A stretch of DNA of 64,000 bases from the NCBI GenBank assembly GCA_030730025.1, contig JANQWC010000013.1, positions 1 to 64,000 of the forward strand. Direction: 5' to 3'. The notes beneath the pieces were generated by a model. It did no database searches. It had not been told where the DNA came from and was given only the letters and a program-made list of their open reading frames with translations. Positions 1 to 64,000 of the stretch are shown here, in pieces. Made by a program: the position numbers and the translations under genes. Source of the DNA: Crocinitomicaceae bacterium (lineage in GTDB: Bacteria; Bacteroidota; Bacteroidia; Flavobacteriales_D; Crocinitomicaceae). Numbering within the stretch: the stretch's first letter is position 1; each line of letters starts with the position of its first letter.

Positions 1-6
1 AAAGGA

Positions 7-402
7 TTACAAATAAATACTGCGCAGTTCATCTCCTAATTGATGTAGCGCTTTTTCTATTTTTAGTCTTTGTGCTTTTCGCGGCTTTTTCAAGCCAGTC
101 GCATAATGACTCATTTGCAGCTGATTGATGCCAGTCAGCCTTTCAAACGCTGCATTGGTAAGAATACCCTTGAAATAGTTCAGTAAACTAACCACATCAA
201 AATGATAGTCAAAAGCAATTTGTTGAGAAGGCAGATTTCCTAACTCTTGTTGAAGGCAGAGTCCTTCTAGCATCGATTGTTTTGCCTCTTGAACAGTCAC
301 TCCAACACCGCTCACGCCTTCAAGTTCTGGAATATATGCCCAATAGGCATCTTTGCTTCGTTCAATGATTGCTTTGTAGGATTCTAAATGGTTTGATTTC
401 AT
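7..402 (-). CDS. HicB-family antitoxin-like protein with C-terminal HTH
   Basis: 131 aa. Residues about 5-60 look like the HicB partial-RNase-H fold (AYIPELEGVSGVG, then a helix with QEAKQSMLEG), as found in antitoxins that neutralise HicA mRNA interferases. Residues about 75-125 form a helix-turn-helix-like segment (FERLTGINQLQMSHYATG, then basic KKPRKAQRLK) that would bind DNA. A promoter (CTTG, 20 nt, TACTTTTG) lies upstream with a perfect inverted repeat between its boxes, as expected for autorepression. No HicA-like ORF (about 60 aa) lies upstream; a partner could lie just beyond the window edge downstream, or the gene may be an orphan. Family assignment is fairly secure; the toxin-antitoxin function is inferred. 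Confidence 0.72.
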   Translation of the reverse strand: MKSNHLESYKAIIERSKDAYWAYIPELEGVSGVGVTVQEAKQSMLEGLCLQQELGNLPSQQIAFDYHFDVVSLLNYFKGILTNAAFERLTGINQLQMSHYATGLKKPRKAQRLKIEKALHQLGDELRSIYL

Positions 403-421
403 GACTCAAGCGAATTACTTT

Positions 422-453
422 CAAAAGTATTACTTTTAATACTTTTAAGCAAG
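422..453 (-). promoter_or_regulatory. Promoter of the HicB-like gene
   Basis: Reading on the minus strand, CTTG (453-450), 20 nt, TACTTTTG (429-422), then 19 nt to the ATG at 402. It fits the Bacteroidota sigma-A consensus TTTG/TAnnTTTG with one deviation in the -33 box. Confidence 0.6.
423..446. promoter_or_regulatory. Perfect 10-bp inverted repeat, probable HicB operator
   Basis: AAAAGTATTA (423-432), spacer CTTT, TAATACTTTT (437-446). The arms are exact reverse complements. The site covers the -7 box and the spacer of the HicB-like promoter, so a dimeric repressor bound here would block it. It lies next to a gene encoding a putative DNA-binding antitoxin, hence autoregulation is inferred. 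Confidence 0.55.
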
Positions 454-510
454 ATAAATGGTCCATATTTTTTTAACCAAATAACCTTATTATTTCCCTA
501 CTTTTATTCC

Positions 511-1092
511 ATGATATTACGGACAAGCCTGCTCATTTTTTCTATCATCTTCACTTTTGAAGTATATGCACAAACTTTTGCCATCGAATTCACCCAAGGC
601 GGACAAGCCATAAAGGTGGAAAACGGGTCGGTTCATCTCCGTAAGGAACCGTTTGTAATTCATACTACCCTTAACAAGCTCGACGGCGTTTTTGTGAACT
701 GTGCTTTTGACTCGGTGGTCTATAATGGCGCCATGCAGCGAAACTTACCAGATTTTCAAAGCGTAGGTTGGAAAGTGAGTGTGGAAACTGAATTCAATAA
801 AGACCAGGAATTATTGATTCAGGATCAAGAAAGCTATTGTTATTGGTTCTATGATCCAAAAGCATATGATTGGCATCGCTTTGATTCGGTTACGGTGAGA
901 AAGGGTAATTCGGTTATTGGGACAAAAACCATTCGACAATTTTATGTCATTGAGAACAAGCAAACGATTTCCATTCGAGACATACAGCAAGCACCGCTTT
1001 ATTTGAGCTTTTTTTCGGTGAGCGGCTCATTCAATAAAGAAAATGCTCAGCTTGAGCAGGTCCAGTGTTTTAGGCTTTATTTCGAAGACTAG
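511..1092 (+). CDS. Hypothetical secreted protein
   Basis: 193 aa. An N-terminal signal peptide is clear (residues 1-20, hydrophobic core ending VYA-QT), so the protein is probably periplasmic or surface exposed. The rest is rich in beta-prone segments and aromatics, with no motif I recognise and no T9SS sorting domain or lipobox. A near-consensus -7 box (TACTTTTA, 499-506) sits 4 nt before the ATG. The 3' end overlaps the convergent carotenoid desaturase gene by 23 bp. Function unknown. Confidence 0.75.
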   Translation: MILRTSLLIFSIIFTFEVYAQTFAIEFTQGGQAIKVENGSVHLRKEPFVIHTTLNKLDGVFVNCAFDSVVYNGAMQRNLPDFQSVGWKVSVETEFNKDQELLIQDQESYCYWFYDPKAYDWHRFDSVTVRKGNSVIGTKTIRQFYVIENKQTISIRDIQQAPLYLSFFSVSGSFNKENAQLEQVQCFRLYFED

Positions 1093-2557
1093 GATAATCT
1101 TCTTGCACGCAACGTGCTACAATCTTGGCACTGTTAATGGCTAAAGGAATACCACCACCTGGATGTACGGTTACACCGGCAAAATACAAGCCTTTGAGTT
1201 TTTTGGAAAAATTCGGGTGCCTGAGAAACGCAGCGAAAGCATTGTTGGATGCGTTGCCATAGATGGATCCTTGCTTGCCGCTGTAGCGCGCGTCGATCAA
1301 GCGCGGTTCATTGATTTGCTCAACTTCAATGAGTGGTTCGATATCGGTGTTTAACGCTTTGGACAACTTCTCTAAAATGCGGGCTCTGAGCAATTGAATT
1401 TCGGCATCCCAATCTTGGCCAACGTTGATAGGCGCATTGACCATTACAAACCAATTTTCTTTGCCCGCTGGCGCGTCTGCAGTTTCTACCTTGGAAGAGA
1501 TGTGCACATAAACCGTGGGGTCGGGATGCAGCGTTTTGGATTCAAAAATAGCCTTGAACTCTGCTTGATAATCTTCGGTAAAGAAAATATTATGGACACC
1601 GAGCGCTGGGAACGCACGGCTGATCCCCCAATAAAAGACCACTGCAGAACTAGACTTTTCTTGTTTGAGTAAAAATCGCGGAGACTTTACGCTGGGCAAT
1701 AAACGCTCATAGGTATAATGGATGTCCATGTTGGAGACCACTAAGTCAAAGTCATATGAACCTTTTGTGGTTTTCAGGCCATGAATGGTACTGTTTTGAT
1801 GCAAAATCTCGAGCACGCGTTCATTGGTGTGGAACTTGACGTCGTGTTGCGCAGCGAGCTGATGAGCCCTGCGCGTAATTTGCACCATACCGCCTTCAGG
1901 CATGGCCGGACCTTCGTTGAACTCTAATTGCGAAATGATATTGAGCATGGCTGGCGCCAAATAAGGTGAGCTGCCGTTATAGGTTGCCATTCGGTCAAAG
2001 ATTTGGACGGTTTTCGGATTTTTGAAGAACTGGCGGTTTTGTTGGTTCATGGTGAGGTGTAAGCCGTACTTGAACAATCTTTTGAGCGCTGTCCATAAGG
2101 GAAAGCCCACGAGGTGCTTCCATCTATGAAGGGAAATTTCAATAAAAACAGGATAAATGGCGCGGTAGTTGGCTTCCATCTTGTTGAGGTAGGCTTTAGA
2201 TTTGGAAGCGTCTTCACCAAAATGATCTTTTAAGGTCTGAACGACCTCATGTTTGTGAACGGGCAAGACCACTTGTTGGCCATCGTTGAAAAAATAGCGA
2301 CAAGATTCTGGCAACTCGCGATAAGGAAAGTTGGCATTCGGGTCGAGACGTGTTAATAGCGTTTGCATGAGTTCGGGCTCTGTGAACACCGACGGGCCCA
2401 TGTCAAAGCGAAACCCATTTAGGTGCTGCTCAACGATTTTACCGCCAATCACGGCATTGGCTTCAAAAACAGTGACGTCGAGGCCTAATTTTTTGAGCTC
2501 AATGGCGCTTGCCAATGCACCTATACCTGAACCGATGATTCCTACTTTCATTTGCAT
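1070..2557 (-). CDS. Carotenoid desaturase (CrtI/CrtD-type FAD oxidoreductase)
   Basis: 495 aa from the chosen ATG. The N-terminus has the dinucleotide-binding motif GSGIGALASAIEL followed by the acidic end of beta-2 (VTVFEAN) and the family signature GGKI..GFRFDMGPSVF. The C-terminus has the family's FAD-contact segment (LYFAGVTVHPGGGIPLAINSAK). This family desaturates or isomerises carotenoid chains at the membrane; whether it acts on phytoene (CrtI) or a later intermediate (CrtD-like) cannot be told from sequence alone. No other crt gene or blh is in the window, although a retinal protein is encoded at 14972-15721. Start: ATG at 2557 lies 4 nt after a near-consensus GAATTTTG; upstream start 2587 and ATG 2551 are alternatives. 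Confidence 0.88.
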   Translation of the reverse strand: MQMKVGIIGSGIGALASAIELKKLGLDVTVFEANAVIGGKIVEQHLNGFRFDMGPSVFTEPELMQTLLTRLDPNANFPYRELPESCRYFFNDGQQVVLPVHKHEVVQTLKDHFGEDASKSKAYLNKMEANYRAIYPVFIEISLHRWKHLVGFPLWTALKRLFKYGLHLTMNQQNRQFFKNPKTVQIFDRMATYNGSSPYLAPAMLNIISQLEFNEGPAMPEGGMVQITRRAHQLAAQHDVKFHTNERVLEILHQNSTIHGLKTTKGSYDFDLVVSNMDIHYTYERLLPSVKSPRFLLKQEKSSSAVVFYWGISRAFPALGVHNIFFTEDYQAEFKAIFESKTLHPDPTVYVHISSKVETADAPAGKENWFVMVNAPINVGQDWDAEIQLLRARILEKLSKALNTDIEPLIEVEQINEPRLIDARYSGKQGSIYGNASNNAFAAFLRHPNFSKKLKGLYFAGVTVHPGGGIPLAINSAKIVARCVQEDYPSLRNKA

Positions 2558-2674
2558 AGTACAAAATTCCGCCAAAAAAGTTCTCAAAACCCAATACTGA
2601 CGGGCATTTTGGCCTGCTTTATCAACAAAATGGTCGTTTTTTCAACATTTTTGCACTTTTTTTGACCTGAATCC

Positions 2675-2704
2675 TTTGATGGCATTGATATTCCGATATA
2701 TTTG
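2675..2704 (+). promoter_or_regulatory. Promoter of the HU gene
   Basis: TTTG (2675-2678), 18 nt, TATATTTG (2697-2704): a full match to the Bacteroidota housekeeping consensus, 40 nt upstream of the HU start. The strongest-looking promoter in the window, fitting an abundant protein. Confidence 0.8.
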
Positions 2705-2744
2705 TTTCGATAATTAATTACTAACTGATTAAAACTAATTCATT

Positions 2745-3017
2745 ATGAACAAAGCAGAATTGATCGACGCAATGGCAGCGTCTGCAGGATTATCTAAGGC
2801 TGATGCAAAACGTGCACTAGATGGTTTCGTAAGCGCAACAACTGGCGCATTATCTAAAGGAGAAACTATCTCATTGGTAGGTTTTGGTTCTTTTGGTATT
2901 TCTAAAAGAAACGCTCGCAATGGTCGCAACCCAAAAACAGGTGCTGTGATCCAAATTGCTGCTAAAAACACAGTTCGTTTCAAGGCAGGTGCAGACCTTT
3001 CTAAAAACGTAAACTAA
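2745..3017 (+). CDS. hup: HU-family DNA-binding protein
   Basis: 90 aa, the full length of HU. It begins with the typical helix pair (MNKAELIDAMA...LSKADAKRAL), has the conserved GFGSF turn (residues about 46-50), and the DNA-binding arm RNGRNPKTG, ending with the usual VRFKAG. HU is a homodimeric nucleoid protein that bends DNA non-specifically. The gene is monocistronic: strong promoter upstream, strong intrinsic terminator downstream. Confidence 0.97.
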   Translation: MNKAELIDAMAASAGLSKADAKRALDGFVSATTGALSKGETISLVGFGSFGISKRNARNGRNPKTGAVIQIAAKNTVRFKAGADLSKNVN

Positions 3018-3040
3018 TTCAGATTTTCTGAAATAAAAAA

Positions 3041-3070
3041 GGGCTGTCTCGGTGAGACAGCCCTTTTTTT
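3041..3070. terminator. Bidirectional intrinsic terminator, HU / SDR gene
   Basis: Perfect 10-bp GC-rich stem (GGGCTGTCTC / GAGACAGCCC, 3-nt loop) with an A tract before and a T tract after, so it can serve both the HU gene and the convergent SDR gene. Confidence 0.92.
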
Positions 3071-3092
3071 ATGCCTTTACTTTGGCAAAATT

Positions 3093-3896
3093 TTAGGTAG
3101 CACTTTGCTTGGGGATGATTTTCCAAAACAAACGCGGCAAGAAGCGCTTCATGTAAACGGCAAGTAATTCTTTGCCGCCAATCAAGACCTCTCTTTTGCC
3201 TTTGGCCATAGCTTCAAGCATTTGTTGCACGCATTCTTCAACGGGCATGCCAGTTGCTTGGTTGCGGTCCATGGCGCCGTGGGCTTGGCCACTAGCGGTG
3301 AGTGCACTTTTTGAGATCGGTGTATTGATTTTACCAGGATAAGCGAGCGTGACTTTGATGCCGTTTGGTGCTTCTTCCATGGCCAAGCTTTCATAGTAAC
3401 CCACCAACGCCGCTTTTGACGCGCTGTAAATGGAGCGCAGGTGAAAGCCAAATTTGCCAGCAATACTGCTCACCACCAAAAACTGACCGCTTTGTTGGGC
3501 TCTGAAAATGGGCAAAACAGCTTTGGCTAAGGCGATGTTACCAAAAAAGTTCACCTCCATTAATTGTCGATTCACTTCCATGGAAGTTTCGTTCGCGCTT
3601 GCTCTTTGCGACACACCTCCATTATTGATGAGGATATCTATGCGCTGATAAATTCCCAAGATTTCTGAGCTTATTTCACTTAAATTGGACAGGTTGGCTA
3701 AATCAAGAGGTACGACACGGTGCTGGTTATGATTCTCTAATTTTTCCTGAAGGTCGTGAAGTTTCTCTTCATTTCGTGCGGACAAGATGAGTTTGGCACC
3801 TGCTCTTGCCAATTGCAAGGCAAGTTCTTCGCCTATACCAGAAGAAGCACCTGTGATCCAGATGACTTTATTTTGAAAATAAGACGTGTGATTCAT
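3093..3896 (-). CDS. Short-chain dehydrogenase/reductase (SDR)
   Basis: 267 aa, classical SDR length. The NAD(P)-binding motif TGASSGIGEE is at residues about 15-24, NNGG (for NNAG) near 90, the catalytic Ser in VVSSIAG, and Tyr/Lys in YSASK. The C-terminal region (PTRMP-like hydrophobic end with MKRFLPRLFWKIIPK) resembles membrane-associated SDRs of the DHRS7/retinol dehydrogenase type. Substrate unknown. TATCTTTG lies only 4 nt upstream of the ATG, suggesting a leaderless mRNA. It is divergent from gmhA, with the two -7 boxes about 30 bp apart. Confidence 0.9.
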   Translation of the reverse strand: MNHTSYFQNKVIWITGASSGIGEELALQLARAGAKLILSARNEEKLHDLQEKLENHNQHRVVPLDLANLSNLSEISSEILGIYQRIDILINNGGVSQRASANETSMEVNRQLMEVNFFGNIALAKAVLPIFRAQQSGQFLVVSSIAGKFGFHLRSIYSASKAALVGYYESLAMEEAPNGIKVTLAYPGKINTPISKSALTASGQAHGAMDRNQATGMPVEECVQQMLEAMAKGKREVLIGGKELLAVYMKRFLPRLFWKIIPKQSAT

Positions 3897-3900
3897 TGCT

Positions 3901-3908
3901 CAAAGATA
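3901..3908 (-). promoter_or_regulatory. -7 box of the SDR gene (leaderless type)
   Basis: TATCTTTG read on the minus strand (3908 to 3901), followed by AGCA and the ATG at 3896. No clear -33 box. Confidence 0.6.
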
Positions 3909-3940
3909 AAAGATTCGTTGGGCGCGTGGGTGCGTTTTCT

Positions 3941-3948
3941 TACTTTTG
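3941..3948 (+). promoter_or_regulatory. -7 box of gmhA
   Basis: TACTTTTG, 12 nt before the gmhA ATG. It lies back to back with the SDR promoter in a 64-bp divergent intergenic region. Confidence 0.55.
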
Positions 3949-3960
3949 ACAAAAAAAGCG

Positions 3961-4536
3961 ATGAATCCAGCCCAATTAAGCCAAGAATTTCAAGAAGCGC
4001 AGCAAATATTGACCCAGTTCAATACGATTGAAAACATGGAGAAAATTGCGCAAGCCATCGCTATGATGCACGGCGCATTAGCAAACGGACACAAAATCAT
4101 GAGTTGTGGCAACGGTGGCTCAATGTGCGATGCCATGCATTTTGCCGAAGAACTCTCCGGACGTTACCGCAACGACCGCCCTGCACTTGCTGCACTTTCT
4201 ATTTCCGACCCCTCACACCTTTCTTGCGTGGCCAATGACTATGGTTACGTGCACGTTTTTGAACGTTACGTGCAAGGCTTGGGCCAAAGCGGAGATGTGT
4301 TGTTGGGGATTTCTACTTCTGGAAATTCAAAAAATGTCATCTTAGCAGTTGAAGCAGCCAAAGCCAAAGGCATCAAGACGATTGTACTGACGGGCAAAGA
4401 CGGCGGCGAATTGGCCAAAATTGCAGACTTAGAAATCAGGGCACCATTCAGCCCCTTTGCAGACCGCGCACAAGAAATCCACATCAAAGTGATCCATGCC
4501 TTTATTCTAGGCATCGAGAAAAGCTTCGCTTATTAA
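3961..4536 (+). CDS. gmhA: Phosphoheptose (sedoheptulose-7-phosphate) isomerase
   Basis: 191 aa. SIS-domain protein with GmhA-specific motifs: [18 protein letters not shown] near residue 45, the catalytic region [31 protein letters not shown], and the C-terminal [12 protein letters not shown] helix with the catalytic His. It converts sedoheptulose-7-P to glycero-manno-heptose-7-P, the first step to the LPS core heptose, in the cytoplasm. The other hep genes are not nearby. The ATG at 3961 is preferred over a TTG at 3946, which lies inside the -7 box. The 3' end is 1 nt from the convergent permease gene, with no terminator between. Confidence 0.95.
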
Positions 4537-4537
4537 T

Positions 4538-6280
4538 TTAGGTATTCGAAGGATTTAACTTAGAGTGTTTTCTACTATAAGTAAAGTAGATGACCAAGCC
4601 GATCAGTAACCAAATACCGAAGTAAATCCAGTTTTGCAGCGGGATCTCACTCATCATGTACAGGCAAGAAAGTAAACCCAATGAAGGAATCAAGGACAAC
4701 TTTTTGGGTATACTGACCACCGTTAAAAAGAGGGTGAATATCCAGAAAATAAGCGACGGAATTTTTTGACCGAAATCAGACCAAGATTTCATTTGGAAAT
4801 AGTGCAGCAAATCACCGGTTGAAGCAAAATAAATCAAGGCACCTAATAGCAAAACAGGAAGCACATAGCCGGCATTGACATATGGTGTGCGAAAAGAACC
4901 GCGCTCTACATCTGGTTTGTTTTGCAAGACCAATACGCCACCACAGACCAAAACAAAAGCAAATAAAGTACCGATAGAACACAGGTCTGTGACCATAGTG
5001 AGGTTCATGAAGAGCGCTGGAATAGCCACTACAAAACCAACAACAATTGTTGCAAACGACGGTGTTTTGTATTTGGGATGGATTTTAGAGAAGCGCTTCG
5101 GCAACAAACCATCGCGGCTCATGCTCAGCCAAATGCGCGGCTGCCCCATCTGAAAAACAAGCAAAACAGATGCCATTGCAACAACGGCCGATATCGAAAT
5201 AATGAAGGTCATTTTGGGCATATTGATTTGGGCAAATACAAACGCCAACGGCTCGCCAACGGCTAATTGATCATAAGGAACAATACCCGTGAGAATCAGT
5301 GCGATGATGATGTACAAGACCGTACAAATGATAATGGCCCACATCATGCCGCGCGGTAAATCGCGCTGTGGATTTTCGCATTCTTCAGCGGTAGTGGAAA
5401 TGGCATCAAAACCAATATAGGCAAAAAATACGGCCGACACCCCTTTGAGCACACCGCTGATGCCTTCTGGTGCAAAGGGTGTCCAGTTTTTCATGTCGAT
5501 GTAAAACACCCCAACTGCGATGACCAAAAGAATGACCGCCAATTTGATGATGACCATGGCATTGGATGCGTTGCGGCTTTCTTTGATGCCGCGATACACC
5601 AACCAAGTGATCAAAACGATGATAAATAAGGCAGGTAAATCGAGGACCAAATGAAAAGAACCGATGCGCGGTGCATCTATCCAAGCTTGATATGTTTTTA
5701 AAAGTGAAGGGTCTAAATCAGACACGGCCGCTCCTTTTTCTTTTAAGAAATGAAGGGCTTCTTGGTATCCGTTGGAAGCGGTTAAATAATCCATTTGCAT
5801 CCAGCTTGGAAGGTGTATTCCTTTTAAACCAATTGCTTCAATATGAATCTGTTCGAGCATTGTAGTTAAATAATCACTCCAAGATATTGCGACGGTAATA
5901 TTGCCGATCGCGTACTCCATAATGAGCGCCCAACCGATGATCCAGGCAATGAGTTCTCCGAAGGCTACGTAAGAATATGTGTAGGCCGAACCAGCCACCG
6001 GCACCATTGAAGCAAACTCGGCATAAGCGAAAGCTGCAAAACCACTGGCGAGGGCCGTAAAGAGAAAGAGGAAGATAACTGCCGGGCCACCCTGAGCAGA
6101 TGCTTGCCCGATGGTTGAAAAGATACCTGCTCCAATAATAGCCGCTATGCCAAAGGCAATTAAGTCACGGATCTTTAAGTGTTTATTTAAGGTTTGACCT
6201 TCGGCACTGGCTTCGTTGGCACGCACCTGAGCCATAATGGAGGCTACGGTTTTCTTTCGGAATAAAGAGTTTTGGGACAT
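4538..6280 (-). CDS. APC-superfamily amino acid permease (CAT-like)
   Basis: 580 aa, about 14 predicted membrane helices. The first helix has the APC motif GIAAIIGAGIFSTIG, with AYAEFASMVPVAGSAYTYSYVAFGE following in helices 2-3, as in cationic amino acid transporters (longer than the 12-helix APC members, with two extra C-terminal helices). An inner-membrane, probably H+-coupled, amino acid importer; substrate not predictable. A hydrophilic loop at about residues 145-200 is longer than usual. Near-consensus TACTTTTA (6307-6300) lies 19 nt upstream of the ATG. Confidence 0.9.
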   Translation of the reverse strand: MSQNSLFRKKTVASIMAQVRANEASAEGQTLNKHLKIRDLIAFGIAAIIGAGIFSTIGQASAQGGPAVIFLFLFTALASGFAAFAYAEFASMVPVAGSAYTYSYVAFGELIAWIIGWALIMEYAIGNITVAISWSDYLTTMLEQIHIEAIGLKGIHLPSWMQMDYLTASNGYQEALHFLKEKGAAVSDLDPSLLKTYQAWIDAPRIGSFHLVLDLPALFIIVLITWLVYRGIKESRNASNAMVIIKLAVILLVIAVGVFYIDMKNWTPFAPEGISGVLKGVSAVFFAYIGFDAISTTAEECENPQRDLPRGMMWAIIICTVLYIIIALILTGIVPYDQLAVGEPLAFVFAQINMPKMTFIISISAVVAMASVLLVFQMGQPRIWLSMSRDGLLPKRFSKIHPKYKTPSFATIVVGFVVAIPALFMNLTMVTDLCSIGTLFAFVLVCGGVLVLQNKPDVERGSFRTPYVNAGYVLPVLLLGALIYFASTGDLLHYFQMKSWSDFGQKIPSLIFWIFTLFLTVVSIPKKLSLIPSLGLLSCLYMMSEIPLQNWIYFGIWLLIGLVIYFTYSRKHSKLNPSNT

Positions 6281-6316
6281 TCGCTTGTTTTTAAAGCACT
6301 AAAAGTAAAGAAATTT

Positions 6317-6324
6317 TACCTTTG
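6317..6324 (+). promoter_or_regulatory. -7 box of uvrA (leaderless type)
   Basis: TACCTTTG, then only CAT before the ATG at 6328. With a start site 2-9 nt past the box, the mRNA would begin at or within a few nt of the start codon. Confidence 0.6.
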
Positions 6325-6327
6325 CAT

Positions 6328-9108
6328 ATGGAAAAATTTATCACGGTAAAGGGCGCGCGCGAACACAACCTCAAAGGCTTGGATGTGCGCATTGCACATG
6401 GCAAACTCACCGTGATCACCGGCGTCTCCGGATCGGGCAAATCGAGCTTGGCTTTTGACACCATCTTTGCAGAAGGCCAGCGCCGCTTTATTGAAAGCAT
6501 GTCTGCATACGCAAGGCAATTCCTTGGTCGCCTAGACAAACCCGCCATCGACGACATCAAAGGCTTGTCTCCGGCCATCGCTATTCAACAAAAGGTGAGC
6601 TCTGGCAACCCTAGATCAACCATTGGAACGAGCACCGAAATCTACGACTACCTCAAATTATTTTTCGCCAGAATTGGCACCACCTACTCACCTGGCTCAG
6701 GTGCAATAGTTCAAAAACACCAAACAAAAGACGTCATTAAATTCTTGGATACCAACTGGCCAGACGCGCCTTTTGCCATTCTTTACGCGCTCAAATTTGA
6801 TTCAATTGATCATTTAAATAAAAAAATACAACTTCTTAACAAAGAAGGTTTTACACGTTTATTTTACGACGAATCTTTTGTGTTAATCGACGACATCATT
6901 CCTTTCGAAACAGCACCCTCCAATCTTTGGGTAGTAGTCGATCGGCTCAAAAACGAAGCCCGAGAACTCCCCCAACAAAGCCGTCTTTCAGAAGGCATCG
7001 AACGCGCTTTCATTGAAGGCAAAGGTGAATGCAGCCTTTACAACGCAAGCACCAAAGAATATGTAGATTTTAACGCGCGCTTTGAGGCAGACGGCCTGCG
7101 CTTTGAAGAACCTACCCCTCCATTTTTTGCATTCAACAACCCCTACGGTGCCTGCAAAAAATGTGAAGGTTACGGCATGACACTCGGCATCGACGAAGAA
7201 CTCGTGATACCAGACCGCAGCAAAAGTGTCTACGAGGGCGCTATTGCAGCCTGGAAAGGCGACAACATGCAAGAGTACCTGCAAACACTGCTCTATCAAG
7301 CCAGTAAATTTGACTTCCCGATACACCGGCCTATACAGGAACTCAGCCCAGCACAATACGAATTGCTCTGGACCGGAAACAAGTACTTTATCGGTTTAAA
7401 TGAGTTCTTTAAACAGATTGAAAGTCAGACTTATAAAATTCAATACCGCGTGCTATTGTCGCGCTACCGCGGCAAGACGATTTGCCCTGATTGCCAGGGA
7501 ACGCGCTTGCGCAAAGACGCCTCTTACGTCAAAATTGCCGACAAAAGCATCCAAGATGTGGTACTCATGAGCATAGACGACGCCTTGCGCTATTTTCAAG
7601 ACCTCGAACTGAACACGCACGAAAGCAAAGTCTGCAAACATATCTTACCCGAAATCGAACAGCGCTTGTCTTATCTTCAAAAAGTTGGACTCGGATACTT
7701 AACGCTCAACCGCAATTCCAACACCTTATCTGGAGGAGAAGCACAGCGCATCCAGCTCGCCACTTCTATCGGCTCCAGCCTTGTAGGTTCACTTTACATT
7801 CTAGACGAACCTTCTATCGGCCTGCACCCCAGAGACACCAAAAAACTAATCGAAGTACTGACCGCGCTCAAAAACCAAGGCAATACCGTTATTGTAGTCG
7901 AGCACGAAGAAGAAATCATGCGAGCCGCCGATGAAATCATAGACATCGGGCCCCTCGCCGGAAGCCAAGGTGGCAATTTGGTGTTTCAAGGTGAATTCAA
8001 AGCCTTGCAAAAAAGCGACTCACTCACCGCGCAATACCTCACCGGTAGAAAGCAAATTGCCTTACCACAGCGCACGCGCACCGCACTCGGACACCTGACC
8101 ATTCACAACGCGCGTCAAAACAACCTTAAAAACATAGACGTAGCCATTCCGCTGGGGCAACTTGTCTGCGTTACTGGCGTATCGGGCTCAGGAAAATCTA
8201 CCCTCATCAAAAGATTGCTGTATCCACTCGTGCGCAAAGAACTCGGCCTGAGCAGCGAACTCATCGGCAAGTGCAATGGCCTGAGTGGCGATTTCAAAAA
8301 ACTTGGGCACGTCGAATTCATCGATCAGAACCCAATCGGCAAATCTTCGCGCAGCAACCCCATTACCTACGTCAAAGCTTTTGACGACATCAGAGAAATC
8401 TATGCCCGCCAACCTTTGGCAAAATTGCGCGGCTATAAACCGGGTTTTTTCTCTTTCAATGTAGCAGGCGGCCGCTGTGAAATTTGCGAAGGCGAAGGCA
8501 ACATTACGGTTTCCATGCAATTTATGGCCGACGTTCAGCTGCCTTGCAAGCACTGCAAAGCCAAGCGCTACAAAACAGAAACATTAGAAATCCTATACCG
8601 AGAAAAATCCATCGCAGATTTACTCGCACTCACGCTACAAGAAGCGCTGGATTTCTTCAGTGCAGACCCCGATAAGCTCGCTCAGCGCGTAGCCGAAAAA
8701 ATACAGCCACTCATCGATGTAGGATTGGGTTACCTCACCGTGGGGCAGTCTTCGAGCACGATGTCTGGCGGCGAAGCGCAGCGCATCAAATTGGCTTCGT
8801 TTCTGAGTAAGGGCAACCAACAAACCCCCACCCTCTTTATTTTTGACGAACCCACTACCGGCCTACATTTTTACGACATCGAAAAACTCTTGATTGCATT
8901 CAATGCTTTACTCGACAAAGGGCATTCGCTCGTCGTGATCGAACACAACATGGAAGTCATCAAGTGTGCAGACCACATTATTGACCTCGGCCCCGATGGT
9001 GGCGAAAACGGTGGACACCTCCTTTTTAGTGGTCATCCTAAGGACTTTATACAGCTCAAAGACAACACAACAGCGCAGTATTTAAGTGAAAAGCTTGTTG
9101 AAAACTAA
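6328..9108 (+). CDS. uvrA: Excinuclease ABC subunit A
   Basis: 926 aa, usual UvrA length. Two ABC ATPase modules: Walker A GVSGSGKSSLAFDTI near residue 30 and GVSGSGKSTLIKRLLYP near 620; signature LSGGEAQRI and MSGGEAQRI; Walker B LYILDEPSIGLHPRD and LFIFDEPTTGLHFYD. Cys pairs for zinc are present (CKKCEGYG, CPDCQGTRL, and CEICEGEG with CKHC). UvrA2-UvrB scans DNA for bulky lesions in nucleotide excision repair. ATG 6328 is preferred to TTG 6322, which is part of the -7 box. No LexA-like operator is recognised upstream. Confidence 0.98.
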   Translation: MEKFITVKGAREHNLKGLDVRIAHGKLTVITGVSGSGKSSLAFDTIFAEGQRRFIESMSAYARQFLGRLDKPAIDDIKGLSPAIAIQQKVSSGNPRSTIGTSTEIYDYLKLFFARIGTTYSPGSGAIVQKHQTKDVIKFLDTNWPDAPFAILYALKFDSIDHLNKKIQLLNKEGFTRLFYDESFVLIDDIIPFETAPSNLWVVVDRLKNEARELPQQSRLSEGIERAFIEGKGECSLYNASTKEYVDFNARFEADGLRFEEPTPPFFAFNNPYGACKKCEGYGMTLGIDEELVIPDRSKSVYEGAIAAWKGDNMQEYLQTLLYQASKFDFPIHRPIQELSPAQYELLWTGNKYFIGLNEFFKQIESQTYKIQYRVLLSRYRGKTICPDCQGTRLRKDASYVKIADKSIQDVVLMSIDDALRYFQDLELNTHESKVCKHILPEIEQRLSYLQKVGLGYLTLNRNSNTLSGGEAQRIQLATSIGSSLVGSLYILDEPSIGLHPRDTKKLIEVLTALKNQGNTVIVVEHEEEIMRAADEIIDIGPLAGSQGGNLVFQGEFKALQKSDSLTAQYLTGRKQIALPQRTRTALGHLTIHNARQNNLKNIDVAIPLGQLVCVTGVSGSGKSTLIKRLLYPLVRKELGLSSELIGKCNGLSGDFKKLGHVEFIDQNPIGKSSRSNPITYVKAFDDIREIYARQPLAKLRGYKPGFFSFNVAGGRCEICEGEGNITVSMQFMADVQLPCKHCKAKRYKTETLEILYREKSIADLLALTLQEALDFFSADPDKLAQRVAEKIQPLIDVGLGYLTVGQSSSTMSGGEAQRIKLASFLSKGNQQTPTLFIFDEPTTGLHFYDIEKLLIAFNALLDKGHSLVVIEHNMEVIKCADHIIDLGPDGGENGGHLLFSGHPKDFIQLKDNTTAQYLSEKLVEN

Positions 9109-9119
9109 AGGCTTGTTCA

Positions 9120-9149
9120 TTTGTTATCATTTATATTATCTTAACTTTG
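9120..9149 (+). promoter_or_regulatory. Promoter of the alpha-oxoamine synthase gene
   Basis: TTTG (9120-9123), 18 nt, TAACTTTG (9142-9149), 15 nt to the ATG. Full match to the Bacteroidota consensus; the -33 box starts 11 nt after the uvrA stop. Confidence 0.75.
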
Positions 9150-9164
9150 CAGAAAAATAGCAGC

Positions 9165-10412
9165 ATGTCAGCAGATCTCTTCGAAAAAATCAAGGCAAAC
9201 CGCGGACCACTCGGAATGCATGCCAAAGAATCTCATGGGTACTTCACCTTCCCCAAATTAGAAGGCGAAATTGGCCCACACATGAACTTCCGTGGCAAAG
9301 AGAAGCTCAATTGGTCACTCAACAACTATCTTGGACTCGCTAACCACCCTGAGGTGCGCAAAGCGGATACCGACGCAGCAGCCATTTATGGTTTTGGCTC
9401 CCCAATGGGCGCACGCATGATGTCAGGTAACTCCAATCACCACGAACAACTCGAAAACGAACTCTCTGCTTTTGTAAGCAAGGAAGAAACCATTTTATGC
9501 AACTTCGGCTATCAAGCCGTTGTTTCAGCCATTGATTGCTTGGTAGACCGCCACGACGTCATCGTTTACGACGCAGAGTCACACGCGTGTATCCTAGACG
9601 GCGTTCGTTTGCACATGGGCAAGCGCTTTGTGTTCAAGCACAACGAAGTCGACGATTGCGAAAAGCAACTCCAACGCGCCACAAAACTTGCTGCCGAAAC
9701 CGGCGGAGCCATCCTCGTGATCACTGAAGGTGTTTTCGGAATGCGCGGAGACCAAGGAAAACTCAAAGAAATTGTTGCCCTCAAAGAAAAATACAACTTC
9801 CGTTTGTTCGTCGACGACGCACACGGTATTGGTGTGTTGGGTGCAACCGGAGCCGGAACTGGAGAAGAGCAAGGTTGCCAAGATGGCATCGATATCTACT
9901 TCGGTACTTTTGCCAAGTCTTTTGCACTCATCGGAGGTTTCATTTCATCTGATGCACAGGTTGTGGAATACCTCCGCTACAACATGCGTTCACAAATTTT
10001 TGCCAAAGCCATGCCAGCTGCGCTTGTACTTGGCTTGCTCAAGCGCTTGGAACTCATGCGTACGCATCCTGAACTCAAAGACAAACTCTGGGAAAACACC
10101 AATGCGCTTCAAAATGGTCTCAAAACTGCTGGTTTTGAAATCGGCCCAACCGATAGCTGCGTCACACCAGTCTACCTCAGCGGTTCTATCCCTGAAGCAA
10201 CAAACCTTATCTTTGACCTCCGCGAGAACTACAACGTTTTCTGTTCAATGGTCGTTTACCCAGTGGTTCCAAAAGGCATGATCATCTTGCGCCTCATCCC
10301 TACTGCGGTTCACACCCTAGAAGACGTCAGCTACACCATCGATTGTTTCTCTAAAATCGTTGGTAAATTGAAAGCCGGCGAATATATGTCAAATAAAATA
10401 GCCGCGATCTAA
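9165..10412 (+). CDS. PLP-dependent alpha-oxoamine synthase (serine palmitoyltransferase/sulfonolipid-type)
   Basis: 415 aa. Fold-type I PLP enzyme of the AOS family (KBL, BioF, SPT): NNYLGLANHPEV, GARMMSGN, DAESHACILDG, FVDDAHGIGVLG, and the PLP lysine in GTFAKSFA (K251). The family condenses an amino acid with an acyl thioester, losing CO2. In Bacteroidota such proteins make the long-chain base of sphingolipids from Ser or, with cysteate, of sulfonolipids (capnine); the acceptor cannot be read from sequence. The cytosolic enzyme would act at the membrane. ATG 9165 follows the -7 box by 15 nt; TTG 9147 lies within the box and is rejected. Monocistronic. Confidence 0.85.
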   Translation: MSADLFEKIKANRGPLGMHAKESHGYFTFPKLEGEIGPHMNFRGKEKLNWSLNNYLGLANHPEVRKADTDAAAIYGFGSPMGARMMSGNSNHHEQLENELSAFVSKEETILCNFGYQAVVSAIDCLVDRHDVIVYDAESHACILDGVRLHMGKRFVFKHNEVDDCEKQLQRATKLAAETGGAILVITEGVFGMRGDQGKLKEIVALKEKYNFRLFVDDAHGIGVLGATGAGTGEEQGCQDGIDIYFGTFAKSFALIGGFISSDAQVVEYLRYNMRSQIFAKAMPAALVLGLLKRLELMRTHPELKDKLWENTNALQNGLKTAGFEIGPTDSCVTPVYLSGSIPEATNLIFDLRENYNVFCSMVVYPVVPKGMIILRLIPTAVHTLEDVSYTIDCFSKIVGKLKAGEYMSNKIAAI

Positions 10413-10442
10413 ACGAACGCGGCTTCTCTTCAAAATAAAGCA

Positions 10443-10476
10443 AAAAAAATACGGGTCATTCGACCCGTATTTTTTT
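10443..10476. terminator. Bidirectional terminator overlapping the helicase stop codon
   Basis: A 15-bp stem (A7 plus TACGGGTC paired with GACCCGTA plus T7) with an ATTC loop. It serves the plus-strand AOS gene and the minus-strand helicase. The helicase's last codons form one arm, and its TGA (10458-10456) straddles the arm and loop. Confidence 0.9.
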
Positions 10477-11565
10477 TGCGATGAGTTTTTCAATCGCTTT
10501 GAAGTATTTATGATCTTCTGGCTCGCAGAAGATAACCGATCTGCCTTCGCGGCCAGCTCGGCCCGTTCGGCCAATGCGGTGCACGTAGGTTTCGGCTACA
10601 GTTGGTACATCCGTATTGATGACCAAATCTAGACCTGAAATATCGATTCCTCTGGCAGCGATATCTGTAGCTACCAAAATGCGGATCTTGCCTTCTTTGA
10701 AATGGTTGAGCGCCATTTGACGCGCGTTTTGAGATTTATTGCCGTGAATAGCGAGCGCCTCCAACTTGTTTTTACCCAACATGCGCACGAGTTTGTCGGC
10801 GCCGTGTTTGGTGCGCGAAAACACCAAGACACTTTCTGCTGGATCTTTTTTAAGTAAGTCTACCAAAGAAGATTCTTTGTGCTTGCGGTCTGCAACGTGA
10901 TACATACATTGGTCTATGCGCTCAACCGTAGAAGAAACCGGCGTAACCGTGACTTCAATGGGATCTTGCAACAAGCCTTGCGCTAAGCTCTTGACTTCAT
11001 TTGGCATGGTAGCCGAAAAAAGTAAAGTTTGACGTTCTCTAGGTAGGAGTTTCACAATGCGCTTGACGTCGTGGATAAAACCCATATCGAGCATGCGGTC
11101 TGCTTCGTCTAAAACAAAAATAGACAGCTGCTTGAGGTTAACAAAACCTTGTTGGTGTAAATCGAGTAAACGACCAGGCGTAGCGATCAGAATAGCCGGC
11201 TTTTGCTTGAGCGTCTGAATTTGCGCATGCGCTTTGACGCCGCCAAAAATGACCAACGAACGCAAACCGAGGTGTCTGCCATATTCCTTGAAGTTGTCGG
11301 CAATTTGAATCGCGAGTTCGCGAGTAGGCGTTACGATCAGCGCTTGAATACCACCGTCGAGTGGTTTCTTAGCGTGTAGTAATTGCAGAATGGGAATGGC
11401 AAAAGCTGCAGTTTTTCCTGTTCCGGTTTGGGCTAGACCGATGAGGTCGCGTTGTTCTAGAATAGGTGGAATGGCTTTTTCTTGGATCGGGGTTGCATTT
11501 GTATAGCCTTTTTCAGCGATGGCTTGAAGGAGCTTTGGCTCCAGGGGTAATTCATTAAATAACAT
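10456..11565 (-). CDS. DEAD-box ATP-dependent RNA helicase (RhlE-like)
   Basis: 369 aa. All core motifs are present: Q motif (TPIQEKAIP), AQTGTGKT, PTRELA, TPGRLLD, DEAD, SAT, and the RecA2 motifs ATDIAARGID and HRIGRTGRAGR. It unwinds short RNA duplexes; RhlE-type members work in ribosome assembly or RNA decay. Unusually, there is no basic C-terminal tail: the protein stops right after the RecA2 core, inside the terminator hairpin. Start: ATG 11565 (MLFNELPLEP, the family's usual N-terminus); ATG 11598 is an alternative. Two -7 boxes lie upstream. Confidence 0.94.
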   Translation of the reverse strand: MLFNELPLEPKLLQAIAEKGYTNATPIQEKAIPPILEQRDLIGLAQTGTGKTAAFAIPILQLLHAKKPLDGGIQALIVTPTRELAIQIADNFKEYGRHLGLRSLVIFGGVKAHAQIQTLKQKPAILIATPGRLLDLHQQGFVNLKQLSIFVLDEADRMLDMGFIHDVKRIVKLLPRERQTLLFSATMPNEVKSLAQGLLQDPIEVTVTPVSSTVERIDQCMYHVADRKHKESSLVDLLKKDPAESVLVFSRTKHGADKLVRMLGKNKLEALAIHGNKSQNARQMALNHFKEGKIRILVATDIAARGIDISGLDLVINTDVPTVAETYVHRIGRTGRAGREGRSVIFCEPEDHKYFKAIEKLIAKKIRVE

Positions 11566-11619
11566 GTAAGCTTCAATTTCGATCGGGGTAAACAACATTT
11601 TTTACCCGACGAAGTTGTG

Positions 11620-11637
11620 CAAAGGTACGCAAATATA
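11620..11637 (-). promoter_or_regulatory. Tandem -7 boxes of the DEAD-box helicase gene
   Basis: TATATTTG (11637-11630) and TACCTTTG (11627-11620) on the minus strand, offset by 10 bp (one helical turn). Two overlapping promoters or alternative start sites are likely. Confidence 0.5.
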
Positions 11638-11648
11638 TCGGAGCTACC

Positions 11649-12350
11649 TCAAATTGACGCAAGTATGCGCTTGAGTCGGTTTTCGTTGACCTTCAAAATA
11701 GTCTCTGAAAAAGCAGAATCTTCGTCTAACAGCTCCTTTTGAGTAGCAGAAAAGTGAATAGCTGCCAACTGCTCAATTTGGGCCAACTTTCGGATGTTTC
11801 CGGCATTGACGCCACCGCCCGCCATGATTTCAATGCGCCCATTGGCGTACTGACTCATTTGGGTTAAAATAGGCATGCCGAGCTCGACGTTTGTGGCAAA
11901 ACCTGAGCTCAAGACTCTTTTGAAACCGAGCTCAATGAGGACGTCGAGTGAGCGTTTCCAGTCGACACTTTCGTCGAAGGCGCGGTGAAAGGTCCAATCT
12001 AATTGAGGTGCTGTTTGCACGAGTTCTTGAAGCAGCTGTTTGTCTAACTCGAAATTGGCCTTAAGTAAGCCAACTACCACTCCTTGCACGCCCAGCTGAA
12101 CGCAATTTTGAACTTCGCGGCGAATCAATTGTACTTCTTCTTCAGTGTAATGAAAGCCCCCGGCTCTAGGACGAATCAGGACATGGGTATTCAAGCCGAG
12201 TTCCAAAGCAGTTTGAATGAGGCCAGCCGAAGGCGTTGTACCACCTTGTTCTAGATTCTGACAAAGTTCTATGCGGGCAAAAGCATGTGTCTTTGCCAGC
12301 TGTAGTGCCTCTAGAGAGGCTGCGCATAATTCGAGTTCTACGGGATTCAT
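11649..12350 (-). CDS. cutC: CutC-family protein
   Basis: 233 aa TIM-barrel protein with CutC features: ELCAASLEALQLA at the N-terminus, RIELCQNLEQGGTTPSAG, VLIRPRAGGFHYT, FHRAFDES, RVLSSG, and IMAGGGVNAGNI. CutC was named for copper homeostasis, but its role as a cytosolic enzyme remains uncertain. ATG 12350 is chosen because residues before it are not conserved-looking; near-consensus CAATTTTG ends 6 nt upstream. Divergent from the E1 dehydrogenase gene, sharing a 73-bp promoter region. Confidence 0.93.
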   Translation of the reverse strand: MNPVELELCAASLEALQLAKTHAFARIELCQNLEQGGTTPSAGLIQTALELGLNTHVLIRPRAGGFHYTEEEVQLIRREVQNCVQLGVQGVVVGLLKANFELDKQLLQELVQTAPQLDWTFHRAFDESVDWKRSLDVLIELGFKRVLSSGFATNVELGMPILTQMSQYANGRIEIMAGGGVNAGNIRKLAQIEQLAAIHFSATQKELLDEDSAFSETILKVNENRLKRILASI

Positions 12351-12398
12351 CAAGGGCAAAATTGCACATTTTAGGACAAAAATGAGGTCTATTATCCG

Positions 12399-12406
12399 TA
12401 TATTTG
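12399..12406 (+). promoter_or_regulatory. -7 box of the E1 dehydrogenase gene
   Basis: TATATTTG, 17 nt before the ATG at 12424. No clear TTTG at -33. Confidence 0.55.
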
Positions 12407-12423
12407 TCTGCAATCAACAAAAA

Positions 12424-14868
12424 ATGGCCAAAGACAAAGCGACCCCAACAAGCGAGCAACTCGACTTCAACACCTTCAAGCAACAAGTCCTGCTCGATTA
12501 CCAACTTGCCTGCGAATCCAGAGAAGCCTCGCTTCTGGGCCGAAAAGAGGTCCTTACTGGCAAAGCAAAATTTGGCATTTTTGGCGACGGTAAAGAGCTC
12601 GCGCAAATTGCACTCGCCAAGCAGTTTCAAAACGGAGACTTCCGCTCTGGCTACTACCGCGACCAAACGCTCATGATGGCAATTTCAGCCCTCACCATAG
12701 AACAATATTTTGCGGGCTTGTATGCCCATACTGACGTCACAATTGAGCCGCAATCGGCAGGCCGACAAATGGGCGGACACTACGCCACCCGCAACCTCGA
12801 CCAAAACGGCCAATGGAAAGACCTCATGTCACAGAAAAACAGCTCTGCCGACATCTCTCCTACCGCTGGCCAAATGCCGCGCTTACTTGGCCTCGCACAG
12901 GCCTCCAAAGTATACCGCGAGCATCCGACACTCAAAGAACTCGAAGCTTTCAAAAAATTCACCAACGGTGGCAATGAAGTCGCTTTTGGCACCATCGGCG
13001 ACGCCTCCACCTCCGAAGGACCTTTCTGGGAAACCATGAATGCTGCTGGCGTCTTGCAAGTGCCAATGGTGATGTCCGTCTGGGACGACGGCTACGGCAT
13101 TTCTGTACCGCGCGAACTCCAAACCACCAAAAGCAGCATCTCAGATGCCCTCGCCGGATTTCAGCGCACTACAGACAAAAAAGGCTTTGAAATTTTCACA
13201 ACCAAAGGCTGGGATTACGCCCACCTCTGCGAAACCTACGAAAAGGCCGTGCAAATAGCGCGCACCGAACACATTCCGGTATTGGTTCATGTCAAAGAAG
13301 TAAACCAACCGCAAGGGCACTCTACTTCTGGTTCTCACGAGCGCTACAAATCTGAAGAGCGCCTCACCTGGGAAACCGAATTCGATTGCATTGCCAAATT
13401 CAAAGAATGGATCCTTTCTTTTGCACAAAAAGGGCTCGTACTCGCTACTGAAGAAGAACTCGAGTCCATTTCAAGCGCAGCCAAAGAACGCATCAGAGCA
13501 GCCAAAAATAGCGCTTGGCAAGCCTTCACCGATGACATTCTACAAGACAAACAAGAGTTGCTCGATATCTTGAACAGATTCGATGCCAACCACTCTCTTC
13601 ATGCACGCGCTACAGCCTTGCACCAACAACTCAGCAAAGAAAAAGACAGCATCCGCCGAGACCTCCTTTCGGCCGCTCGCCTTCTTTTGCGCCAAAGTTT
13701 ACAAGACCAAAGCCCAGAGCGCTACGCTTTGGCCAATTGGGTAGGTCGTCTTCAGCTCAAGGCCCAAGACCGCTACAGCTCTTACTTGTATTCTGCATCT
13801 GCGCAAAATATTGCGAGCATCAGCAAAGTTCCTGTTGCCTATGCTACTGAAAACCAAATGGAAGATGGGCGCATCATTTTGCGTGAAAACTACCGCAAGA
13901 TCCTAGAAACGCGCCCAGAAGTGCTCGTTTTTGGCGAAGATGCAGGTAAAATTGGTGGCGTAAACCAGAGTTTAGAAGGTTTGCAAGAACAATTTGGCAA
14001 CTTGCGCGTCTCCGATACCGGTATCCGCGAATGCACCATTATCGGGCAAGGTATCGGTTTGGCCATGCGTGGTTTGCGCCCGATTGCCGAAATCCAATAC
14101 CTAGATTATTTGCTTTATGGCATTCAAATTATGTCTGACGACCTCGCTACGGTTCAGTACCGCACTAAGGGCGGCCAAAAAGCACCCCTCATTATTTCAA
14201 CCCGCGGCCACCGCTTAGAAGGGATTTGGCACAGCGGATCACCTATGGGCATGATCATCAATTCGCTGCGCGGTGTGCACGTGTGTGTTCCTCGCAACAT
14301 GACCAAAGCCGCAGCTTTTTACAACACACTACTTCAGACCGACGAACCTGCATTGGTCATTGAACCACTCAACGGTTACCGCAGCAAAGAGCGCATGCCG
14401 CTCAATTTTGGCGAATTTACAGAGCCACTAGGTGTGCCAGAGATTGTCAAAGAAGGCACCGACCTCACCTTGGTCTCCTATGGATCCACGTTTAACATCT
14501 GCGAACAAGCTGTTGCTCAACTCGCAGACTTCGGTATTTCTGTTGAACTCATTGATGCGCAAACCTTGCTTCCGTTTGATATCCATCACCTGATTGGTCA
14601 ATCTTTGGCCAAAACCAACGCTTTGCTCATCGTAGACGAAGACGTCAGCAGTGGCGCCAGCGCATTTATGCTCGATCAAATTTTAGTGAAGCAAAACGGC
14701 TACCAACACCTCGACCTCGCGCCACAAACCATGGCTGCCAAAGACCACCGCCCTGCCTACGGCTCCGACGGCGATTACTTCAGCAAGCCCAACCTCGACG
14801 ACATCATCGAAAAGGTCCTGGACATGATGCACGACCTCGACCCGCAAAGTTTTCCGAAGGTTTATTAA
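12424..14868 (+). CDS. 2-oxoacid dehydrogenase E1, fused alpha and beta subunits
   Basis: 814 aa. The first half is the E1-alpha TPP domain (RSGYYRDQTLMM, the pyrophosphate motif GDASTSEGPFW, then WDDGYGIS in place of the usual NN). The second half is the E1-beta transketolase-like domain (GEDAGKIGGVNQ, IAEIQYLDYL, RGHRLEGIWHSGSPMG, then the C-terminal domain DAQTLLPFD). Bacteroidota commonly fuse the two; the likely substrates are branched-chain 2-oxoacids, with CO2 release and acyl transfer to E2 lipoate, but the pyruvate alternative is not excluded. E2 and E3 are not in the window. ATG 12424 (MAKDKATP) is preferred to the upstream in-frame ATG 12271, which lies inside divergent cutC. Confidence 0.92.
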   Translation: MAKDKATPTSEQLDFNTFKQQVLLDYQLACESREASLLGRKEVLTGKAKFGIFGDGKELAQIALAKQFQNGDFRSGYYRDQTLMMAISALTIEQYFAGLYAHTDVTIEPQSAGRQMGGHYATRNLDQNGQWKDLMSQKNSSADISPTAGQMPRLLGLAQASKVYREHPTLKELEAFKKFTNGGNEVAFGTIGDASTSEGPFWETMNAAGVLQVPMVMSVWDDGYGISVPRELQTTKSSISDALAGFQRTTDKKGFEIFTTKGWDYAHLCETYEKAVQIARTEHIPVLVHVKEVNQPQGHSTSGSHERYKSEERLTWETEFDCIAKFKEWILSFAQKGLVLATEEELESISSAAKERIRAAKNSAWQAFTDDILQDKQELLDILNRFDANHSLHARATALHQQLSKEKDSIRRDLLSAARLLLRQSLQDQSPERYALANWVGRLQLKAQDRYSSYLYSASAQNIASISKVPVAYATENQMEDGRIILRENYRKILETRPEVLVFGEDAGKIGGVNQSLEGLQEQFGNLRVSDTGIRECTIIGQGIGLAMRGLRPIAEIQYLDYLLYGIQIMSDDLATVQYRTKGGQKAPLIISTRGHRLEGIWHSGSPMGMIINSLRGVHVCVPRNMTKAAAFYNTLLQTDEPALVIEPLNGYRSKERMPLNFGEFTEPLGVPEIVKEGTDLTLVSYGSTFNICEQAVAQLADFGISVELIDAQTLLPFDIHHLIGQSLAKTNALLIVDEDVSSGASAFMLDQILVKQNGYQHLDLAPQTMAAKDHRPAYGSDGDYFSKPNLDDIIEKVLDMMHDLDPQSFPKVY

Positions 14869-14920
14869 TACACCTCTTTCAAACCTTTTTTAAGGGACTT
14901 ATAAAAAAAAATGAATCACA

Positions 14921-14955
14921 AAAAAAGGGGAGCCGAAGCTCCCCTTTTCAATTTT
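14921..14955. terminator. Bidirectional terminator, E1 gene / rhodopsin
   Basis: Stem AAAAGGGGAGC / GCTCCCCTTTT with a CGAA loop, A tract upstream and T-rich downstream, in the gap between the two convergent genes. Confidence 0.88.
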
Positions 14956-14971
14956 GGGTAATGGGTAATGA

Positions 14972-15721
14972 TTATGCTTTAGAATCAGATTTAGCCAAAG
15001 CGTAGATCACCAAACCGAAACCGATTTTGTTAACGGCGTCACCGATGTTGTAAACAACATCCATCCAAGGGTTTGGACCAGCGCTACCGAAAGCACCGAA
15101 CAATCCACCTGGTGTACCGATGATGTAACCTAATGGATAGATAGCCCATCCAACAAGTACGAACCAAGCCAAGATGCGTGTTGCCTTTGCAACTGCAGGA
15201 CCTGCAGATTCAGCCAATTTAGCCACTTCGCCAAACCATACAAGGTAAGCGATGTAGAAGTAAGCTGCACCTGAAAGAACACCCCACATTACGCTGTTGT
15301 CGCGGTCTACTGACTCACCGAAGTAACCAGTAACGAGCATCACTACAGAAGCGAAGATGAGTTTCCAAAGTAAGCTGGTTTTAGCACCTGCTTTTTTGGT
15401 GATCAAATAGAATTCTACACACATAAGTGGAACTGTGAGCATCCAGTCTACATAACGGAAAAACGTTGGTGATGTAGAGGTTGCTGTGAAGTAATCACGC
15501 ATGTAGTAATAATGGACCGCGGCGATGAAGGTGATGAGACCGGAAACTAAAATGGATGTTCTCCATTTTTCTTCCATGTTGCGCATTTCCATAAAGAAAA
15601 ATGCTGCTGCAGCCATCATGGCCATCGTTCCAATGAAGAAGGTAAACGCTGTGTAAGTATACACGTCACCCTTTTCAAAAAGTGCTTGCACGTTAAGTGC
15701 ATTAGATAAAGAAAATAACAT
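14972..15721 (-). CDS. Proteorhodopsin (light-driven proton pump)
   Basis: 249 aa, seven membrane helices. Helix C reads RYVDWMLTVPLMCVEFYL: proton acceptor D92, T96 and donor E103 make the D-T-E set of outward proton pumps (D97/T101/E108 of reference PR). H70 corresponds to PR His75. The retinal Schiff-base lysine is K232 (GDAVNKIGFG). The spectral-tuning residue (PR 105) is Met100, which in flavobacterial rhodopsins goes with green absorption. It sits in the inner membrane and would build proton-motive force in light; retinal must come from blh and crt genes elsewhere. No TAnnTTTG box lies next to the ATG; two inverted repeats are found upstream. Confidence 0.97.
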   Translation of the reverse strand: MLFSLSNALNVQALFEKGDVYTYTAFTFFIGTMAMMAAAAFFFMEMRNMEEKWRTSILVSGLITFIAAVHYYYMRDYFTATSTSPTFFRYVDWMLTVPLMCVEFYLITKKAGAKTSLLWKLIFASVVMLVTGYFGESVDRDNSVMWGVLSGAAYFYIAYLVWFGEVAKLAESAGPAVAKATRILAWFVLVGWAIYPLGYIIGTPGGLFGAFGSAGPNPWMDVVYNIGDAVNKIGFGLVIYALAKSDSKA

Positions 15722-15800
15722 AAATAGATAGGTTTAGTTTTTCCTACTCTTTTGTGGCTTTTCGGATACCGCCAATAACATTTTGAATAACAATGATAAA

Positions 15801-15820
15801 CAATTATTGTTTAATAATTG
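15801..15820. promoter_or_regulatory. Inverted repeat upstream of the rhodopsin gene
   Basis: CAATTATT, spacer GTTT, AATAATTG: perfect 8-bp arms, about 80-100 nt upstream of the rhodopsin ATG, with no T tract behind it. It looks more like a repressor/activator operator than a terminator for sppA. AT-rich, so chance is possible. Confidence 0.35.
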
Positions 15821-15893
15821 ATAAAATTTATTCAACAAAATGACAAAAACCTATCTAATTATTTGTCAATATCTTACGGAAACCCAAGTAAAA

Positions 15894-17684
15894 TCAATAG
15901 AAACGGTAGATAAACGGCAGGCGCATTTGAAGGCCTTTCATTTTTTTAATTTGTGCAAATTTTTGATAATAAGCTAAAAATTCTTCGGTAATCTGCACTT
16001 TTGAACTGCTTTTCTCGCCCTCTAATTCTTCGTCAAGTAGCGCTAAAAAGGTATTGAGGGTGTTGTCGTCTTTTTGTGGATAATAGACAACCTCTTTGAC
16101 GCCGACCTGCTTGCGCAAGGCTTTGATACTGCTGTTGAGCCCACCTAAGACATCTACCAAACCAACTTGTTTGGCCGCGCTACCGGTCCATACCCTGCCG
16201 CGTGCCACGCGCTGTACTGCTTTTTTACTGAGTTTTCTGCCGGCTGTGACGCGTTCGATGAATTGTCCATATACGGCATCTACTTCTGTTTGCATGAATG
16301 CGTATTCTTCTGCAGATAGCTTGTGGGTAGGCGAGAGCGTGCCAAAACGATGCGTTCGAACTTCGTCTGTGGTGACGCCTATTTTGTTCTTGAGAAAATC
16401 ACCCGCATACGGCACCACACCAAATACACCAATAGATCCGGTGATGGTCATGGGGCTGGCGAAAATTTTAAGGGCTGGCATCGCAATATAATAACCGCCA
16501 GATGCGGCGTAGTCTCCCATCGAAACATAAAGTGGCTTTTTGGCTGCCGTTAACGAGACTTCCTTCCAGATTTCTTCACTGGCCAAAGCAGAACCTCCTG
16601 GGCTATTGATGCGCAGCACCACGCCTTTGACGTCGTCGTCGTCGCGGACCTGACGCAGCATTTTGGCCATGCGCTCCGTACTGACCCCCTCGCCTTGCGT
16701 GGCGACATCTCCTTCGGCTAAAATAACGGCGATATGGCGCTCTTGTCTGGCGAGCAATTGGTTGTCATGATAGGTATCGCGGGCATATTTAGTGAAGGCT
16801 TGAAGGCGCAATGGTGTGTTTTCATCGATCCCGACTTTTTTCTTGAGCAGCGTAAGCACCTCGTGTCTGTAGTGGTTCTGATCGATCATTTTGTTGGCGG
16901 CTGCTTGCGTGAGGTTGCGCACTGTAAATGCATTAACCAGCGAATCGAGGGCGAGCGTATCCATAGACCTGCTTTGCGCAATATCATTGCGCGTTTGTTG
17001 CCAAAGCCCACCGAGTAAGGTTTGCATTTGCATGCGGCTCGAATCGGACATCTCGGTGCGGTAAAATGGCTCTACTGCGCTTTTGAAGTCGTTGTCTTTG
17101 CCACGTACGACCAGCACCCCTATTTGTAAGTCATCTAATAAATTCTTGAAAAAATAACTTTCGGCGTGCAGGCCGCTCCATAAAAACGAGGAGCCTTGCA
17201 TCCCGTAAACTTCTTTACAGACGCTACTCACATAATAATCAGTTTGGCTGATCTCTTCACCCGCTAAATAAGCAACGACAAATTTGCCCGACTTCTGAAA
17301 ATCCCGGATGGCTGTGCGCAGCTCCTCAGCGGTAGCCAAGCCCATACTCGGGCTTTTCATTTCCAAGAAAACCCCTTTGATTTTGATATCTCGGGCGGCT
17401 TCTTGCAAGCCCACTAAGATTTCTGGCAAACCCAAGGTGCGGTTCAGGCGAAGTGCAGTCGGATCGAAGGACTCTTCGGAGACGTCTTGAATAGTGCCCG
17501 ATAACTTGAGGTGCAGCACGGTTCTATTTTGTAGTGCGAGCGGCGCTGGACCGAAATCACCAAAAGAGCCGATAATGCCACCAAGGATCAGGAAGAAAAA
17601 TACCATGCCCACCAAACCGGCAACAAAGACAGCAAGGAAACTCGGCCAAAAGAGTTTACCAAAAGAAAGGCGATTTTCTGACAT
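15894..17684 (-). CDS. sppA: Signal peptide peptidase SppA (67-kDa type)
   Basis: 596 aa, one N-terminal membrane anchor (about residues 11-35). Two tandem ClpP-like domains as in E. coli SppA: the general-base lysine K201 is in DFKSAVEPFYR (N-domain), the nucleophile S395 in MGDYAASGGYY (C-domain), preceded by RINSPGGSALASE. It degrades leftover signal peptides in the membrane from the periplasmic side. It starts 1 nt after the stop of the M1 peptidase gene, so the two are co-transcribed. Confidence 0.96.
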   Translation of the reverse strand: MSENRLSFGKLFWPSFLAVFVAGLVGMVFFFLILGGIIGSFGDFGPAPLALQNRTVLHLKLSGTIQDVSEESFDPTALRLNRTLGLPEILVGLQEAARDIKIKGVFLEMKSPSMGLATAEELRTAIRDFQKSGKFVVAYLAGEEISQTDYYVSSVCKEVYGMQGSSFLWSGLHAESYFFKNLLDDLQIGVLVVRGKDNDFKSAVEPFYRTEMSDSSRMQMQTLLGGLWQQTRNDIAQSRSMDTLALDSLVNAFTVRNLTQAAANKMIDQNHYRHEVLTLLKKKVGIDENTPLRLQAFTKYARDTYHDNQLLARQERHIAVILAEGDVATQGEGVSTERMAKMLRQVRDDDDVKGVVLRINSPGGSALASEEIWKEVSLTAAKKPLYVSMGDYAASGGYYIAMPALKIFASPMTITGSIGVFGVVPYAGDFLKNKIGVTTDEVRTHRFGTLSPTHKLSAEEYAFMQTEVDAVYGQFIERVTAGRKLSKKAVQRVARGRVWTGSAAKQVGLVDVLGGLNSSIKALRKQVGVKEVVYYPQKDDNTLNTFLALLDEELEGEKSSSKVQITEEFLAYYQKFAQIKKMKGLQMRLPFIYRFY

Positions 17685-17685
17685 C

Positions 17686-20652
17686 TTAAGAATTTAAAAG
17701 TGTGTGCAAGCTCAGGCGATTGACTGGATTGATGCGCAAAGTAAAGCGAATGTTTTGTGCATAGTTTGTGAAGAGGTCTCCGGAGATATTATTGTTGCCG
17801 TATACCAATGGGAAATAAATGCCAAATACTTTTCCGAGACGCAGTGCCACACCCGCATTGTAATACATATCTACTGTCTGAAAGGTGCCACGCCCTGCTC
17901 CAAAATCGGCAAAAACCCCAATAATGTTAGGCTTGATAGGCAATTGTGCATAAACAGTGGCTGTAGTGAGCCAATTGATGTTACTTCCGGCTGCATTTCC
18001 AGTATGGAACTGTCCATGGCGATCCATGCGCTGCTGCGACCAAATACCAGAAACATCAGAGCGACCAAAGTTGTAGTCTTCTAAAAACAAATCTTGTTGC
18101 CCCTGCAATCCGTTTATGGACCAAAAATAACGATCTCCGCTTAGGTTGGAGATTTGATGATTGAATGTATAACCACCAAAAAGATTCAAAGTAACACTGC
18201 GGTCCAATTTACCCACTGAATAATTAAAGTTTTGGTTGAGATTGGTCCAGATGCGCGAAACGAATTCTTCTCCGGTTTTGAAATACTCATAACGATTGGT
18301 CCATTGCGCTTGATAAACTGGTTTCTTGTAATTTGTTGTGTGTTGTAAAAAAAGACCCTGGTCGTTGTAGGAGATATTGTTGCCAAGTATATTCTTTTTG
18401 TAAATTCCTTGGATCCTTACATCATGGTGAAATGCATGACGGGCTTTGCGATTGCCTAAATTGATGGAGACATAAGGATTGAAAGCAACGAAGTAGCTGT
18501 TGGCGGCATCGCGCTCTGTTCCGAAAGATTTGACCGACAATCCTAAGCGCATGAGTTCGATGGCTTTTGTTGGCAAGATTTGGTAAGAAAACTCAGCGAT
18601 GCCAGCTGGGCGCAAACGGGCCGTGCTGAGCATTGGACTCACTAAATAAGTGAATTTCTTAGGCGCCAAACCGATATTGTGAAGGGTAACGCCGGCCATG
18701 AGGCCATCGTAGGCATTGCCACCTAACATTGGTGTCCAGAAAATTGTACTGTGGTTTTTTTCGTGGTCTCCGAACATGAATTCAAAACGCAAAGGCTCTA
18801 CTTTCTTGAAAACTTGATCTTTGACCCAAAGGTTGTTTTGGCGATTGAGTTCAGGAATGTCGTTGTTGCGGTCGATCTCTACCTTTACAATGGAAGCATA
18901 AGGTGTTTTGGCAGGCACGGATGTCTGACCTGGTTCTGCCCATACGGTTTCTAATTGGTCATTTGGACCGTAGATATTCACTTCAATAGGGCCATTGACT
19001 TGACCCGGGTTGCCTAATTTAACAACACTTCCTGTTTTGGAAATTTGCACATCTTTGACTTTGTAGTCAATGTGCTTGGTAGTTTGGATGAGGTCCTTGA
19101 ACAACCAATTGAGGTCTTTACCTGTTTGCGTTTCTAGTGTCTTTTGAAGATCTGCAGGTTGTGGATGCTTGAATTTCCATTGTTGGTAATAAGCAGACAT
19201 CGCGGCATCGAATTTTTCTTCACCGAGGTAGTCCATGAGGTAGTAGAAAACCACGCCCGTTTTTTGATACATGATGGCGCCGTAATTCAGGCTAGAGAAG
19301 TCGTCGGAATGGGTTTCCAAAGGTTGGTCTAGGCCAAAGCTAGCTAAAGTGCGGTATGTGATGTCGCCGGAGTCGTGGTGATCGAGGTCATTGAGGTGAA
19401 AGCGGCCACCTGCAACCATGTCTGAAAAACGCGTGTTGTCTGGGTATTTGGTTTGGACGTAGCGCATTTCATTTAAAGTATTTAAACCTTCGTCCATCCA
19501 GCCATGTACACGCTCATTGGAACCGAGAATGCCATAAAACCAGTTGTGCCCTACTTCGTGAACAATCACTACTTCTAATTCTTCTTTCGAGCTGGAATTG
19601 CCAATGACGGTAATCATGGGGTATTCCATGCCGCCACCTGCACTGATCGTGCCGTCGATGGCTGTAACGTGCTTGTAAGGGTAATCACCGTTCCACAATG
19701 AGTAGTAATAGGTGCCATCGTGAAGGTATTCCAATGCATTGGACCAAAGCTTTGCGTTTTGCGGTGTAAACATGGCCCAAGTAGTGACGGTATCTTTGGA
19801 ATGCGGCAACACAACCTCGCCTTTTAGGACCAAGAAGCGCTTGTCGGCAAACCAAGCGAAATCATGAACACGGTCTTGCTTATATTGAATGGTTTTCCAT
19901 TCGCTAGCAGACTCCGGGAAAGTTTTAGAGCGCTCGGTTTCGGTATTGAGTAACTTCTCGAGTTTCTTTTTGCTCGCCTCTACTTTTTGATTTAAAAAAG
20001 AGATTTCAGAAGCGGTTTGCAGCTCGCCAGTTGCGCCTACAACGTAATTGGCAGGCACCGTGATTTTGACATCAAAATTGCCAAACTCCGAATAAAACTC
20101 GCCTTGATTTAAGTAAGGCATGGCATTCCAACCGTTTTGGTCGTAAACAGCCGGCTTCGGATACCATTGGGTAATTTGGTAGGACTGACCGATATGCCCC
20201 AAGCGAGAAAGGCTACCAGATGGGATTTGAACCTTGAAAGGCGTAGTTATATTGATGCTTGCGCCCGGTGCCAATTCTTCGTTGAGCTGGAGTACAACGA
20301 TGTCTTGATGCGCCTCGCTATAGGCCCACTTGACGGCTTTGCCATTGACTTTAAAGTCAAGCGAATCAATGGAACCTAAATCTTTTGGGTCTGCCTTGGC
20401 AATTTTGTCGCCTTCATTGCGCTTGAGCTGCTGGGCAAGTGCGGTGTGCTTGTTTTTGTAGGCATTTGGCCAAACGTGCATATAAATGACATCTAGCGCT
20501 TGGGCTGAATTGTTCTTGTAACTTAGGCTTTCAAAACCGTGCAAGATGTGTTTTTTGTCGTCGAGCTTGACCTCAATTTGGTAACTGACATCTTGCTGAA
20601 AATATTGACTAAAAGCCGAAAAAGGAAGCAGTAGAAATAATAATTTTTTCAT
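17686..20652 (-). CDS. M1-family metallopeptidase with C-terminal barrel-like region
   Basis: 988 aa. Signal peptide at residues 1-16. The M1 aminopeptidase N-domain and catalytic domain follow, with zinc motif H365-EVG-H369 and E388 (18 residues later) and GGMEYPMITV (the GxMEN-like exopeptidase motif, with Tyr for Asn). After about residue 610 comes roughly 380 residues of alternating beta strands rich in aromatics and N/G turns (e.g. FEFMFGDHEKN, LNLFGGYTF, VFADFGAGRGTF, IRFTLRINP), looking like an outer-membrane beta-barrel. It probably is an outer-membrane-anchored peptidase. Start ATG 20652 (MKKLLFLLL); the 13 extra upstream residues are not signal-like. Confidence 0.9.
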   Translation of the reverse strand: MKKLLFLLLPFSAFSQYFQQDVSYQIEVKLDDKKHILHGFESLSYKNNSAQALDVIYMHVWPNAYKNKHTALAQQLKRNEGDKIAKADPKDLGSIDSLDFKVNGKAVKWAYSEAHQDIVVLQLNEELAPGASINITTPFKVQIPSGSLSRLGHIGQSYQITQWYPKPAVYDQNGWNAMPYLNQGEFYSEFGNFDVKITVPANYVVGATGELQTASEISFLNQKVEASKKKLEKLLNTETERSKTFPESASEWKTIQYKQDRVHDFAWFADKRFLVLKGEVVLPHSKDTVTTWAMFTPQNAKLWSNALEYLHDGTYYYSLWNGDYPYKHVTAIDGTISAGGGMEYPMITVIGNSSSKEELEVVIVHEVGHNWFYGILGSNERVHGWMDEGLNTLNEMRYVQTKYPDNTRFSDMVAGGRFHLNDLDHHDSGDITYRTLASFGLDQPLETHSDDFSSLNYGAIMYQKTGVVFYYLMDYLGEEKFDAAMSAYYQQWKFKHPQPADLQKTLETQTGKDLNWLFKDLIQTTKHIDYKVKDVQISKTGSVVKLGNPGQVNGPIEVNIYGPNDQLETVWAEPGQTSVPAKTPYASIVKVEIDRNNDIPELNRQNNLWVKDQVFKKVEPLRFEFMFGDHEKNHSTIFWTPMLGGNAYDGLMAGVTLHNIGLAPKKFTYLVSPMLSTARLRPAGIAEFSYQILPTKAIELMRLGLSVKSFGTERDAANSYFVAFNPYVSINLGNRKARHAFHHDVRIQGIYKKNILGNNISYNDQGLFLQHTTNYKKPVYQAQWTNRYEYFKTGEEFVSRIWTNLNQNFNYSVGKLDRSVTLNLFGGYTFNHQISNLSGDRYFWSINGLQGQQDLFLEDYNFGRSDVSGIWSQQRMDRHGQFHTGNAAGSNINWLTTATVYAQLPIKPNIIGVFADFGAGRGTFQTVDMYYNAGVALRLGKVFGIYFPLVYGNNNISGDLFTNYAQNIRFTLRINPVNRLSLHTLLNS

Positions 20653-20692
20653 CAATAGAGATTTGAAATAAAAGTACAAAGAAATGGGCATA

Positions 20693-20720
20693 AAAAAGCC
20701 ACCCGAAGGTGGCTTTATCT
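20693..20720 (-). terminator. Terminator of the MopE-repeat gene
   Basis: On the minus strand AAAGCCACC / GGTGGCTTT with a 4-nt loop, followed by six T, 40 nt after the stop of the gene at 20757. Confidence 0.87.
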
Positions 20721-20756
20721 TTGTTGACGAAATGTCTGAGCAAATGTTACAAGTGC

Positions 20757-23417
20757 TTAGAACTTGACAATTCGCTGTGTGTTTTCATTGATTTGAACCA
20801 GGTAAGTACCCGGTTTTAAATTGCTGAGGTCTAGGGAATGACTTGCACCATTCACATTGGCTATTTGCAGTACTTTGCCATTCAGGTCGGTGAGGATTAT
20901 GTTACCAACATAAACCTTACTCAAAGTAATGTGAAGTAAATCTGAAGTTGGGTTCGGCGCAATGGTAGCCGTCATTTCTAAAGAGGTGAGCCCAAGGACG
21001 CCGTCTACGCCGTCGCAGTTTTCATCGATGCCGTTTCCTTCGGTATCTACAGCACCAGGGTACGCGCTGTTGTTGCTGTCGTCGCAGTCGCCGGTTTGGG
21101 TAGCGTAGCCTGCAATTGGGGTACAAGAAACCGTTGGGTTACCAATTCCATAACCATCGCTGTCGCCATCAAAATAGTAGTTTAAGAAGGTAAGGCCTTC
21201 GTCTTCTTGACCATCGCAGTTGTTGTCAATGCCGTCACATACTTCAGAAGCGCCAGGGTTGACTGCATTGTTGTTGTCATCGCAGTCGCCGCCAATCGCA
21301 ATCATGTTGACTGGTGCTTGGCAAAACAAAACACCTGTAGCGTCGTCGCCATAGCCGTCTTGGTCGTTGTCTGAGTAATACATCGTTGGTGCAATAATTG
21401 AGGCATTGGTATCGTCACAATCGCCACTGGCCAATACATAGCCTGCAGGCTGAACACATGCTGTTTGTGTCACGGCAGCATTTCCAACTTGATCGTTATC
21501 TAAATCTTGGTACCAAACCGTATTTGGATTGATCAACGCGTCGGCATCATTGCAATCGGTGTTATTAGCGACAAATCCTGCAGGTGCATTACAAAGCAGG
21601 GTATCCATCGCTGGGTCTCCGAATCCGTCGCCATCTGTATCCGCATAGTACAAAGTAGGTAAAACGGTAATGGCATTCCCCCAAAGAGAAACGTTGTCCA
21701 TTCTAAGTGTAGAAGTATTTGTGGCCTGATTGATGACATAAAAGCGGAACGTAACTGTGCTGACGTTGGCAAAAGTTGCTGGTAAAAGTACGGTATCGGC
21801 CAACGCTACATTGCCATTCCAAGAAGAGGCAATTGTATCGATGTTTGCAGTAAAGTTATCGAGGCTCGAACGCACAAAAATTGTTGGCGTACCACCAGTA
21901 GAACTCGTGCGGTGATTGAGGGCCAATTTCGCTAAATTCAGGTTGCTACAGTTAGCACCAGTAATGGTGAACTCGTTGTATTGCGCTGCATCAAAAAGAG
22001 CCGTTTGATTCCAGCCACTGCGGTTGAAAACACCACCACCAGAGGCACAAGTAGAGCCTTGCGCAGTGAAATCAGAGAAAGTCCAGTTGGTGCTGGTATT
22101 GGTTGCCGCTACATCTTGGGTTGCACAATCTACTGTTGCAGCAAACTGATAAATACCTAATTGGAGTGGTGCATCGAAACCATTACAGTCTTCGTCAATA
22201 CCATTGCCTGGCACGTCCACCGCACCTGGGTAAATAGCGTTGTTGTTGTCATCGCAGTCGGTGCTATTGGTGACATAACCGGTAATTGCCGCACAACCCG
22301 ATTGTGAAACGGCAGCGTTACCAAAACCATCGTTGTCTAAATCTTGATAGTAAGTCAAGGAACCAACGACACTGAGGTTGAGTGTGATTGTGCTGTCGCA
22401 ACCCGCTACGTTTTGAGTCAGTTGGGTATAAGTACCAGAAGCGCTATACGTTTGGTTGTTTAACGTATAAGGACCACAATTGGTGATGTTCAAGGTAGAT
22501 GTATTCGCATTGTTGATGGTTAAGCTCAGGTTGATGATGGAGTCACAACCTGCTGCATTCGCGTTCGCTAGTGTTTGAACGTAGGTACCAGAGGTTGTAT
22601 AGGTTTGGTTGTTGAGTGTGTATGTGTTACATGCTGAGGCAGTAATTGTATTGTAGCTCACGCAAGAAGCGGCTGCACCCGGCGTCACTGAAGCCCAGGT
22701 TTCACCTGCGCGAATTTCGTCGATTTCAAAAGTTCCAATGCCTCCTGCCTGACGCAAGGCTACTGATTGAATACCTGCGGCTGGCCATTGTGAACTCCCC
22801 TGAGAATTAGTGGCTCCGGCAACAGGCTCTGCTGCGCCAGCAACTGGATTGAGCCATAGACTTGCATCTATGCCACCAGAAGCATTTTGAACAGCTTTTG
22901 CTACGATAAAATAAGTGACATTTGGATTCAAGTCTTGACTAATAAATGAAGGAACGACAGTTCCGCCAGATGTATTCAAGATACCAATTTTAAATGTACC
23001 AGGTGTCGACCCTAATGCAGTATAAATTCTCGGGAAATAAATAGAGACAGAGGCGCCAGCTGTCCCGCCAAAAGCAATAAAATAGCTGCCGCTGGCCGTC
23101 ATGTTGGATAAATCAGTTACATTCAACAAAAAGGAAAGATAACCAACTGTGCCAGTAGTAGTAAATGGTTTGTTGATATCTTGTGCAACGGAACCAGACA
23201 TCGAGACCCGATTACCTAACGAAGCTTGTAATCCAGGATAAGAAAGACTATTACCGGAACCTGATGGGGTCGTTAGAGCTGTAATTGGTCCGGTGGTACC
23301 GCTGTGAACGGTCCAGCCGTTTGCAGAAGCCAAACCCGTAAAATTGAAGGATTCAAAAGCCTGCGCAAACACATTGAGGCTTAGGATGGTGAGGATAAAT
23401 AGTAAACCTGTTTTCAT
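20757..23417 (-). CDS. T9SS-exported protein with MopE-type metal-binding repeats
   Basis: 886 aa. Signal peptide (about 1-18), then a lectin/LamG-like beta region (to about 235), a short repeat pair (TLNNQTY..SGTY..CDSTI), and five MopE-type repeats starting with YYxDxDxDGxG and ending DCDD..N..NPGA or GIDENCDG: one near residues 354-415, four near 588-815. An intervening beta domain lies at about 416-585. The Asp/Asn-rich loops suggest Ca2+ or other metal binding. The C-terminus (APNPTSDLLHI ... LKPGTYLVQI ... IVKF) is a T9SS type A sorting domain, so the protein is exported to the surface. Ligand unknown. Confidence 0.9.
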   Translation of the reverse strand: MKTGLLFILTILSLNVFAQAFESFNFTGLASANGWTVHSGTTGPITALTTPSGSGNSLSYPGLQASLGNRVSMSGSVAQDINKPFTTTGTVGYLSFLLNVTDLSNMTASGSYFIAFGGTAGASVSIYFPRIYTALGSTPGTFKIGILNTSGGTVVPSFISQDLNPNVTYFIVAKAVQNASGGIDASLWLNPVAGAAEPVAGATNSQGSSQWPAAGIQSVALRQAGGIGTFEIDEIRAGETWASVTPGAAASCVSYNTITASACNTYTLNNQTYTTSGTYVQTLANANAAGCDSIINLSLTINNANTSTLNITNCGPYTLNNQTYSASGTYTQLTQNVAGCDSTITLNLSVVGSLTYYQDLDNDGFGNAAVSQSGCAAITGYVTNSTDCDDNNNAIYPGAVDVPGNGIDEDCNGFDAPLQLGIYQFAATVDCATQDVAATNTSTNWTFSDFTAQGSTCASGGGVFNRSGWNQTALFDAAQYNEFTITGANCSNLNLAKLALNHRTSSTGGTPTIFVRSSLDNFTANIDTIASSWNGNVALADTVLLPATFANVSTVTFRFYVINQATNTSTLRMDNVSLWGNAITVLPTLYYADTDGDGFGDPAMDTLLCNAPAGFVANNTDCNDADALINPNTVWYQDLDNDQVGNAAVTQTACVQPAGYVLASGDCDDTNASIIAPTMYYSDNDQDGYGDDATGVLFCQAPVNMIAIGGDCDDNNNAVNPGASEVCDGIDNNCDGQEDEGLTFLNYYFDGDSDGYGIGNPTVSCTPIAGYATQTGDCDDSNNSAYPGAVDTEGNGIDENCDGVDGVLGLTSLEMTATIAPNPTSDLLHITLSKVYVGNIILTDLNGKVLQIANVNGASHSLDLSNLKPGTYLVQINENTQRIVKF

Positions 23418-23511
23418 AAAAATATTTTTGGTTCGGTAAATTTACAACTTTGTCCGTTAACTTACGGAAACTTCAGATGAACTCGCCGTTAAATTTAGGT
23501 CGTTGGACAAA

Positions 23512-23541
23512 AAAAGGCGAAGTTTCCCTCGCCTTTTCTGA
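23512..23541 (-). terminator. Terminator of pnp
   Basis: AAAAGGCGA / TCGCCTTTT with an 8-nt loop, followed on the minus strand by a run of T, about 20 nt after the pnp stop. Confidence 0.87.
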
Positions 23542-23557
23542 ATAATTGGATTAAAAA

Positions 23558-25708
23558 TTATTCTGCAGCAGTTGGCTCAGTAGCCGGACGCTCAGGGCGT
23601 GGCAACAAAACTTTGCGAGATAATTTCCATTTTTTGGTTTTTGGATCTTTGCCAATCACTTTGAAAGTCAGCATTTCGCCTTCTTTCACGACATCTTCCA
23701 TTTTTGCTGTTTTTTCCCAAGCAAATTCGGAGATGTGGATGAGTCCGTCTGTACCTGGAACGATTTCTACGAAGCAACCGAATTCTTTGACAGATTTCAC
23801 TTTACCTTCGTAAGTTGCACCTTCGTCTACTTGAGGCGGGAATGCAATTTGACGGATCAAGCGGATCGCTTCAGCCATGTCGTTTCCGTTGTTAGAAAGA
23901 ACTTGTACACGACCTTCACCATTTGGTAATTCTTCGATGGTGATGGTGGTTTTGGTTTCTTTCTGCAAACCTTGGATGATTTTTCCTCCAGGCCCGATGA
24001 TCGCACCGATCATTTCGTTAGGCACGTTGAGTGCTTCCAAACGCGGTGTTTGTGGCTTGAGCTCCGGACGCGGCGCTGACATGGTTTCGGTGATTTTACC
24101 GAGGATGTGCAAACGACCTGCGCGAGATTGCTCTAGTGCTTGTGTCAAGACTTCGTATGGCAAGCCATCTACTTTGATGTCCATCTGGCAAGCAGTGATG
24201 CCGTTGGCGGTACCTGTAACTTTGAAGTCCATGTCGCCGAGGTGATCTTCATCTCCTAAGATATCAGACAAGACCGCAAATTTACCTTCGTCGGCAACCA
24301 AGCCCATAGCGATACCAGAAACTGGAGATTTGATCGGCACACCACCGTCCATAAGGGCGAGGGTTCCGGCACAAACTGTAGCCATTGAAGACGAACCGTT
24401 TGATTCTAAAATGTCAGAAACGATACGAACCGCGTATGGGTAGTCGTCTGGCATGACTGGCTTGAGTGCGCGAAGCGCCAAGTTTCCGTGACCGATTTCG
24501 CGACGTGAAGTGCCACGAAGTGGTTTGGCTTCACCTGTAGAGAATGGTGGGAAGTTGTAGTGTAGTAAGAATTTTTCGGTGCCTTGGAAAGTAGCGCCGT
24601 CGATCATTTGCTCGTCCATTTTACCACCGAGGGTAAGTGTGGTGAGTGATTGTGTTTCTCCGCGTGTAAATACTGCCGAACCGTGAACCATTGGAAGGTA
24701 ATCTACCTCGGCCCAGATCGGACGGATTTCGTCGAACTGACGACCATCTAAGCGCGCGCGCTCATTGAGCATGACCCAACGAACTGCTTTTTTCTTCACT
24801 TCTGAGAAGTATACAGAAATAAATTTGGCAGCGTGCTCGAGTTCTTCTTCAGAAAAACCTGCTTTCACTTCTGCTTTAATGGCATCGAAGAGCTCGGTGC
24901 GTTTTGCCTTGTTGGCAAGACCCATGCGGGCTACGTCTTTACATTTTTCCATCGCCAATTCGAATACTTTGGCACGAACGTCAGCGTCGTGAGACTCGTG
25001 GGAGTATTCGCGTTTTGGATTGGCAGTAGGGATTTCTGCAGCGAGTGCTAATTGGAAGTTACATTGTTCGATAATTGCAGCGTGAGCAAGCTTGATCACC
25101 TCAACCAATTCGGCTTCGGAGATTTCTTGCATTTCGCCTTCAACCATGTTGACGTCTTTGGCCGTACCAGCAACCATGACATCGATGTCTGAAAGGGCAA
25201 TTTCTGCCATTGTTGGGTTGATGATGAACTCGCCGTTGATGCGTCCGACGCGCACTTCAGACATTGGGCCGTTGAACGGAATGTTCGATACCGCAATTGC
25301 AGAAGATGCTGCCAAACCGCACAAAGCGTCTGGGTTGTGCACACCGTCGTAAGACATGAGTTGGATCATGACTTGTACTTCAGCATGGTAATCGTCTGGG
25401 AAAAGTGGACGCAAAGCGCGGTCTACTAAACGCATGACTAAAATTTCGGTTTCGGAAGGGCGTGCCTCACGACGGAAGAAACCGCCTGGAAAACGACCAG
25501 CTGCCGAATATTTTTCACGGTAATCTACCGTAAGTGGAAGAAAATCTACGCCTTCCTTTGCGTCTTGTGCTGCCACAACAGTAGCGAGCAACATGGTGTC
25601 GCCCATGCGCACCACAACAGAACCATCTGCCTGCTTTGCCAACTTCCCGGTCTCTACAAGGATTTCCTTGCCGCCGGTCATGATTGACTTTCTTGTTCCT
25701 ATATTCAT
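23558..25708 (-). CDS. pnp: Polynucleotide phosphorylase
   Basis: 716 aa. Two RNase PH-like domains (first with [14 protein letters not shown], second with the active core [17 protein letters not shown] and [16 protein letters not shown]), an alpha-helical linker, a KH domain ([13 protein letters not shown] near residue 570) and a C-terminal S1 domain ([25 protein letters not shown]). A phosphate-dependent 3'-5' exonuclease for RNA decay. It lies downstream of rpsO, the conserved rpsO-pnp order; a weak terminator between may attenuate. Confidence 0.98.
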
Positions 25709-25741
25709 CTTTATTTATTTACAACTTTTAAAACAAAAGAA

Positions 25742-25767
25742 GGGGCTATCGATGTTATCGAAGCCCC
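25742..25767 (-). terminator. Hairpin between rpsO and pnp (attenuating terminator)
   Basis: On the minus strand GGGGCT..CGAT paired with ATCG..AGCCCC, followed by TTCTTTTGTTTT. The tract is interrupted, so readthrough into pnp is expected. It may also be a processing site. Confidence 0.6.
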
Positions 25768-25801
25768 CTCTCCCATAAAATTTTCCGAGCTGATCTCAGA
25801 A

Positions 25802-26071
25802 TTAACGACGAAGTCCTAATTCTTTGATCAAGGCACGGTATTTCTCGATATCGTTTGCCTTTAGGTAATCAAGAAGGCTACGACGCTTACCAACTAACAA
25901 CTGAAGTGCGCGTTGGGTACCGTAGTCTTTGCGGTTCTTTTTCAAGTGCTCAGTAAGGTGAGCAATGCGAAAAGTAAACAAGGCCACTTGGCCTTCTGTA
26001 GAACCGGTGTTGGTTTCTGAACCACCGTGTTTGGCGAAGATCTCTTTCTTCTTTGCTGAATCTAGATACAT
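25802..26071 (-). CDS. rpsO: 30S ribosomal protein S15
   Basis: 89 aa, full length. Hallmarks: TGSTEGQVALFTFRI, LTEHLKKNRKDYGTQRALQLLVGKRRSLLDYL. S15 binds the 16S rRNA central domain early in 30S assembly. The promoter lies about 60 nt upstream, and the leader carries a perfect short hairpin, which matters because S15 often controls its own mRNA in other bacteria. Confidence 0.98.
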   Translation of the reverse strand: MYLDSAKKKEIFAKHGGSETNTGSTEGQVALFTFRIAHLTEHLKKNRKDYGTQRALQLLVGKRRSLLDYLKANDIEKYRALIKELGLRR

Positions 26072-26104
26072 GCTAATATTTGTGTAAATGATTATTATGT
26101 AGAC

Positions 26105-26119
26105 TGACCACCTTGGTCA
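26105..26119 (-). promoter_or_regulatory. Hairpin in the rpsO 5' leader
   Basis: TGACCA, 3-nt loop, TGGTCA, just downstream of the rpsO promoter and about 35 nt before the ATG. A candidate S15 autoregulatory element by position only; no match to a described S15 leader class is claimed. Confidence 0.4.
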
Positions 26120-26128
26120 ATACGGCTG

Positions 26129-26160
26129 CAAAGATAAGAACTCTTTTTGATACGCACAAA
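26129..26160 (-). promoter_or_regulatory. Promoter of rpsO
   Basis: On the minus strand TTTG (26160-26157), 20 nt, TATCTTTG (26136-26129). Full Bacteroidota consensus, giving a leader of about 50 nt. Confidence 0.75.
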
Positions 26161-26180
26161 AGCAAAACCGCTTTTATTGT

Positions 26181-26188
26181 TATCTTTG
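26181..26188 (+). promoter_or_regulatory. -7 box of the cobalamin-riboswitch transcript
   Basis: TATCTTTG immediately before the aptamer; transcription would start near 26192-26197. No clear -33 box. Divergent from the rpsO promoter. Confidence 0.5.
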
Positions 26189-26194
26189 CAGTGT

Positions 26195-26375
26195 TCTTAG
26201 GTGTTCGCTCGTCGAACTTAATAAGGAATCCGGTTAGAATCCGGAGCTGTATCTGCAGCTGTAAGTGTCTAAAAAGTTGCTTTCACAAAGCCACTGCGCA
26301 AGCGGGAAGGCAAAGCAACAACAGGCATGAGCCAGAAGACTTGCCCTCGAACAGCGTGAAGACTTCAGATCAAGG
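26195..26375 (+). ncRNA. Cobalamin riboswitch (aptamer)
   Basis: The conserved cobalamin aptamer core is readable in order: AATAAGGAATCCGG; P4 TCCGG (26229-26233) with CCGGA (26241-26245); P5 GCTG with CAGC and the following TGTAAGTG; GCCACTG and CGGGAAGG around 26290-26310; a perfect 8-bp helix GTTGCTTT (26276-26283) with AAAGCAAC (26312-26319); and the B12 box GCCAGAAGACTTGCC (26331-26345). An outer pairing TGTTCG/CGAACA encloses the core. It should bind adenosyl- or other cobalamin and repress the downstream gene. It occupies most of the 386-bp gap between rpsO and the downstream ATG. Confidence 0.93.
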
Positions 26376-26377
26376 TC

Positions 26378-26421
26378 GGTATCGCCAAGGGCTTCGTATA
26401 CCCTTGCCGCTCCACTTTTTT
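26378..26421 (+). promoter_or_regulatory. Possible expression platform of the cobalamin riboswitch
   Basis: Two mutually exclusive hairpins share bases 26401-26402: GGTAT (26378-26382) with ATACC (26398-26402), and CAAGGG (26386-26391) with CCCTTG (26401-26406), the latter followed by CCGCTCCAC and six T. A terminator/antiterminator switch is possible, but the T run is 9 nt from the stem, so it would be an imperfect terminator. Confidence 0.4.
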
Positions 26422-26457
26422 CCGTGTCCTTGTTTAATTTATTTAAATGTTCAACAC

Positions 26458-27711
26458 ATGAAAAAAGGATTATTTATGTTTGCCGCACTCACCAGTGCGA
26501 GTTTGTACGCCCAACAGTACGTACACCAAGTGCTCATTGCCAACGAAGGTTTCTTTGACTTTCAAACCAACGCCATCATTGAGCCAGCCACCATCGGATC
26601 TTACAATCCGCAAACCCAAGCATATGTAGTTGTAGATACCCTTGACGGGCAGCGCTTCAGCTCAGATGTGCTCATCGACGGTGACTTTTATTTTGTAGCA
26701 GCCGATACCAAAATTTTCAAATACAACCTCAATACCCATCAAGAAGTGGGTAGCATTAGCCTTCCGGGTGTGCGCAACCTCGCCATCGCCGGCGACAAAC
26801 TCATCGCAACGCGCGGCGAGTACCTGCAAACCTTCGACTCCTACCTTCAGATTTTCGACAAAAACTCGTTGCAACTCATCGCGGCACTCGACACCAACAA
26901 CGGCCCTAAATGGGCGACGCAAAACATCGTTGTGGTCAATAACATCGCTTATATCGCTGTCAACAACGCGTATGAGTGGGGTAACGAGAAAGGCCTTATT
27001 GGTCAGCTAGACCTCAGCACGCTCCAATACGGTTCTGAAATTGACCTCGGCGCAGAGGGCAAAAACCCAGACAACATGTTCTTGTACAACAACGAACTCT
27101 ATACCGTTAACAACAAAGACTGGTCTGGCGCTTCTGTTTCAAAAGTCAGCCTCAACGGCGCAGTGAATACACAAAACTTAGCCAACGCCGTCACAGGCTG
27201 TGGCACCTCTGCCCTACGCGACGACAAACTCGTTTACCAAATTTCCATGGAAAACACCCTCAACGACTACAGCTTGCTCAACATGACTTTAGTTGGGCCA
27301 GTTGCAGGCATCACCAACAACTTCTACGACCTCGCTCAAGAACCCATCAGCGGCAACCTTTATGCTTCAACAACAGACTTCTTTTCTACAGGAAGCGTGA
27401 GCATTTTTGACAACGCCAACAACCTCGTTGATCAATTTTCAGCTGGCGTATCTCCAGGCACTATTGTTTTTGATGTGCGCTCAAGCGTTGGCCTTACAGA
27501 ACACAACACTACCATTGGTGTTTATCCCAACCCGTCAAACGGCGTTTTCCAAATTGCTGGCCTCACAACAGGCGAAACTTACCAAGTCTCGAACGCCACC
27601 GGTAAAGTCATTTTTGAAGGACAAACGAGTACTTTTGACTTGAGCGCTTTTGAAGCCGGTGTTTATTTGATCCAAACACCATCTGGTCAGGCAAGAGTCC
27701 TTAAATATTAA
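26458..27711 (+). CDS. T9SS-exported propeller-like protein under cobalamin riboswitch control (BtuG/YncE-like)
   Basis: 417 aa. Signal peptide (residues 1-18, ASLYA-QQ). Residues about 20-335 are a repeated beta pattern that I read as a seven-bladed propeller of the YncE/DUF5074 type: VLIANEGFF at the start, then recurring units such as GDFYFVAADTKIFKYN, GDKLIATRGEY..LQIFDK, NNIAYIAVNNAY, NNELYTVNNKDW and FSAGVSPGTIVFDV. In Bacteroides the similarly built, B12-regulated BtuG binds cobalamin at the cell surface and passes it to BtuB; BtuG is a lipoprotein, whereas this one ends in a T9SS type A domain (YPNPSNGVFQI ... FDLSAFEAGVYLI ... RVLKY). No btuB, btuF or tonB-type gene is adjacent. Start ATG 26458. 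Cobalamin binding is an inference. Confidence 0.85.
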   Translation: MKKGLFMFAALTSASLYAQQYVHQVLIANEGFFDFQTNAIIEPATIGSYNPQTQAYVVVDTLDGQRFSSDVLIDGDFYFVAADTKIFKYNLNTHQEVGSISLPGVRNLAIAGDKLIATRGEYLQTFDSYLQIFDKNSLQLIAALDTNNGPKWATQNIVVVNNIAYIAVNNAYEWGNEKGLIGQLDLSTLQYGSEIDLGAEGKNPDNMFLYNNELYTVNNKDWSGASVSKVSLNGAVNTQNLANAVTGCGTSALRDDKLVYQISMENTLNDYSLLNMTLVGPVAGITNNFYDLAQEPISGNLYASTTDFFSTGSVSIFDNANNLVDQFSAGVSPGTIVFDVRSSVGLTEHNTTIGVYPNPSNGVFQIAGLTTGETYQVSNATGKVIFEGQTSTFDLSAFEAGVYLIQTPSGQARVLKY

Positions 27712-27726
27712 TATTTCACAACCCCT

Positions 27727-27759
27727 TAAAAAAGGCTGTTCGTTTGAGCAGCCTTTTTT
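27727..27759 (+). terminator. Terminator of the riboswitch-controlled gene
   Basis: AAAAAAGGCTG / CAGCCTTTTTT with a 10-nt loop, 16 nt after the stop. Strong intrinsic terminator. Confidence 0.9.
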
Positions 27760-27768
27760 GTGTTTGCT

Positions 27769-27776
27769 TATCTTTG
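27769..27776 (+). promoter_or_regulatory. -7 box of the pyrR-like operon (leaderless type)
   Basis: TATCTTTG, then TTCT and the ATG at 27781. A TTTG sits in the loop of the preceding terminator at a 22-nt spacing. Confidence 0.6.
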
Positions 27777-27780
27777 TTCT

Positions 27781-28275
27781 ATGCAAACTATACTCAATCA
27801 GCTGCAAATTCAGCAAAAAATTACGCGTTTGGGGCATCAGCTCATCGAAGTAGCGTTTGATCAAGAGGTCATCTACTTAGGCGGCATTGTCGGAAACGGC
27901 TATGTACTGGCACAATTGCTCGCCGATGTCATTGCACAAAACAGCACCTTAAAAGTGGTTTGTTTTGAAATTCGACTCAATAAAGACGAACCCTGGAATG
28001 AAGCCATTTCGTTTTCAATTGACCAAAAAGACTTGAAAAACTCCTACATCGTACTCATCGACGACGTCGTGAACAGCGGTAAAACGATGCAATACGCATT
28101 GCTCAAATTTCTCGAGCAAGCCACCAAAGCCATCAAAACAGTGGCACTCATCGACCGCCAACACAGACGTTACCCCATCAAAACCGATTTTGCCGGGCTC
28201 AGCCTCTCCACTACCCTTAAAAACCACGTCGAGGTCGACCTCAGCCCCACCGACGGCAAAGTATTCCTGTACTAA
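27781..28275 (+). CDS. PyrR-like phosphoribosyltransferase
   Basis: 164 aa. Type I PRTase fold with the PRPP loop VLIDDVVNSGKTM (residues about 92-104) and the PyrR-like end DRQHRRYPIKTDFAGLSLSTT. PyrR is a UMP-responsive regulator or uracil phosphoribosyltransferase, but here there is no pyrimidine gene nearby: it heads an operon with murQ, so the role may be nucleobase salvage. ATG 27781 is preferred; the longer frame includes the promoter. Its TAA overlaps the murQ ATG by one base. Confidence 0.82.
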   Translation: MQTILNQLQIQQKITRLGHQLIEVAFDQEVIYLGGIVGNGYVLAQLLADVIAQNSTLKVVCFEIRLNKDEPWNEAISFSIDQKDLKNSYIVLIDDVVNSGKTMQYALLKFLEQATKAIKTVALIDRQHRRYPIKTDFAGLSLSTTLKNHVEVDLSPTDGKVFLY

Positions 28276-29093
28276 TGGAAAAAATCACCGAAGCCAGCTC
28301 AAATTACAACAATTTAGAGCAGTTCAGTACCCGAGCGCTACTCGAAGGCATCAATGCACAAGATCAACTAGTGCCGCAGGCCATCGCCCAAATTACCGAC
28401 CAACTCGAAAACTTCATCGAGGCCTGTTTTGAACGCATGCAACAAGGCGGTAGGCTCATTTACATTGGCGCAGGTACCAGCGGGCGCTTGGGCATTGTAG
28501 ATGCCAGCGAATGCCCGCCCACTTTTGGCGTAGATGCCGGGCGCGTTATTGGCCTCATTGCAGGCGGCGACAGCGCAATCCGCAAAGCGGTAGAATTTGC
28601 CGAAGACGACGCCCAACAAGGCTGGAATGACATTTTAGCACACCAACCAACAGCACTTGACACCATCGTAGGCATTGCCGCCTCTGGTACCACTCCCTAT
28701 GTTTTGGGCGCCATTCAAGCTGCCAACGAAAACGGCTTGCTTACCGCTGGCTTGTCTTGCAACCCTGGCTCGCCGCTTTCTGCGCTTGCCCAGCACGCCC
28801 TCACACCTGTTGTTGGGCCCGAATTTGTAACGGGCAGCACGCGTATGAAATCAGGAACCGCCCAAAAATTGGTCTTGAACATGATTTCCACTAGCCTCAT
28901 GATCAAGCTCGGGCATGTCAAGGGCAACCGCATGGTAGACATGCAGCTCTCCAACGAAAAATTAGTAGACCGCGGCGCCAAAATGGTAGCTGCCGAATTA
29001 AATATTGAAACCGAAGAAGCCCAAAAATGGCTCCTCCAATTTGGCTCGGTGCGCAAAGCCGTCGCAGCCTTTCAAAACCAGCACAAGCAATGA
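28275..29093 (+). CDS. murQ: N-acetylmuramic acid 6-phosphate etherase
   Basis: 272 aa. SIS-fold etherase with MurQ motifs: ITEASSNYNNLEQFST at the start, IYIGAGTSGRLGIVDASECPPTFG, the catalytic Glu in DSAIRKAVEFAEDD, GIAASGTTPYV, TGSTRMKSGTAQKLVLNM. It cleaves the lactyl ether of MurNAc-6-P to GlcNAc-6-P and D-lactate in peptidoglycan recycling. Together with mpl (47116-48474) it shows the cell recycles its wall. Second gene of a four-gene operon with stop-start overlaps. Confidence 0.97.
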   Translation: MEKITEASSNYNNLEQFSTRALLEGINAQDQLVPQAIAQITDQLENFIEACFERMQQGGRLIYIGAGTSGRLGIVDASECPPTFGVDAGRVIGLIAGGDSAIRKAVEFAEDDAQQGWNDILAHQPTALDTIVGIAASGTTPYVLGAIQAANENGLLTAGLSCNPGSPLSALAQHALTPVVGPEFVTGSTRMKSGTAQKLVLNMISTSLMIKLGHVKGNRMVDMQLSNEKLVDRGAKMVAAELNIETEEAQKWLLQFGSVRKAVAAFQNQHKQ

Positions 29094-30133
29094 GTACATT
29101 TGATCCAAACGGCGTAGGTATCGCCAACGGCAATATTTTTGGCTTCCCTTACACAGAAGAAGAGGCAAACATCGTACTGATTCCCGTGCCCTGGGACGCT
29201 ACGGCTTCTTACGGAAAAGGCACCAGCAATGGTCCTCAAGCCATTCTAGACGCCTCCACCCAACTCGACTTCTATCATCCAGCACTCGACCGTGCCTACG
29301 AAACCAAAATTTTCATGCCTGCGGTTTCTAGCGAATGGAAAGAAATCAATGATCGCCTGTGCGAAGCAGGCCAGCAATATATCGCGCACATAGAAGTTGC
29401 CGGAGAAGCAGAAGCGCAGCGTATTTATGGCACAACGCTTTCAGAAATCAATGAAGCGCACAACGCACTGCGCGCCAATCTCAAGGAGCGTTGCTTGCAA
29501 TTACTGCAAGCTGGTAAAATGCCGTGTGTATTAGGCGGCGAACACTCTACCCCACTTGGCTTGCTACAAGCCCTTGACGCACATTACGATAATTTTGGCA
29601 TTCTTCAGATCGATGCACATGCCGATTTACGCGATGCGTACGAAGGTTTTGAGCAGTCGCATGCGAGCATCATGTTCAATGCCCTCAAAGAGCTCAAAAA
29701 CCTTCAAAAACTCACCCAAGTAGGCATACGAGATATTTCTGAAAAAGAAGTGCAGCTTTCCGCGCAAGATCCACGCGTACATACGTTTTACGACTGGGAC
29801 CTTAAAAACGCGGCATACACCGGCACTAGCTGGTCTGAGCAGGTGCAGCAAATCATCGCCACGCTGCCACAAAAAGTCTATATTTCTTTTGACATCGACG
29901 GGCTCTTGCCGAGCTTGTGTCCGCATACAGGCACACCAGTTGCTGGCGGCTTCGAGCTACAAGAAATCGCATTTTTATTGTTTGCACTCGTTGAATCGGG
30001 TCGCCAAATCATTGGTTTTGACCTCAATGAAGTAGCACCGGGCCCAGAAGGAGACTGGGATGCCAATGTAGGAGCGCGTGCCCTTTGGCACCTCGTTTGC
30101 GCCACAGAACTTAGCCGCAGAAAACACGCATGA
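29090..30133 (+). CDS. Arginase/agmatinase-family ureohydrolase
   Basis: 347 aa. All six Mn-binding residues of the family can be seen: His in GGEHS, Asp-His-Asp in DAHADLR, and two Asp in SFDIDG. The following segment is divergent (GLLPSLCPHTGTPVAGG instead of LDPxxAPGTGTPxPGG). The family hydrolyses guanidino compounds to urea; substrate (arginine, agmatine, formiminoglutamate or other) not determinable. ATG 29090 overlaps the murQ stop (ATGA), so translational coupling is likely; an upstream in-frame ATG at 29027 lies inside murQ. Confidence 0.87.
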   Translation: MSTFDPNGVGIANGNIFGFPYTEEEANIVLIPVPWDATASYGKGTSNGPQAILDASTQLDFYHPALDRAYETKIFMPAVSSEWKEINDRLCEAGQQYIAHIEVAGEAEAQRIYGTTLSEINEAHNALRANLKERCLQLLQAGKMPCVLGGEHSTPLGLLQALDAHYDNFGILQIDAHADLRDAYEGFEQSHASIMFNALKELKNLQKLTQVGIRDISEKEVQLSAQDPRVHTFYDWDLKNAAYTGTSWSEQVQQIIATLPQKVYISFDIDGLLPSLCPHTGTPVAGGFELQEIAFLLFALVESGRQIIGFDLNEVAPGPEGDWDANVGARALWHLVCATELSRRKHA

Positions 30134-30651
30134 AAATCAAGCAAACACAAGTTTTATCGGGGCTCGCCATCAGTTTTGGCTTGCTGAGCTTATTTAGCAT
30201 TTGGAATGTCTACAATTGGGATATCCTTGGTTGGGGAACCAAACTCTTCTTGTTCCCATTCTTGGCGGTCATTAGTTTTATGGCCAAACTCACACCCAAC
30301 AAACCCCCTCTCTTTGTTCGCATTCAACTGGGAATCCTTGTATTACACACCGCACTTTATTTTTTGGTGTTCAACTTTCAGGATCCGCATGCGCCTAATT
30401 TATTGCTCTTATTACTCGGCTTTTTGTTGGCAAGTATCGTGTTGATTTTTGCAAAAGTGCACGCGCTAGAAACAGGAAAAAAACAAGGTAAGTCTGCTTC
30501 ATTTCAAAAACAAAGCAAAGTGCTTTTGCTCATTGCTGCTGGCTTCTACCTCAGCATGGGCGTATTGGCACACGCCGATTTGTTGCTACCAGGTATCATT
30601 TTTGAACTCGCAGCCCTCATTCTATATTTCTATTATTTGATGCGGCCGTAG
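30130..30651 (+). CDS. Hypothetical integral membrane protein
   Basis: 173 aa, about five to six hydrophobic helices, a short basic loop near residues 118-130 (TGKKQGKSASFQKQSK). No conserved domain recognised. ATG overlaps the ureohydrolase stop (ATGA), so it is the last gene of the pyrR-like/murQ/ureohydrolase operon. The 3' end overlaps the convergent NlpC/P60 gene by 19 bp. Confidence 0.75.
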   Translation: MKIKQTQVLSGLAISFGLLSLFSIWNVYNWDILGWGTKLFLFPFLAVISFMAKLTPNKPPLFVRIQLGILVLHTALYFLVFNFQDPHAPNLLLLLLGFLLASIVLIFAKVHALETGKKQGKSASFQKQSKVLLLIAAGFYLSMGVLAHADLLLPGIIFELAALILYFYYLMRP

Positions 30652-31331
30652 CCAACAACCTTTGGCTTCCAGTAGGCAGAGGTTTCGATTTCTACAATAG
30701 AGATACCGATAGATGAACTCGAATGGATCATTTGTTTGAGCGCACCTTTTTCAGAGATCAATATACCCACGTGATTGATTTGGGTGCCATTCGAAAAGAA
30801 AACTAAATCGCCCGCATGGGCTTCTTCCGGGTCTATCTTTTGGCAATAAGTATATTGCTCTGCGGCACGGCGCGGAAGGCTCACACCATTTTGCTCAAAA
30901 ACATAACAAGTAAAACCACTGCAGTCAAAACCCGTTGGATCAAGACCTGCTTCTTTGTAAGGTACACCAAGATGTTTTTGCGCTTCATCGAGTAGTTTTT
31001 GGGTTTGCGCACTTCCTTTGACTACTTGCGCTGCAGGTTTTGAGGTAGCTGGTGACGACCATGACGACCACTCTCCTTCTTGCGCATGCCGCTTAGCCCA
31101 AATAGGATTTTTGGCAAGTTCTTGCGCGGCTAATTGACGGTATTTTGCGGGTATATTACTCTGGTCGTAGGCGGGGTTTTGGGCCAATCTTTTGGCCTTG
31201 CGGTAAACTAATTTATAGTAACCTTGCGAAAGTAGTACATCGAGTTTTTGCTCCATGGATTTTTGGGCCCGAAGAGAAAACGAAAGGCTTGAAATCAGCA
31301 AAAATAAAAGATAAAAGCGCTTAGTTGGCAT
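30633..31331 (-). CDS. NlpC/P60-family (C40) peptidase
   Basis: 232 aa. Signal peptide at about 1-22 (ending LRA-QK). An N-terminal helical region precedes a C-terminal NlpC/P60 domain: catalytic Cys in GFDCSGFTCYVF, His in NHVGILIS and the polar third residue in MIHSSSS. Such enzymes cut the D-Glu-mDAP bond in peptidoglycan peptides in the periplasm. ATG 31331 overlaps the preceding gene by 11 bp, so it is co-translated with the nine-repeat protein; ATG 31343 is an alternative start. Confidence 0.92.
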   Translation of the reverse strand: MPTKRFYLLFLLISSLSFSLRAQKSMEQKLDVLLSQGYYKLVYRKAKRLAQNPAYDQSNIPAKYRQLAAQELAKNPIWAKRHAQEGEWSSWSSPATSKPAAQVVKGSAQTQKLLDEAQKHLGVPYKEAGLDPTGFDCSGFTCYVFEQNGVSLPRRAAEQYTYCQKIDPEEAHAGDLVFFSNGTQINHVGILISEKGALKQMIHSSSSIGISIVEIETSAYWKPKVVGYGRIK

Positions 31332-32412
31332 AGAGTTTACCATTCATGAACACGACTGAGGTTTGGTTGGGTAACTTGACCAATACTTTAGAGCCATAGA
31401 TCTCAAAATCAGCTTGTGGAAAGTTGGTAATCTCTTGCGAAACGCCATCAACGAGTGCACTGACGCCTCCGATGATATTGCGGTACACCAATACATTGTT
31501 CTTGAGTAAATAGGACTGCGGTTGATAGGTAGCAACCTGGATGCGTTGCCCATTGGTGTAAGCGAAAAAATAGGAGTTTTCCATCCAAACGCAGATGTCG
31601 TCTTTGACATCCCAAAGGTCAGAAGAAAAATTAGAAAGGGCCGTTTTTTGACCGTTTTGATAATGCCATAAATTGCCGTTCATGTCTTCGTAGACCACAA
31701 AGCCGCGTCCTGCTTTGTATTTTTTAATCGGAAAAGACTCTAACTCCAGAAAGTTGCCTTGGTCAAAAACATAAAATGATTGCGTATAGGGGTCTTTGAA
31801 ACACATGACGTCGGTACCGAGCTGAAAATCCAGGACTTCTTCGTTATAGGTGCCGATTTCAAACTTTTGACCACGCCAGTACACAAAATAAGTATTGCTG
31901 TTGTCTTTGTAAACTACTAAGTTTTCACCGACACTGGCATTCATCGAGACGCCGTTGGTGATCGTGACCATACTCTCTACCTTTTGGTTCCAGTAGACGT
32001 TGAGTGCTTGGTAACGGATGTCTTCAAAAACGATGATGCTGTCTTTGACCACGAACTCGCGTCCAAAATTGGTGAGCACCGTGAATTTACCGGCGTCCCA
32101 CATGCGCAAACCTTGTGCGATGCGATAAGCCATGAGGTGATCAGAAACTTGGTAATCGACGTTGAGGGTGGTGACGTCTATGCGCTCTTTGCCGTCGTAT
32201 AATTTGAGGTTGCCGCGCGTGTCGATGTAGGCCACGATTTCGTCGCCGGCTTTGTAACTGACGATGGGTTGAATTTCGATGGGTCTGAAAAAACCGTCCT
32301 GAAAAGACACAAAGTAGTTATTGAAGTCTAAAGTGGGGACGATTCCTTGGGCCCCAGCACTGAGCGCAAACAAACCAAAAAACAGAAAGTAGGTGATTCT
32401 TTTGAACGACAT
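31321..32412 (-). CDS. Secreted protein of nine short beta repeats
   Basis: 363 aa. Signal peptide (1-21, SAGA-QG). Residues about 55-363 consist of roughly nine units of 35-38 residues with the pattern (D/G)xxVxYxD....Y.YxxGQ...L..F....; examples are FVVYEDMNGNLWHYQNGQK, ICVWMENSYFFAYTNGQR and LVVYKDNSNTYFVYWRGQK. I read this as a closed propeller-like array, though the unit is short for a propeller blade. No T9SS tag or lipobox. It precedes and overlaps an NlpC/P60 peptidase gene, suggesting an envelope role. I do not recognise a named family. Confidence 0.8.
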   Translation of the reverse strand: MSFKRITYFLFFGLFALSAGAQGIVPTLDFNNYFVSFQDGFFRPIEIQPIVSYKAGDEIVAYIDTRGNLKLYDGKERIDVTTLNVDYQVSDHLMAYRIAQGLRMWDAGKFTVLTNFGREFVVKDSIIVFEDIRYQALNVYWNQKVESMVTITNGVSMNASVGENLVVYKDNSNTYFVYWRGQKFEIGTYNEEVLDFQLGTDVMCFKDPYTQSFYVFDQGNFLELESFPIKKYKAGRGFVVYEDMNGNLWHYQNGQKTALSNFSSDLWDVKDDICVWMENSYFFAYTNGQRIQVATYQPQSYLLKNNVLVYRNIIGGVSALVDGVSQEITNFPQADFEIYGSKVLVKLPNQTSVVFMNGKLYAN

Positions 32413-32416
32413 TGTC

Positions 32417-32424
32417 CAAAGTTA
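32417..32424 (-). promoter_or_regulatory. -7 box of the nine-repeat protein gene (leaderless type)
   Basis: TAACTTTG on the minus strand, then GACA and the ATG at 32412. Confidence 0.6.
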
Positions 32425-32474
32425 TCAAAATTTAGACCAATAAATGTATCTTCGTAGCGCTTATCCAATTGACT

Positions 32475-33941
32475 ATGAAAAAAACTATTTTTTGCGGTCT
32501 TTTTTTGCTTGGCAGCACTTCTTTTTGGGCGCAGCAAAAAATCACCTATGAAGCTTATGACCTCCCAAATGGGCTGCACGTCATTTTGCATGAAGAACAT
32601 GCCACTCCTATTGTAGCAGTCTCTGTACTCTACCATGTTGGCTCGAAAAACGAAAACCCTAACCGCACGGGTTTTGCACACTTTTTTGAGCACTTATTGT
32701 TTGAAGGTTCTGCCAACATTGGCCGCGGAGAATACAGCGAGCTCGTCGAAAAAAATGGCGGAACACTCAATGCAAACACTTCCCAAGACCGCACCTATTA
32801 CTACGAAGTATTGCCTTCTAACCAACTCGAGTTAGGGCTCTGGCTCGAAAGCGAGCGCATGCTCCATGCCAAAGTAGACATCAAAGGCATCGAAACACAA
32901 CGCAGCGTGGTCAAAGAAGAAAAAAGACAGCGCGTAGACAACCAACCATACGGGTCTTTCTTCACAGAGATTTTCAAGCGCGTTTTTGAAACGCATCCGT
33001 ACAATTGGGCGCCAATTGGCAGCATGGAACACCTCGATGCAGCGCAAGAAGAAGACTACGTCAATTTCTATAAAACGTTCTACGTACCATCCAACGCAAC
33101 GCTTTCTATTGCCGGCGATATCAACATCGAACAAACCAAAAAATGGATTGCGCAATATTTCGGTTCTATCCCGAAAGGCCAAGCCATCAACCTCTACCGC
33201 GATTTCATCAACCTGAGCGACGACGCTTTTCAAGCGAGATACAACATCTCCAAAAGCGAGTTTGACCAAAAGAATTTCATGGCTTCAAATTCACCTGCTG
33301 CCAAAAAAATCCTGAGCACCTACCTCAATCAGCCTTGTCAGATCGAAAGACCTGCCAAAGACAAGCAAGCGATTTCTGGCCTCATCAAAGACACCATCTA
33401 CGACAACATCCAGTTGCCGGGTCTTTTCATTGGTTACAAAATGCCAGCGCAATTGCATCCTGATACCTACGCACTTGAATTCTTGAACGAAGTGTTGTCG
33501 AGCGGTAGCTCTTCGCGCATCAATAAAGAAATTGTCGAGAAACGTCAGTTGGCGCAATATGCTTTCTCATTCAACTACGGTCTTGAAGACGCCGGCATTG
33601 GTATCATGGCCGCAATTGCACCGCAAGAAGTTTCCTTAGACACCCTTTTGAACGCACTCGACGCGCAAATTGCAACCATCAAAAGCGAGCTCATTAGCGA
33701 AGAAGAATTTCAGAAAGTGCGCAATAAATTTGAAAACGATATTGCCTCTAGCAATTCAAGTATTGCAGGTATTGCCGAAAACTTGGCAGACAATCATGTG
33801 TACTTCGGAGACGCCAATCGTGTCAACACACTACTTTCTAACTACTTAAAAGTCACTAGAGAAGACATCTTAAGAGTAGCCAACACCTACCTTACCCAAG
33901 ATGCGCGCGTGATCCTTTATTACTTACCTAAAGAAAAATAA
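32475..33941 (+). CDS. M16-family zinc peptidase, catalytic subunit
   Basis: 488 aa. Signal peptide (about 1-20). The inverted zinc motif HxxEH is H69-FFE-H73 (GFAHFFEHLLFEGS) and the third ligand E149 lies 76 residues later (VVKEEKRQR), so it is catalytically complete. Two M16 half-clam domains. A periplasmic or outer-membrane-facing peptidase. The next gene, 5 nt downstream, is a motif-less M16 partner; such pairs are known to form heterodimers in M16B. The ATG at 32475 is preferred to TTG 32469. Confidence 0.95.
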   Translation: MKKTIFCGLFLLGSTSFWAQQKITYEAYDLPNGLHVILHEEHATPIVAVSVLYHVGSKNENPNRTGFAHFFEHLLFEGSANIGRGEYSELVEKNGGTLNANTSQDRTYYYEVLPSNQLELGLWLESERMLHAKVDIKGIETQRSVVKEEKRQRVDNQPYGSFFTEIFKRVFETHPYNWAPIGSMEHLDAAQEEDYVNFYKTFYVPSNATLSIAGDINIEQTKKWIAQYFGSIPKGQAINLYRDFINLSDDAFQARYNISKSEFDQKNFMASNSPAAKKILSTYLNQPCQIERPAKDKQAISGLIKDTIYDNIQLPGLFIGYKMPAQLHPDTYALEFLNEVLSSGSSSRINKEIVEKRQLAQYAFSFNYGLEDAGIGIMAAIAPQEVSLDTLLNALDAQIATIKSELISEEEFQKVRNKFENDIASSNSSIAGIAENLADNHVYFGDANRVNTLLSNYLKVTREDILRVANTYLTQDARVILYYLPKEK

Positions 33942-33946
33942 GCCTC

Positions 33947-36028
33947 ATGAAAAGTCTATATCTCCTCCTGATATTGATCCTGACCAACAGTGTTTTTGCA
34001 CAGTTAGATCGATCCCAAAGACCAGCTGCGGCTGCGGCTCAAAAAATCAACATTCCAGCTTCACAGGTTTTCACGACCTCGAATGGCGTCACGGTTATTT
34101 TGTCTGAAAACCACAAAATCCCTAAGGTTTCTATTGAAATGAGCTTGGGTGCTACCCCGCGCTTGGAAGGCGAAAAAGCTGGCCTCTCAGATTTGGCCGG
34201 TTCTTTACTCATGTCTGGTACAAGCACCCGTTCCAAAGACCAACTAGACCGCGAAATCGATTTCATCGGTGCCAACCTTTCGGCAAGCGCTTCTAGCATG
34301 TATTTGAGCTGCCTCACCAAGCACCTCGACAAAGGCCTCGAGCTCATGACCGACGTCTTGTACAACGCGAGCTTTCCGGAAAGTGAAGTAGAGCGCATCC
34401 GCAAACAAAATTTATCTGGCCTACAATCTACAAAAGCTGATGCGGGCGAAATGGCAAGCAACGCCACCAGAGCTGTCAATTTCCCTGGGCATCCGCTGGG
34501 TGAAATCATGACAGAAGCCTCGCTGCAAAATATCACTCGAGAAGACCTCCTTCGTTATTACAAAACAACTTTTACACCGCAAGGCAGTTACTTGGTTGTT
34601 GTTGGCGACATCACAAGAGCGCAAACCGAAGCGTTGGTAACGCGTTATTTTTCAACTTGGCAAGGTGCGCCAGCGTATCAAAGTGAACTCGGCAAAGGGC
34701 AATTTGACAAAGGAAACCGCGTCATTTTTGTCAAAAAACCAGGGGCTGTACAATCTGTCGTTTACGTAACCTTCCCCATCGATATGCGCGCTGGCCACAA
34801 AGACCAACTGGCAATGAATGTCTTGAACGGCATTTTGGGTGGCGGTGGCTTTGGAACGCGCCTCATGCAAAACCTCAGAGAAGACAAAGCCTTTACGTAT
34901 GGCTGTTATTCTTCTTTGAATATCACCGAAAACGGCTCATGGATGTCTGCGGGTGGTAATTTCAAAAACGCCGTTACGGATTCTGCCATCACGGAAATTC
35001 TCAAAGAGTTTGCAGGCATCATTAATGCGCAGGTTACCGACGAAGAACTCAGCCTCACCAAAAACAACATGGCTGGTGGTTTTGCGCGTTCATTGGAGCG
35101 TCCACAAACTGTTGCGCGTTTTGCATTGAATACCATCAAGCAGAAATTAGCACCAGATTACTATCAAAACTACCTCCAACAACTTGAAGCCATCACCAAA
35201 GAAGATGTCTTGCGTGTGGCCCAACAATATTTTACGGCTAAAAATTGCCACATCATTGTGGTGGGTAATGAAGAAATCCTACCCAAGCTTTTGGTTTTTG
35301 ATACCGACGGAAAAATCGAGAAACTAGATGCTTTTGGTGCGCCAATCAAGGAAACAAAAAGCGCTGACATCACTGCAGATCAACTGATCGAAGCGTATGC
35401 AATGGCACTTACCGGCACTACCTCTCAAAAAGCGCTTTTGAAAAAATTAAAAACAGTCAAATCGTATTCGAGAGAATCAGAAATGAGCTCTGCTCAAATT
35501 CCGTTTGTGCTCACCTCAACAGACTACTTTTGGAATGGCGGCAACGAAGCCAGCAAGATGGAAATGCCGGGTATGGTTTTACAAAAATCATATTTTGACG
35601 GTAACTCAGGTTATACATTCAGCATGCAAGGCGGCCGCGAAGACCTCACTGCAGCAGAAATCGCCGCCAAACAAAAAGCGAGCGGTTTTATTCCAGAACT
35701 CAATTACAAAGCCAAAGGCATGGACTACGCCATCAAAGGCATCGAGCTCATCGATGGTCAAGAATGCTACGTGCTTTATACCAATGACGGCCTCGCTGAA
35801 AACTACGACTACTACTCGAAGCAAACGTTCATGAAGCTGCGTTCGACGAACATCCGCAAAATGGACGAAGAAATTGTAGAAACCACGACCAACTTCTCAG
35901 ACTACAAAGTAGTTGATGGCTTTCAATTTGCCCACGCTTTTAGCATGAGTGTTGGTAAAATGACCTTAACTGGTGTGGTGAAAAACATCAGCGTGAATCC
36001 GAAGCTCGCGATTGGCGAAGACTTCTAA
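33947..36028 (+). CDS. M16-family inactive partner with C-terminal LolA-like extension
   Basis: 693 aa. Signal peptide (1-19). Residues about 40-460 are an M16B pair of domains, but the HxxEH position reads D82-LAG85-S86, so the zinc site is absent; the R/Y-containing C-terminal half (GGGGFGTRLMQNLREDKAFTYG) that completes the partner's active site is intact. Residues about 480-690 form a beta-rich extension (e.g. MDYAIKGIELIDGQECYVL ... VDGFQFAHAFSMSVGKM) resembling LolA/outer-membrane lipoprotein sorting folds. The protein is predicted to pair with the product of the gene 5 nt upstream. Confidence 0.9.
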   Translation: MKSLYLLLILILTNSVFAQLDRSQRPAAAAAQKINIPASQVFTTSNGVTVILSENHKIPKVSIEMSLGATPRLEGEKAGLSDLAGSLLMSGTSTRSKDQLDREIDFIGANLSASASSMYLSCLTKHLDKGLELMTDVLYNASFPESEVERIRKQNLSGLQSTKADAGEMASNATRAVNFPGHPLGEIMTEASLQNITREDLLRYYKTTFTPQGSYLVVVGDITRAQTEALVTRYFSTWQGAPAYQSELGKGQFDKGNRVIFVKKPGAVQSVVYVTFPIDMRAGHKDQLAMNVLNGILGGGGFGTRLMQNLREDKAFTYGCYSSLNITENGSWMSAGGNFKNAVTDSAITEILKEFAGIINAQVTDEELSLTKNNMAGGFARSLERPQTVARFALNTIKQKLAPDYYQNYLQQLEAITKEDVLRVAQQYFTAKNCHIIVVGNEEILPKLLVFDTDGKIEKLDAFGAPIKETKSADITADQLIEAYAMALTGTTSQKALLKKLKTVKSYSRESEMSSAQIPFVLTSTDYFWNGGNEASKMEMPGMVLQKSYFDGNSGYTFSMQGGREDLTAAEIAAKQKASGFIPELNYKAKGMDYAIKGIELIDGQECYVLYTNDGLAENYDYYSKQTFMKLRSTNIRKMDEEIVETTTNFSDYKVVDGFQFAHAFSMSVGKMTLTGVVKNISVNPKLAIGEDF

Positions 36029-36048
36029 GTCACTTTTAACTTTCAAAT

Positions 36049-36074
36049 CAAGCCACTTTCGAGTGGCTTTTTTT
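36049..36074 (+). terminator. Terminator of the M16 operon
   Basis: AAGCCACT, TTCG loop, AGTGGCTT and a T run, 21 nt after the stop. Confidence 0.92.
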
Positions 36075-36089
36075 TGCCGCTTTAATTTA

Positions 36090-36097
36090 TAATTTTG
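36090..36097 (+). promoter_or_regulatory. -7 box of the BNR-repeat gene (leaderless type)
   Basis: TAATTTTG, then TGCTT and the ATG at 36103. Confidence 0.55.
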
Positions 36098-36102
36098 TGC
36101 TT

Positions 36103-37620
36103 ATGCAACAGTTTCTATTTCTTTTTTTGAGCGCCTTTCTTTTCGGTAGTGTTCAGGCCCAAAACCTACTTGTTTCGAGTGGACAAATTTTTGAAGGCGA
36201 ACCTTATTTGGCTGTCGACCCGCAAAACAGCAACCATTTAGTGGCGGCCTGGATGGGCTTTCAGCTCAATCAAAAAGTTGTGATCAAGAGTGTAGTTTCG
36301 ACCGATGGCGGCAGCACCTGGACAGCCCCCGCATGGCAAGCACACCAGCAAGCGGGCAACAGCAGCGCCGACGTATCTTTGGGTTTTGACCTCAATGGCA
36401 ATCTCTACATGGCTTACATCGATTACGATAACGTCAGTTTTACAAACGGTGCCGTAATTTGCCGAAAATCGATAGACGGCGGCTTGAGTTGGGGGCCAGC
36501 GGTTGTAGCCAGATCCATCGCTTCTTGCCCCAACAAACTTTGCATAGACCGCCCTTGGATTGCGGTCGATCCGCTCACGGGAAGTGTTGTGATCACCAGC
36601 ACCAACGCCAACCAACCCGGAACCGTTCAAGCGCCCTTTCATCCTTACATGGCCATTTCATCCGATCAAGGTGCTAGTTTTAGTTTACAAGAACTCGACA
36701 GCGCACCTTATTTAGCTGGCAACGCCATCTCCCAACCAATGCCCTCACCGGCCTTTGCCAATGATGGCCTTTTCATGGCAATTTATCCGAGTTATGAGAC
36801 CACGCAAAGTATTTTACCGCGCGTTGTGGAAGTCAGCAAAACGGTAGCCGCCTCTTTTTACAATTACCAAATTGCCTTTCAAGGCCTCGGATTTGGCACC
36901 CAAAACGACACACTCAAAAGTGGGCCTCATCTTTCCTTAGACCCTAGCAATTCCAATCGCGCTAATTACGCTTTTATAAGTGAGGTTTATGGAGATCCTG
37001 ATATCATTTGTATTGAAAAAAATGGGGGTGCGTGGTCTGCGCCAATGCGAGTCAATCAAGACATTCAGGGCAACGGCGTGATCCAAGATCTCATTTGGTC
37101 CGATTACGACACCGATGGAGACTTAGCTGTTTGTTGGCGAGACCGCCGCAATGGCGTACCCGGAACCTACCAAAGCCCGAGTCAGATTTTCTGTCGCATC
37201 CAGAGCAACCAGACGTGGGGCACTGAGTTTTTGATCAGTCCGTTGGTCGCGCATGACTCTATTTTGCTTGAGAACGGCAATGACTTTTTAAATGTGCAAT
37301 TCAGCAACAACCAGCTTTATACCATTTGGGGCGATGTGCGCCAAGGAAGCTTGAAAATCTTTTTGAATCATTTTGACCAGTTGAGCAATTCGAGCAGCAC
37401 CAATCCCATCCCGACGCTAGCACCTATTTTCCCGAATCCGAGCAATGGAATGTTCAATATTCCTCTAGATTTAGTGGGTTTACCTTTTATTCTGCATACG
37501 ATGGAAGGTCATATCCTGAGAAAAGGTACACTTCTAAATGATTTGGACCTTTCTCAATATGGAGTAGGAACTTATTTTTTGAAGGTTGAACAATATACAT
37601 TTCCACTCATCAAAAATTAG
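36103..37620 (+). CDS. T9SS-exported BNR-repeat (sialidase-fold) protein
   Basis: 505 aa. Signal peptide (about 1-19, SVQA-QN). BNR/Asp-box repeats of the form SxDxGxxW are visible (STDGGSTW, SIDGGLSW, SSDQGASF), with the usual WIAVDP and LSLDPSN blades: a six-bladed sialidase-type propeller. The catalytic Arg triad of true sialidases cannot be confirmed, so it may be a non-enzymatic or exo-glycosidase-like surface protein. The C-terminus (FPNPSNGMFNI ... LSQYGVGTYFLKV) is a T9SS type A sorting domain. Start ATG 36103, not the GTG 36097 within the -7 box. Confidence 0.87.
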   Translation: MQQFLFLFLSAFLFGSVQAQNLLVSSGQIFEGEPYLAVDPQNSNHLVAAWMGFQLNQKVVIKSVVSTDGGSTWTAPAWQAHQQAGNSSADVSLGFDLNGNLYMAYIDYDNVSFTNGAVICRKSIDGGLSWGPAVVARSIASCPNKLCIDRPWIAVDPLTGSVVITSTNANQPGTVQAPFHPYMAISSDQGASFSLQELDSAPYLAGNAISQPMPSPAFANDGLFMAIYPSYETTQSILPRVVEVSKTVAASFYNYQIAFQGLGFGTQNDTLKSGPHLSLDPSNSNRANYAFISEVYGDPDIICIEKNGGAWSAPMRVNQDIQGNGVIQDLIWSDYDTDGDLAVCWRDRRNGVPGTYQSPSQIFCRIQSNQTWGTEFLISPLVAHDSILLENGNDFLNVQFSNNQLYTIWGDVRQGSLKIFLNHFDQLSNSSSTNPIPTLAPIFPNPSNGMFNIPLDLVGLPFILHTMEGHILRKGTLLNDLDLSQYGVGTYFLKVEQYTFPLIKN

Positions 37621-37664
37621 ACTTTCTGTTGATATCTTAGCGGTGTATTTTTAAAAATAAGCGG

Positions 37665-37672
37665 TATCTTTG
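37665..37672 (+). promoter_or_regulatory. -7 box of dnaX (leaderless type)
   Basis: TATCTTTG, then AAAC and the ATG at 37677. A TATTTTTAAAAATA palindrome (37646-37659) and two direct copies of AGCGGT (37639 and 37660) sit upstream. Confidence 0.6.
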
Positions 37673-37676
37673 AAAC

Positions 37677-39406
37677 ATGAGTGAATTTGTTGTATCGGCT
37701 CGCAAATACCGCCCGCAAACCTTTGATACGGTTGTGGGGCAACAATCTATTACCAACACACTCAAAAATGCGATCCAAAACCAACACCTTGCGCAGGCTT
37801 TTTTATTCTGCGGTTCAAGAGGTGTCGGCAAAACAACCACGGCGCGTATTTTAGCCAAAACCATCAACTGTTTCAATCCTACATCGGCAATTGAAGCCTG
37901 CGACCAATGCGACTCCTGCCTTTCCTTTCACACCGGAAACTCACTCAATATCTATGAGCTAGATGCCGCTTCCAACAACTCCGTTGACGACATCCGCAAC
38001 CTCATCGATCAAGTGCGCATTGCTCCGCAACTTGGCAGCCACAAGGTCTACATCATCGATGAGGTCCACATGCTCTCGGCCAACGCCTTCAACGCCTTTC
38101 TCAAGACTTTAGAAGAGCCGCCAAAGCACGCCATCTTTATTTTAGCGACCACCGAAAAGCATAAAATCATCCCGACTATTCTTTCTAGGTGTCAGATTTT
38201 CGACTTCCAAAGAATCCGCGTTAAAGACATCGCCGATCACCTCAGCACCATTGCCACCAAAGAAGGCGTTTCCGCCGACCCAGAAGCACTGCACCAAATC
38301 GCTTTGAAAGCAGACGGAGCCTTGCGCGACGCACTCTCTATCTTTGATCAATTGGTCACCTTTGCTGGCAATACACTCACCTACAAAGACGTCCTCGAGA
38401 ACCTACATATACTCGACTACGAATATTATTTCAAAGTCATTGAGGCAACCGAAAAGGAAGACATCCCATCTGCCCTACTCATCCTCAACGACATCTACGA
38501 AAAAGGCTTTGACGGCCATCAGTTCGTCATCGGCCTGGCCGAACACCTCCGCAATATCTTGGTCTGCAAAGACCCCAGAACCGCGAGTTTATTAGAGGCG
38601 CCCGACACCGTCAAGCAGCGCTTTACGCAGCAAGCCAGCGAAATTGAAGCCCAGCGTTTATTGCGCGGCCTCCAAGTACTCTCCAAAACAGACGTCGAGT
38701 ACAAAGCCTCCAAAAACCAACGCCTGCTCATCGAGGTTGCCCTCATGCAGCTCTGCTCACTCAAGCAAGAGCAAGAAAAAAAAAAGGCCTAACTGAGCGC
38801 ATCGACATCCTGCCGTCGCCCAAACAAACCCTGCGCAAAACCAACACCAACAAACCTGTAGCTACCCAAGAAGCCGCTGCTCCGAGCGCAGCACCTGCAT
38901 TACCTGTCAAAGAACCAGCCGCCCAACTTAGCCAACCACAGGGCAACGTCAAGGCCAACATCATCTCCATCCGCGAGACCCTCGAAAAAGACAAAGCCAG
39001 CAATCAACAGGTGCGCCAAGAAGACCTCCCACGCGAAGGCTTCCACCTCGATCACGTCAAAATGTATTGGAAACAATTTGCGTTTCAGGTCAAGGAAGAC
39101 GGAATGGAAACCTTCTACAATGCACTGATCAAGCGCGACCCTGTTTTAAAAGGCGACGAAATCCTCGAGCTCACCGTAGACAACCTCGTGCAGCAGAACT
39201 ACATCCAAACACACTTGCTCACCTTCAAAGAGTTCATGCGCAAGCAACTCAACAACTTCTATTTAGACATCGTTTTGGTGCAAGCTGCGCCAGACGAAGA
39301 AGAGGTTAAATTCCTGACGGGCAAAGACAAATTTGCGGCGTTGGCGCGTAAAAACCCCAATCTTCATACGCTCAAAAACCGCTTCAATCTCGACATTGAC
39401 TACTGA
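37677..39406 (+). CDS. dnaX: DNA polymerase III gamma/tau subunit, two frames joined at A10
   Basis: The first frame (37677-38792) encodes 371 aa with Walker A GSRGVGKTTTARIL, the zinc Cys set (NCFNPTSAIEACDQCDSC) and DEVHMLSANAFNAFLKTLEEPP: the clamp-loader ATPase (gamma). It ends KKKA-stop. From the same site the -1 frame stays open to 39406, giving a Pro/Ala-rich linker and a C-terminal domain (YWKQFAFQVKEDGMETFY) where tau binds polymerase alpha and helicase. An A10 run at 38776-38785 marks the junction. So the gene either makes gamma and tau by slippage, or has a homopolymer error (A11 would give one 576-aa frame). First gene of an operon with menE, a J-domain gene and nth. Confidence 0.95.
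38776..38785 (+). other. A10 slippery run in dnaX
   Basis: Ten A flanked by G. With A10 the 0 frame stops at 38790-38792; with A9 the frame stops at TGA 4 codons on; only A11 (or -1 frameshift) opens the tau frame. No strong hairpin follows, which favours RNA polymerase slippage (as in Thermus dnaX) over ribosomal frameshifting. Confidence 0.75.
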
Positions 39407-40419
39407 TGCAAGCCAAGTGGTTTTTCATTGACTCAGACGCAGAACTACAAGCAGCTGCCGCGCGCTTTCTGGAAAGCTGGAACACCAATGCGCCTTTTCA
39501 AATCAAAAGTTCTGGCACCACCGGCCAGCCACAACTTCAACACTTCAACAAAGCACAATTAAGTTACTCCGCCCAAGCGAGCATTGAAGCGCTCGGGCTC
39601 AATGAAAAAACGCAGGCGCTACTTTGTCTTCCACTTTCTAGTGTGGGTGGGCTCATGCTATTGGCCCGTTCTATCGTCGGTAATTTTGAAGTACAACTGC
39701 AGCTACCAAGTGCCAGACCACTGCAAAACCTGCGTCAAAAAATAGACTTTGTAGCCATGGTGCCCACCCAACTACAACAAAGCCTGCAGCACGACCTTCA
39801 TCAACTCAAAGGAATTGCACAAATTTTAGTGGGTGGCGGCCAAATGAGCAGCGATCTCGTTGCGGCTTGCCAGCGAGCCCAGCTAGAAGTTTGGCATAGT
39901 TACGGCATGACCGAAACACTTTCTCATGTGGCCTTGCGCAAAGTAAGCCCCGTAGAAGAACCGTTTTTTCACGCGCTGCCTGGTATCCATTTTTCGAGCG
40001 AAAACGGCTGTTTAGTGATCCATTATCCACAGCTTCAAGAGCAAACAATAGTCACCAAAGATTTGGTCGCGTTGCAAAGCGCCAGCGCTTTTACATGGCT
40101 GGGACGTGCAGACAACGCCATTAATTCGGGCGGTTTCAAGATCATCCCAGAAATATTAGAACGACAACTCGAAATGCACATCGCTGCGCCTTTTTTCATC
40201 ACTTCGCTACCCGATGACAAATGGGGCCAAATAGTCGCTATTGCGATTGAAGGACAGCAAGCACCTGTATTTCCAGACTTTCAACAATTAGGATTAAAAA
40301 CCGCAGAAATTCCTAAAAAATATGCGCTAGTATCTACATTTGAACGCACCGCAACTCAAAAAATAAAGCGCCAAGAAGTACTCAAATCACTTGCCAATGC
40401 AGACTGGAGATCCATATAA
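39406..40419 (+). CDS. menE: o-Succinylbenzoate-CoA ligase-like AMP-binding enzyme
   Basis: 337 aa, short for the ANL superfamily but typical of Bacteroidota MenE. ATP-binding P-loop KSSGTTGQPQLQ near residue 35, YGMTETLSH, and the C-terminal hinge WLGRADNAINSGGFKI with a catalytic Lys near the end (ATQKIKRQEV). It would activate o-succinylbenzoate to its CoA ester in menaquinone synthesis. The ATG overlaps the tau-frame stop of dnaX (TGATG). Other men genes are not in the window. Confidence 0.88.
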   Translation: MQAKWFFIDSDAELQAAAARFLESWNTNAPFQIKSSGTTGQPQLQHFNKAQLSYSAQASIEALGLNEKTQALLCLPLSSVGGLMLLARSIVGNFEVQLQLPSARPLQNLRQKIDFVAMVPTQLQQSLQHDLHQLKGIAQILVGGGQMSSDLVAACQRAQLEVWHSYGMTETLSHVALRKVSPVEEPFFHALPGIHFSSENGCLVIHYPQLQEQTIVTKDLVALQSASAFTWLGRADNAINSGGFKIIPEILERQLEMHIAAPFFITSLPDDKWGQIVAIAIEGQQAPVFPDFQQLGLKTAEIPKKYALVSTFERTATQKIKRQEVLKSLANADWRSI

Positions 40420-41263
40420 AATACTCGGATTAAAAGTTGGTGCCACTTCAGAAGAAATCAGGAGCGCATATCGCCGCTTGGCCAAAAAATACCACCCCGA
40501 CCGCAATCCATCCGCCTCCGCTGCCGCCAAATTCATTGAAATTCAGGCAGCTTATGAACAACTCAACAGCGGCCAAACGGCTTCAAAACCCGATGCCGTA
40601 GAGCAACAATACCGCGCCCAACAAGCGCAATACGACCAAGACCTCGAAGCCTACAAGAAACAACGCGCGGCGGCCCGAGAAAAATTAAGGCAACAAAAAC
40701 AACAAGAAGAAAATTACAAAATCGCTTATCTGCAACAATTGAAGAGCGGTAAAATCGGCCGCTGGCACCGCGCCGTAGCTGTTGCAGGCGCTTTATTATT
40801 TTTGGTACTTTGGATTGATTTTTTCTTGCCCAAAAAGCAAGTACCGATTCGCGTTTCAGCCTACGGGCTGCATGCTTACAGCAGCGTAGATGGCCACCTG
40901 GTACAGTTGTTCAAAAGCACCGATGAACGCGCTTTTTGGGTAGCCGACTACCTGAGCCAAAACCTGCCCAAAACTCAAAATTTACGCAGCATAGAAACCC
41001 CGTGGTTGCATCAAGTCAAGGCACTGAACTTTCACGACGGGCTTTACGAACTCAGCGTGCCCATTCATTTTAGCTTTTATTGGGCGCAAATCTGGGTCAG
41101 CTTACTCTTTTTAATCCCGGTACTTTCTTGGTATTTGGCAAGCGCAGACATCATTTTTGTAGCGGGTTCTTTTGTATCGAGATATGCCATATTAGGTTTC
41201 ATGCTGTGGTTTTTAGTCAGCGAAAACCGTTTTATTCACTTGCTAAGTTTCGGGCAATTATGA
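40397..41263 (+). CDS. Membrane-anchored J-domain protein
   Basis: 288 aa. J domain at residues 5-70 (YKILGLKVGATSEEIRSAYRRLAKKYHPDRNP with the essential HPD), a coiled, Q/R/K-rich stretch (to about 118), one membrane helix near 122-145, a soluble domain, and two further hydrophobic helices at the C-terminus. It stimulates DnaK ATPase at the inner membrane, unlike classical DnaJ with zinc fingers. ATG 40397 overlaps menE by 23 bp; TTG 40391 is rejected. Confidence 0.87.
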   Translation: MQTGDPYKILGLKVGATSEEIRSAYRRLAKKYHPDRNPSASAAAKFIEIQAAYEQLNSGQTASKPDAVEQQYRAQQAQYDQDLEAYKKQRAAAREKLRQQKQQEENYKIAYLQQLKSGKIGRWHRAVAVAGALLFLVLWIDFFLPKKQVPIRVSAYGLHAYSSVDGHLVQLFKSTDERAFWVADYLSQNLPKTQNLRSIETPWLHQVKALNFHDGLYELSVPIHFSFYWAQIWVSLLFLIPVLSWYLASADIIFVAGSFVSRYAILGFMLWFLVSENRFIHLLSFGQL

Positions 41264-41907
41264 GCACAAAAAAAGAAAAATCAAAATACATCATCGAGAC
41301 ACTAGAAGCGCTTTATCCAGAGACGCCCATCCCGCTCGATCACAAAGACCCCTACACACTTCTGGTGGCAGTTTTGCTCTCTGCGCAATGCACTGATGCG
41401 CGGGTCAATACGGTTACACCAAGTTTGTTTGCACTGGCCGACAATCCGTTTGAAATGGCTGCGCAACCCGTCGAAAAGATCCAACAAATTATTAGGCCTT
41501 GTGGGCTTTCTCCCAAAAAAGCAGCTGCTATTTCGCAGTTATCTCAAATATTGGTTGAAAAATATAACGGTGAAGTTCCGCAAAGCTTTGCTGCGCTAGA
41601 AGAATTGCCAGGCGTCGGACACAAAACGGCGTCGGTTGTGATGTCTCAGGCTTTTGGCTTTGCCGCCTTTCCTGTCGATACGCACATCCATCGTTTGCTC
41701 ACGCGCTGGGGCCTTACGAGCGGAAAAAACGTGGAGCAAACAGAGCGCGATGCCAAAAAATTGTTTCCGGAAGCCTCTTGGAACAAACTACATTTACAAA
41801 TCATCTTTTACGGTCGGGAGTACTCCCCTGCGCGTTCGCCAAAGCGCGAAAAGGATTTCATTACCCAGCAAATTGGCACCGCCAAGGCCCTCAAAGAACT
41901 TTGTTGA
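41260..41907 (+). CDS. nth: Endonuclease III lacking the 4Fe-4S cysteines
   Basis: 215 aa. HhH-GPD DNA glycosylase/AP lyase: HhH motif LPGVGHKTASVV with catalytic K122, and catalytic D140 in FPVDTHIHR. It removes oxidised pyrimidines in base excision repair. The C-terminal C-x6-C-x2-C-x5-C cluster of E. coli Nth is replaced by YGREYSPARSPKREKDF, with no Cys; the only Cys are C44, C81 and C215. The ATG overlaps the J-domain gene stop (ATGA). A 14-bp palindrome (TCAACAATTGTTGA, 41910-41923) follows the stop. Confidence 0.93.
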   Translation: MSTKKEKSKYIIETLEALYPETPIPLDHKDPYTLLVAVLLSAQCTDARVNTVTPSLFALADNPFEMAAQPVEKIQQIIRPCGLSPKKAAAISQLSQILVEKYNGEVPQSFAALEELPGVGHKTASVVMSQAFGFAAFPVDTHIHRLLTRWGLTSGKNVEQTERDAKKLFPEASWNKLHLQIIFYGREYSPARSPKREKDFITQQIGTAKALKELC

Positions 41908-41909
41908 TT

Positions 41910-41923
41910 TCAACAATTGTTGA
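41910..41923. promoter_or_regulatory. 14-bp perfect palindrome between nth and dnaB
   Basis: TCAACAATTGTTGA. It overlaps TTATCAACA on the minus strand (41926-41918), one mismatch from a DnaA box, and a TTGTTGAT direct repeat (41901 and 41918). It could be an operator or a DnaA site; a single box is not an origin. Confidence 0.3.
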
Positions 41924-41957
41924 TAACCATCCTTTACAACTTTTTCATAACTAAGAG

Positions 41958-41973
41958 AGCGAAGCTTTTCGCT
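41958..41973. repeat. Inverted repeat upstream of dnaB
   Basis: AGCGAA, GCTT, TTCGCT, about 18 nt before the dnaB -7 box. There is no T run, so it is not an obvious terminator; it could be an operator. Confidence 0.3.
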
Positions 41974-41990
41974 TTGAGGTAGCCTTTAGC

Positions 41991-41998
41991 TATATTTG
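41991..41998 (+). promoter_or_regulatory. -7 box of dnaB (leaderless type)
   Basis: TATATTTG, then TTCA and the ATG at 42003. Confidence 0.6.
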
Positions 41999-42002
41999 TT
42001 CA

Positions 42003-43553
42003 ATGGACGCACCTGACAACAATCGCAAACCTATTGCACGCATCAAAACCCAAGCCCAGCCTTTTGCTGAATTGGGTAGAATACCACCTCAAGCAATTGA
42101 CATTGAACAAGTTGTGCTTGGCGCCATGATGCTAGAAAGCAGAGCCATCAACGACACCATCGATATTCTTTCTGAAAAGACTTTCTACGATGTGCGTCAC
42201 CAATATATTTTCAAATCCATCCGCGCACTTTTCGCCGCCACCAACCCCATCGACTTGGTAACGGTTACTTCGCACCTTCAAAAAAGTGGCGAACTCGAAC
42301 TTGCAGGCGGTGCAAGCTATATAAGCTCCCTGACCACCCGCGTAGCGAGTGCGGCTCACGTTCAGCACCACGCGCGTATCTTGGCAGAAAAATTTATCAA
42401 AAGAGAGCTCATCAATGTGAGTTCAAAAATCATCCGCGACGCCTACGACGACACCCGCGATGTCTTTGATTTACTCAACGACGCCGAGTCTGACCTCTTC
42501 AGCATTGCCGAAAACAATATGTCTAAGCAAGTGGGCTCGATGTCCTATATCGTACAAGAAGCCATCCACGAAATCGAACTCGCCTCCAAAAACACCGACG
42601 GCGTTTCGGGAATTCCTACTGGTTTTCACGACCTCGACAAAGTCACTTCTGGTTGGCAACGCTCCGACATGATCGTACTCGCCGCCCGCCCAGGTATGGG
42701 TAAAACGGCTTTTGTCCTTTCAATGGCACGCAACACCGCCGTAGATTACGGCAAAGGCGTAGCAGTTTTCTCGCTCGAGATGTCTTCGGTGCAGTTGGTC
42801 AAGCGTCTGATTGCCTCTGAATCGCGCATTTCTGCCGAAAAACTCAGAAAAGGAGACCTCAAAGAGCACGAATTTCAACAACTACACTCCCGCATCGGTA
42901 AGTTGGCCGAAGCACCTATCTTTATCGACGACACCCCGGGGATCAATATTTTTGACTTCAGGGCAAAATGCCGCAGGCTCAAGGCGCAGCACAATATCGA
43001 GCTGATCATCATCGACTACTTGCAGCTGATGAGCGCCAAAGACTCCAAAAGTGGCGGTAACCGCGAGCAAGAAATCTCAACTATTTCGCGCTCGATCAAA
43101 GAAATCGCCAAAGAACTCAATGTCCCGATCATTGCGCTCTCTCAGTTGAGCCGTTCGGTAGAGACGCGCGGCGGAGACAAACGCCCGATGCTCTCCGACT
43201 TGCGTGAATCAGGAGCCATTGAGCAAGATGCCGATATCGTGTCGTTCATCTATCGCCCAGAATACTACGACCTCACCCAAGATGCCGACGGTAATTCTAC
43301 ACTCGGCATCGGCGAGATCATCATCGCCAAACACCGTAACGGTGCGCTCAAAAATGTCAGGTTGCGCTTTGTTCCAGAATTTGCGCGTTTTGAAAACATC
43401 GATGAAGTAGAAGCCCTAGACCTTTCTGGCACCACCAACACGGGCCTCAATCAATTCAACCAAGAATTCAACACCTACACCATTAAAAGTAAAATGGACG
43501 ATAGCAATGAAGATATTTTCAGCAAAGAAAACAATGACGAAGATCCCTTCTAA
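42003..43553 (+). CDS. dnaB: Replicative DNA helicase DnaB
   Basis: 516 aa, no intein. N-terminal DnaB domain (EQVVLGAMMLE, the collar helices), linker, then the RecA-like ATPase domain: Walker A RPGMGKTAFVLS near residue 230, Walker B IIIDYLQLM, and the family's LSQLSRSVE and ESGAIEQDAD. The hexameric helicase unwinds the fork ahead of Pol III; tau (dnaX) binds it. The C-terminus extends with a polar tail (DDSNEDIFSKENNDEDPF). The next gene overlaps by about 20 bp. Confidence 0.98.
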   Translation: MDAPDNNRKPIARIKTQAQPFAELGRIPPQAIDIEQVVLGAMMLESRAINDTIDILSEKTFYDVRHQYIFKSIRALFAATNPIDLVTVTSHLQKSGELELAGGASYISSLTTRVASAAHVQHHARILAEKFIKRELINVSSKIIRDAYDDTRDVFDLLNDAESDLFSIAENNMSKQVGSMSYIVQEAIHEIELASKNTDGVSGIPTGFHDLDKVTSGWQRSDMIVLAARPGMGKTAFVLSMARNTAVDYGKGVAVFSLEMSSVQLVKRLIASESRISAEKLRKGDLKEHEFQQLHSRIGKLAEAPIFIDDTPGINIFDFRAKCRRLKAQHNIELIIIDYLQLMSAKDSKSGGNREQEISTISRSIKEIAKELNVPIIALSQLSRSVETRGGDKRPMLSDLRESGAIEQDADIVSFIYRPEYYDLTQDADGNSTLGIGEIIIAKHRNGALKNVRLRFVPEFARFENIDEVEALDLSGTTNTGLNQFNQEFNTYTIKSKMDDSNEDIFSKENNDEDPF

Positions 43554-44811
43554 ACTGCTCCTCATCTTTTTTAGTCTCCTGTTCAGTTTCCAGAGTTGGA
43601 GCACGCAAATTCTCGTGCCCATGGACGACGCACAGCGCGATCACCTAAAGGCCTATGGCTTGGCCTACTGGACACTCGAGAACCAAATCACCATCGAATG
43701 GCTGCTCAATTACCGCGGCGGCAGCTTTTTGATTCCGCACCTGCAACGCATTGAAGAAGAATTGCTCTTGCGCAACATCAGCTATCAAGTTTTGGCCGAT
43801 GGTCAGGTCAACAAAATCAAGAGCGACATTGCCGACCCTGAGGTCAATATGGAAGTGGTGCAATTGGAAAAAGCCCCAAAAATTGCAGTATACACGCCGC
43901 CCAACAAACTCCCCTGGGACGACGCCGTTACGCTCGTCTTGACTTACGCAGAGATAAAATACGACAAAATCTACGACTCCGCCATTGTCAATGGCATCTT
44001 GCCCAAATACGATTGGCTGCACCTGCACCACGAAGATTTCACTGGGCAATACGGCAAGTTCTACAGCTCTGCTCGCATGCAAAGTTGGTACCAGCAAGAG
44101 GTGCAGCGCTCGGAAGCCGCCGCCGCCAAACTCGGTTTTGCCTCTACGGCCGCATTGAAAAGAGCTGTTGCCCTTAATATCCGCAATTTTGTAATTGGAG
44201 GCGGCTTCTTGTTTACGATGTGTTCGGGAACCGATTCTTTTGACATTGCCCTGGCAGCTCAAGGCGTAGACATCCAAGAAGCGATTTTTGATGGCACACC
44301 ATCAGATCCGCGCGCCCAAGAAAAGCTGGACTTCAACCAGACCTTTGCGTTTCAAGATTTCCACATCATCAAAGACCCTATGGTCTATGAATACAGCGAC
44401 ATCGATGGCACCGACTTGCGCACCCAGCGCCAAATCACCGAAAAATCAGACCAATTTACGCTCTTTGACTTTTCAGCCAAATGGGATGTCGTACCCACTA
44501 TGCTCACGCAATGCCATGTAGATGTCATCAATGGTTTCATGGGGCAAACTACCGACTTCCACAAAGAGTTCATCAAGCCGAATGTCCTCGTTTTGGGTGA
44601 AAACAAAGCGGCCAATACCGCAAAATACGTGCATGGCTCTTACGGACAAGGCACCTGGACTTTCTATGGTGGCCACGACCCCGAAGATTACCAACACCTC
44701 GTCGGCGATCCGCCAACCGACCTCAATCTGCACCCTAATTCACCAGGTTATCGTCTGATTCTCAACAACATTCTCTTTCCAGCAGCTAAAAAACAAAAAC
44801 GCAAGACATAG
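43534..44811 (+). CDS. Conserved Bacteroidota secreted protein (often misnamed asparagine synthetase B)
   Basis: 425 aa from ATG 43534. Signal peptide (about 1-22). Conserved-looking blocks: ILVPMDDAQRDHLKAYG, EWLLNYRGGSF, KIAVYTPPNKLPWDDAV, YDWLHLHHEDFTGQYGKFY, NFVIGGGFLFTMCSGTDSFD, LTQCHVDVINGFMGQTT, FYGGHDPEDYQH. I remember this family as being listed as asparagine synthetase B in flavobacterial genomes, but it has neither an N-terminal Cys glutaminase nor the PP-loop of AsnB, and it carries a signal peptide, so that name is wrong. The middle (GGGFLFTMCSG) looks like a class I amidotransferase or ThuA-like fold. Periplasmic; function unknown. ATG 43507 is an alternative start. Confidence 0.82.
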   Translation: MTKIPSKLLLIFFSLLFSFQSWSTQILVPMDDAQRDHLKAYGLAYWTLENQITIEWLLNYRGGSFLIPHLQRIEEELLLRNISYQVLADGQVNKIKSDIADPEVNMEVVQLEKAPKIAVYTPPNKLPWDDAVTLVLTYAEIKYDKIYDSAIVNGILPKYDWLHLHHEDFTGQYGKFYSSARMQSWYQQEVQRSEAAAAKLGFASTAALKRAVALNIRNFVIGGGFLFTMCSGTDSFDIALAAQGVDIQEAIFDGTPSDPRAQEKLDFNQTFAFQDFHIIKDPMVYEYSDIDGTDLRTQRQITEKSDQFTLFDFSAKWDVVPTMLTQCHVDVINGFMGQTTDFHKEFIKPNVLVLGENKAANTAKYVHGSYGQGTWTFYGGHDPEDYQHLVGDPPTDLNLHPNSPGYRLILNNILFPAAKKQKRKT

Positions 44812-44827
44812 TTTTTCAAAAGAAGCG

Positions 44828-44857
44828 TTTGATTTCGCATTTTTTTACTTAAACTTG
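44828..44857 (+). promoter_or_regulatory. Promoter of rho
   Basis: TTTG (44828-44831), 18 nt, TAAACTTG (44850-44857; one mismatch), giving a leader of about 57 nt. Confidence 0.6.
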
Positions 44858-44919
44858 CATCGAATTTCCAATCGCCCATTTCAGGGCCAGCTCCAAATTC
44901 AGCTTATAACTTACCATTG

Positions 44920-46584
44920 ATGGATTTAAAGACCTTAGAGAGTAAAAAAATCTCGGACTTACGTGTTATTGCACAAAGCCTTGGCATTGACGCCGGCAGT
45001 CTCAAGAAAAACGAACTCATCACCGCAATTAGCGGTAAAACCGTTGCAGCCGAAGCTACAGCTCCTTCTGGCGACGATACCCCAAGCCCTGCCCGCAAGC
45101 GCGGACGCAAGCCTAAAAACCCAGATGCTCAATTAAATATCCCTTTAGAAGCGACAGCCACTGAAGCCACACCAATTGAAGCAAAAGAAACGGAACAAAA
45201 AAGCGCTCCTGAGCCGCGTCAGCGCCAACCGCAACAGCAGCAACAGCGCTTTGAAAACCGCGAGCGCCAACCAAGACCAAATCAAGATCAACCGCGTTCA
45301 ACTCAAGACCAACCGCGACCACAGCACAATCAGCAGCGCTCCAATCAAGATCAGGCGCGTACCAATCAAGATCAAGGCAATCAGCAAGATCAAAACAGAC
45401 CGCAACACAAACATGTGCCTGCAGCTGATGTGACCGAAGAGGTACTCAGAGAAGAGCATTTCGACCTCGTTGGTATTGTTTCTGCCGAAGGCGTTTTAGA
45501 AGTGATCCAAGATGGCTATGGTTTCTTGCGTTCTTCAGACTACAACTACCTGCCTTCTCCAGACGATATCTACGTTTCTCAAAACCAAATCAAACTTTTT
45601 GGTCTCAAAACAGGCGATACCGTCAAGGGCACCATTCGCCCGCCAAGAGAAGGTGAAAAATTCTTCCCGCTTGTTAAAGTAGAATCCATCAACGGTCGCG
45701 ACCCGTCTTACATCCGTGACCGCGTGCCGTTTCAATACCTCACACCTTTATTCCCTTCGGAAAAATTCAAATTGACCGGACACGCCCAAGAAACACTTTC
45801 GACGCGCGTCATGGATCTCTTTGCCCCCATCGGAAAGGGCCAGCGCGGCATGATCGTCGCTCAGCCTAAAACGGGTAAAACCATGCTCCTCAAAGATGTG
45901 GCCAACGCTATTGCCGCCAACCACCCCGAAACCTACCTCATCGTTTTGCTCATCGACGAACGTCCTGAGGAGGTAACAGACATGGCCCGTTCTGTGAAGG
46001 CAGAAGTCATTGCGTCCACCTTTGACGAACCAGCAGACCGCCACGTGAAAGTTGCCAACATGGTACTTGAAAAAGCGAAACGCATGGTAGAATGCGGACA
46101 CGACGTCTGTATCTTACTCGACTCCATTACGCGTTTGGCGCGTGCCTACAACACCGTTTCGCCAGCATCCGGCAAAGTCCTTTCTGGCGGTGTAGACGCC
46201 AATGCACTCCACAAACCAAAACGATTCTTTGGTTCTGCTCGCAAAATCGAAAACGGCGGATCCCTTTCCATTTTGGCTACAGCACTCACCGAAACCGGCT
46301 CCAAAATGGATGAAGTCATCTTTGAGGAATTCAAAGGAACGGGCAACATGGAGCTCCAACTCGACAGAAAAATATCGAATCGCCGCATTTATCCGGCAAT
46401 TGACATCACTGCATCTGGTACGCGTCGCGAAGACCTACTCGTGGGCAAAGATGTATTGCAACGCGTATGGCTCTTGCGCAAATTTATTGCCGACATGAAC
46501 CCTGTTGAAGCGATGGAATTCATGAAATCTCACATGGAAAACACCCTCTCGAACGAGGAATTTTTGGTCTCAATGAATAGCTAA
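44920..46584 (+). CDS. rho: Transcription termination factor Rho with a Q/N/R-rich insertion
   Basis: 554 aa, longer than E. coli Rho (419). N-terminal Rho_N helix bundle (1-40), a basic stretch ([11 protein letters not shown] near 60-70), then a low-complexity Q/N/R/D insertion (about 101-165: repeated NQDQ and QPRP units), followed by the RNA-binding cold-shock-like domain ([15 protein letters not shown]) and the ATPase with Walker [11 protein letters not shown] and Walker [14 protein letters not shown]. Rho is a hexameric RNA translocase that ends transcription. An intrinsically disordered insertion of this kind in Bacteroides Rho has been reported to support phase separation. Start ATG 44920, not TTG 44917. 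Confidence 0.97.
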
Positions 46585-47126
46585 TGAAAAAAGGTTGGCT
46601 TTATGGTTTGGTTTTTGGCAGTTTTTGGATTGCATTCAAAATGTTGGCCTTTCTACTCGATTTCCAGCTCGATCAAATTCAGCCCTTCGTTTTACTGAAC
46701 ATGGCCTTACTGACTGCCGCCATTGCTTTTTTCATGTATCGCAAAAAAAGATTTGGCAGTCCAGAAAGCAACATTTTAACAGATATCAAAGCGGGGCTGA
46801 GCGTGGGCCTACCCTATACGCTTGTTGTCAGTTTTTTCTTGTTCTTTTATTACCAAGATATCTACCCAGAGTTCAACGAAAAGAAAAGAGCCGCTTATGA
46901 AAAGCGCATGGACAGCCCCGAAGAAATCGCTGCCATTCGCAAAGCAAATAGTGCCTTAGAAAACAAAAGCGACGGCGAAATAGTAGAAATGGCGCGCAAA
47001 AACACCGCTATGATGTACGACCCGCAATTTACCTTGAGCGTGAGCTTACTGGCACTTTTGGTATATAGTACGCTAAACAGCTTGCTCATTGCGGTCATTT
47101 ACCGCAGGGTGGTCTTTAGAGACTAG
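46584..47126 (+). CDS. DUF4199-like membrane protein
   Basis: 180 aa, four membrane helices: WLYGLVFGSFWIAF, PFVLLNMALLTAAIAFFMY, the middle pair around VGLPYTLVVSFFLFFYYQ, and TLSVSLLALLVYSTLNSLLIAVIY at the C-terminus. Layout and motifs fit DUF4199 of Bacteroidota, function unknown. The ATG overlaps the rho stop (TAATG), so the two are co-transcribed. The 3' end overlaps mpl by 11 bp. Confidence 0.75.
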   Translation: MKKGWLYGLVFGSFWIAFKMLAFLLDFQLDQIQPFVLLNMALLTAAIAFFMYRKKRFGSPESNILTDIKAGLSVGLPYTLVVSFFLFFYYQDIYPEFNEKKRAAYEKRMDSPEEIAAIRKANSALENKSDGEIVEMARKNTAMMYDPQFTLSVSLLALLVYSTLNSLLIAVIYRRVVFRD

Positions 47127-48474
47127 CACACAACTGCGCACCGAGCGCATCGTAGTCTATCCCATCAAAATTACCGCTAGACATCATTAGTAGCACTTTA
47201 TTGTGCCAATCTTGCTGGGTAATGAAATCAAGTACCGCTTGTGTTTCTGTACAAATCTGAACCGTTCCGCCAAAACCTGCTTTTACTTCTGCTGGATCGA
47301 GCGCCGGCAATTTTTTGTGTGCAACAACCTCCGGACTAAAGTAAACGAGCGCATGATCTGCGGCAGCCATTGCGCCATCGTACTGCGGTAAAAATGCCTT
47401 TTGCAAGGAACTAAAGGTGTGGAGTTCCATACAGGCAATTACTTCTCGGTCGGGGTATTGTTGCTTGACAGCCGAAGTGGTGGCTTTGAGTTTTGAGGGT
47501 GAGTGTGCAAAATCTTTGTAGAGTACAAAACTTCCTTGCGAAACCACCTTTTGCAAGCGCTTACCGGCACCGGTAAAATCAGCCATAGCCTGCAAGAAAT
47601 CGGCTGCTGCAATACCCATTTGCCCTGCCACATACATGGCCCCCATTAAATTTTGTAAGTTGTGTGCGCCAAATACTTGCAAGGGATATTGCTGACCTTG
47701 ATAAGTCAGTAAAGTACCGTTTTCTGTTGGCTGAAAATCTGGTGTTGTATAAGGAACCAATTGAAGATCAGTTGCTGCCGTTGCTAGTTTTCGGATTTCG
47801 GCATCTTCAGTATTGTAGACCAAAGCGCCATTTGGCTCAATGAGGGATACAAATGTTTCAAATTGGGAGACGTAGTTTTCAAAAGTCGGAAAGACGTTGA
47901 TGTGGTCCCAGGCGATACCCGAAAGCAAGGCAATATGCGGCTTGTAGAGGTGAAACTTGGGGCGGCGATCTATGGGTGAGCTCAGGTATTCGTCACCCTC
48001 TAAAATGATGAACTTGGCTTCTTTGGTGAGCTTCACCATGCAATCATAACCATCGAGTTGCGCACCAACCATATAATCGACATCGATATGCAATTTGGCC
48101 ACCGCATGCAGCAACATAGAGGTAATGGTGGTTTTGCCGTGGCTGCCGCCAATTACGACCCTGATCTGCTCCTTGCTTTGCTCATAGAGGTATTCTGGAT
48201 AGCTATAAATAGGTAGTCCGAGCGCTTTTGCGGCCAATAACTCGGGGTTATCTGCTCTGGCGTGCATGCCTAAAATAACAGCCGAAAGCCCTTCGTGAAT
48301 GCGCGCGGCATCCCAGCCGAGTTGCGCGGGTAGAATGCCTTGTTTTTGTAATCTGGTGCGGGAAGGCTCAAAGATTTCGTCGTCGGAACCACTCACCTCG
48401 AATCCTTTTCTAGATAGGGCAATGGCGAGATTGTGCATTGCGCTGCCACCGATGGCAATAAAATGTACTTGCAT
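47116..48474 (-). CDS. mpl: UDP-MurNAc tripeptide ligase of the Mpl/MurC family
   Basis: 452 aa. N-terminal Rossmann-like domain (HFIAIGGSAMHNLA), ATP-binding GGSHGKTTITSML, the Mur ligase central region (LEGDEYLSSPIDRRPKF, AWDHINVFPT) and the C-terminal domain (YKDFAHSPSKLKAT). The G-S-A-M-H and SSP-DRRPK features point to Mpl, which joins recycled L-Ala-D-Glu-mDAP to UDP-MurNAc, rather than the MurC step. In Bacteroidota such proteins are also called peptidoglycan synthetase. It follows the 839-aa coiled-coil gene by 4 nt (same operon). Confidence 0.92.
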   Translation of the reverse strand: MQVHFIAIGGSAMHNLAIALSRKGFEVSGSDDEIFEPSRTRLQKQGILPAQLGWDAARIHEGLSAVILGMHARADNPELLAAKALGLPIYSYPEYLYEQSKEQIRVVIGGSHGKTTITSMLLHAVAKLHIDVDYMVGAQLDGYDCMVKLTKEAKFIILEGDEYLSSPIDRRPKFHLYKPHIALLSGIAWDHINVFPTFENYVSQFETFVSLIEPNGALVYNTEDAEIRKLATAATDLQLVPYTTPDFQPTENGTLLTYQGQQYPLQVFGAHNLQNLMGAMYVAGQMGIAAADFLQAMADFTGAGKRLQKVVSQGSFVLYKDFAHSPSKLKATTSAVKQQYPDREVIACMELHTFSSLQKAFLPQYDGAMAAADHALVYFSPEVVAHKKLPALDPAEVKAGFGGTVQICTETQAVLDFITQQDWHNKVLLMMSSGNFDGIDYDALGAQLCASL

Positions 48475-48478
48475 AAAC

Positions 48479-50998
48479 TTATTTGATCAAAACGTTGGCG
48501 CCGGTTGATTCATTGAACCAAATATACTCCGTACTCACTTGCCCGTCTCTTGTGAAATAAGTTTTACCGTTTTCGTCAGTGGTTTGTTCGAAAACAACGC
48601 CGTGTCCGTTGGGGTCTACCACTACTCTACGGATGATGACTTTGGTGACATAGCCTTCTTTGTTTTTCAATTGGTAGGTCTTTTCGGTAAATGTATTGGC
48701 GGCAAAGAGCACGCCATTTTCATCGCGCAGGTAGTTGGGCGTAGTTTTGAGCTGTAAGGTAGACGATGCTGTCTTTTGAATTTGTTCGTATTGGGCTAAG
48801 CCACCGTTTGTGGCGTTGTCTTGCTGTACTTGTTTGGTATAAGCTACATTTTGACTGCGTTGATCGAGTTCTGTCTTTACCTTTTCATCGGTAGCTGCTT
48901 GTTGCTTGAGTTGGAGGTCTTTTTGATTTTGGATCACGTTCAGACGGTCTAGTTCGCTTTGCTGACGAACTTCTGCAGCTTGTTTTTCAGTCTGAGATTG
49001 TTGGTCTTTGGCATCTTTCCAAACGGTGAGATTGGTACTGTTTTCTTGCTGACGAACTGCTGTGGCAGCATCCCGAGAAGTGACAGCAACTTCATGCGCT
49101 TGATTGGCCTGCGCTTGATTGGCCTGCAGAGTGTTTTGCGTTGTGCTGTTTTGCTTGGCATTGAGTTCGCGCTGAGCACGCGTCATTTCGAGCTGGGCGG
49201 TGGTTTCAAAAGAACCCACTTGAGCGTTTTGTTGCGAGAAGTAATTTTGGTACTCTACCTCGGTGCGGATTTGCTGCTGTGTGCGATACGGTGTTTCTTG
49301 CTTGGCATCTCGGCTGACTTGCAGGTCATTAAAAGCCATTGAGTTTTCGCCGCTTACTGCCTCACCTGGAGCAGTAAGTCGAATGCCCGCTGGTTCGATG
49401 GCAACATCTTCTTTAGGAGCTGTAGGTTTGATCGGCGTGAGGATGATTCTTAGGGAATCTGCGCTTTTTTGAATTCTTGACACTTCGCCTTGGCTCAAGT
49501 ATTGTTGTTGGGCCTGCGCGCTAAGCTGAAGTTTTTCTAAGGCTTTTAGCGCAGCAGCGTTGTCTTTTACTTTCACTAATTGATACGCACTTTTGCGCGC
49601 TGCGTAATAGGCCTCCATGGCGGCAATTTTCTCTTTCAGTTCTATGACGCCGGGCTCATTTTGACGGCTTTTCATGGGGTCTGAATTGAGAATAGATTTG
49701 GCTGTACCGTAAAACTGTGGTCCTTTATTGAAGTTTTCATTGGCTTTGGCCAATTGGTTTTGGTAGACCTGAGACATCGAGTTGATCCCTTCAGTAACGC
49801 GCTTCATGCCCGCTTGTAGGTCTTTGGAATAAGTATCTATAAGGGCTTGTTTGTGAAACAGCGCGATTTGCTTGTCGGCCTTTTTGTAGGTTTCTAAAGC
49901 GAGGTCGTATTTCTTTTGGAGGTATTGGTCGTTGGCCAATTTCATGGTTTTTTTGAGTTCGGCCTCATTTTGGATGTCAAATCGGAGGTCTTTCAAAAGT
50001 GTTAACTGCGTATTGACCGATTCTTTTTCGGTGGGCTTAATTTGCTGCGCTTCTTTGTATTTGGCTTCGGCTTCGTCGTATTTTTTGGCGGTCACCAATG
50101 CGGCTGCAGCCTGCATGGCCTTTTGAAAAGCCTGCGTTTTGGCTTGTGCATCAGCTGTTTCGTTGCGCATTTGAGTAATTTGTTGGCGCTCGGCTGTTAC
50201 TTTGGGCTGATTGGGGATCAGGGCATCGGCGGCTTTGAGTTTGGTCTCGGCTAAATTAAGATCACCGCTATTTTTAGCGGTAATGGCTTCATCGAGCAAC
50301 TGTGCGACTTGCGCTTCGTCTTGGCTGCGTTTGAGCGCCGCTGCTTTTTGGTCGGTGATTTGCTTTTTTTGTTGACTCGCAGCTACGTAGTTGGGGCGAA
50401 TCATCAGAATGGTGTCTAGGTAGAAAACCGCTTTGTCTGGCTGATTGAGCGCAATTTGCTGATTGGCGAGTTGTTGGAGGCGTGCAATTGATTTTTCATC
50501 GATGGCAAACTGGTAAGCCTCTGATGCTTTTGCATCGGCATCTGATTTCACCAAAGGCACCTGAACCACCGCACCACCAGACCATACATATTTGTCGGTG
50601 ACTTGGTTTTTAGCAAAATTGAGGTCAACGTCGGGCTTTAATTCATAAAGTTCGCAACTCAGGTTGCGCGAAAGTTGCAAGCCGCTGGCACTGCTGGTCT
50701 GACCTTGAAGGGTGGTGAGGTCAAACAAAATGTACTTGGTGAGGAAACCTCCCTTAGTAAGGCGAAGTTGAATGGGCACGCCCTGCGAGATTTTTGCCGA
50801 GACATAGAATTGTCCGCTTTGGTTGCTCAGGACTTTAGTCAGGACAGCATCTTGCTGCATGAGATCGATACTCACCCCATAAAGATCTTTGTGGTCGAGT
50901 AAGTTAGTCGCGCGGCCTTCAATGACGACAAGCAGATCGCGCTGTGCTAATGAACCAATGGGCAAAAGCAAGAAAGCAAAAACGAGTAATTTGATCAT
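48479..50998 (-). CDS. Secreted TPR/coiled-coil protein with an N-terminal beta-sandwich
   Basis: 839 aa. Signal peptide (about 1-18). Residues about 20-105 are a beta sandwich of the carboxypeptidase-regulatory/SpaA type (VVIEGRATNLLDHKDLYGVSIDL). Residues about 150-500 are helical with TPR-like units (AKNSGDLNLAETKLKAADALIPN, TAKKYDEAEAKYKEAQQIKPT). Residues about 560-740 are highly charged coiled coil rich in Q/A/E, and the last 90 residues are a beta-hairpin region (TYQLKNKEGYVTKVIIRRVVVDPNGHG). Precedes mpl in one operon. I recognise no named family; the layout suggests a periplasmic scaffold. Start ATG 50998, TTG 51007 rejected. Confidence 0.75.
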   Translation of the reverse strand: MIKLLVFAFLLLPIGSLAQRDLLVVIEGRATNLLDHKDLYGVSIDLMQQDAVLTKVLSNQSGQFYVSAKISQGVPIQLRLTKGGFLTKYILFDLTTLQGQTSSASGLQLSRNLSCELYELKPDVDLNFAKNQVTDKYVWSGGAVVQVPLVKSDADAKASEAYQFAIDEKSIARLQQLANQQIALNQPDKAVFYLDTILMIRPNYVAASQQKKQITDQKAAALKRSQDEAQVAQLLDEAITAKNSGDLNLAETKLKAADALIPNQPKVTAERQQITQMRNETADAQAKTQAFQKAMQAAAALVTAKKYDEAEAKYKEAQQIKPTEKESVNTQLTLLKDLRFDIQNEAELKKTMKLANDQYLQKKYDLALETYKKADKQIALFHKQALIDTYSKDLQAGMKRVTEGINSMSQVYQNQLAKANENFNKGPQFYGTAKSILNSDPMKSRQNEPGVIELKEKIAAMEAYYAARKSAYQLVKVKDNAAALKALEKLQLSAQAQQQYLSQGEVSRIQKSADSLRIILTPIKPTAPKEDVAIEPAGIRLTAPGEAVSGENSMAFNDLQVSRDAKQETPYRTQQQIRTEVEYQNYFSQQNAQVGSFETTAQLEMTRAQRELNAKQNSTTQNTLQANQAQANQAHEVAVTSRDAATAVRQQENSTNLTVWKDAKDQQSQTEKQAAEVRQQSELDRLNVIQNQKDLQLKQQAATDEKVKTELDQRSQNVAYTKQVQQDNATNGGLAQYEQIQKTASSTLQLKTTPNYLRDENGVLFAANTFTEKTYQLKNKEGYVTKVIIRRVVVDPNGHGVVFEQTTDENGKTYFTRDGQVSTEYIWFNESTGANVLIK

Positions 50999-51042
50999 GG
51001 CAAACAACAGTTAGTCAAGTGAACCAATTCAACGCAATTTGG

Positions 51043-51050
51043 TACATTTG
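51043..51050 (+). promoter_or_regulatory. -7 box of the DAO oxidoreductase operon
   Basis: TACATTTG, 40 nt before the ATG at 51091. Confidence 0.5.
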
Positions 51051-51090
51051 TTTCGAACACAAATTTGCTAAAAATCAACGAGTAAAACAA

Positions 51091-52212
51091 ATGCTGCGCT
51101 TTGATCAATTGAGTTACTGGGAACGCGAGCAATATCTCGTCGGAAATACCTTCGTCATTGTGGGCGCAGGGCTCGTCGGGATGTCTACGGCACTCTCTTT
51201 ACACGAGCGCTTTCCTAATGAAAAAATTACCGTCCTAGAGCGCGCTTATTTACCCACGGGTGCGAGCACCAAAAACGCAGGTTTCACTTGTTTTGGCAGC
51301 CCCTCAGAACTCCAAGACGACCTCCAACACATCCCGGCAGAAAAGGTATGGCAAACCATTGAACTGCGGCTCAGCGGTCTCGAACTACTCAGAAAACGGA
51401 TTGGAGCGCCTGCCATGCACTACCGCAATTGTGGTTCTTGGGATTTAATTGGCACACAAGAACCCCCAATTGATTCGGGATTCATCGCCGAGTTGAACGC
51501 GCAATTCAAAATGCGCTTTGACTTAGATGAAGTCTATCAAGAAGACCCTCATTTTCAGCAAAAATTTGGTTTCAATGGCTACCAAGCTGCCTACTTCAAT
51601 CGCCACGAAGGCAGTATTGATACCGGAAAAATGATTGCGCAACTTTACCAACAATGCGTTGCGGCCGGCATTCAATTTCTTTTTGCCACCGAAGTGATCC
51701 AATGGATGGCCAGTGCAAACGATGTAATTGTGGAAACCACGCACGGCGAGCTCACCGCTCAGCACCTCTTTTTGTGTACCAATGGCTTTGCCCAAGCACA
51801 TTTTCCAGATGAGCTCAGGCCTGCTCGGGCGCAAGTATTGGTCACCAAACCCTTGGCGCACCGCATCAAAGGCACCTTTCACAGCGACCGCGGCTATTAT
51901 TATTTCAGGGATGTCGGCCAACGCATTTTATTGGGCGGCGGGCGTCACCTCGACTTCCAAACCGAAACCAGCACCGCCTTTGAAAAAAATGAACGCATCC
52001 GCGCGGCACTGCTCCATAAACTCAAAGAAGAGATCTTGCCAGGGCAAGCTTTTGAAATCGACTACGAGTGGTCGGGAATCATGTGTGTAGGGGCCGAAAA
52101 AAAACCAATTATTCGCTCCCTGAACAAAAACGTGCACGCAGGTGTTCGAATGGGAGGAATGGGCGTCGCGATTGGATCTGCAGTCGGGGCAGCCTTAAGT
52201 AAATTGGTTTAA
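51091..52212 (+). CDS. FAD-dependent oxidoreductase (DAO family)
   Basis: 373 aa. N-terminal dinucleotide-binding motif VIVGAGLVGMSTALSLHER with the acidic end ITVLERAY, then PTGASTKNAGF (the usual DAO active-site segment), and the C-terminal FAD motif GGMGVAIGSAVGAAL. The family oxidises amino acids or related amines; substrate unknown. ATG 51091 chosen; the upstream TTG start would include the -7 box. The DUF2452 gene follows after 1 nt. Confidence 0.87.
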   Translation: MLRFDQLSYWEREQYLVGNTFVIVGAGLVGMSTALSLHERFPNEKITVLERAYLPTGASTKNAGFTCFGSPSELQDDLQHIPAEKVWQTIELRLSGLELLRKRIGAPAMHYRNCGSWDLIGTQEPPIDSGFIAELNAQFKMRFDLDEVYQEDPHFQQKFGFNGYQAAYFNRHEGSIDTGKMIAQLYQQCVAAGIQFLFATEVIQWMASANDVIVETTHGELTAQHLFLCTNGFAQAHFPDELRPARAQVLVTKPLAHRIKGTFHSDRGYYYFRDVGQRILLGGGRHLDFQTETSTAFEKNERIRAALLHKLKEEILPGQAFEIDYEWSGIMCVGAEKKPIIRSLNKNVHAGVRMGGMGVAIGSAVGAALSKLV

Positions 52213-52213
52213 C

Positions 52214-52690
52214 ATGAAGCAAGCAAAAGCAGCAAAAGAAGCGTTTATCAATCCGATTGACCCCGATAAAATTGCAGAAAATCCGCATTTGCTTCCGTAT
52301 GCCCACACAGTAGGTGGTGCGGTTATTAAGCCAGAAGACACCGGCAAACTCAAAGGCCGCGCACTCAGCGCCATGAACCAGCAAACCGATATGCAGCTCT
52401 CCCAAATTTATGAGCAAATGCAATTATTAGCGGCCCAAGCCCAAAAAATACAAGTCAGAAAGTCCATTTCAGACTACATCTACCAGACAGAACTCCGCTT
52501 TGAACCCTTGATCAACCACACGTATCACCTCTACCGCAAAGCAGATCAAAAACTCATGCTCTCGCTCATCGGGCCGCAGTCTTGGGGCAGATCAGGTGAA
52601 ACGCTCAGTTATTTAGCAAGTGTCAAACTACTCGCCGACCACACCTGGGAGGTACTCGAACAAAACCCCGATTTCGACTTTAACGGATAA
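52214..52690 (+). CDS. DUF2452-family protein
   Basis: 158 aa, cytosolic, helical. It matches my memory of DUF2452: NPIDPDKIAENPHLLPYAHTVGG at the start, KGRALSAMNQQTDMQLSQI, and FEPLINHTYHLYRKADQK..LSLIGP at the end. Function unknown. Same operon as the DAO gene, 1 nt apart; convergent overlap of 11 bp with yaaA. Confidence 0.85.
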   Translation: MKQAKAAKEAFINPIDPDKIAENPHLLPYAHTVGGAVIKPEDTGKLKGRALSAMNQQTDMQLSQIYEQMQLLAAQAQKIQVRKSISDYIYQTELRFEPLINHTYHLYRKADQKLMLSLIGPQSWGRSGETLSYLASVKLLADHTWEVLEQNPDFDFNG

Positions 52691-53429
52691 AGTACCAATT
52701 GCAATCGTCGGAATGCGCTGCGCTAAACACATAGCCCATTTCGCTGTAGGATTTCACATCGGCAATGGATTCAATTGATTTTGCTGCGCACCAACTTGCC
52801 ATGGAACCGCGGGCTTGTTTGGAAAAAACCGACACCGACTTCAATTGGCCATTTTTAAGCTCGACAAAATGAGGCGTTACAAAGCGTGCGCGCAAACGCT
52901 CGTCTTGCACGACATCGCTGTATTCTGAACTGGCCAAATTGAGGATCATTTCATTCTTATTGAGCTGCTTGAGCAAGCATTTTTCGATAGGCACACGCCA
53001 AAAAGCATACAAAGATTGCCCATTTGGAGCCGCTCCGCGTTGCGCCATTTCTAAACGATAGGGTTCAATGAGGTCAAACGGACGCAATAGCCCGTGGAGT
53101 CCTGATAAAATCAATAAGTTTGCTTGTAAATAATCCAATTCTTGCGCGCTCAATTGTTCCGCATCTAAGGCCTTGAAGGCTTCACCGATATATGCAAATA
53201 AGGCTGGAGCGGCATTGGTTTGATTGCCTTTTTTACCCCATTGTTGAAACTGAACGTAGGTTTCCGTGGCTTTATCTTGGGAAAGTTTCATCCGAACGGC
53301 AAAGTCTGAAGATGCCCAGTGCTTGAGTTCTTGGATCAGTAATTTCGTCTCTTTTTTAAAGAGTAGCGAGCCTTGGATATTTCCAGGAAAAGCGCGCTGT
53401 AACTTGGCCGGTGACAAGAGTATTTTCAT
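52680..53429 (-). CDS. yaaA: YaaA-family peroxide stress protein
   Basis: 249 aa, usual YaaA/DUF328 length. MKILLSPAKLQ at the N-terminus, NQTNAAPALFAYIGEAFKAL, LILSGLHGLLRPFDLIEPYRLEM, NLASSEYSDVV and ARGSMASWCA. In E. coli YaaA limits free iron and oxidative DNA damage. Cytosolic. No OxyR/PerR site is recognised upstream. Confidence 0.95.
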   Translation of the reverse strand: MKILLSPAKLQRAFPGNIQGSLLFKKETKLLIQELKHWASSDFAVRMKLSQDKATETYVQFQQWGKKGNQTNAAPALFAYIGEAFKALDAEQLSAQELDYLQANLLILSGLHGLLRPFDLIEPYRLEMAQRGAAPNGQSLYAFWRVPIEKCLLKQLNKNEMILNLASSEYSDVVQDERLRARFVTPHFVELKNGQLKSVSVFSKQARGSMASWCAAKSIESIADVKSYSEMGYVFSAAHSDDCNWYFIR

Positions 53430-53509
53430 TGGATGTAAATTTAGTTGGAAAGCGCTTATTTTGTAAAGAAAAATTCATAATTTCAGCGTGCTAAACTCAA
53501 AACTACCCT

Positions 53510-56500
53510 ATGAAACTACGCTACCTCATTGGCCTACTCTGCCTCTCTAGTCTCGCATTTGGCCAAGAAGCTACCTTTTACGGCTATGTAAGCCCCACCA
53601 CAGCTGCTTTGGTGCCCGCACAAAGCGCCAACCCGAAGCAAGATATCGTTATTCCCAACTTCAAGGGAAGAGAGCTCCCCGTGCAGTTGAGCAGCAATGC
53701 GCATCAGCCCGATTGGGTCTGGCAGCAACACGGCAGCAACAACAATCAAAAAACAACTTCGGCCAGCTTACTTTGGCAAGTACAAGGCATCGGAAATGGC
53801 ATTTCACCGCCAGACCCCTCTGGCGAAGCTGACTCCACAGTATACATTCAAGGAACCAACGCGGGTAGTGGAGGCTCGTACAAAATATTCAACAAAACGA
53901 CCGGAGCAGCCGTTAGCGGTACGCTCGTGATGGCTTCGCTCAGCAGCCCTACTGTCACTGGTTTGGGCGACCCCGTAATCTTATACTACAAAAGTGCCAA
54001 GCGCTGGATCATTACCCAATTTTCCACACAAGCACAAAAGAAGTTATTGGTTTATGTATCGCAAACCAGCAATCCGCAGGGCGCTTACTATTTTTACCAG
54101 TTTACTTGCCCGAACTTTCCGGATTACCCCAAATGGAGTATTTCTGAAAGCTCAGATGCCTTACTCGCTTCTACCAACGAAGGCGGCCCTCCGCGCGTGT
54201 ACGCCATGAAACTCAGTGCACTCGTTACGGGCGCCACTTCGCCGTTTATTGGCGTGGCAATTGGCTACACCCTTAATGGTTTTGGTTTTCAATCCATTAC
54301 ACCTGTTGACCTCGAAGGCGACTTTCCCGCCCCTGCTGGCCAAAAACCCTTATTTGTGCGCCACCGAGACGACGAAAAACACAGCAATGGTTCTCCAGAC
54401 AGCCCGACCAACGACTGGATTGAAATTTGGGAAATGACCATCAACTGGACCAACAACACCGGTAGCGTTGCCAAAATTCAAGATGTTCCGATCACCGAAA
54501 TCGATTCTGACCTATGTGGCCTCACCAGTTTTTCTTGCATTGCCCAACCCGGCACCACCGTTAAACTCGACCCGCTGCGCGAGTGCGTCATGTACAAAGC
54601 ACCTATGCGTGTTTTCAATGACCACCAAGCGATGGCACTCTGCTTAGCGACCGATGTCAATGGCAACAACCGCGCTGGCGTGCGCTGGCTAGAACTCCGC
54701 CGCCCAACGGGAAGTACGGGTTCTTGGAGTTTGTATCAAGAAGGTACTTACGCCCCCGGCACCACCCTCAACCGCTGGATGCCCGCCATCAATATCGATA
54801 AATACGGCAACATTATGTTGGCCTACTCAACGTCTGGAACCACCGCCCCAGACTACCCCTCTATCCAAATGACGGGGAGAAAAGCCTGCGATCCGCTCGG
54901 CCAAATGACACTCCCCGAAATGGTCATTAAACAGGGAATGTCTGCGCGCACCTCCAACACCCGCTGGGGCGACTACCACCATATGTGCGTAGACGACTTC
55001 GATGGCCTTACTTTTTATTACACGGGCGTGGTCATGAACTCCAATAACAACATCGTGACCAACGTATCTGCGTTCAAAATGAACCCGGATAGCCTCGATT
55101 TAGCCATTCTCAGCGCATTTACCACGCAAACAGGTGGCATTTGTGGTGCGAGCACACAAATTGCGGTTGTGGTAGAAAATAGAGGCGTCAATACAGTCAA
55201 TTCATTCAACCTCTCCGGACAAGTCGGCACTGGCAATCCAACCAATCAGTCGTACACTAGCACGAGCCTCACTGGGTATCAACTCATCGATACGGTGTAC
55301 TTTACCGCAGCAGGCCTACAACCCGGTTTAAATACCCTCCAACTGCAATTGAGCAACATCAACGGCCTGGGTAACGACGAAAACACTTGCAACGACGCTT
55401 ACAATCTGGAGCTCACGGTCATCGGTTCAACTTCAGTTGCGGTCAATGCTACCATTACGCAACAACCAAGTTGTAATGCAAGCAATGGTACAGTTCAACT
55501 GCAAACAACAGGCAGCAGTGGCCCCTACACCTACTCACTAGACAACGCCACACCTCAAAGCAGCAATACCTTTACAAATCTTGGTGCTGGCAACTACACC
55601 TACACTGTTTTTGACAATCAAGGTTGTGCTGTGTCTGGTACGTTCAGTATTACTGCCACCACAACTATCGCGGCAAATATTGTGCAGACGACTACCATCG
55701 CTTGTGCAGGGTCGCAAACAGCTAATTTAGTGGTCACGCCATCTGGCGGCACCGCACCGTACAGCTATTCTATCGACAATGGCGCCGACCAAGCGAGCAA
55801 TACCTTCAATAATTTAGGAGCCGGCACCTACACAATTGGTGTGATTGATGCGAATGGCTGTTTCACCACCCTGACTTATATCGTTACCCAGCCAAGTCCG
55901 TTGAGCGTCAACATGATTCCAACGATGATCAGCTGCAACGGCGCAAACGATGGCGCACTCAACTGCCAGGTTAGCGGCGGAACAAGCCCTTATCTGTACG
56001 CCATTAATGGTGGTGCTGTAACCAGTAGTGCTGTATTTTCAAATTTACCTGCCGGATCTTACACCCTCACGGCCATTGACGCAAATGGTTGCCAACAAGG
56101 CTTTACAAGCACCATCACAGAACCCACGGCAATCAGCCTCACGGCTAGTACAACGGTGTCAAACGGCAACGACGGTACCATTTCGCTTTCAGCCAGCGGA
56201 GGTAATTCGCCTTACACCTACTCTATGGACGGGCAAACGTATTATTCAGGATCTTTCTTCGCGAGCTTGGCGATTGGTACTTACACTTGTTATGTCAAGG
56301 ATAACAACGGCTGCGTCACCACCATTGAAGTCACTGTCAATAGTTCGAGCCTTTCTGAATTATCTTTTGAACTCATGACACTCTACCCAAATCCGAATTC
56401 AGGTGTATTCGAAGTTCAAATCGAGGGAGTTATTGGCGCAACACTAGACGCCAAACTTTTCAATAGTTTGGGTCAGCAAATTTCGAGCTTCACAATGAAG

Positions 56501-56620
56501 GCTGTCGATGGCAAAGCCAAAGAAACCATCACACTGAGCCCAAAAATTGCGGCAGGCAGTTACTTTTTAGGCATTTACGACGAAGGAAAAGGCGCTGTTC
56601 TGCAGTTTATCAAAGAATAA
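53510..56620 (+). CDS. T9SS-exported protein with SprB-type repeats
   Basis: 1036 aa. Signal peptide (about 1-18, AFGQE). Residues about 40-510 look like a large beta-propeller-like N-region (IKPDPSGEAD-type blades, many W/Y). About 510-640 is an immunoglobulin-like CARDB-type unit. Residues about 640-960 hold four or five SprB-like units of the pattern SCNxxxDG-L.C..SGG..PY.Y.I.NG....S..F.NL.AG.YT..V.D.NGC. The C-terminus (LYPNPNSGVFEV ... IAAGSYFLGI) is a T9SS type A sorting domain. SprB-like repeats occur in gliding/adhesion proteins, so this is probably an adhesin. Monocistronic; 2 nt from the convergent VIT gene. Confidence 0.88.
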   Translation: MKLRYLIGLLCLSSLAFGQEATFYGYVSPTTAALVPAQSANPKQDIVIPNFKGRELPVQLSSNAHQPDWVWQQHGSNNNQKTTSASLLWQVQGIGNGISPPDPSGEADSTVYIQGTNAGSGGSYKIFNKTTGAAVSGTLVMASLSSPTVTGLGDPVILYYKSAKRWIITQFSTQAQKKLLVYVSQTSNPQGAYYFYQFTCPNFPDYPKWSISESSDALLASTNEGGPPRVYAMKLSALVTGATSPFIGVAIGYTLNGFGFQSITPVDLEGDFPAPAGQKPLFVRHRDDEKHSNGSPDSPTNDWIEIWEMTINWTNNTGSVAKIQDVPITEIDSDLCGLTSFSCIAQPGTTVKLDPLRECVMYKAPMRVFNDHQAMALCLATDVNGNNRAGVRWLELRRPTGSTGSWSLYQEGTYAPGTTLNRWMPAINIDKYGNIMLAYSTSGTTAPDYPSIQMTGRKACDPLGQMTLPEMVIKQGMSARTSNTRWGDYHHMCVDDFDGLTFYYTGVVMNSNNNIVTNVSAFKMNPDSLDLAILSAFTTQTGGICGASTQIAVVVENRGVNTVNSFNLSGQVGTGNPTNQSYTSTSLTGYQLIDTVYFTAAGLQPGLNTLQLQLSNINGLGNDENTCNDAYNLELTVIGSTSVAVNATITQQPSCNASNGTVQLQTTGSSGPYTYSLDNATPQSSNTFTNLGAGNYTYTVFDNQGCAVSGTFSITATTTIAANIVQTTTIACAGSQTANLVVTPSGGTAPYSYSIDNGADQASNTFNNLGAGTYTIGVIDANGCFTTLTYIVTQPSPLSVNMIPTMISCNGANDGALNCQVSGGTSPYLYAINGGAVTSSAVFSNLPAGSYTLTAIDANGCQQGFTSTITEPTAISLTASTTVSNGNDGTISLSASGGNSPYTYSMDGQTYYSGSFFASLAIGTYTCYVKDNNGCVTTIEVTVNSSSLSELSFELMTLYPNPNSGVFEVQIEGVIGATLDAKLFNSLGQQISSFTMKAVDGKAKETITLSPKIAAGSYFLGIYDEGKGAVLQFIKE

Positions 56621-56622
56621 CA

Positions 56623-59600
56623 TCAATCGAATTCAAAAGTAGCGAGGTCGAGCTCTTCATCGACAGAAGCTAAGCGCCTCGTTACTTCTCTTTTGACCTC
56701 ATAAGGAGTGCCATAGTTTTGGTAGAACTGTACCGTAAGTATGGCTTTGCCACTCAAAGATGGCCGGTGGTTCCCGTAGTAATGTGCCTGAATGCGGTAA
56801 GTTCCTTTTGGTGCTTTGCGAATCAAGTATTCCTCTGGTCCATAGCCTTGGGTGAAGTCATTGGAAATGCGCCCGCCATTGGAGGTGAGTTTGTAATTGT
56901 ACATGCATTTTTCTTCATTGGGTTCCGTGACCCATAAATCGACATCGGTGTTGTCGGCATCCCAATTGAGTACAATTCGGATGTCCATGGGCAACTGCAC
57001 CAAGAAATCCTTAGGAATTGCTTTGGTGTCAATTTCCTTCGGATGCTGTGCAATCAAGTGATTGATTTCGTTGAGCGCGATCAGGTGAATGCCTTCAAAA
57101 CGACCATCGTAGTCTTTTTTCACCACTTTATACAGTTGCTGTACGGCCTCCTTATATTTGCCTATTTCTGCCAAGGCCAAACCGTAATCTCGGTAAGATT
57201 GTGGTTCTTCAGGACGCAAATCGATAACCGACTTCAAAACCTCAATGGCCAACTTCTCTGCTTTCAATTGCAGCAGCTTTTGGGCAAAAACGCGAAGTAA
57301 AGCTGCATCTTTGAGCTGCATTTCAGCCAAGTTACTCAAAATGCGAACGGCAACTTTGGGCTGCTTCTTTTGTAGAAAATAATCGCAAACATCGATGAAG
57401 AACGAAGGTTGACTGGCGTACTTCTCGCGCAGCTCAAGGTAGCGCGCGTAAGCATGTTTGGTAGGTACCGACCTCAGGCTTTTGAGATATGGTGTCTTTG
57501 GATTCCAACCAGCTACTTTAATCCTTGGACCTGCGGCCACTTGACCAACAGTATTTGTGGTGTTCGCATTTGCAGCAACCAACGTATGATAAGTGCCCCC
57601 AGTAGTTGTTGCCAAAGCATCAAAACCCTGCACAGTTGATGTGCTAGATGGCGACCAATTGTACGACGTAGCTCCTGTAGTTGAAAGACTCACTTGCACA
57701 TTTTCATTTTGAGTAACTTGAGCGACTTGCGCTGTAGCTGGTGGTGGTGGTGGCGCCTCTTGTAGGTCATCCGTCACCTCAACGGAACCAAATGCAAAGT
57801 TTGATTCTTCCTTTCGATCTTGTTTTTTAGGTTTTTTCCAGTACCAATTCTGGTAAGCCTTCCATTCCTTTTTGATGCGCTTGAGGTGTTGTTTGTTGGC
57901 TTTTTCTTGATCGTATTCCACCTTGGACAAGGCTTTAAAATAGGCCTTTCTCATGGATGCTGGAGGCGTAATGCGGTAAGTGAGGTAATCTGAAAGAGAG
58001 TCTAGAACCAGCAAAGAACTAGCCGAACTCACGAGATTGTATTTGAGCCCCAGCGCACAAATCTCTTTTTGATAAACCTGAGGCTGCTCTTCAAGTTGTT
58101 GGAGCTTGGCCAAAGCCCAGCGCTTTGCTTGCGCCGGCGCACTTTTTGAAAGTTGTTTGGCATCCCAAACCAGCGCTTGCTCAGCCAACACCTTTTTGGA
58201 AGAAAGTCCGAATTGCGCAGTAAGTTGCTTGATCGCAAGTGGCGCTTTTATACTGAGCATGATGCGCTCGCTATTGGCTGAAAGTGGTGTGCAATAATAT
58301 TCAAGCGCTGCATTTTTTTCTTTGAAACCCAAAAATTGGAGGTAAGAACGCTTCAAGTACTTCAGTGCATTCGGCACACTTTGGTTATTTAAGTCTATCA
58401 TTTCCCCGTTTGATTCTTCTGCCAATTGCCTGAGCAGTCCTTTATCGGTGAGCTGACTGCTGACCACAGGGTAGATTGGGGCCATTCCCCTACTTTTCAC
58501 TTGCTCCCCTAGGGTATGCAAGCCGTCGCTAAAAAGTAAGATTTCATCGCCGTGAAAGCGGCCAAAAGAAAGACAAGAGAGTGAAGTGGCGCCATCGAAG
58601 TGTTGTTGCTTCAACACTTGCCTCAGCGCAGTTGCCTTGCCATTTACGATTGGCATTTGCTTTCGTTCCAACACTTGGTGCGCAAAACAAATCAGTTCGA
58701 GCTTGCCGTTCTTGATCCATTTGAGATAGGACTCCAAAAGCGCCAACTCTTTGTCTAGTTGGGCTTGTTTCCGAGACGCAGAGATATCCCAACACACCGT
58801 GAGGCATTTAGGCGCTTTTTTACGCGCATATTTACGCGGTAAGACCAAATTGGTATGCAAGTAATGATGTGCACCCACAAGACCCCCAGAAACTACTGTG
58901 GCCGCATTGAGCGCTTGTTTGATCTCTATATTTGCCCTCACCACTTCTTTGCGGCTCCTCAACTTTTTGAGCACTTGTACCTGCCCTTGGCGATAGGTAA
59001 GTGCCTTGAAGCTAAAGGATGTTACCGGCTGATCGTGACGCAATGGCAGCTTAAAATAGGCCGCATGCGCATCTTGAGGCAAAACCGAACTCACTTCAAA
59101 TGTGACGCGCTTAGTGGTTTTGGGCAATAAAGGATAAACACGCATTTTAAACAAGTTCCCGGATACTTTTTCTAGCAAACCAGGGTCTACACCTTTTCTA
59201 ACCGTTGCTTCATAGGCAATGCGCGCCTGCTGTTTTTCTACCCCAACCGCCGGACGCATTTCACCATTGACCTCCAACTGAAAAGAAGTGATCGTTTGGT
59301 TGTCTTGCACGGGAAATTCAAATTCGGATTCCAGCACACGCTCAAACTGATTGTAAAAAACAAGGTCGTAACGCGTGCGCGCAAAACCATTTTCGAGGTA
59401 AGACGTGATGTGCAAAGAATGGATTTGAATCTGCTCTTTTTCTTCACCTTTGCTTTTTAAGCTCGGGATTTGAGAAGGGAGGGGCGCGCGGTTATCAAGA
59501 TGGGTCACTTTTGAATGATCTGTGAGCAGACGGCGGTAAGGATCAGCAACGCTTTTATTGGGTATGATGGTCCACCAAATGCCAATTGCCATAACGGCCA

Positions 59601-59634
59601 AAAAGATGAGAGAAAGGTAAATCCGATTTTTCAT
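56623..59634 (-). CDS. VIT - vWA - TPR - DUF2135 multidomain protein
   Basis: 1003 aa. One N-terminal membrane/signal segment (5-25). VIT domain at about 60-210 (LHITSYLENGFARTRYDLVFYN..EFEFPVQDN, ARIAYE). von Willebrand A domain at about 275-430 with the metal motif DISAS (D-x-S-x-S) and IYPVVSSQLTDKG. A low-complexity and Pro-rich linker near 610-640 (PPPPPATAQVAQV), a Thr/Asn-rich stretch, TPR-like helices at about 745-870 (LRPEEPQSYRDYGLALAEIGKYKEAVQQLYKVV) and a C-terminal DUF2135 domain (WDADNTDVDLWVTEP). Such proteins are large envelope proteins; function unknown. Near-consensus TACATTTT upstream. Confidence 0.87.
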   Translation of the reverse strand: MKNRIYLSLIFLAVMAIGIWWTIIPNKSVADPYRRLLTDHSKVTHLDNRAPLPSQIPSLKSKGEEKEQIQIHSLHITSYLENGFARTRYDLVFYNQFERVLESEFEFPVQDNQTITSFQLEVNGEMRPAVGVEKQQARIAYEATVRKGVDPGLLEKVSGNLFKMRVYPLLPKTTKRVTFEVSSVLPQDAHAAYFKLPLRHDQPVTSFSFKALTYRQGQVQVLKKLRSRKEVVRANIEIKQALNAATVVSGGLVGAHHYLHTNLVLPRKYARKKAPKCLTVCWDISASRKQAQLDKELALLESYLKWIKNGKLELICFAHQVLERKQMPIVNGKATALRQVLKQQHFDGATSLSCLSFGRFHGDEILLFSDGLHTLGEQVKSRGMAPIYPVVSSQLTDKGLLRQLAEESNGEMIDLNNQSVPNALKYLKRSYLQFLGFKEKNAALEYYCTPLSANSERIMLSIKAPLAIKQLTAQFGLSSKKVLAEQALVWDAKQLSKSAPAQAKRWALAKLQQLEEQPQVYQKEICALGLKYNLVSSASSLLVLDSLSDYLTYRITPPASMRKAYFKALSKVEYDQEKANKQHLKRIKKEWKAYQNWYWKKPKKQDRKEESNFAFGSVEVTDDLQEAPPPPPATAQVAQVTQNENVQVSLSTTGATSYNWSPSSTSTVQGFDALATTTGGTYHTLVAANANTTNTVGQVAAGPRIKVAGWNPKTPYLKSLRSVPTKHAYARYLELREKYASQPSFFIDVCDYFLQKKQPKVAVRILSNLAEMQLKDAALLRVFAQKLLQLKAEKLAIEVLKSVIDLRPEEPQSYRDYGLALAEIGKYKEAVQQLYKVVKKDYDGRFEGIHLIALNEINHLIAQHPKEIDTKAIPKDFLVQLPMDIRIVLNWDADNTDVDLWVTEPNEEKCMYNYKLTSNGGRISNDFTQGYGPEEYLIRKAPKGTYRIQAHYYGNHRPSLSGKAILTVQFYQNYGTPYEVKREVTRRLASVDEELDLATFEFD

Positions 59635-59680
59635 AAGCGCCTAAAAATGTAGTAACGCAATCTAGACGTAAAACAAACAA

Positions 59681-59707
59681 AAAAGCCGCTCCTAGGAGCG
59701 GCTTTTT
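59681..59707 (-). terminator. Terminator of secDF
   Basis: AAAAAGCCGCTCC / GGAGCGGCTTTTT with a 2-nt gap (12-bp stem, very tight loop) about 20 nt beyond the secDF stop. Confidence 0.9.
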
Positions 59708-59727
59708 ACAAAATTTTATTTGAAGTC

Positions 59728-62718
59728 TTAGGCGCGTAGACGCTTAGAGAAGTCTAATAAGATTGGCGTGGCTACACACAATGAAGAGTATGTTCCGATC
59801 AAGACGCCAACAAGCAAGGCGAACAAGAAGCCTTTGATGGCAGGGCCACCGAAGATGAACATGATCAAGACAACAACGAAGAGGATCATTGAGGTATTGA
59901 ATGTTCTAGAAAGCGTTCTGTTCAAAGAGCTGTTGATGATGTCTCCGTGGTTGTCTTCTGGCTTGCTTTTGCGCAGGTTCTCACGGATACGGTCAAAGAC
60001 AATGACGGTATCGTTCATGGAATAACCGATGACCGTAAGGATGGCCGCAATAAACGCTTGGTTGACATCTAGAGTAAACGGTAAGTAACCATGTAGCAAG
60101 GAGAAGATAGAGATCACAAAGAATGCATCGTGAACCAAACCAACGATTGCACCTAAAGAGTACTGCCAATGTCCAAAACGAATGAAGATGTAGGCAAAAA
60201 TAGCCAACAAAGCAAGGGTAATGGCGATGGTAGAGGATGTCCAGAGCTCGCTAGAAATAGATGCAGAAATGGCACGAGACTCAAGGACTTCGTAGCTGCC
60301 CATTTTGTCTTTGCATGCGTCTAGACCCAATTCGAGTTGAGCGTTGACTTGGTCGGTAGCGCCGTCGTTGTTAAGCAAGTAGTTCGTCACGATTTCTACG
60401 TTGAAGTCGTTGGATTTGGTTTTGAGGTCAACAGAAGCTGGCTCGCCATTTTCTACAAAAACTTTAGTGAGTTCTTTGCGAATGGATTCGATATCTGCTT
60501 TCTTTTCAAATTTAACCGCAAAAGTACGGCCACCTGTAAACTCAACGCTTTGTTTCAAACCGCGTGTACTGAGTGAAATGACTCCTGCAATGGTTACGAT
60601 GATAGAGAATACGTAGAAGTATTTTCTTTTGCCCATCCAGTCAAAGTTGAAGTTTTGGAATAAGCCTTTTGAGTATTTGGTGTTGAACTCTACTTTTTTA
60701 CCTTTTGCCAACCAAGTATGGATAGCAAGCTCGGCAATCACCATTGCTGAGAACATAGAGGTAAAGATACCGATGATGAGGGTTGTAGCGAAAGATTCGA
60801 TTTCACCTGTACCAAAAATCTTAAGGATGATCGCAACAAGTAAGTGGGTTACGTTCGCATCGATGATTGAAGGCAATGCTTTGCGGAAACCGATGTTAAT
60901 GGCTGTTTCGGTATCGGCGCCCATGGCTTGTTCTTCTCGAACGCGCTCAAAGATGAGGATGTTGGCATCGACTGCCGTACCAATTGTAAGAACGATACCT
61001 GCAATACCTGCAAGGGTAAGGACCGCACCAAAAGAGGCGAGTGATCCGAAGATGAACACAACGTTGACGATAAGTGCGATGTTGGCTGCTTGACCTGCTT
61101 TACCGTAGTAGAACATCATGTAAAGCAATACGGCGATAAACGCAACGCCGAAAGAGATAAGACCTGCTTGCGAGTTCTCGGCACCAATTGTTGGCCCTAC
61201 TTTTTGTAAGTCTTTGATGACACAAGGCACCGGAAGCGCACCGCCATTGAGTAGACCTGCGAGGTCTTCTGCTTCTTGGAAAGTAAAGCTACCAGAGATT
61301 TGAGTGTTACCGTTGGTAATGGCGTTGATGACGCGCGGTGCGCTATAAACAACACTATCCATTGAAATGGCAATAATGCGGTCTTTGTTTTCGGTTGTCA
61401 TGCGGCCCCACTCGTTTGCACCTTCGTCTGTCATGGAAAGACTTACGATGATAGAACCGTTTGTTTGGTCGTAGTCAACTTTTGCGTTGCTCACGTGCTC
61501 TCCGCGAACGCGCGCTTTACCTGTATCGGGAATGCGGCAAGCGTAAAGGAAGTAAGCTGTTTTCTTGGATTTGTTGTCAACGCTTTCTGGCTTCGCTGAC
61601 CACATGAATTTGAGGTCTTGTGGGAAGGCGCTTTGAACGTCTTTGCGACGCAAGATGGCATCTACTGTTGCTTTTTCGTTTGCGTTTACGTAACCCATGG
61701 CGTAACCACCTACAGGAACAACCAACTCAGCAAGGCCTTTTTTGGCTGCATTCGCGATGGTAGTTTGGGTGGCGGCTTCAGATTTTACGGTGTCGTTTTG
61801 AACCGCTGTGGTATCTGAGGTAGTGTCTGCTTCTAAAGCGAGCTCGTCGCTCAAGACTTCGTTTTGTTTGCTCAAACGAGACGCTTCTTGCCATTGCATT
61901 TGAAGTTGGTCTGGCATATAAGTTTCGTAGAACTCGAGGTTTGCTGTAGAGCGAATTTTGCGCGATACGGTTTCTTCGTCTTGCACACCTGGAAGCTCGA
62001 TGTAGAGGCGGTTGGTAGCGAGGTCGCGTTGGATGTTGGGTTGTGCTACACCAAATTGGTTGATGCGGCGACCGATGATGTCTTCAATGCCTTTCATGGA
62101 AGAAGCAACGAGGTCGCGGAGGTAGTTTTCAACTTCTGCGTCAGTAGTTTTGATACCGATTGACTCTCCTTTGATGACGTAGCTCAACGGTAAAGAACCG
62201 TTTGCTTTTTTGTAGGCTGAGATAAACGTAGCAATGAAATCACCACCTTGTTGATTGTAAGTTGCTACAGCGCGGTTGAACGGCTTCGTGAATTTAGGAT
62301 CATTTACACTTTTGACGTGGCCGCGAATGAGGTCGGGGTAAGAAATTTCTACGGTTACGCTCATACCACCTACGAGGTCAAGACCAAAGGCAAGCGACAT
62401 TTTTTTCACTTGACCAAAAGTAGAACCCAATACTGGATAAACTGGCTTCTCACCTTTATCTCGAAGGATTTCATTGATAAAAGCTGCACGGGCAAGCTCT
62501 ACCGCTTCGGGATCGTTGAAATTGACTTCAGTACTGTTGGGGAGCACGGCAATACCACCGTTGTTCTTGGCTTCGTCGCGAAGCATTTTCACTTTAAGAT
62601 CTGCTTCTTTCGCCGCTTTGTTTTCAACGTTGCTCGCTACCCACGTGAAGGAGAGCTGGTAAACGCAAACCGCGGTAAGAAGAATGGACAAGAACCAAAA
62701 AAATCCTTTTAAACGCAT
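59728..62718 (-). CDS. secDF: Protein translocase SecDF fusion
   Basis: 996 aa. SecD and SecF in one chain, as usual in Bacteroidota. SecD part: first helix (9-30), large periplasmic domain with GLDLVGGMSVTVEISY, RRINQFGVAQPNIQ, IELPGVQDEE, and the D-S-A motifs leading to five helices (GIAGIVLTIGTAVDANILIFERVREE). SecF part: GLKQSVEFTGGRTFAVKF, helices with SMNDTVIVFDRIRENLRK. It uses the proton gradient to help SecYEG finish export. ATG 62718 is chosen; the 40 extra upstream residues would include the promoter. Confidence 0.97.
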   Translation of the reverse strand: MRLKGFFWFLSILLTAVCVYQLSFTWVASNVENKAAKEADLKVKMLRDEAKNNGGIAVLPNSTEVNFNDPEAVELARAAFINEILRDKGEKPVYPVLGSTFGQVKKMSLAFGLDLVGGMSVTVEISYPDLIRGHVKSVNDPKFTKPFNRAVATYNQQGGDFIATFISAYKKANGSLPLSYVIKGESIGIKTTDAEVENYLRDLVASSMKGIEDIIGRRINQFGVAQPNIQRDLATNRLYIELPGVQDEETVSRKIRSTANLEFYETYMPDQLQMQWQEASRLSKQNEVLSDELALEADTTSDTTAVQNDTVKSEAATQTTIANAAKKGLAELVVPVGGYAMGYVNANEKATVDAILRRKDVQSAFPQDLKFMWSAKPESVDNKSKKTAYFLYACRIPDTGKARVRGEHVSNAKVDYDQTNGSIIVSLSMTDEGANEWGRMTTENKDRIIAISMDSVVYSAPRVINAITNGNTQISGSFTFQEAEDLAGLLNGGALPVPCVIKDLQKVGPTIGAENSQAGLISFGVAFIAVLLYMMFYYGKAGQAANIALIVNVVFIFGSLASFGAVLTLAGIAGIVLTIGTAVDANILIFERVREEQAMGADTETAINIGFRKALPSIIDANVTHLLVAIILKIFGTGEIESFATTLIIGIFTSMFSAMVIAELAIHTWLAKGKKVEFNTKYSKGLFQNFNFDWMGKRKYFYVFSIIVTIAGVISLSTRGLKQSVEFTGGRTFAVKFEKKADIESIRKELTKVFVENGEPASVDLKTKSNDFNVEIVTNYLLNNDGATDQVNAQLELGLDACKDKMGSYEVLESRAISASISSELWTSSTIAITLALLAIFAYIFIRFGHWQYSLGAIVGLVHDAFFVISIFSLLHGYLPFTLDVNQAFIAAILTVIGYSMNDTVIVFDRIRENLRKSKPEDNHGDIINSSLNRTLSRTFNTSMILFVVVLIMFIFGGPAIKGFLFALLVGVLIGTYSSLCVATPILLDFSKRLRA

Positions 62719-62749
62719 TTCTTGAATATTTGAATTTGAATTAAGGTTG

Positions 62750-62781
62750 CAAATATAGGATTTTGGATCCTTAAATTCAAA
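62750..62781 (-). promoter_or_regulatory. Promoter of secDF
   Basis: On the minus strand TTTG (62781-62778), 20 nt, TATATTTG (62757-62750). Full consensus, 31 nt before the ATG. The -33 box falls just beyond the glycosyltransferase stop. Confidence 0.75.
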
Positions 62782-62789
62782 TAAAAAAT

Positions 62790-63917
62790 CTAGGCTTCTT
62801 CTGCTATTGCAATTAAGCCTTGGGCAAAAGATTGCCAAGCTTGCGTTAGATCCAAATGCATAGCGGCTAAGCGCTGGTTACATTTTTCGATATCTCCCTG
62901 ATTAAAAAGGATTTGCACACTTGAAGCAAATGCTTGTGGCGCCAGTGAAGGAAGTTCAAATCCGTGGCCTTGTGCGTGCAGACCTTCTGCCAATCCGCCG
63001 ACATTTGTGCACAAAACAGCACGTTTTTGGCTCAGGGCCATGGCACGGATGCCCGATTGGGTCGCAGTTAGGTAAGGCAAAACCACTAAGTCGGCCGCTG
63101 CAAAATAGGTATCCACCTCAGCATCGGGAAGATAACGATTGACAAATTTCCAGTTTGCGAAGGGCAATTCTTGGAGCGCCTGTTCGTAAATTTGCGCGTC
63201 GCCATAAACCTCACCAGCGATGAGTAATTGATACGAATCATCTAAAAGACTAAAAGCGGCTATCAATTCAGAAAGTCCTTTGTAGGGCCGAATGAGTCCG
63301 AAGAAAAGCAAGGTTTTTTTCTCGGGATCAAGACCTAGTTGCAGCCGCGCTGCTTGGGTATCCATCGCATTGGCCTCCCCTTCATAAGGCGGATGCGCAA
63401 TGAGCGCAATCTTTGCATCGGGCTTCAGTTCGAGGACATCTTTTTTGACGGCGGCAGAAAGCACCACAAAAGCATCGTAGGCATTCAAAAAAAGGCGATT
63501 GAAATAAGCGTCAAAAAAGCGCTTTTCATGCGGATTGAGGTTGTGGATAATGGCTACTTTTTTGGTTTTGCGAGGCAAAAAATAGGTCCAAAAAACCATC
63601 ATGGGCGCCATGAAGGTCATCCAGTAACTCGTGACAAAAACGGTGGGTTGCGAGCGCTTGAAAAGCAGTGCTGAACGCAGATAAGTGAAAGGATTAAAAG
63701 TAGAAACAACGCGTTCAAATTGTTGTTTCTCTGTATTCTCTTCAAACTGAGAGCTGCCCGGAAACAGAAAGTCGGGGTACTGTTTTTTGAAGGTATAGGC
63801 TTTTACATTTTTGCTTTTAGACAAAGCGTCTAGCGTGCGCAAACTGAATTTGGCAATCCCGCCCCTAAACGGAGGCAAGGCCGAGAAAAAAAGCCACTTT
63901 TGTTGTTGCGCACTCAT
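62790..63917 (-). CDS. Glycosyltransferase of the GT4/GT-B type
   Basis: 375 aa GT-B fold. N-half with FRGGIAKFSLRTLDALS; C-half with LLFFGLIRPYKGLSELIAAF, LLIAGEVYGDAQ, the GT4 donor site near TATQSGIRAMALSQKRAVLCTNVGGLAE (the E-x7-E motif is changed: Q in place of the first Glu). Probably adds a sugar to a lipid-linked glycan; donor and acceptor unknown. Its ATG overlaps the stop of the next upstream gene (ATGA), so it is part of an operon running in from beyond the window. Confidence 0.87.
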   Translation of the reverse strand: MSAQQQKWLFFSALPPFRGGIAKFSLRTLDALSKSKNVKAYTFKKQYPDFLFPGSSQFEENTEKQQFERVVSTFNPFTYLRSALLFKRSQPTVFVTSYWMTFMAPMMVFWTYFLPRKTKKVAIIHNLNPHEKRFFDAYFNRLFLNAYDAFVVLSAAVKKDVLELKPDAKIALIAHPPYEGEANAMDTQAARLQLGLDPEKKTLLFFGLIRPYKGLSELIAAFSLLDDSYQLLIAGEVYGDAQIYEQALQELPFANWKFVNRYLPDAEVDTYFAAADLVVLPYLTATQSGIRAMALSQKRAVLCTNVGGLAEGLHAQGHGFELPSLAPQAFASSVQILFNQGDIEKCNQRLAAMHLDLTQAWQSFAQGLIAIAEEA

Positions 63918-64000
63918 TGATTTGGGTCGAGGTTTTTGGCCTTGCAGCGCTCCAAAAAGGCCTTGAGTTCTTTATCGGTGAGTTCGTAGCCATCGCGATA
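63914..64000 (-). CDS. C-terminal fragment of an unidentified protein (window edge)
   Basis: 28 codons, in frame to the window end, ending ELKAFLERCKAKNLDPNQ-stop. The stop overlaps the glycosyltransferase ATG. Too little to identify; the helix is charged and soluble. It is the upstream gene in the glycosyltransferase operon. Confidence 0.7.
   Translation of the reverse strand, partial: YRDGYELTDKELKAFLERCKAKNLDPNQ

Follow-up and report, generated by a model that had tools for sequence, protein, structure and literature searches.

The window, a 64,000-nucleotide stretch of DNA from a Crocinitomicaceae bacterium, belongs to a genome of 1.78 Mb that is assembled in 28 contigs and 81% complete. 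On its forward strand a cobalamin riboswitch aptamer (26182–26362) precedes an open reading frame for a 417-residue protein (26458–27711), with a spacing of 95 bases between aptamer and ATG. The aptamer matches the Rfam model RF00174 over its entire length (model positions 1–189 of 189; cmscan, 89 bits, E 1.1e-20), which is above the gathering score of 31.5. Thus, the search of 26190–26380 recommended in the first-pass annotation bears out the complete cobalamin aptamer proposed there. The B12 box GCCAGAAGACTTGCC lies inside the aptamer at 26331–26345, and GTTGCTTT (26277–26284) and AAAGCAAC (26312–26319) are its paired elements. A second RF00174 match was not found in this 81% complete genome. 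As judged by eye, TATCTTTG at 26181–26188 on the forward strand fits the Bacteroidetes −7 consensus TAnnTTTG, given in PMC9723704, and represents a candidate promoter; a sigma-70 promoter scan was uninformative, with 2 sites compared to 2.0 in shuffled sequences.

A consensus fold of the window and ten near relatives places a probable expression platform at 26361–26421 of the forward strand. By eye, GACTT (26361–26365) is able to pair with AAGGTC (26372–26377). Alternatively, AAGGTC can provide the 5′ arm of a long terminator-like hairpin (26372–26418), which reaches into a T-run at 26416–26421. In the RNAalifold consensus this hairpin comprises 17 pairs, four of which are compensatory, with at least one sequence altered on both sides, and an alignment of 16 sequences displays strong conservation of the stretch 3′ of the aptamer. 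Since the folding energy of the single sequence is ordinary (z −0.86) and the hairpin is absent from the output of a plain terminator scan, it is the comparison between relatives that argues for the platform. Its layout would fit transcription termination upon binding of B12.

Downstream of the gene, a 15-pair stem followed by a T-run (27727–27760, forward strand) forms a second terminator-like hairpin, although the mere count of such sites in the region, 2 versus 2.2 expected in shuffled sequences, provides no evidence. The next gene 3′ of this hairpin encodes a phosphoribosyltransferase. The unit appears to consist of a switch, one gene and a terminator, and among the neighbouring genes in the window neither btuB nor btuF lies within it. 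An S15-Flavobacteria ribosomal leader (RF03161, 62 bits, 26069–26136, reverse strand) is oriented divergently at a distance of 45 bases from the cobalamin riboswitch. Elsewhere in the window, the reverse strand encodes at 20757–23417 an 886-residue T9SS protein that contains three metal-binding motifs of the MopE type, and a DUF805b RNA motif (RF02914, 45 bits, 15741–15775, reverse strand) precedes a bacteriorhodopsin-like gene (PF01036, 14972–15721, reverse strand) by about 20 bases. The gene behind this motif is not DUF805, and no paper joining both terms was found.

The 417-residue protein is composed of a putative signal peptide (about residues 1–18), a BtuG-like propeller (about residues 20–341) and a T9SS type A sorting domain (residues 355–413). 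By eye, the N-terminus MKKGLFMFAALTSASLYAQ resembles a signal peptide that has no lipobox cysteine; a lipoprotein test was negative, with no cysteine near the N-terminus and the T9SS tail present instead. This tail is the only domain detected above curated cut-offs, both by Pfam (Por_Secre_tail, PF18962, 37.7 bits with a cut-off of 27) and by NCBIfam (TIGR04183, 30.5 bits with a cut-off of 23). Hence the frame with its sorting domain, like the lack of btuB and btuF in the operon, is as the first-pass annotation had described it. All other Pfam matches of the single sequence are sub-threshold (OLF, E 0.00039; End_beta_propel, E 0.034), and DUF5074 is not matched up to an E-value of 1. The genome encodes the T9SS translocon component SprA (SprA_N, 519 bits, in a frame of 2459 residues). 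Closest titled relatives of the protein stem from metagenome-assembled genomes mostly assigned to Crocinitomicaceae, Cryomorphaceae or Flavobacteriales, some bearing other titles, for example Chryseobacterium gleum or Chitinophaga pinensis.

The proposed resemblance to YncE/DUF5074 propellers fails in single-sequence Pfam searches but is supported when profiles are used. If phmmer is run against the PDB with the single sequence, BtuG chains score no better than an E-value of about 0.01. A profile of 48 sequences (the protein and 47 of its 68 relative loci, alignment A2) finds 12 PDB sequences, three of them through the T9SS tail. The other nine chains, annotated as surface layer protein or YncE family protein or, for 3dsm, as uncharacterized, match mainly residues 287–339, about the last blade only, with a best E-value of 6.5e-6, and all of them are also matched by the operon-encoded BtuG P0009. 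For hhalign the propeller domain was represented by 58 of 69 sequences, 11 being dropped for their length or a missing cutting motif. This comparison yielded a probability of 99.0% (E 9.3e-18, 227 columns) with 13 BtuG lipoproteins of riboswitch operons, 99.8% with the T9SS-type propellers of such operons and 1.2% with a control family. With the BtuG-like lipoproteins of marine loci (P0012 family) it reached only 18.9% over 29 columns, which counts against the BtuG reading. In the alignment with BtuG the identity is 14%, with a clear common last blade. Taken together, the profiles indicate that the propeller domain is a distant relative of BtuG.

In BtuG2, Trp194, Trp272 and Tyr316 narrow the cavity for the upper ligand and Tyr335 contacts the adenosyl group, as described in PMC10404256. 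The numbering was set by counting along the PDB chain; with an offset of 31, Trp194 coincides with a tryptophan, and Tyr316 and Tyr335 each coincide with a tyrosine. Judged by the alignment, Tyr316 would correspond to Tyr290, a position that is at least 90% conserved in A2. However, Tyr335 aligns with Phe308, and the position of Trp194 falls into a conserved NNAYEWGN loop with no clear tryptophan counterpart; both count against a role in B12 capture. The operon BtuGs P0003 and P0009 do match DUF5074 in Pfam. Since a DUF5074 match, a lipid anchor and linkage to btuB are all missing, the protein of the window is not classed as BtuG.

The distribution of the gene was surveyed in 37 genomes of the genus, including that of the window, whereby the protein was counted if the match covers the propeller or part of it. 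It is present in 31 of these genomes; one copy is split over two contigs and some others are cut at contig ends, but all matches listed are open frames without stops. Comparison of coordinates by hand places RF00174 directly upstream of the gene in all 31 (one match is partial). Exactly one RF00174 match is found in each of the 35 genomes that have any. In four genomes (G017, G019, G026, and G027) the switch is present and the protein absent, while G007 (99% complete) and G032 (66% complete) display neither.

A wider set comprises 68 loci on genome contigs which encode relatives of the protein. Within 420 bases upstream, a B12-box pattern occurs in 51 of them. For the remaining 17, cmscan locates RF00174 just upstream in 12, three start at a contig end, and two (L066 and L069) have no switch in the locus. 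Overall, 63 of the 68 loci carry the switch upstream of the gene; cmscan itself covered 22 loci and found an upstream match in 18. The L069 copy, in which the match is interrupted by a stop after just 96 residues, may have decayed. That marine loci lack the switch was considered and rejected, as the B12-box pattern proved too strict and cmscan finds RF00174 there. Using two BtuB sequences as tblastn queries (E up to 1e-4, best match per locus), BtuB matches were obtained in six of the 68 loci, five upstream of gene and switch and one on the opposite strand. None lies downstream on the same strand, several loci ending soon after the gene. The survey of btuB adjacency suggested in the first-pass annotation thus shows that 31 of the 37 genomes of the genus have a switched gene whose operon lacks BtuB.

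In the four genomes possessing a switch but not the protein, the riboswitch is followed by a DUF4465-type protein, BtuB (P0002), a lipoprotein BtuG with DUF5074 (P0003) and a T9SS-type protein. The DUF4465 match in Pfam and the T9SS tail were established for G017; the remaining three were assigned by similarity. This operon is followed by radical SAM and phosphoribosyltransferase genes, which in some genomes of the genus are neighbours of the stand-alone gene as well. P0002-type BtuB was found in just these four of the 37 genomes (E up to 1e-10), by a search so narrow that the genuine BtuB of G049 escaped it, and no genome of the genus searched has both the stand-alone protein and the BtuB operon. 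Since the four genomes appear to be close kin in a tree of a neighbouring gene, this mutual exclusion does not represent four independent events. In the tree of the neighbouring 339-residue radical SAM gene, G033, which carries the stand-alone gene, falls inside the BtuB-operon group (0.99 with G017), whereas its protein groups with the other stand-alone copies (0.98). Because neighbour gene and protein of G033 group differently, more than one exchange at this locus is hinted at, based on one gene and 13 loci.

Relatives in the same order (G049, G046, and G041) combine the switch, a propeller as first gene, a T9SS-type protein and BtuB. Their propellers are 25–26% identical to the protein of the window, with the T9SS tail established in G049, and a BtuG lipoprotein is the last gene of the G049 and G046 operons. 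BtuB and BtuG of G049 match solved BtuB and BtuG chains with E-values of 2e-67 and 1.9e-55. At locus L137 (4558–9731), the operon opens with the T9SS propeller, includes BtuB and ends with a lipoprotein BtuG that carries DUF5074 (E about 2e-55 to solved BtuG). The description of the protein as a T9SS-exported BtuG is therefore right as to relationship and tail, but since the L137 operon contains both types together with BtuB, the T9SS propeller forms a separate branch, able to coexist with lipoprotein BtuG, and not a BtuG exported by another route. As a side observation, the operons of L137, L135 and L136 consist of the riboswitch, a T9SS-type propeller, a member of a family of about 320 residues (P0004/P0007) and BtuB; in L137 and L135 the final gene encodes the lipoprotein BtuG. 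P0004/P0007 display a T9SS tail and no other Pfam domain, and constitute an accessory family of B12 loci. At the marine loci L058 (8001–10337), L060, L063, L064 and L068, a homolog whose tail is shortened comes directly after the switch, and a lipoprotein comes next. This lipoprotein family matches BtuG at 99.7% in hhalign; its L058 member P0012 has no Pfam match.

All of the 37 genomes except G010 (74% complete) show domains that bind B12 (PF02310), which makes 36. By their sizes, the frames could represent methylmalonyl-CoA mutase, a fused form of the mutase, MetH, and a regulator resembling CarH. A FecCD permease is encoded in 32 of the 37 genomes. The window's genome has one FecCD-type permease, whose gene lies together with a frame of the size of an ATPase and one for a periplasmic binding protein; NCBIfam leaves its substrate unsettled.

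The combined observations suggest that the protein is probably a B12-repressed, T9SS-exported corrinoid catcher, which hands B12 over to an unlinked TonB receptor. At low intracellular cobalamin the aptamer would be empty, the terminator-like hairpin would not form and the single gene would be transcribed. The product would cross the inner membrane by means of its signal peptide and the outer membrane via T9SS, ending on or near the cell surface. Here, the BtuG-like propeller would capture corrinoids and deliver them to a TonB-dependent receptor, whose gene would lie elsewhere and be free of recognised cobalamin riboswitch control. When cobalamin is plentiful, the switch would turn the gene off. 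Within this scheme we infer the OFF control, the corrinoid binding and the hand-over to an unlinked receptor, and it is the context of the gene that points to a protein acting like a B12 catcher.

This reading is supported by the full-length riboswitch being the sole match found, some covariation in the hairpin behind it, the conserved linkage of gene and switch, the relationship to BtuG with Tyr290 in the place of Tyr316, and the context of BtuB operons, where in four genomes of the genus the first place belongs to DUF4465, a domain reported to bind B12. Further support comes from the marine loci, which combine switch, homolog and BtuG-like lipoprotein, and from a genome equipped with SprA, B12-binding domains and a FecCD permease. 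It is weakened by the low identity to BtuG, by PDB matches that cover about the last blade, and by the low score with the P0012 family. The unswitched L066 and L069 also count against it, as does G007, which has B12-binding domains despite lacking both switch and protein. Finally, 14 of the 31 genomes with the protein gave no match to the candidate for the receptor.

This candidate, P0014, is an unlinked TonB receptor of 654 residues in the window's genome, which obtained 126 bits when a BtuB profile of 16 sequences was run on 23 genomes. The best score among 16 genomes reached via the protein's loci, some of which may be repeats, was 138 bits, most being below 70. In calibration, true BtuBs left out of the profile score 185–508 bits and six other receptors 42–79 bits, two of the latter being riboswitch-linked members of other families. 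With a profile omitting the G017 lineage, P0014, P0015 and P0016 obtain 118, 150 and 96 bits and the left-out BtuB of G017 obtains 185, so that P0014 lies above the other receptors and below left-out true BtuBs. Relatives of P0014 occur in 19 of the 37 genomes (a weak match in G021 was left out, and that in G020 is a fragment). As the P0002 search missed the BtuB of G049, and receptors that are linked to riboswitches in G055 and G045 obtain no more than 53–81 bits with the profile, a divergent BtuB could be missed; the absence of BtuB matches was thus rejected as proof that these genomes have no BtuB.

A narrower form of the corrinoid-catcher reading would make the protein a stable lid on an unlinked BtuB-like receptor of the P0014 type, comparable to BtuG on BtuB and bound to this one partner, the partner gene having moved away. 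In its favour are the scores of P0014, P0015 and P0016 relative to the six other receptors, and the presence of the P0014 type in 17 of the 31 genomes with the protein, including that of the window, and in none of the four with a BtuB operon. Accordingly, the earlier statement that the protein has no fixed BtuB partner stands with regard to the operon but is qualified by this weakly BtuB-like, unlinked receptor. However, left-out true BtuBs other than that of G017 score 210–508 bits, four of the 14 genomes in which the P0014 type was not found are 99% complete, and the type is present in G007, which has no protein to pair with it. By its NCBIfam score P0014 is as heme-like as B12-like (TonB-B12, 59.8 bits with a cut-off of 599.7, which the operon BtuBs P0002 and P0008 also fail to reach), and by eye its gene lies beside glycan-type genes. 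A lid of this kind is hence rather unlikely.

Another receptor type was rejected as B12 partner. P0010-like receptors (812–816 residues) are encoded just upstream in L043, L045, L046, L047 (partial) and L067, where the riboswitch sits between receptor and gene. Close relatives (68–71%) exist in all four BtuB-operon genomes; none was found in the genome of the window, and its near kin have only distant paralogs (about 35–38%) or none.

Cobalamin riboswitches also control genes whose products do not bind B12. The protein could accordingly be a surface adhesin, an enzyme or a receptor for another nutrient that is made when B12 is short, in line with its 14% identity to BtuG. Also in its favour, BtuL of a Bacteroides cobamide operon did not bind cobalamin according to PMC12751083. 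Given the relationship to BtuG, the first place of homologs in BtuB operons, and the lack of coexistence with a BtuB operon in the genomes of the genus searched, we regard such a role as unlikely. That the gene is a relic without a role, having once led a BtuB–BtuG operon that has since degraded, would agree with homologs leading riboswitch–BtuB operons in order relatives and with BtuB and BtuG missing downstream in the window, but is highly improbable in view of the open frames in the genus, a mean column identity of 60% with many invariant propeller residues among 48 sequences, and a switch retained in 63 of 68 loci, where decay would be expected.

Returning to the corrinoid catcher, a more far-reaching version can be put forward tentatively, with odds we consider to be against it. 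The genus, made up of B12-using aquatic flavobacteria, may largely have exchanged the linked BtuB–BtuG lid for a single T9SS-exported, ‘cobalophore-like’ propeller, encoded by the sole gene recognised as cobalamin-switched in the genome. This propeller would collect corrinoids on the cell surface or beyond it and supply a receptor other than a classical BtuB, the two strategies swapping at one locus behind the same kind of switch.

B12 can limit growth in natural waters. If a T9SS-exported catcher is real, many aquatic flavobacteria would have another way of bringing B12 catchers to the outside, and one recognised cobalamin riboswitch with one gene behind it would offer a clean genetic handle for seeking the partner receptor directly. 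The papers covered here on surface B12 capture in Bacteroidota mainly concern lipoproteins of gut Bacteroides encoded together with BtuB (PMC10404256, PMC8941943, PMC13398666, PMC6143338, PMC12751083). As reported in PMC6143338, 106 of 112 BtuG homologs in 313 human gut strains are encoded in btuB operons and the other six at places affected by incomplete assembly. In Flavobacterium psychrophilum, PMC9723704 describes a cobalamin riboswitch in front of a TonB receptor. The terms T9SS and Flavobacter are absent from the main text of PMC8941943, PMC13398666 and PMC6143338, and no report of a T9SS-exported BtuG-like protein was found in the open-licence literature searched, mostly at the level of titles and abstracts.

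With other RF00174 riboswitches the element of the window shares a complete aptamer with B12 box and a probable switching hairpin downstream. In contrast to these, it controls a single exported protein of binding type and is the sole match found in its genome. A likeness also exists to DUF4465 proteins and BtuJ: in four genomes of the genus, the riboswitch is directly followed by a DUF4465 protein, and both would be stand-off B12 catchers, although BtuJ/DUF4465 is a jelly roll and the protein of the window a propeller. The DUF4465 domain is reported to bind B12 in PMC13398666 and PMC12751083, the latter describing BtuJ1/J2 of Bacteroides as lipoproteins linked to vesicles. The closest known system is BtuG, the seven-bladed YncE/DUF5074 propeller represented by BtuG2 of Bacteroides thetaiotaomicron (group of PDB 3dsm, 8baz, and 8bmy). 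Both have in common a distant homology over much of the propeller, control by a cobalamin riboswitch and a conserved tyrosine where Tyr316 of the pocket sits. However, BtuG carries an N-terminal lipid anchor, whereas the protein described here has a T9SS sorting domain, is encoded in an operon devoid of BtuB and as a single sequence misses DUF5074 in Pfam, and in L137 a homolog of the T9SS propeller stands beside a true BtuG in one operon.
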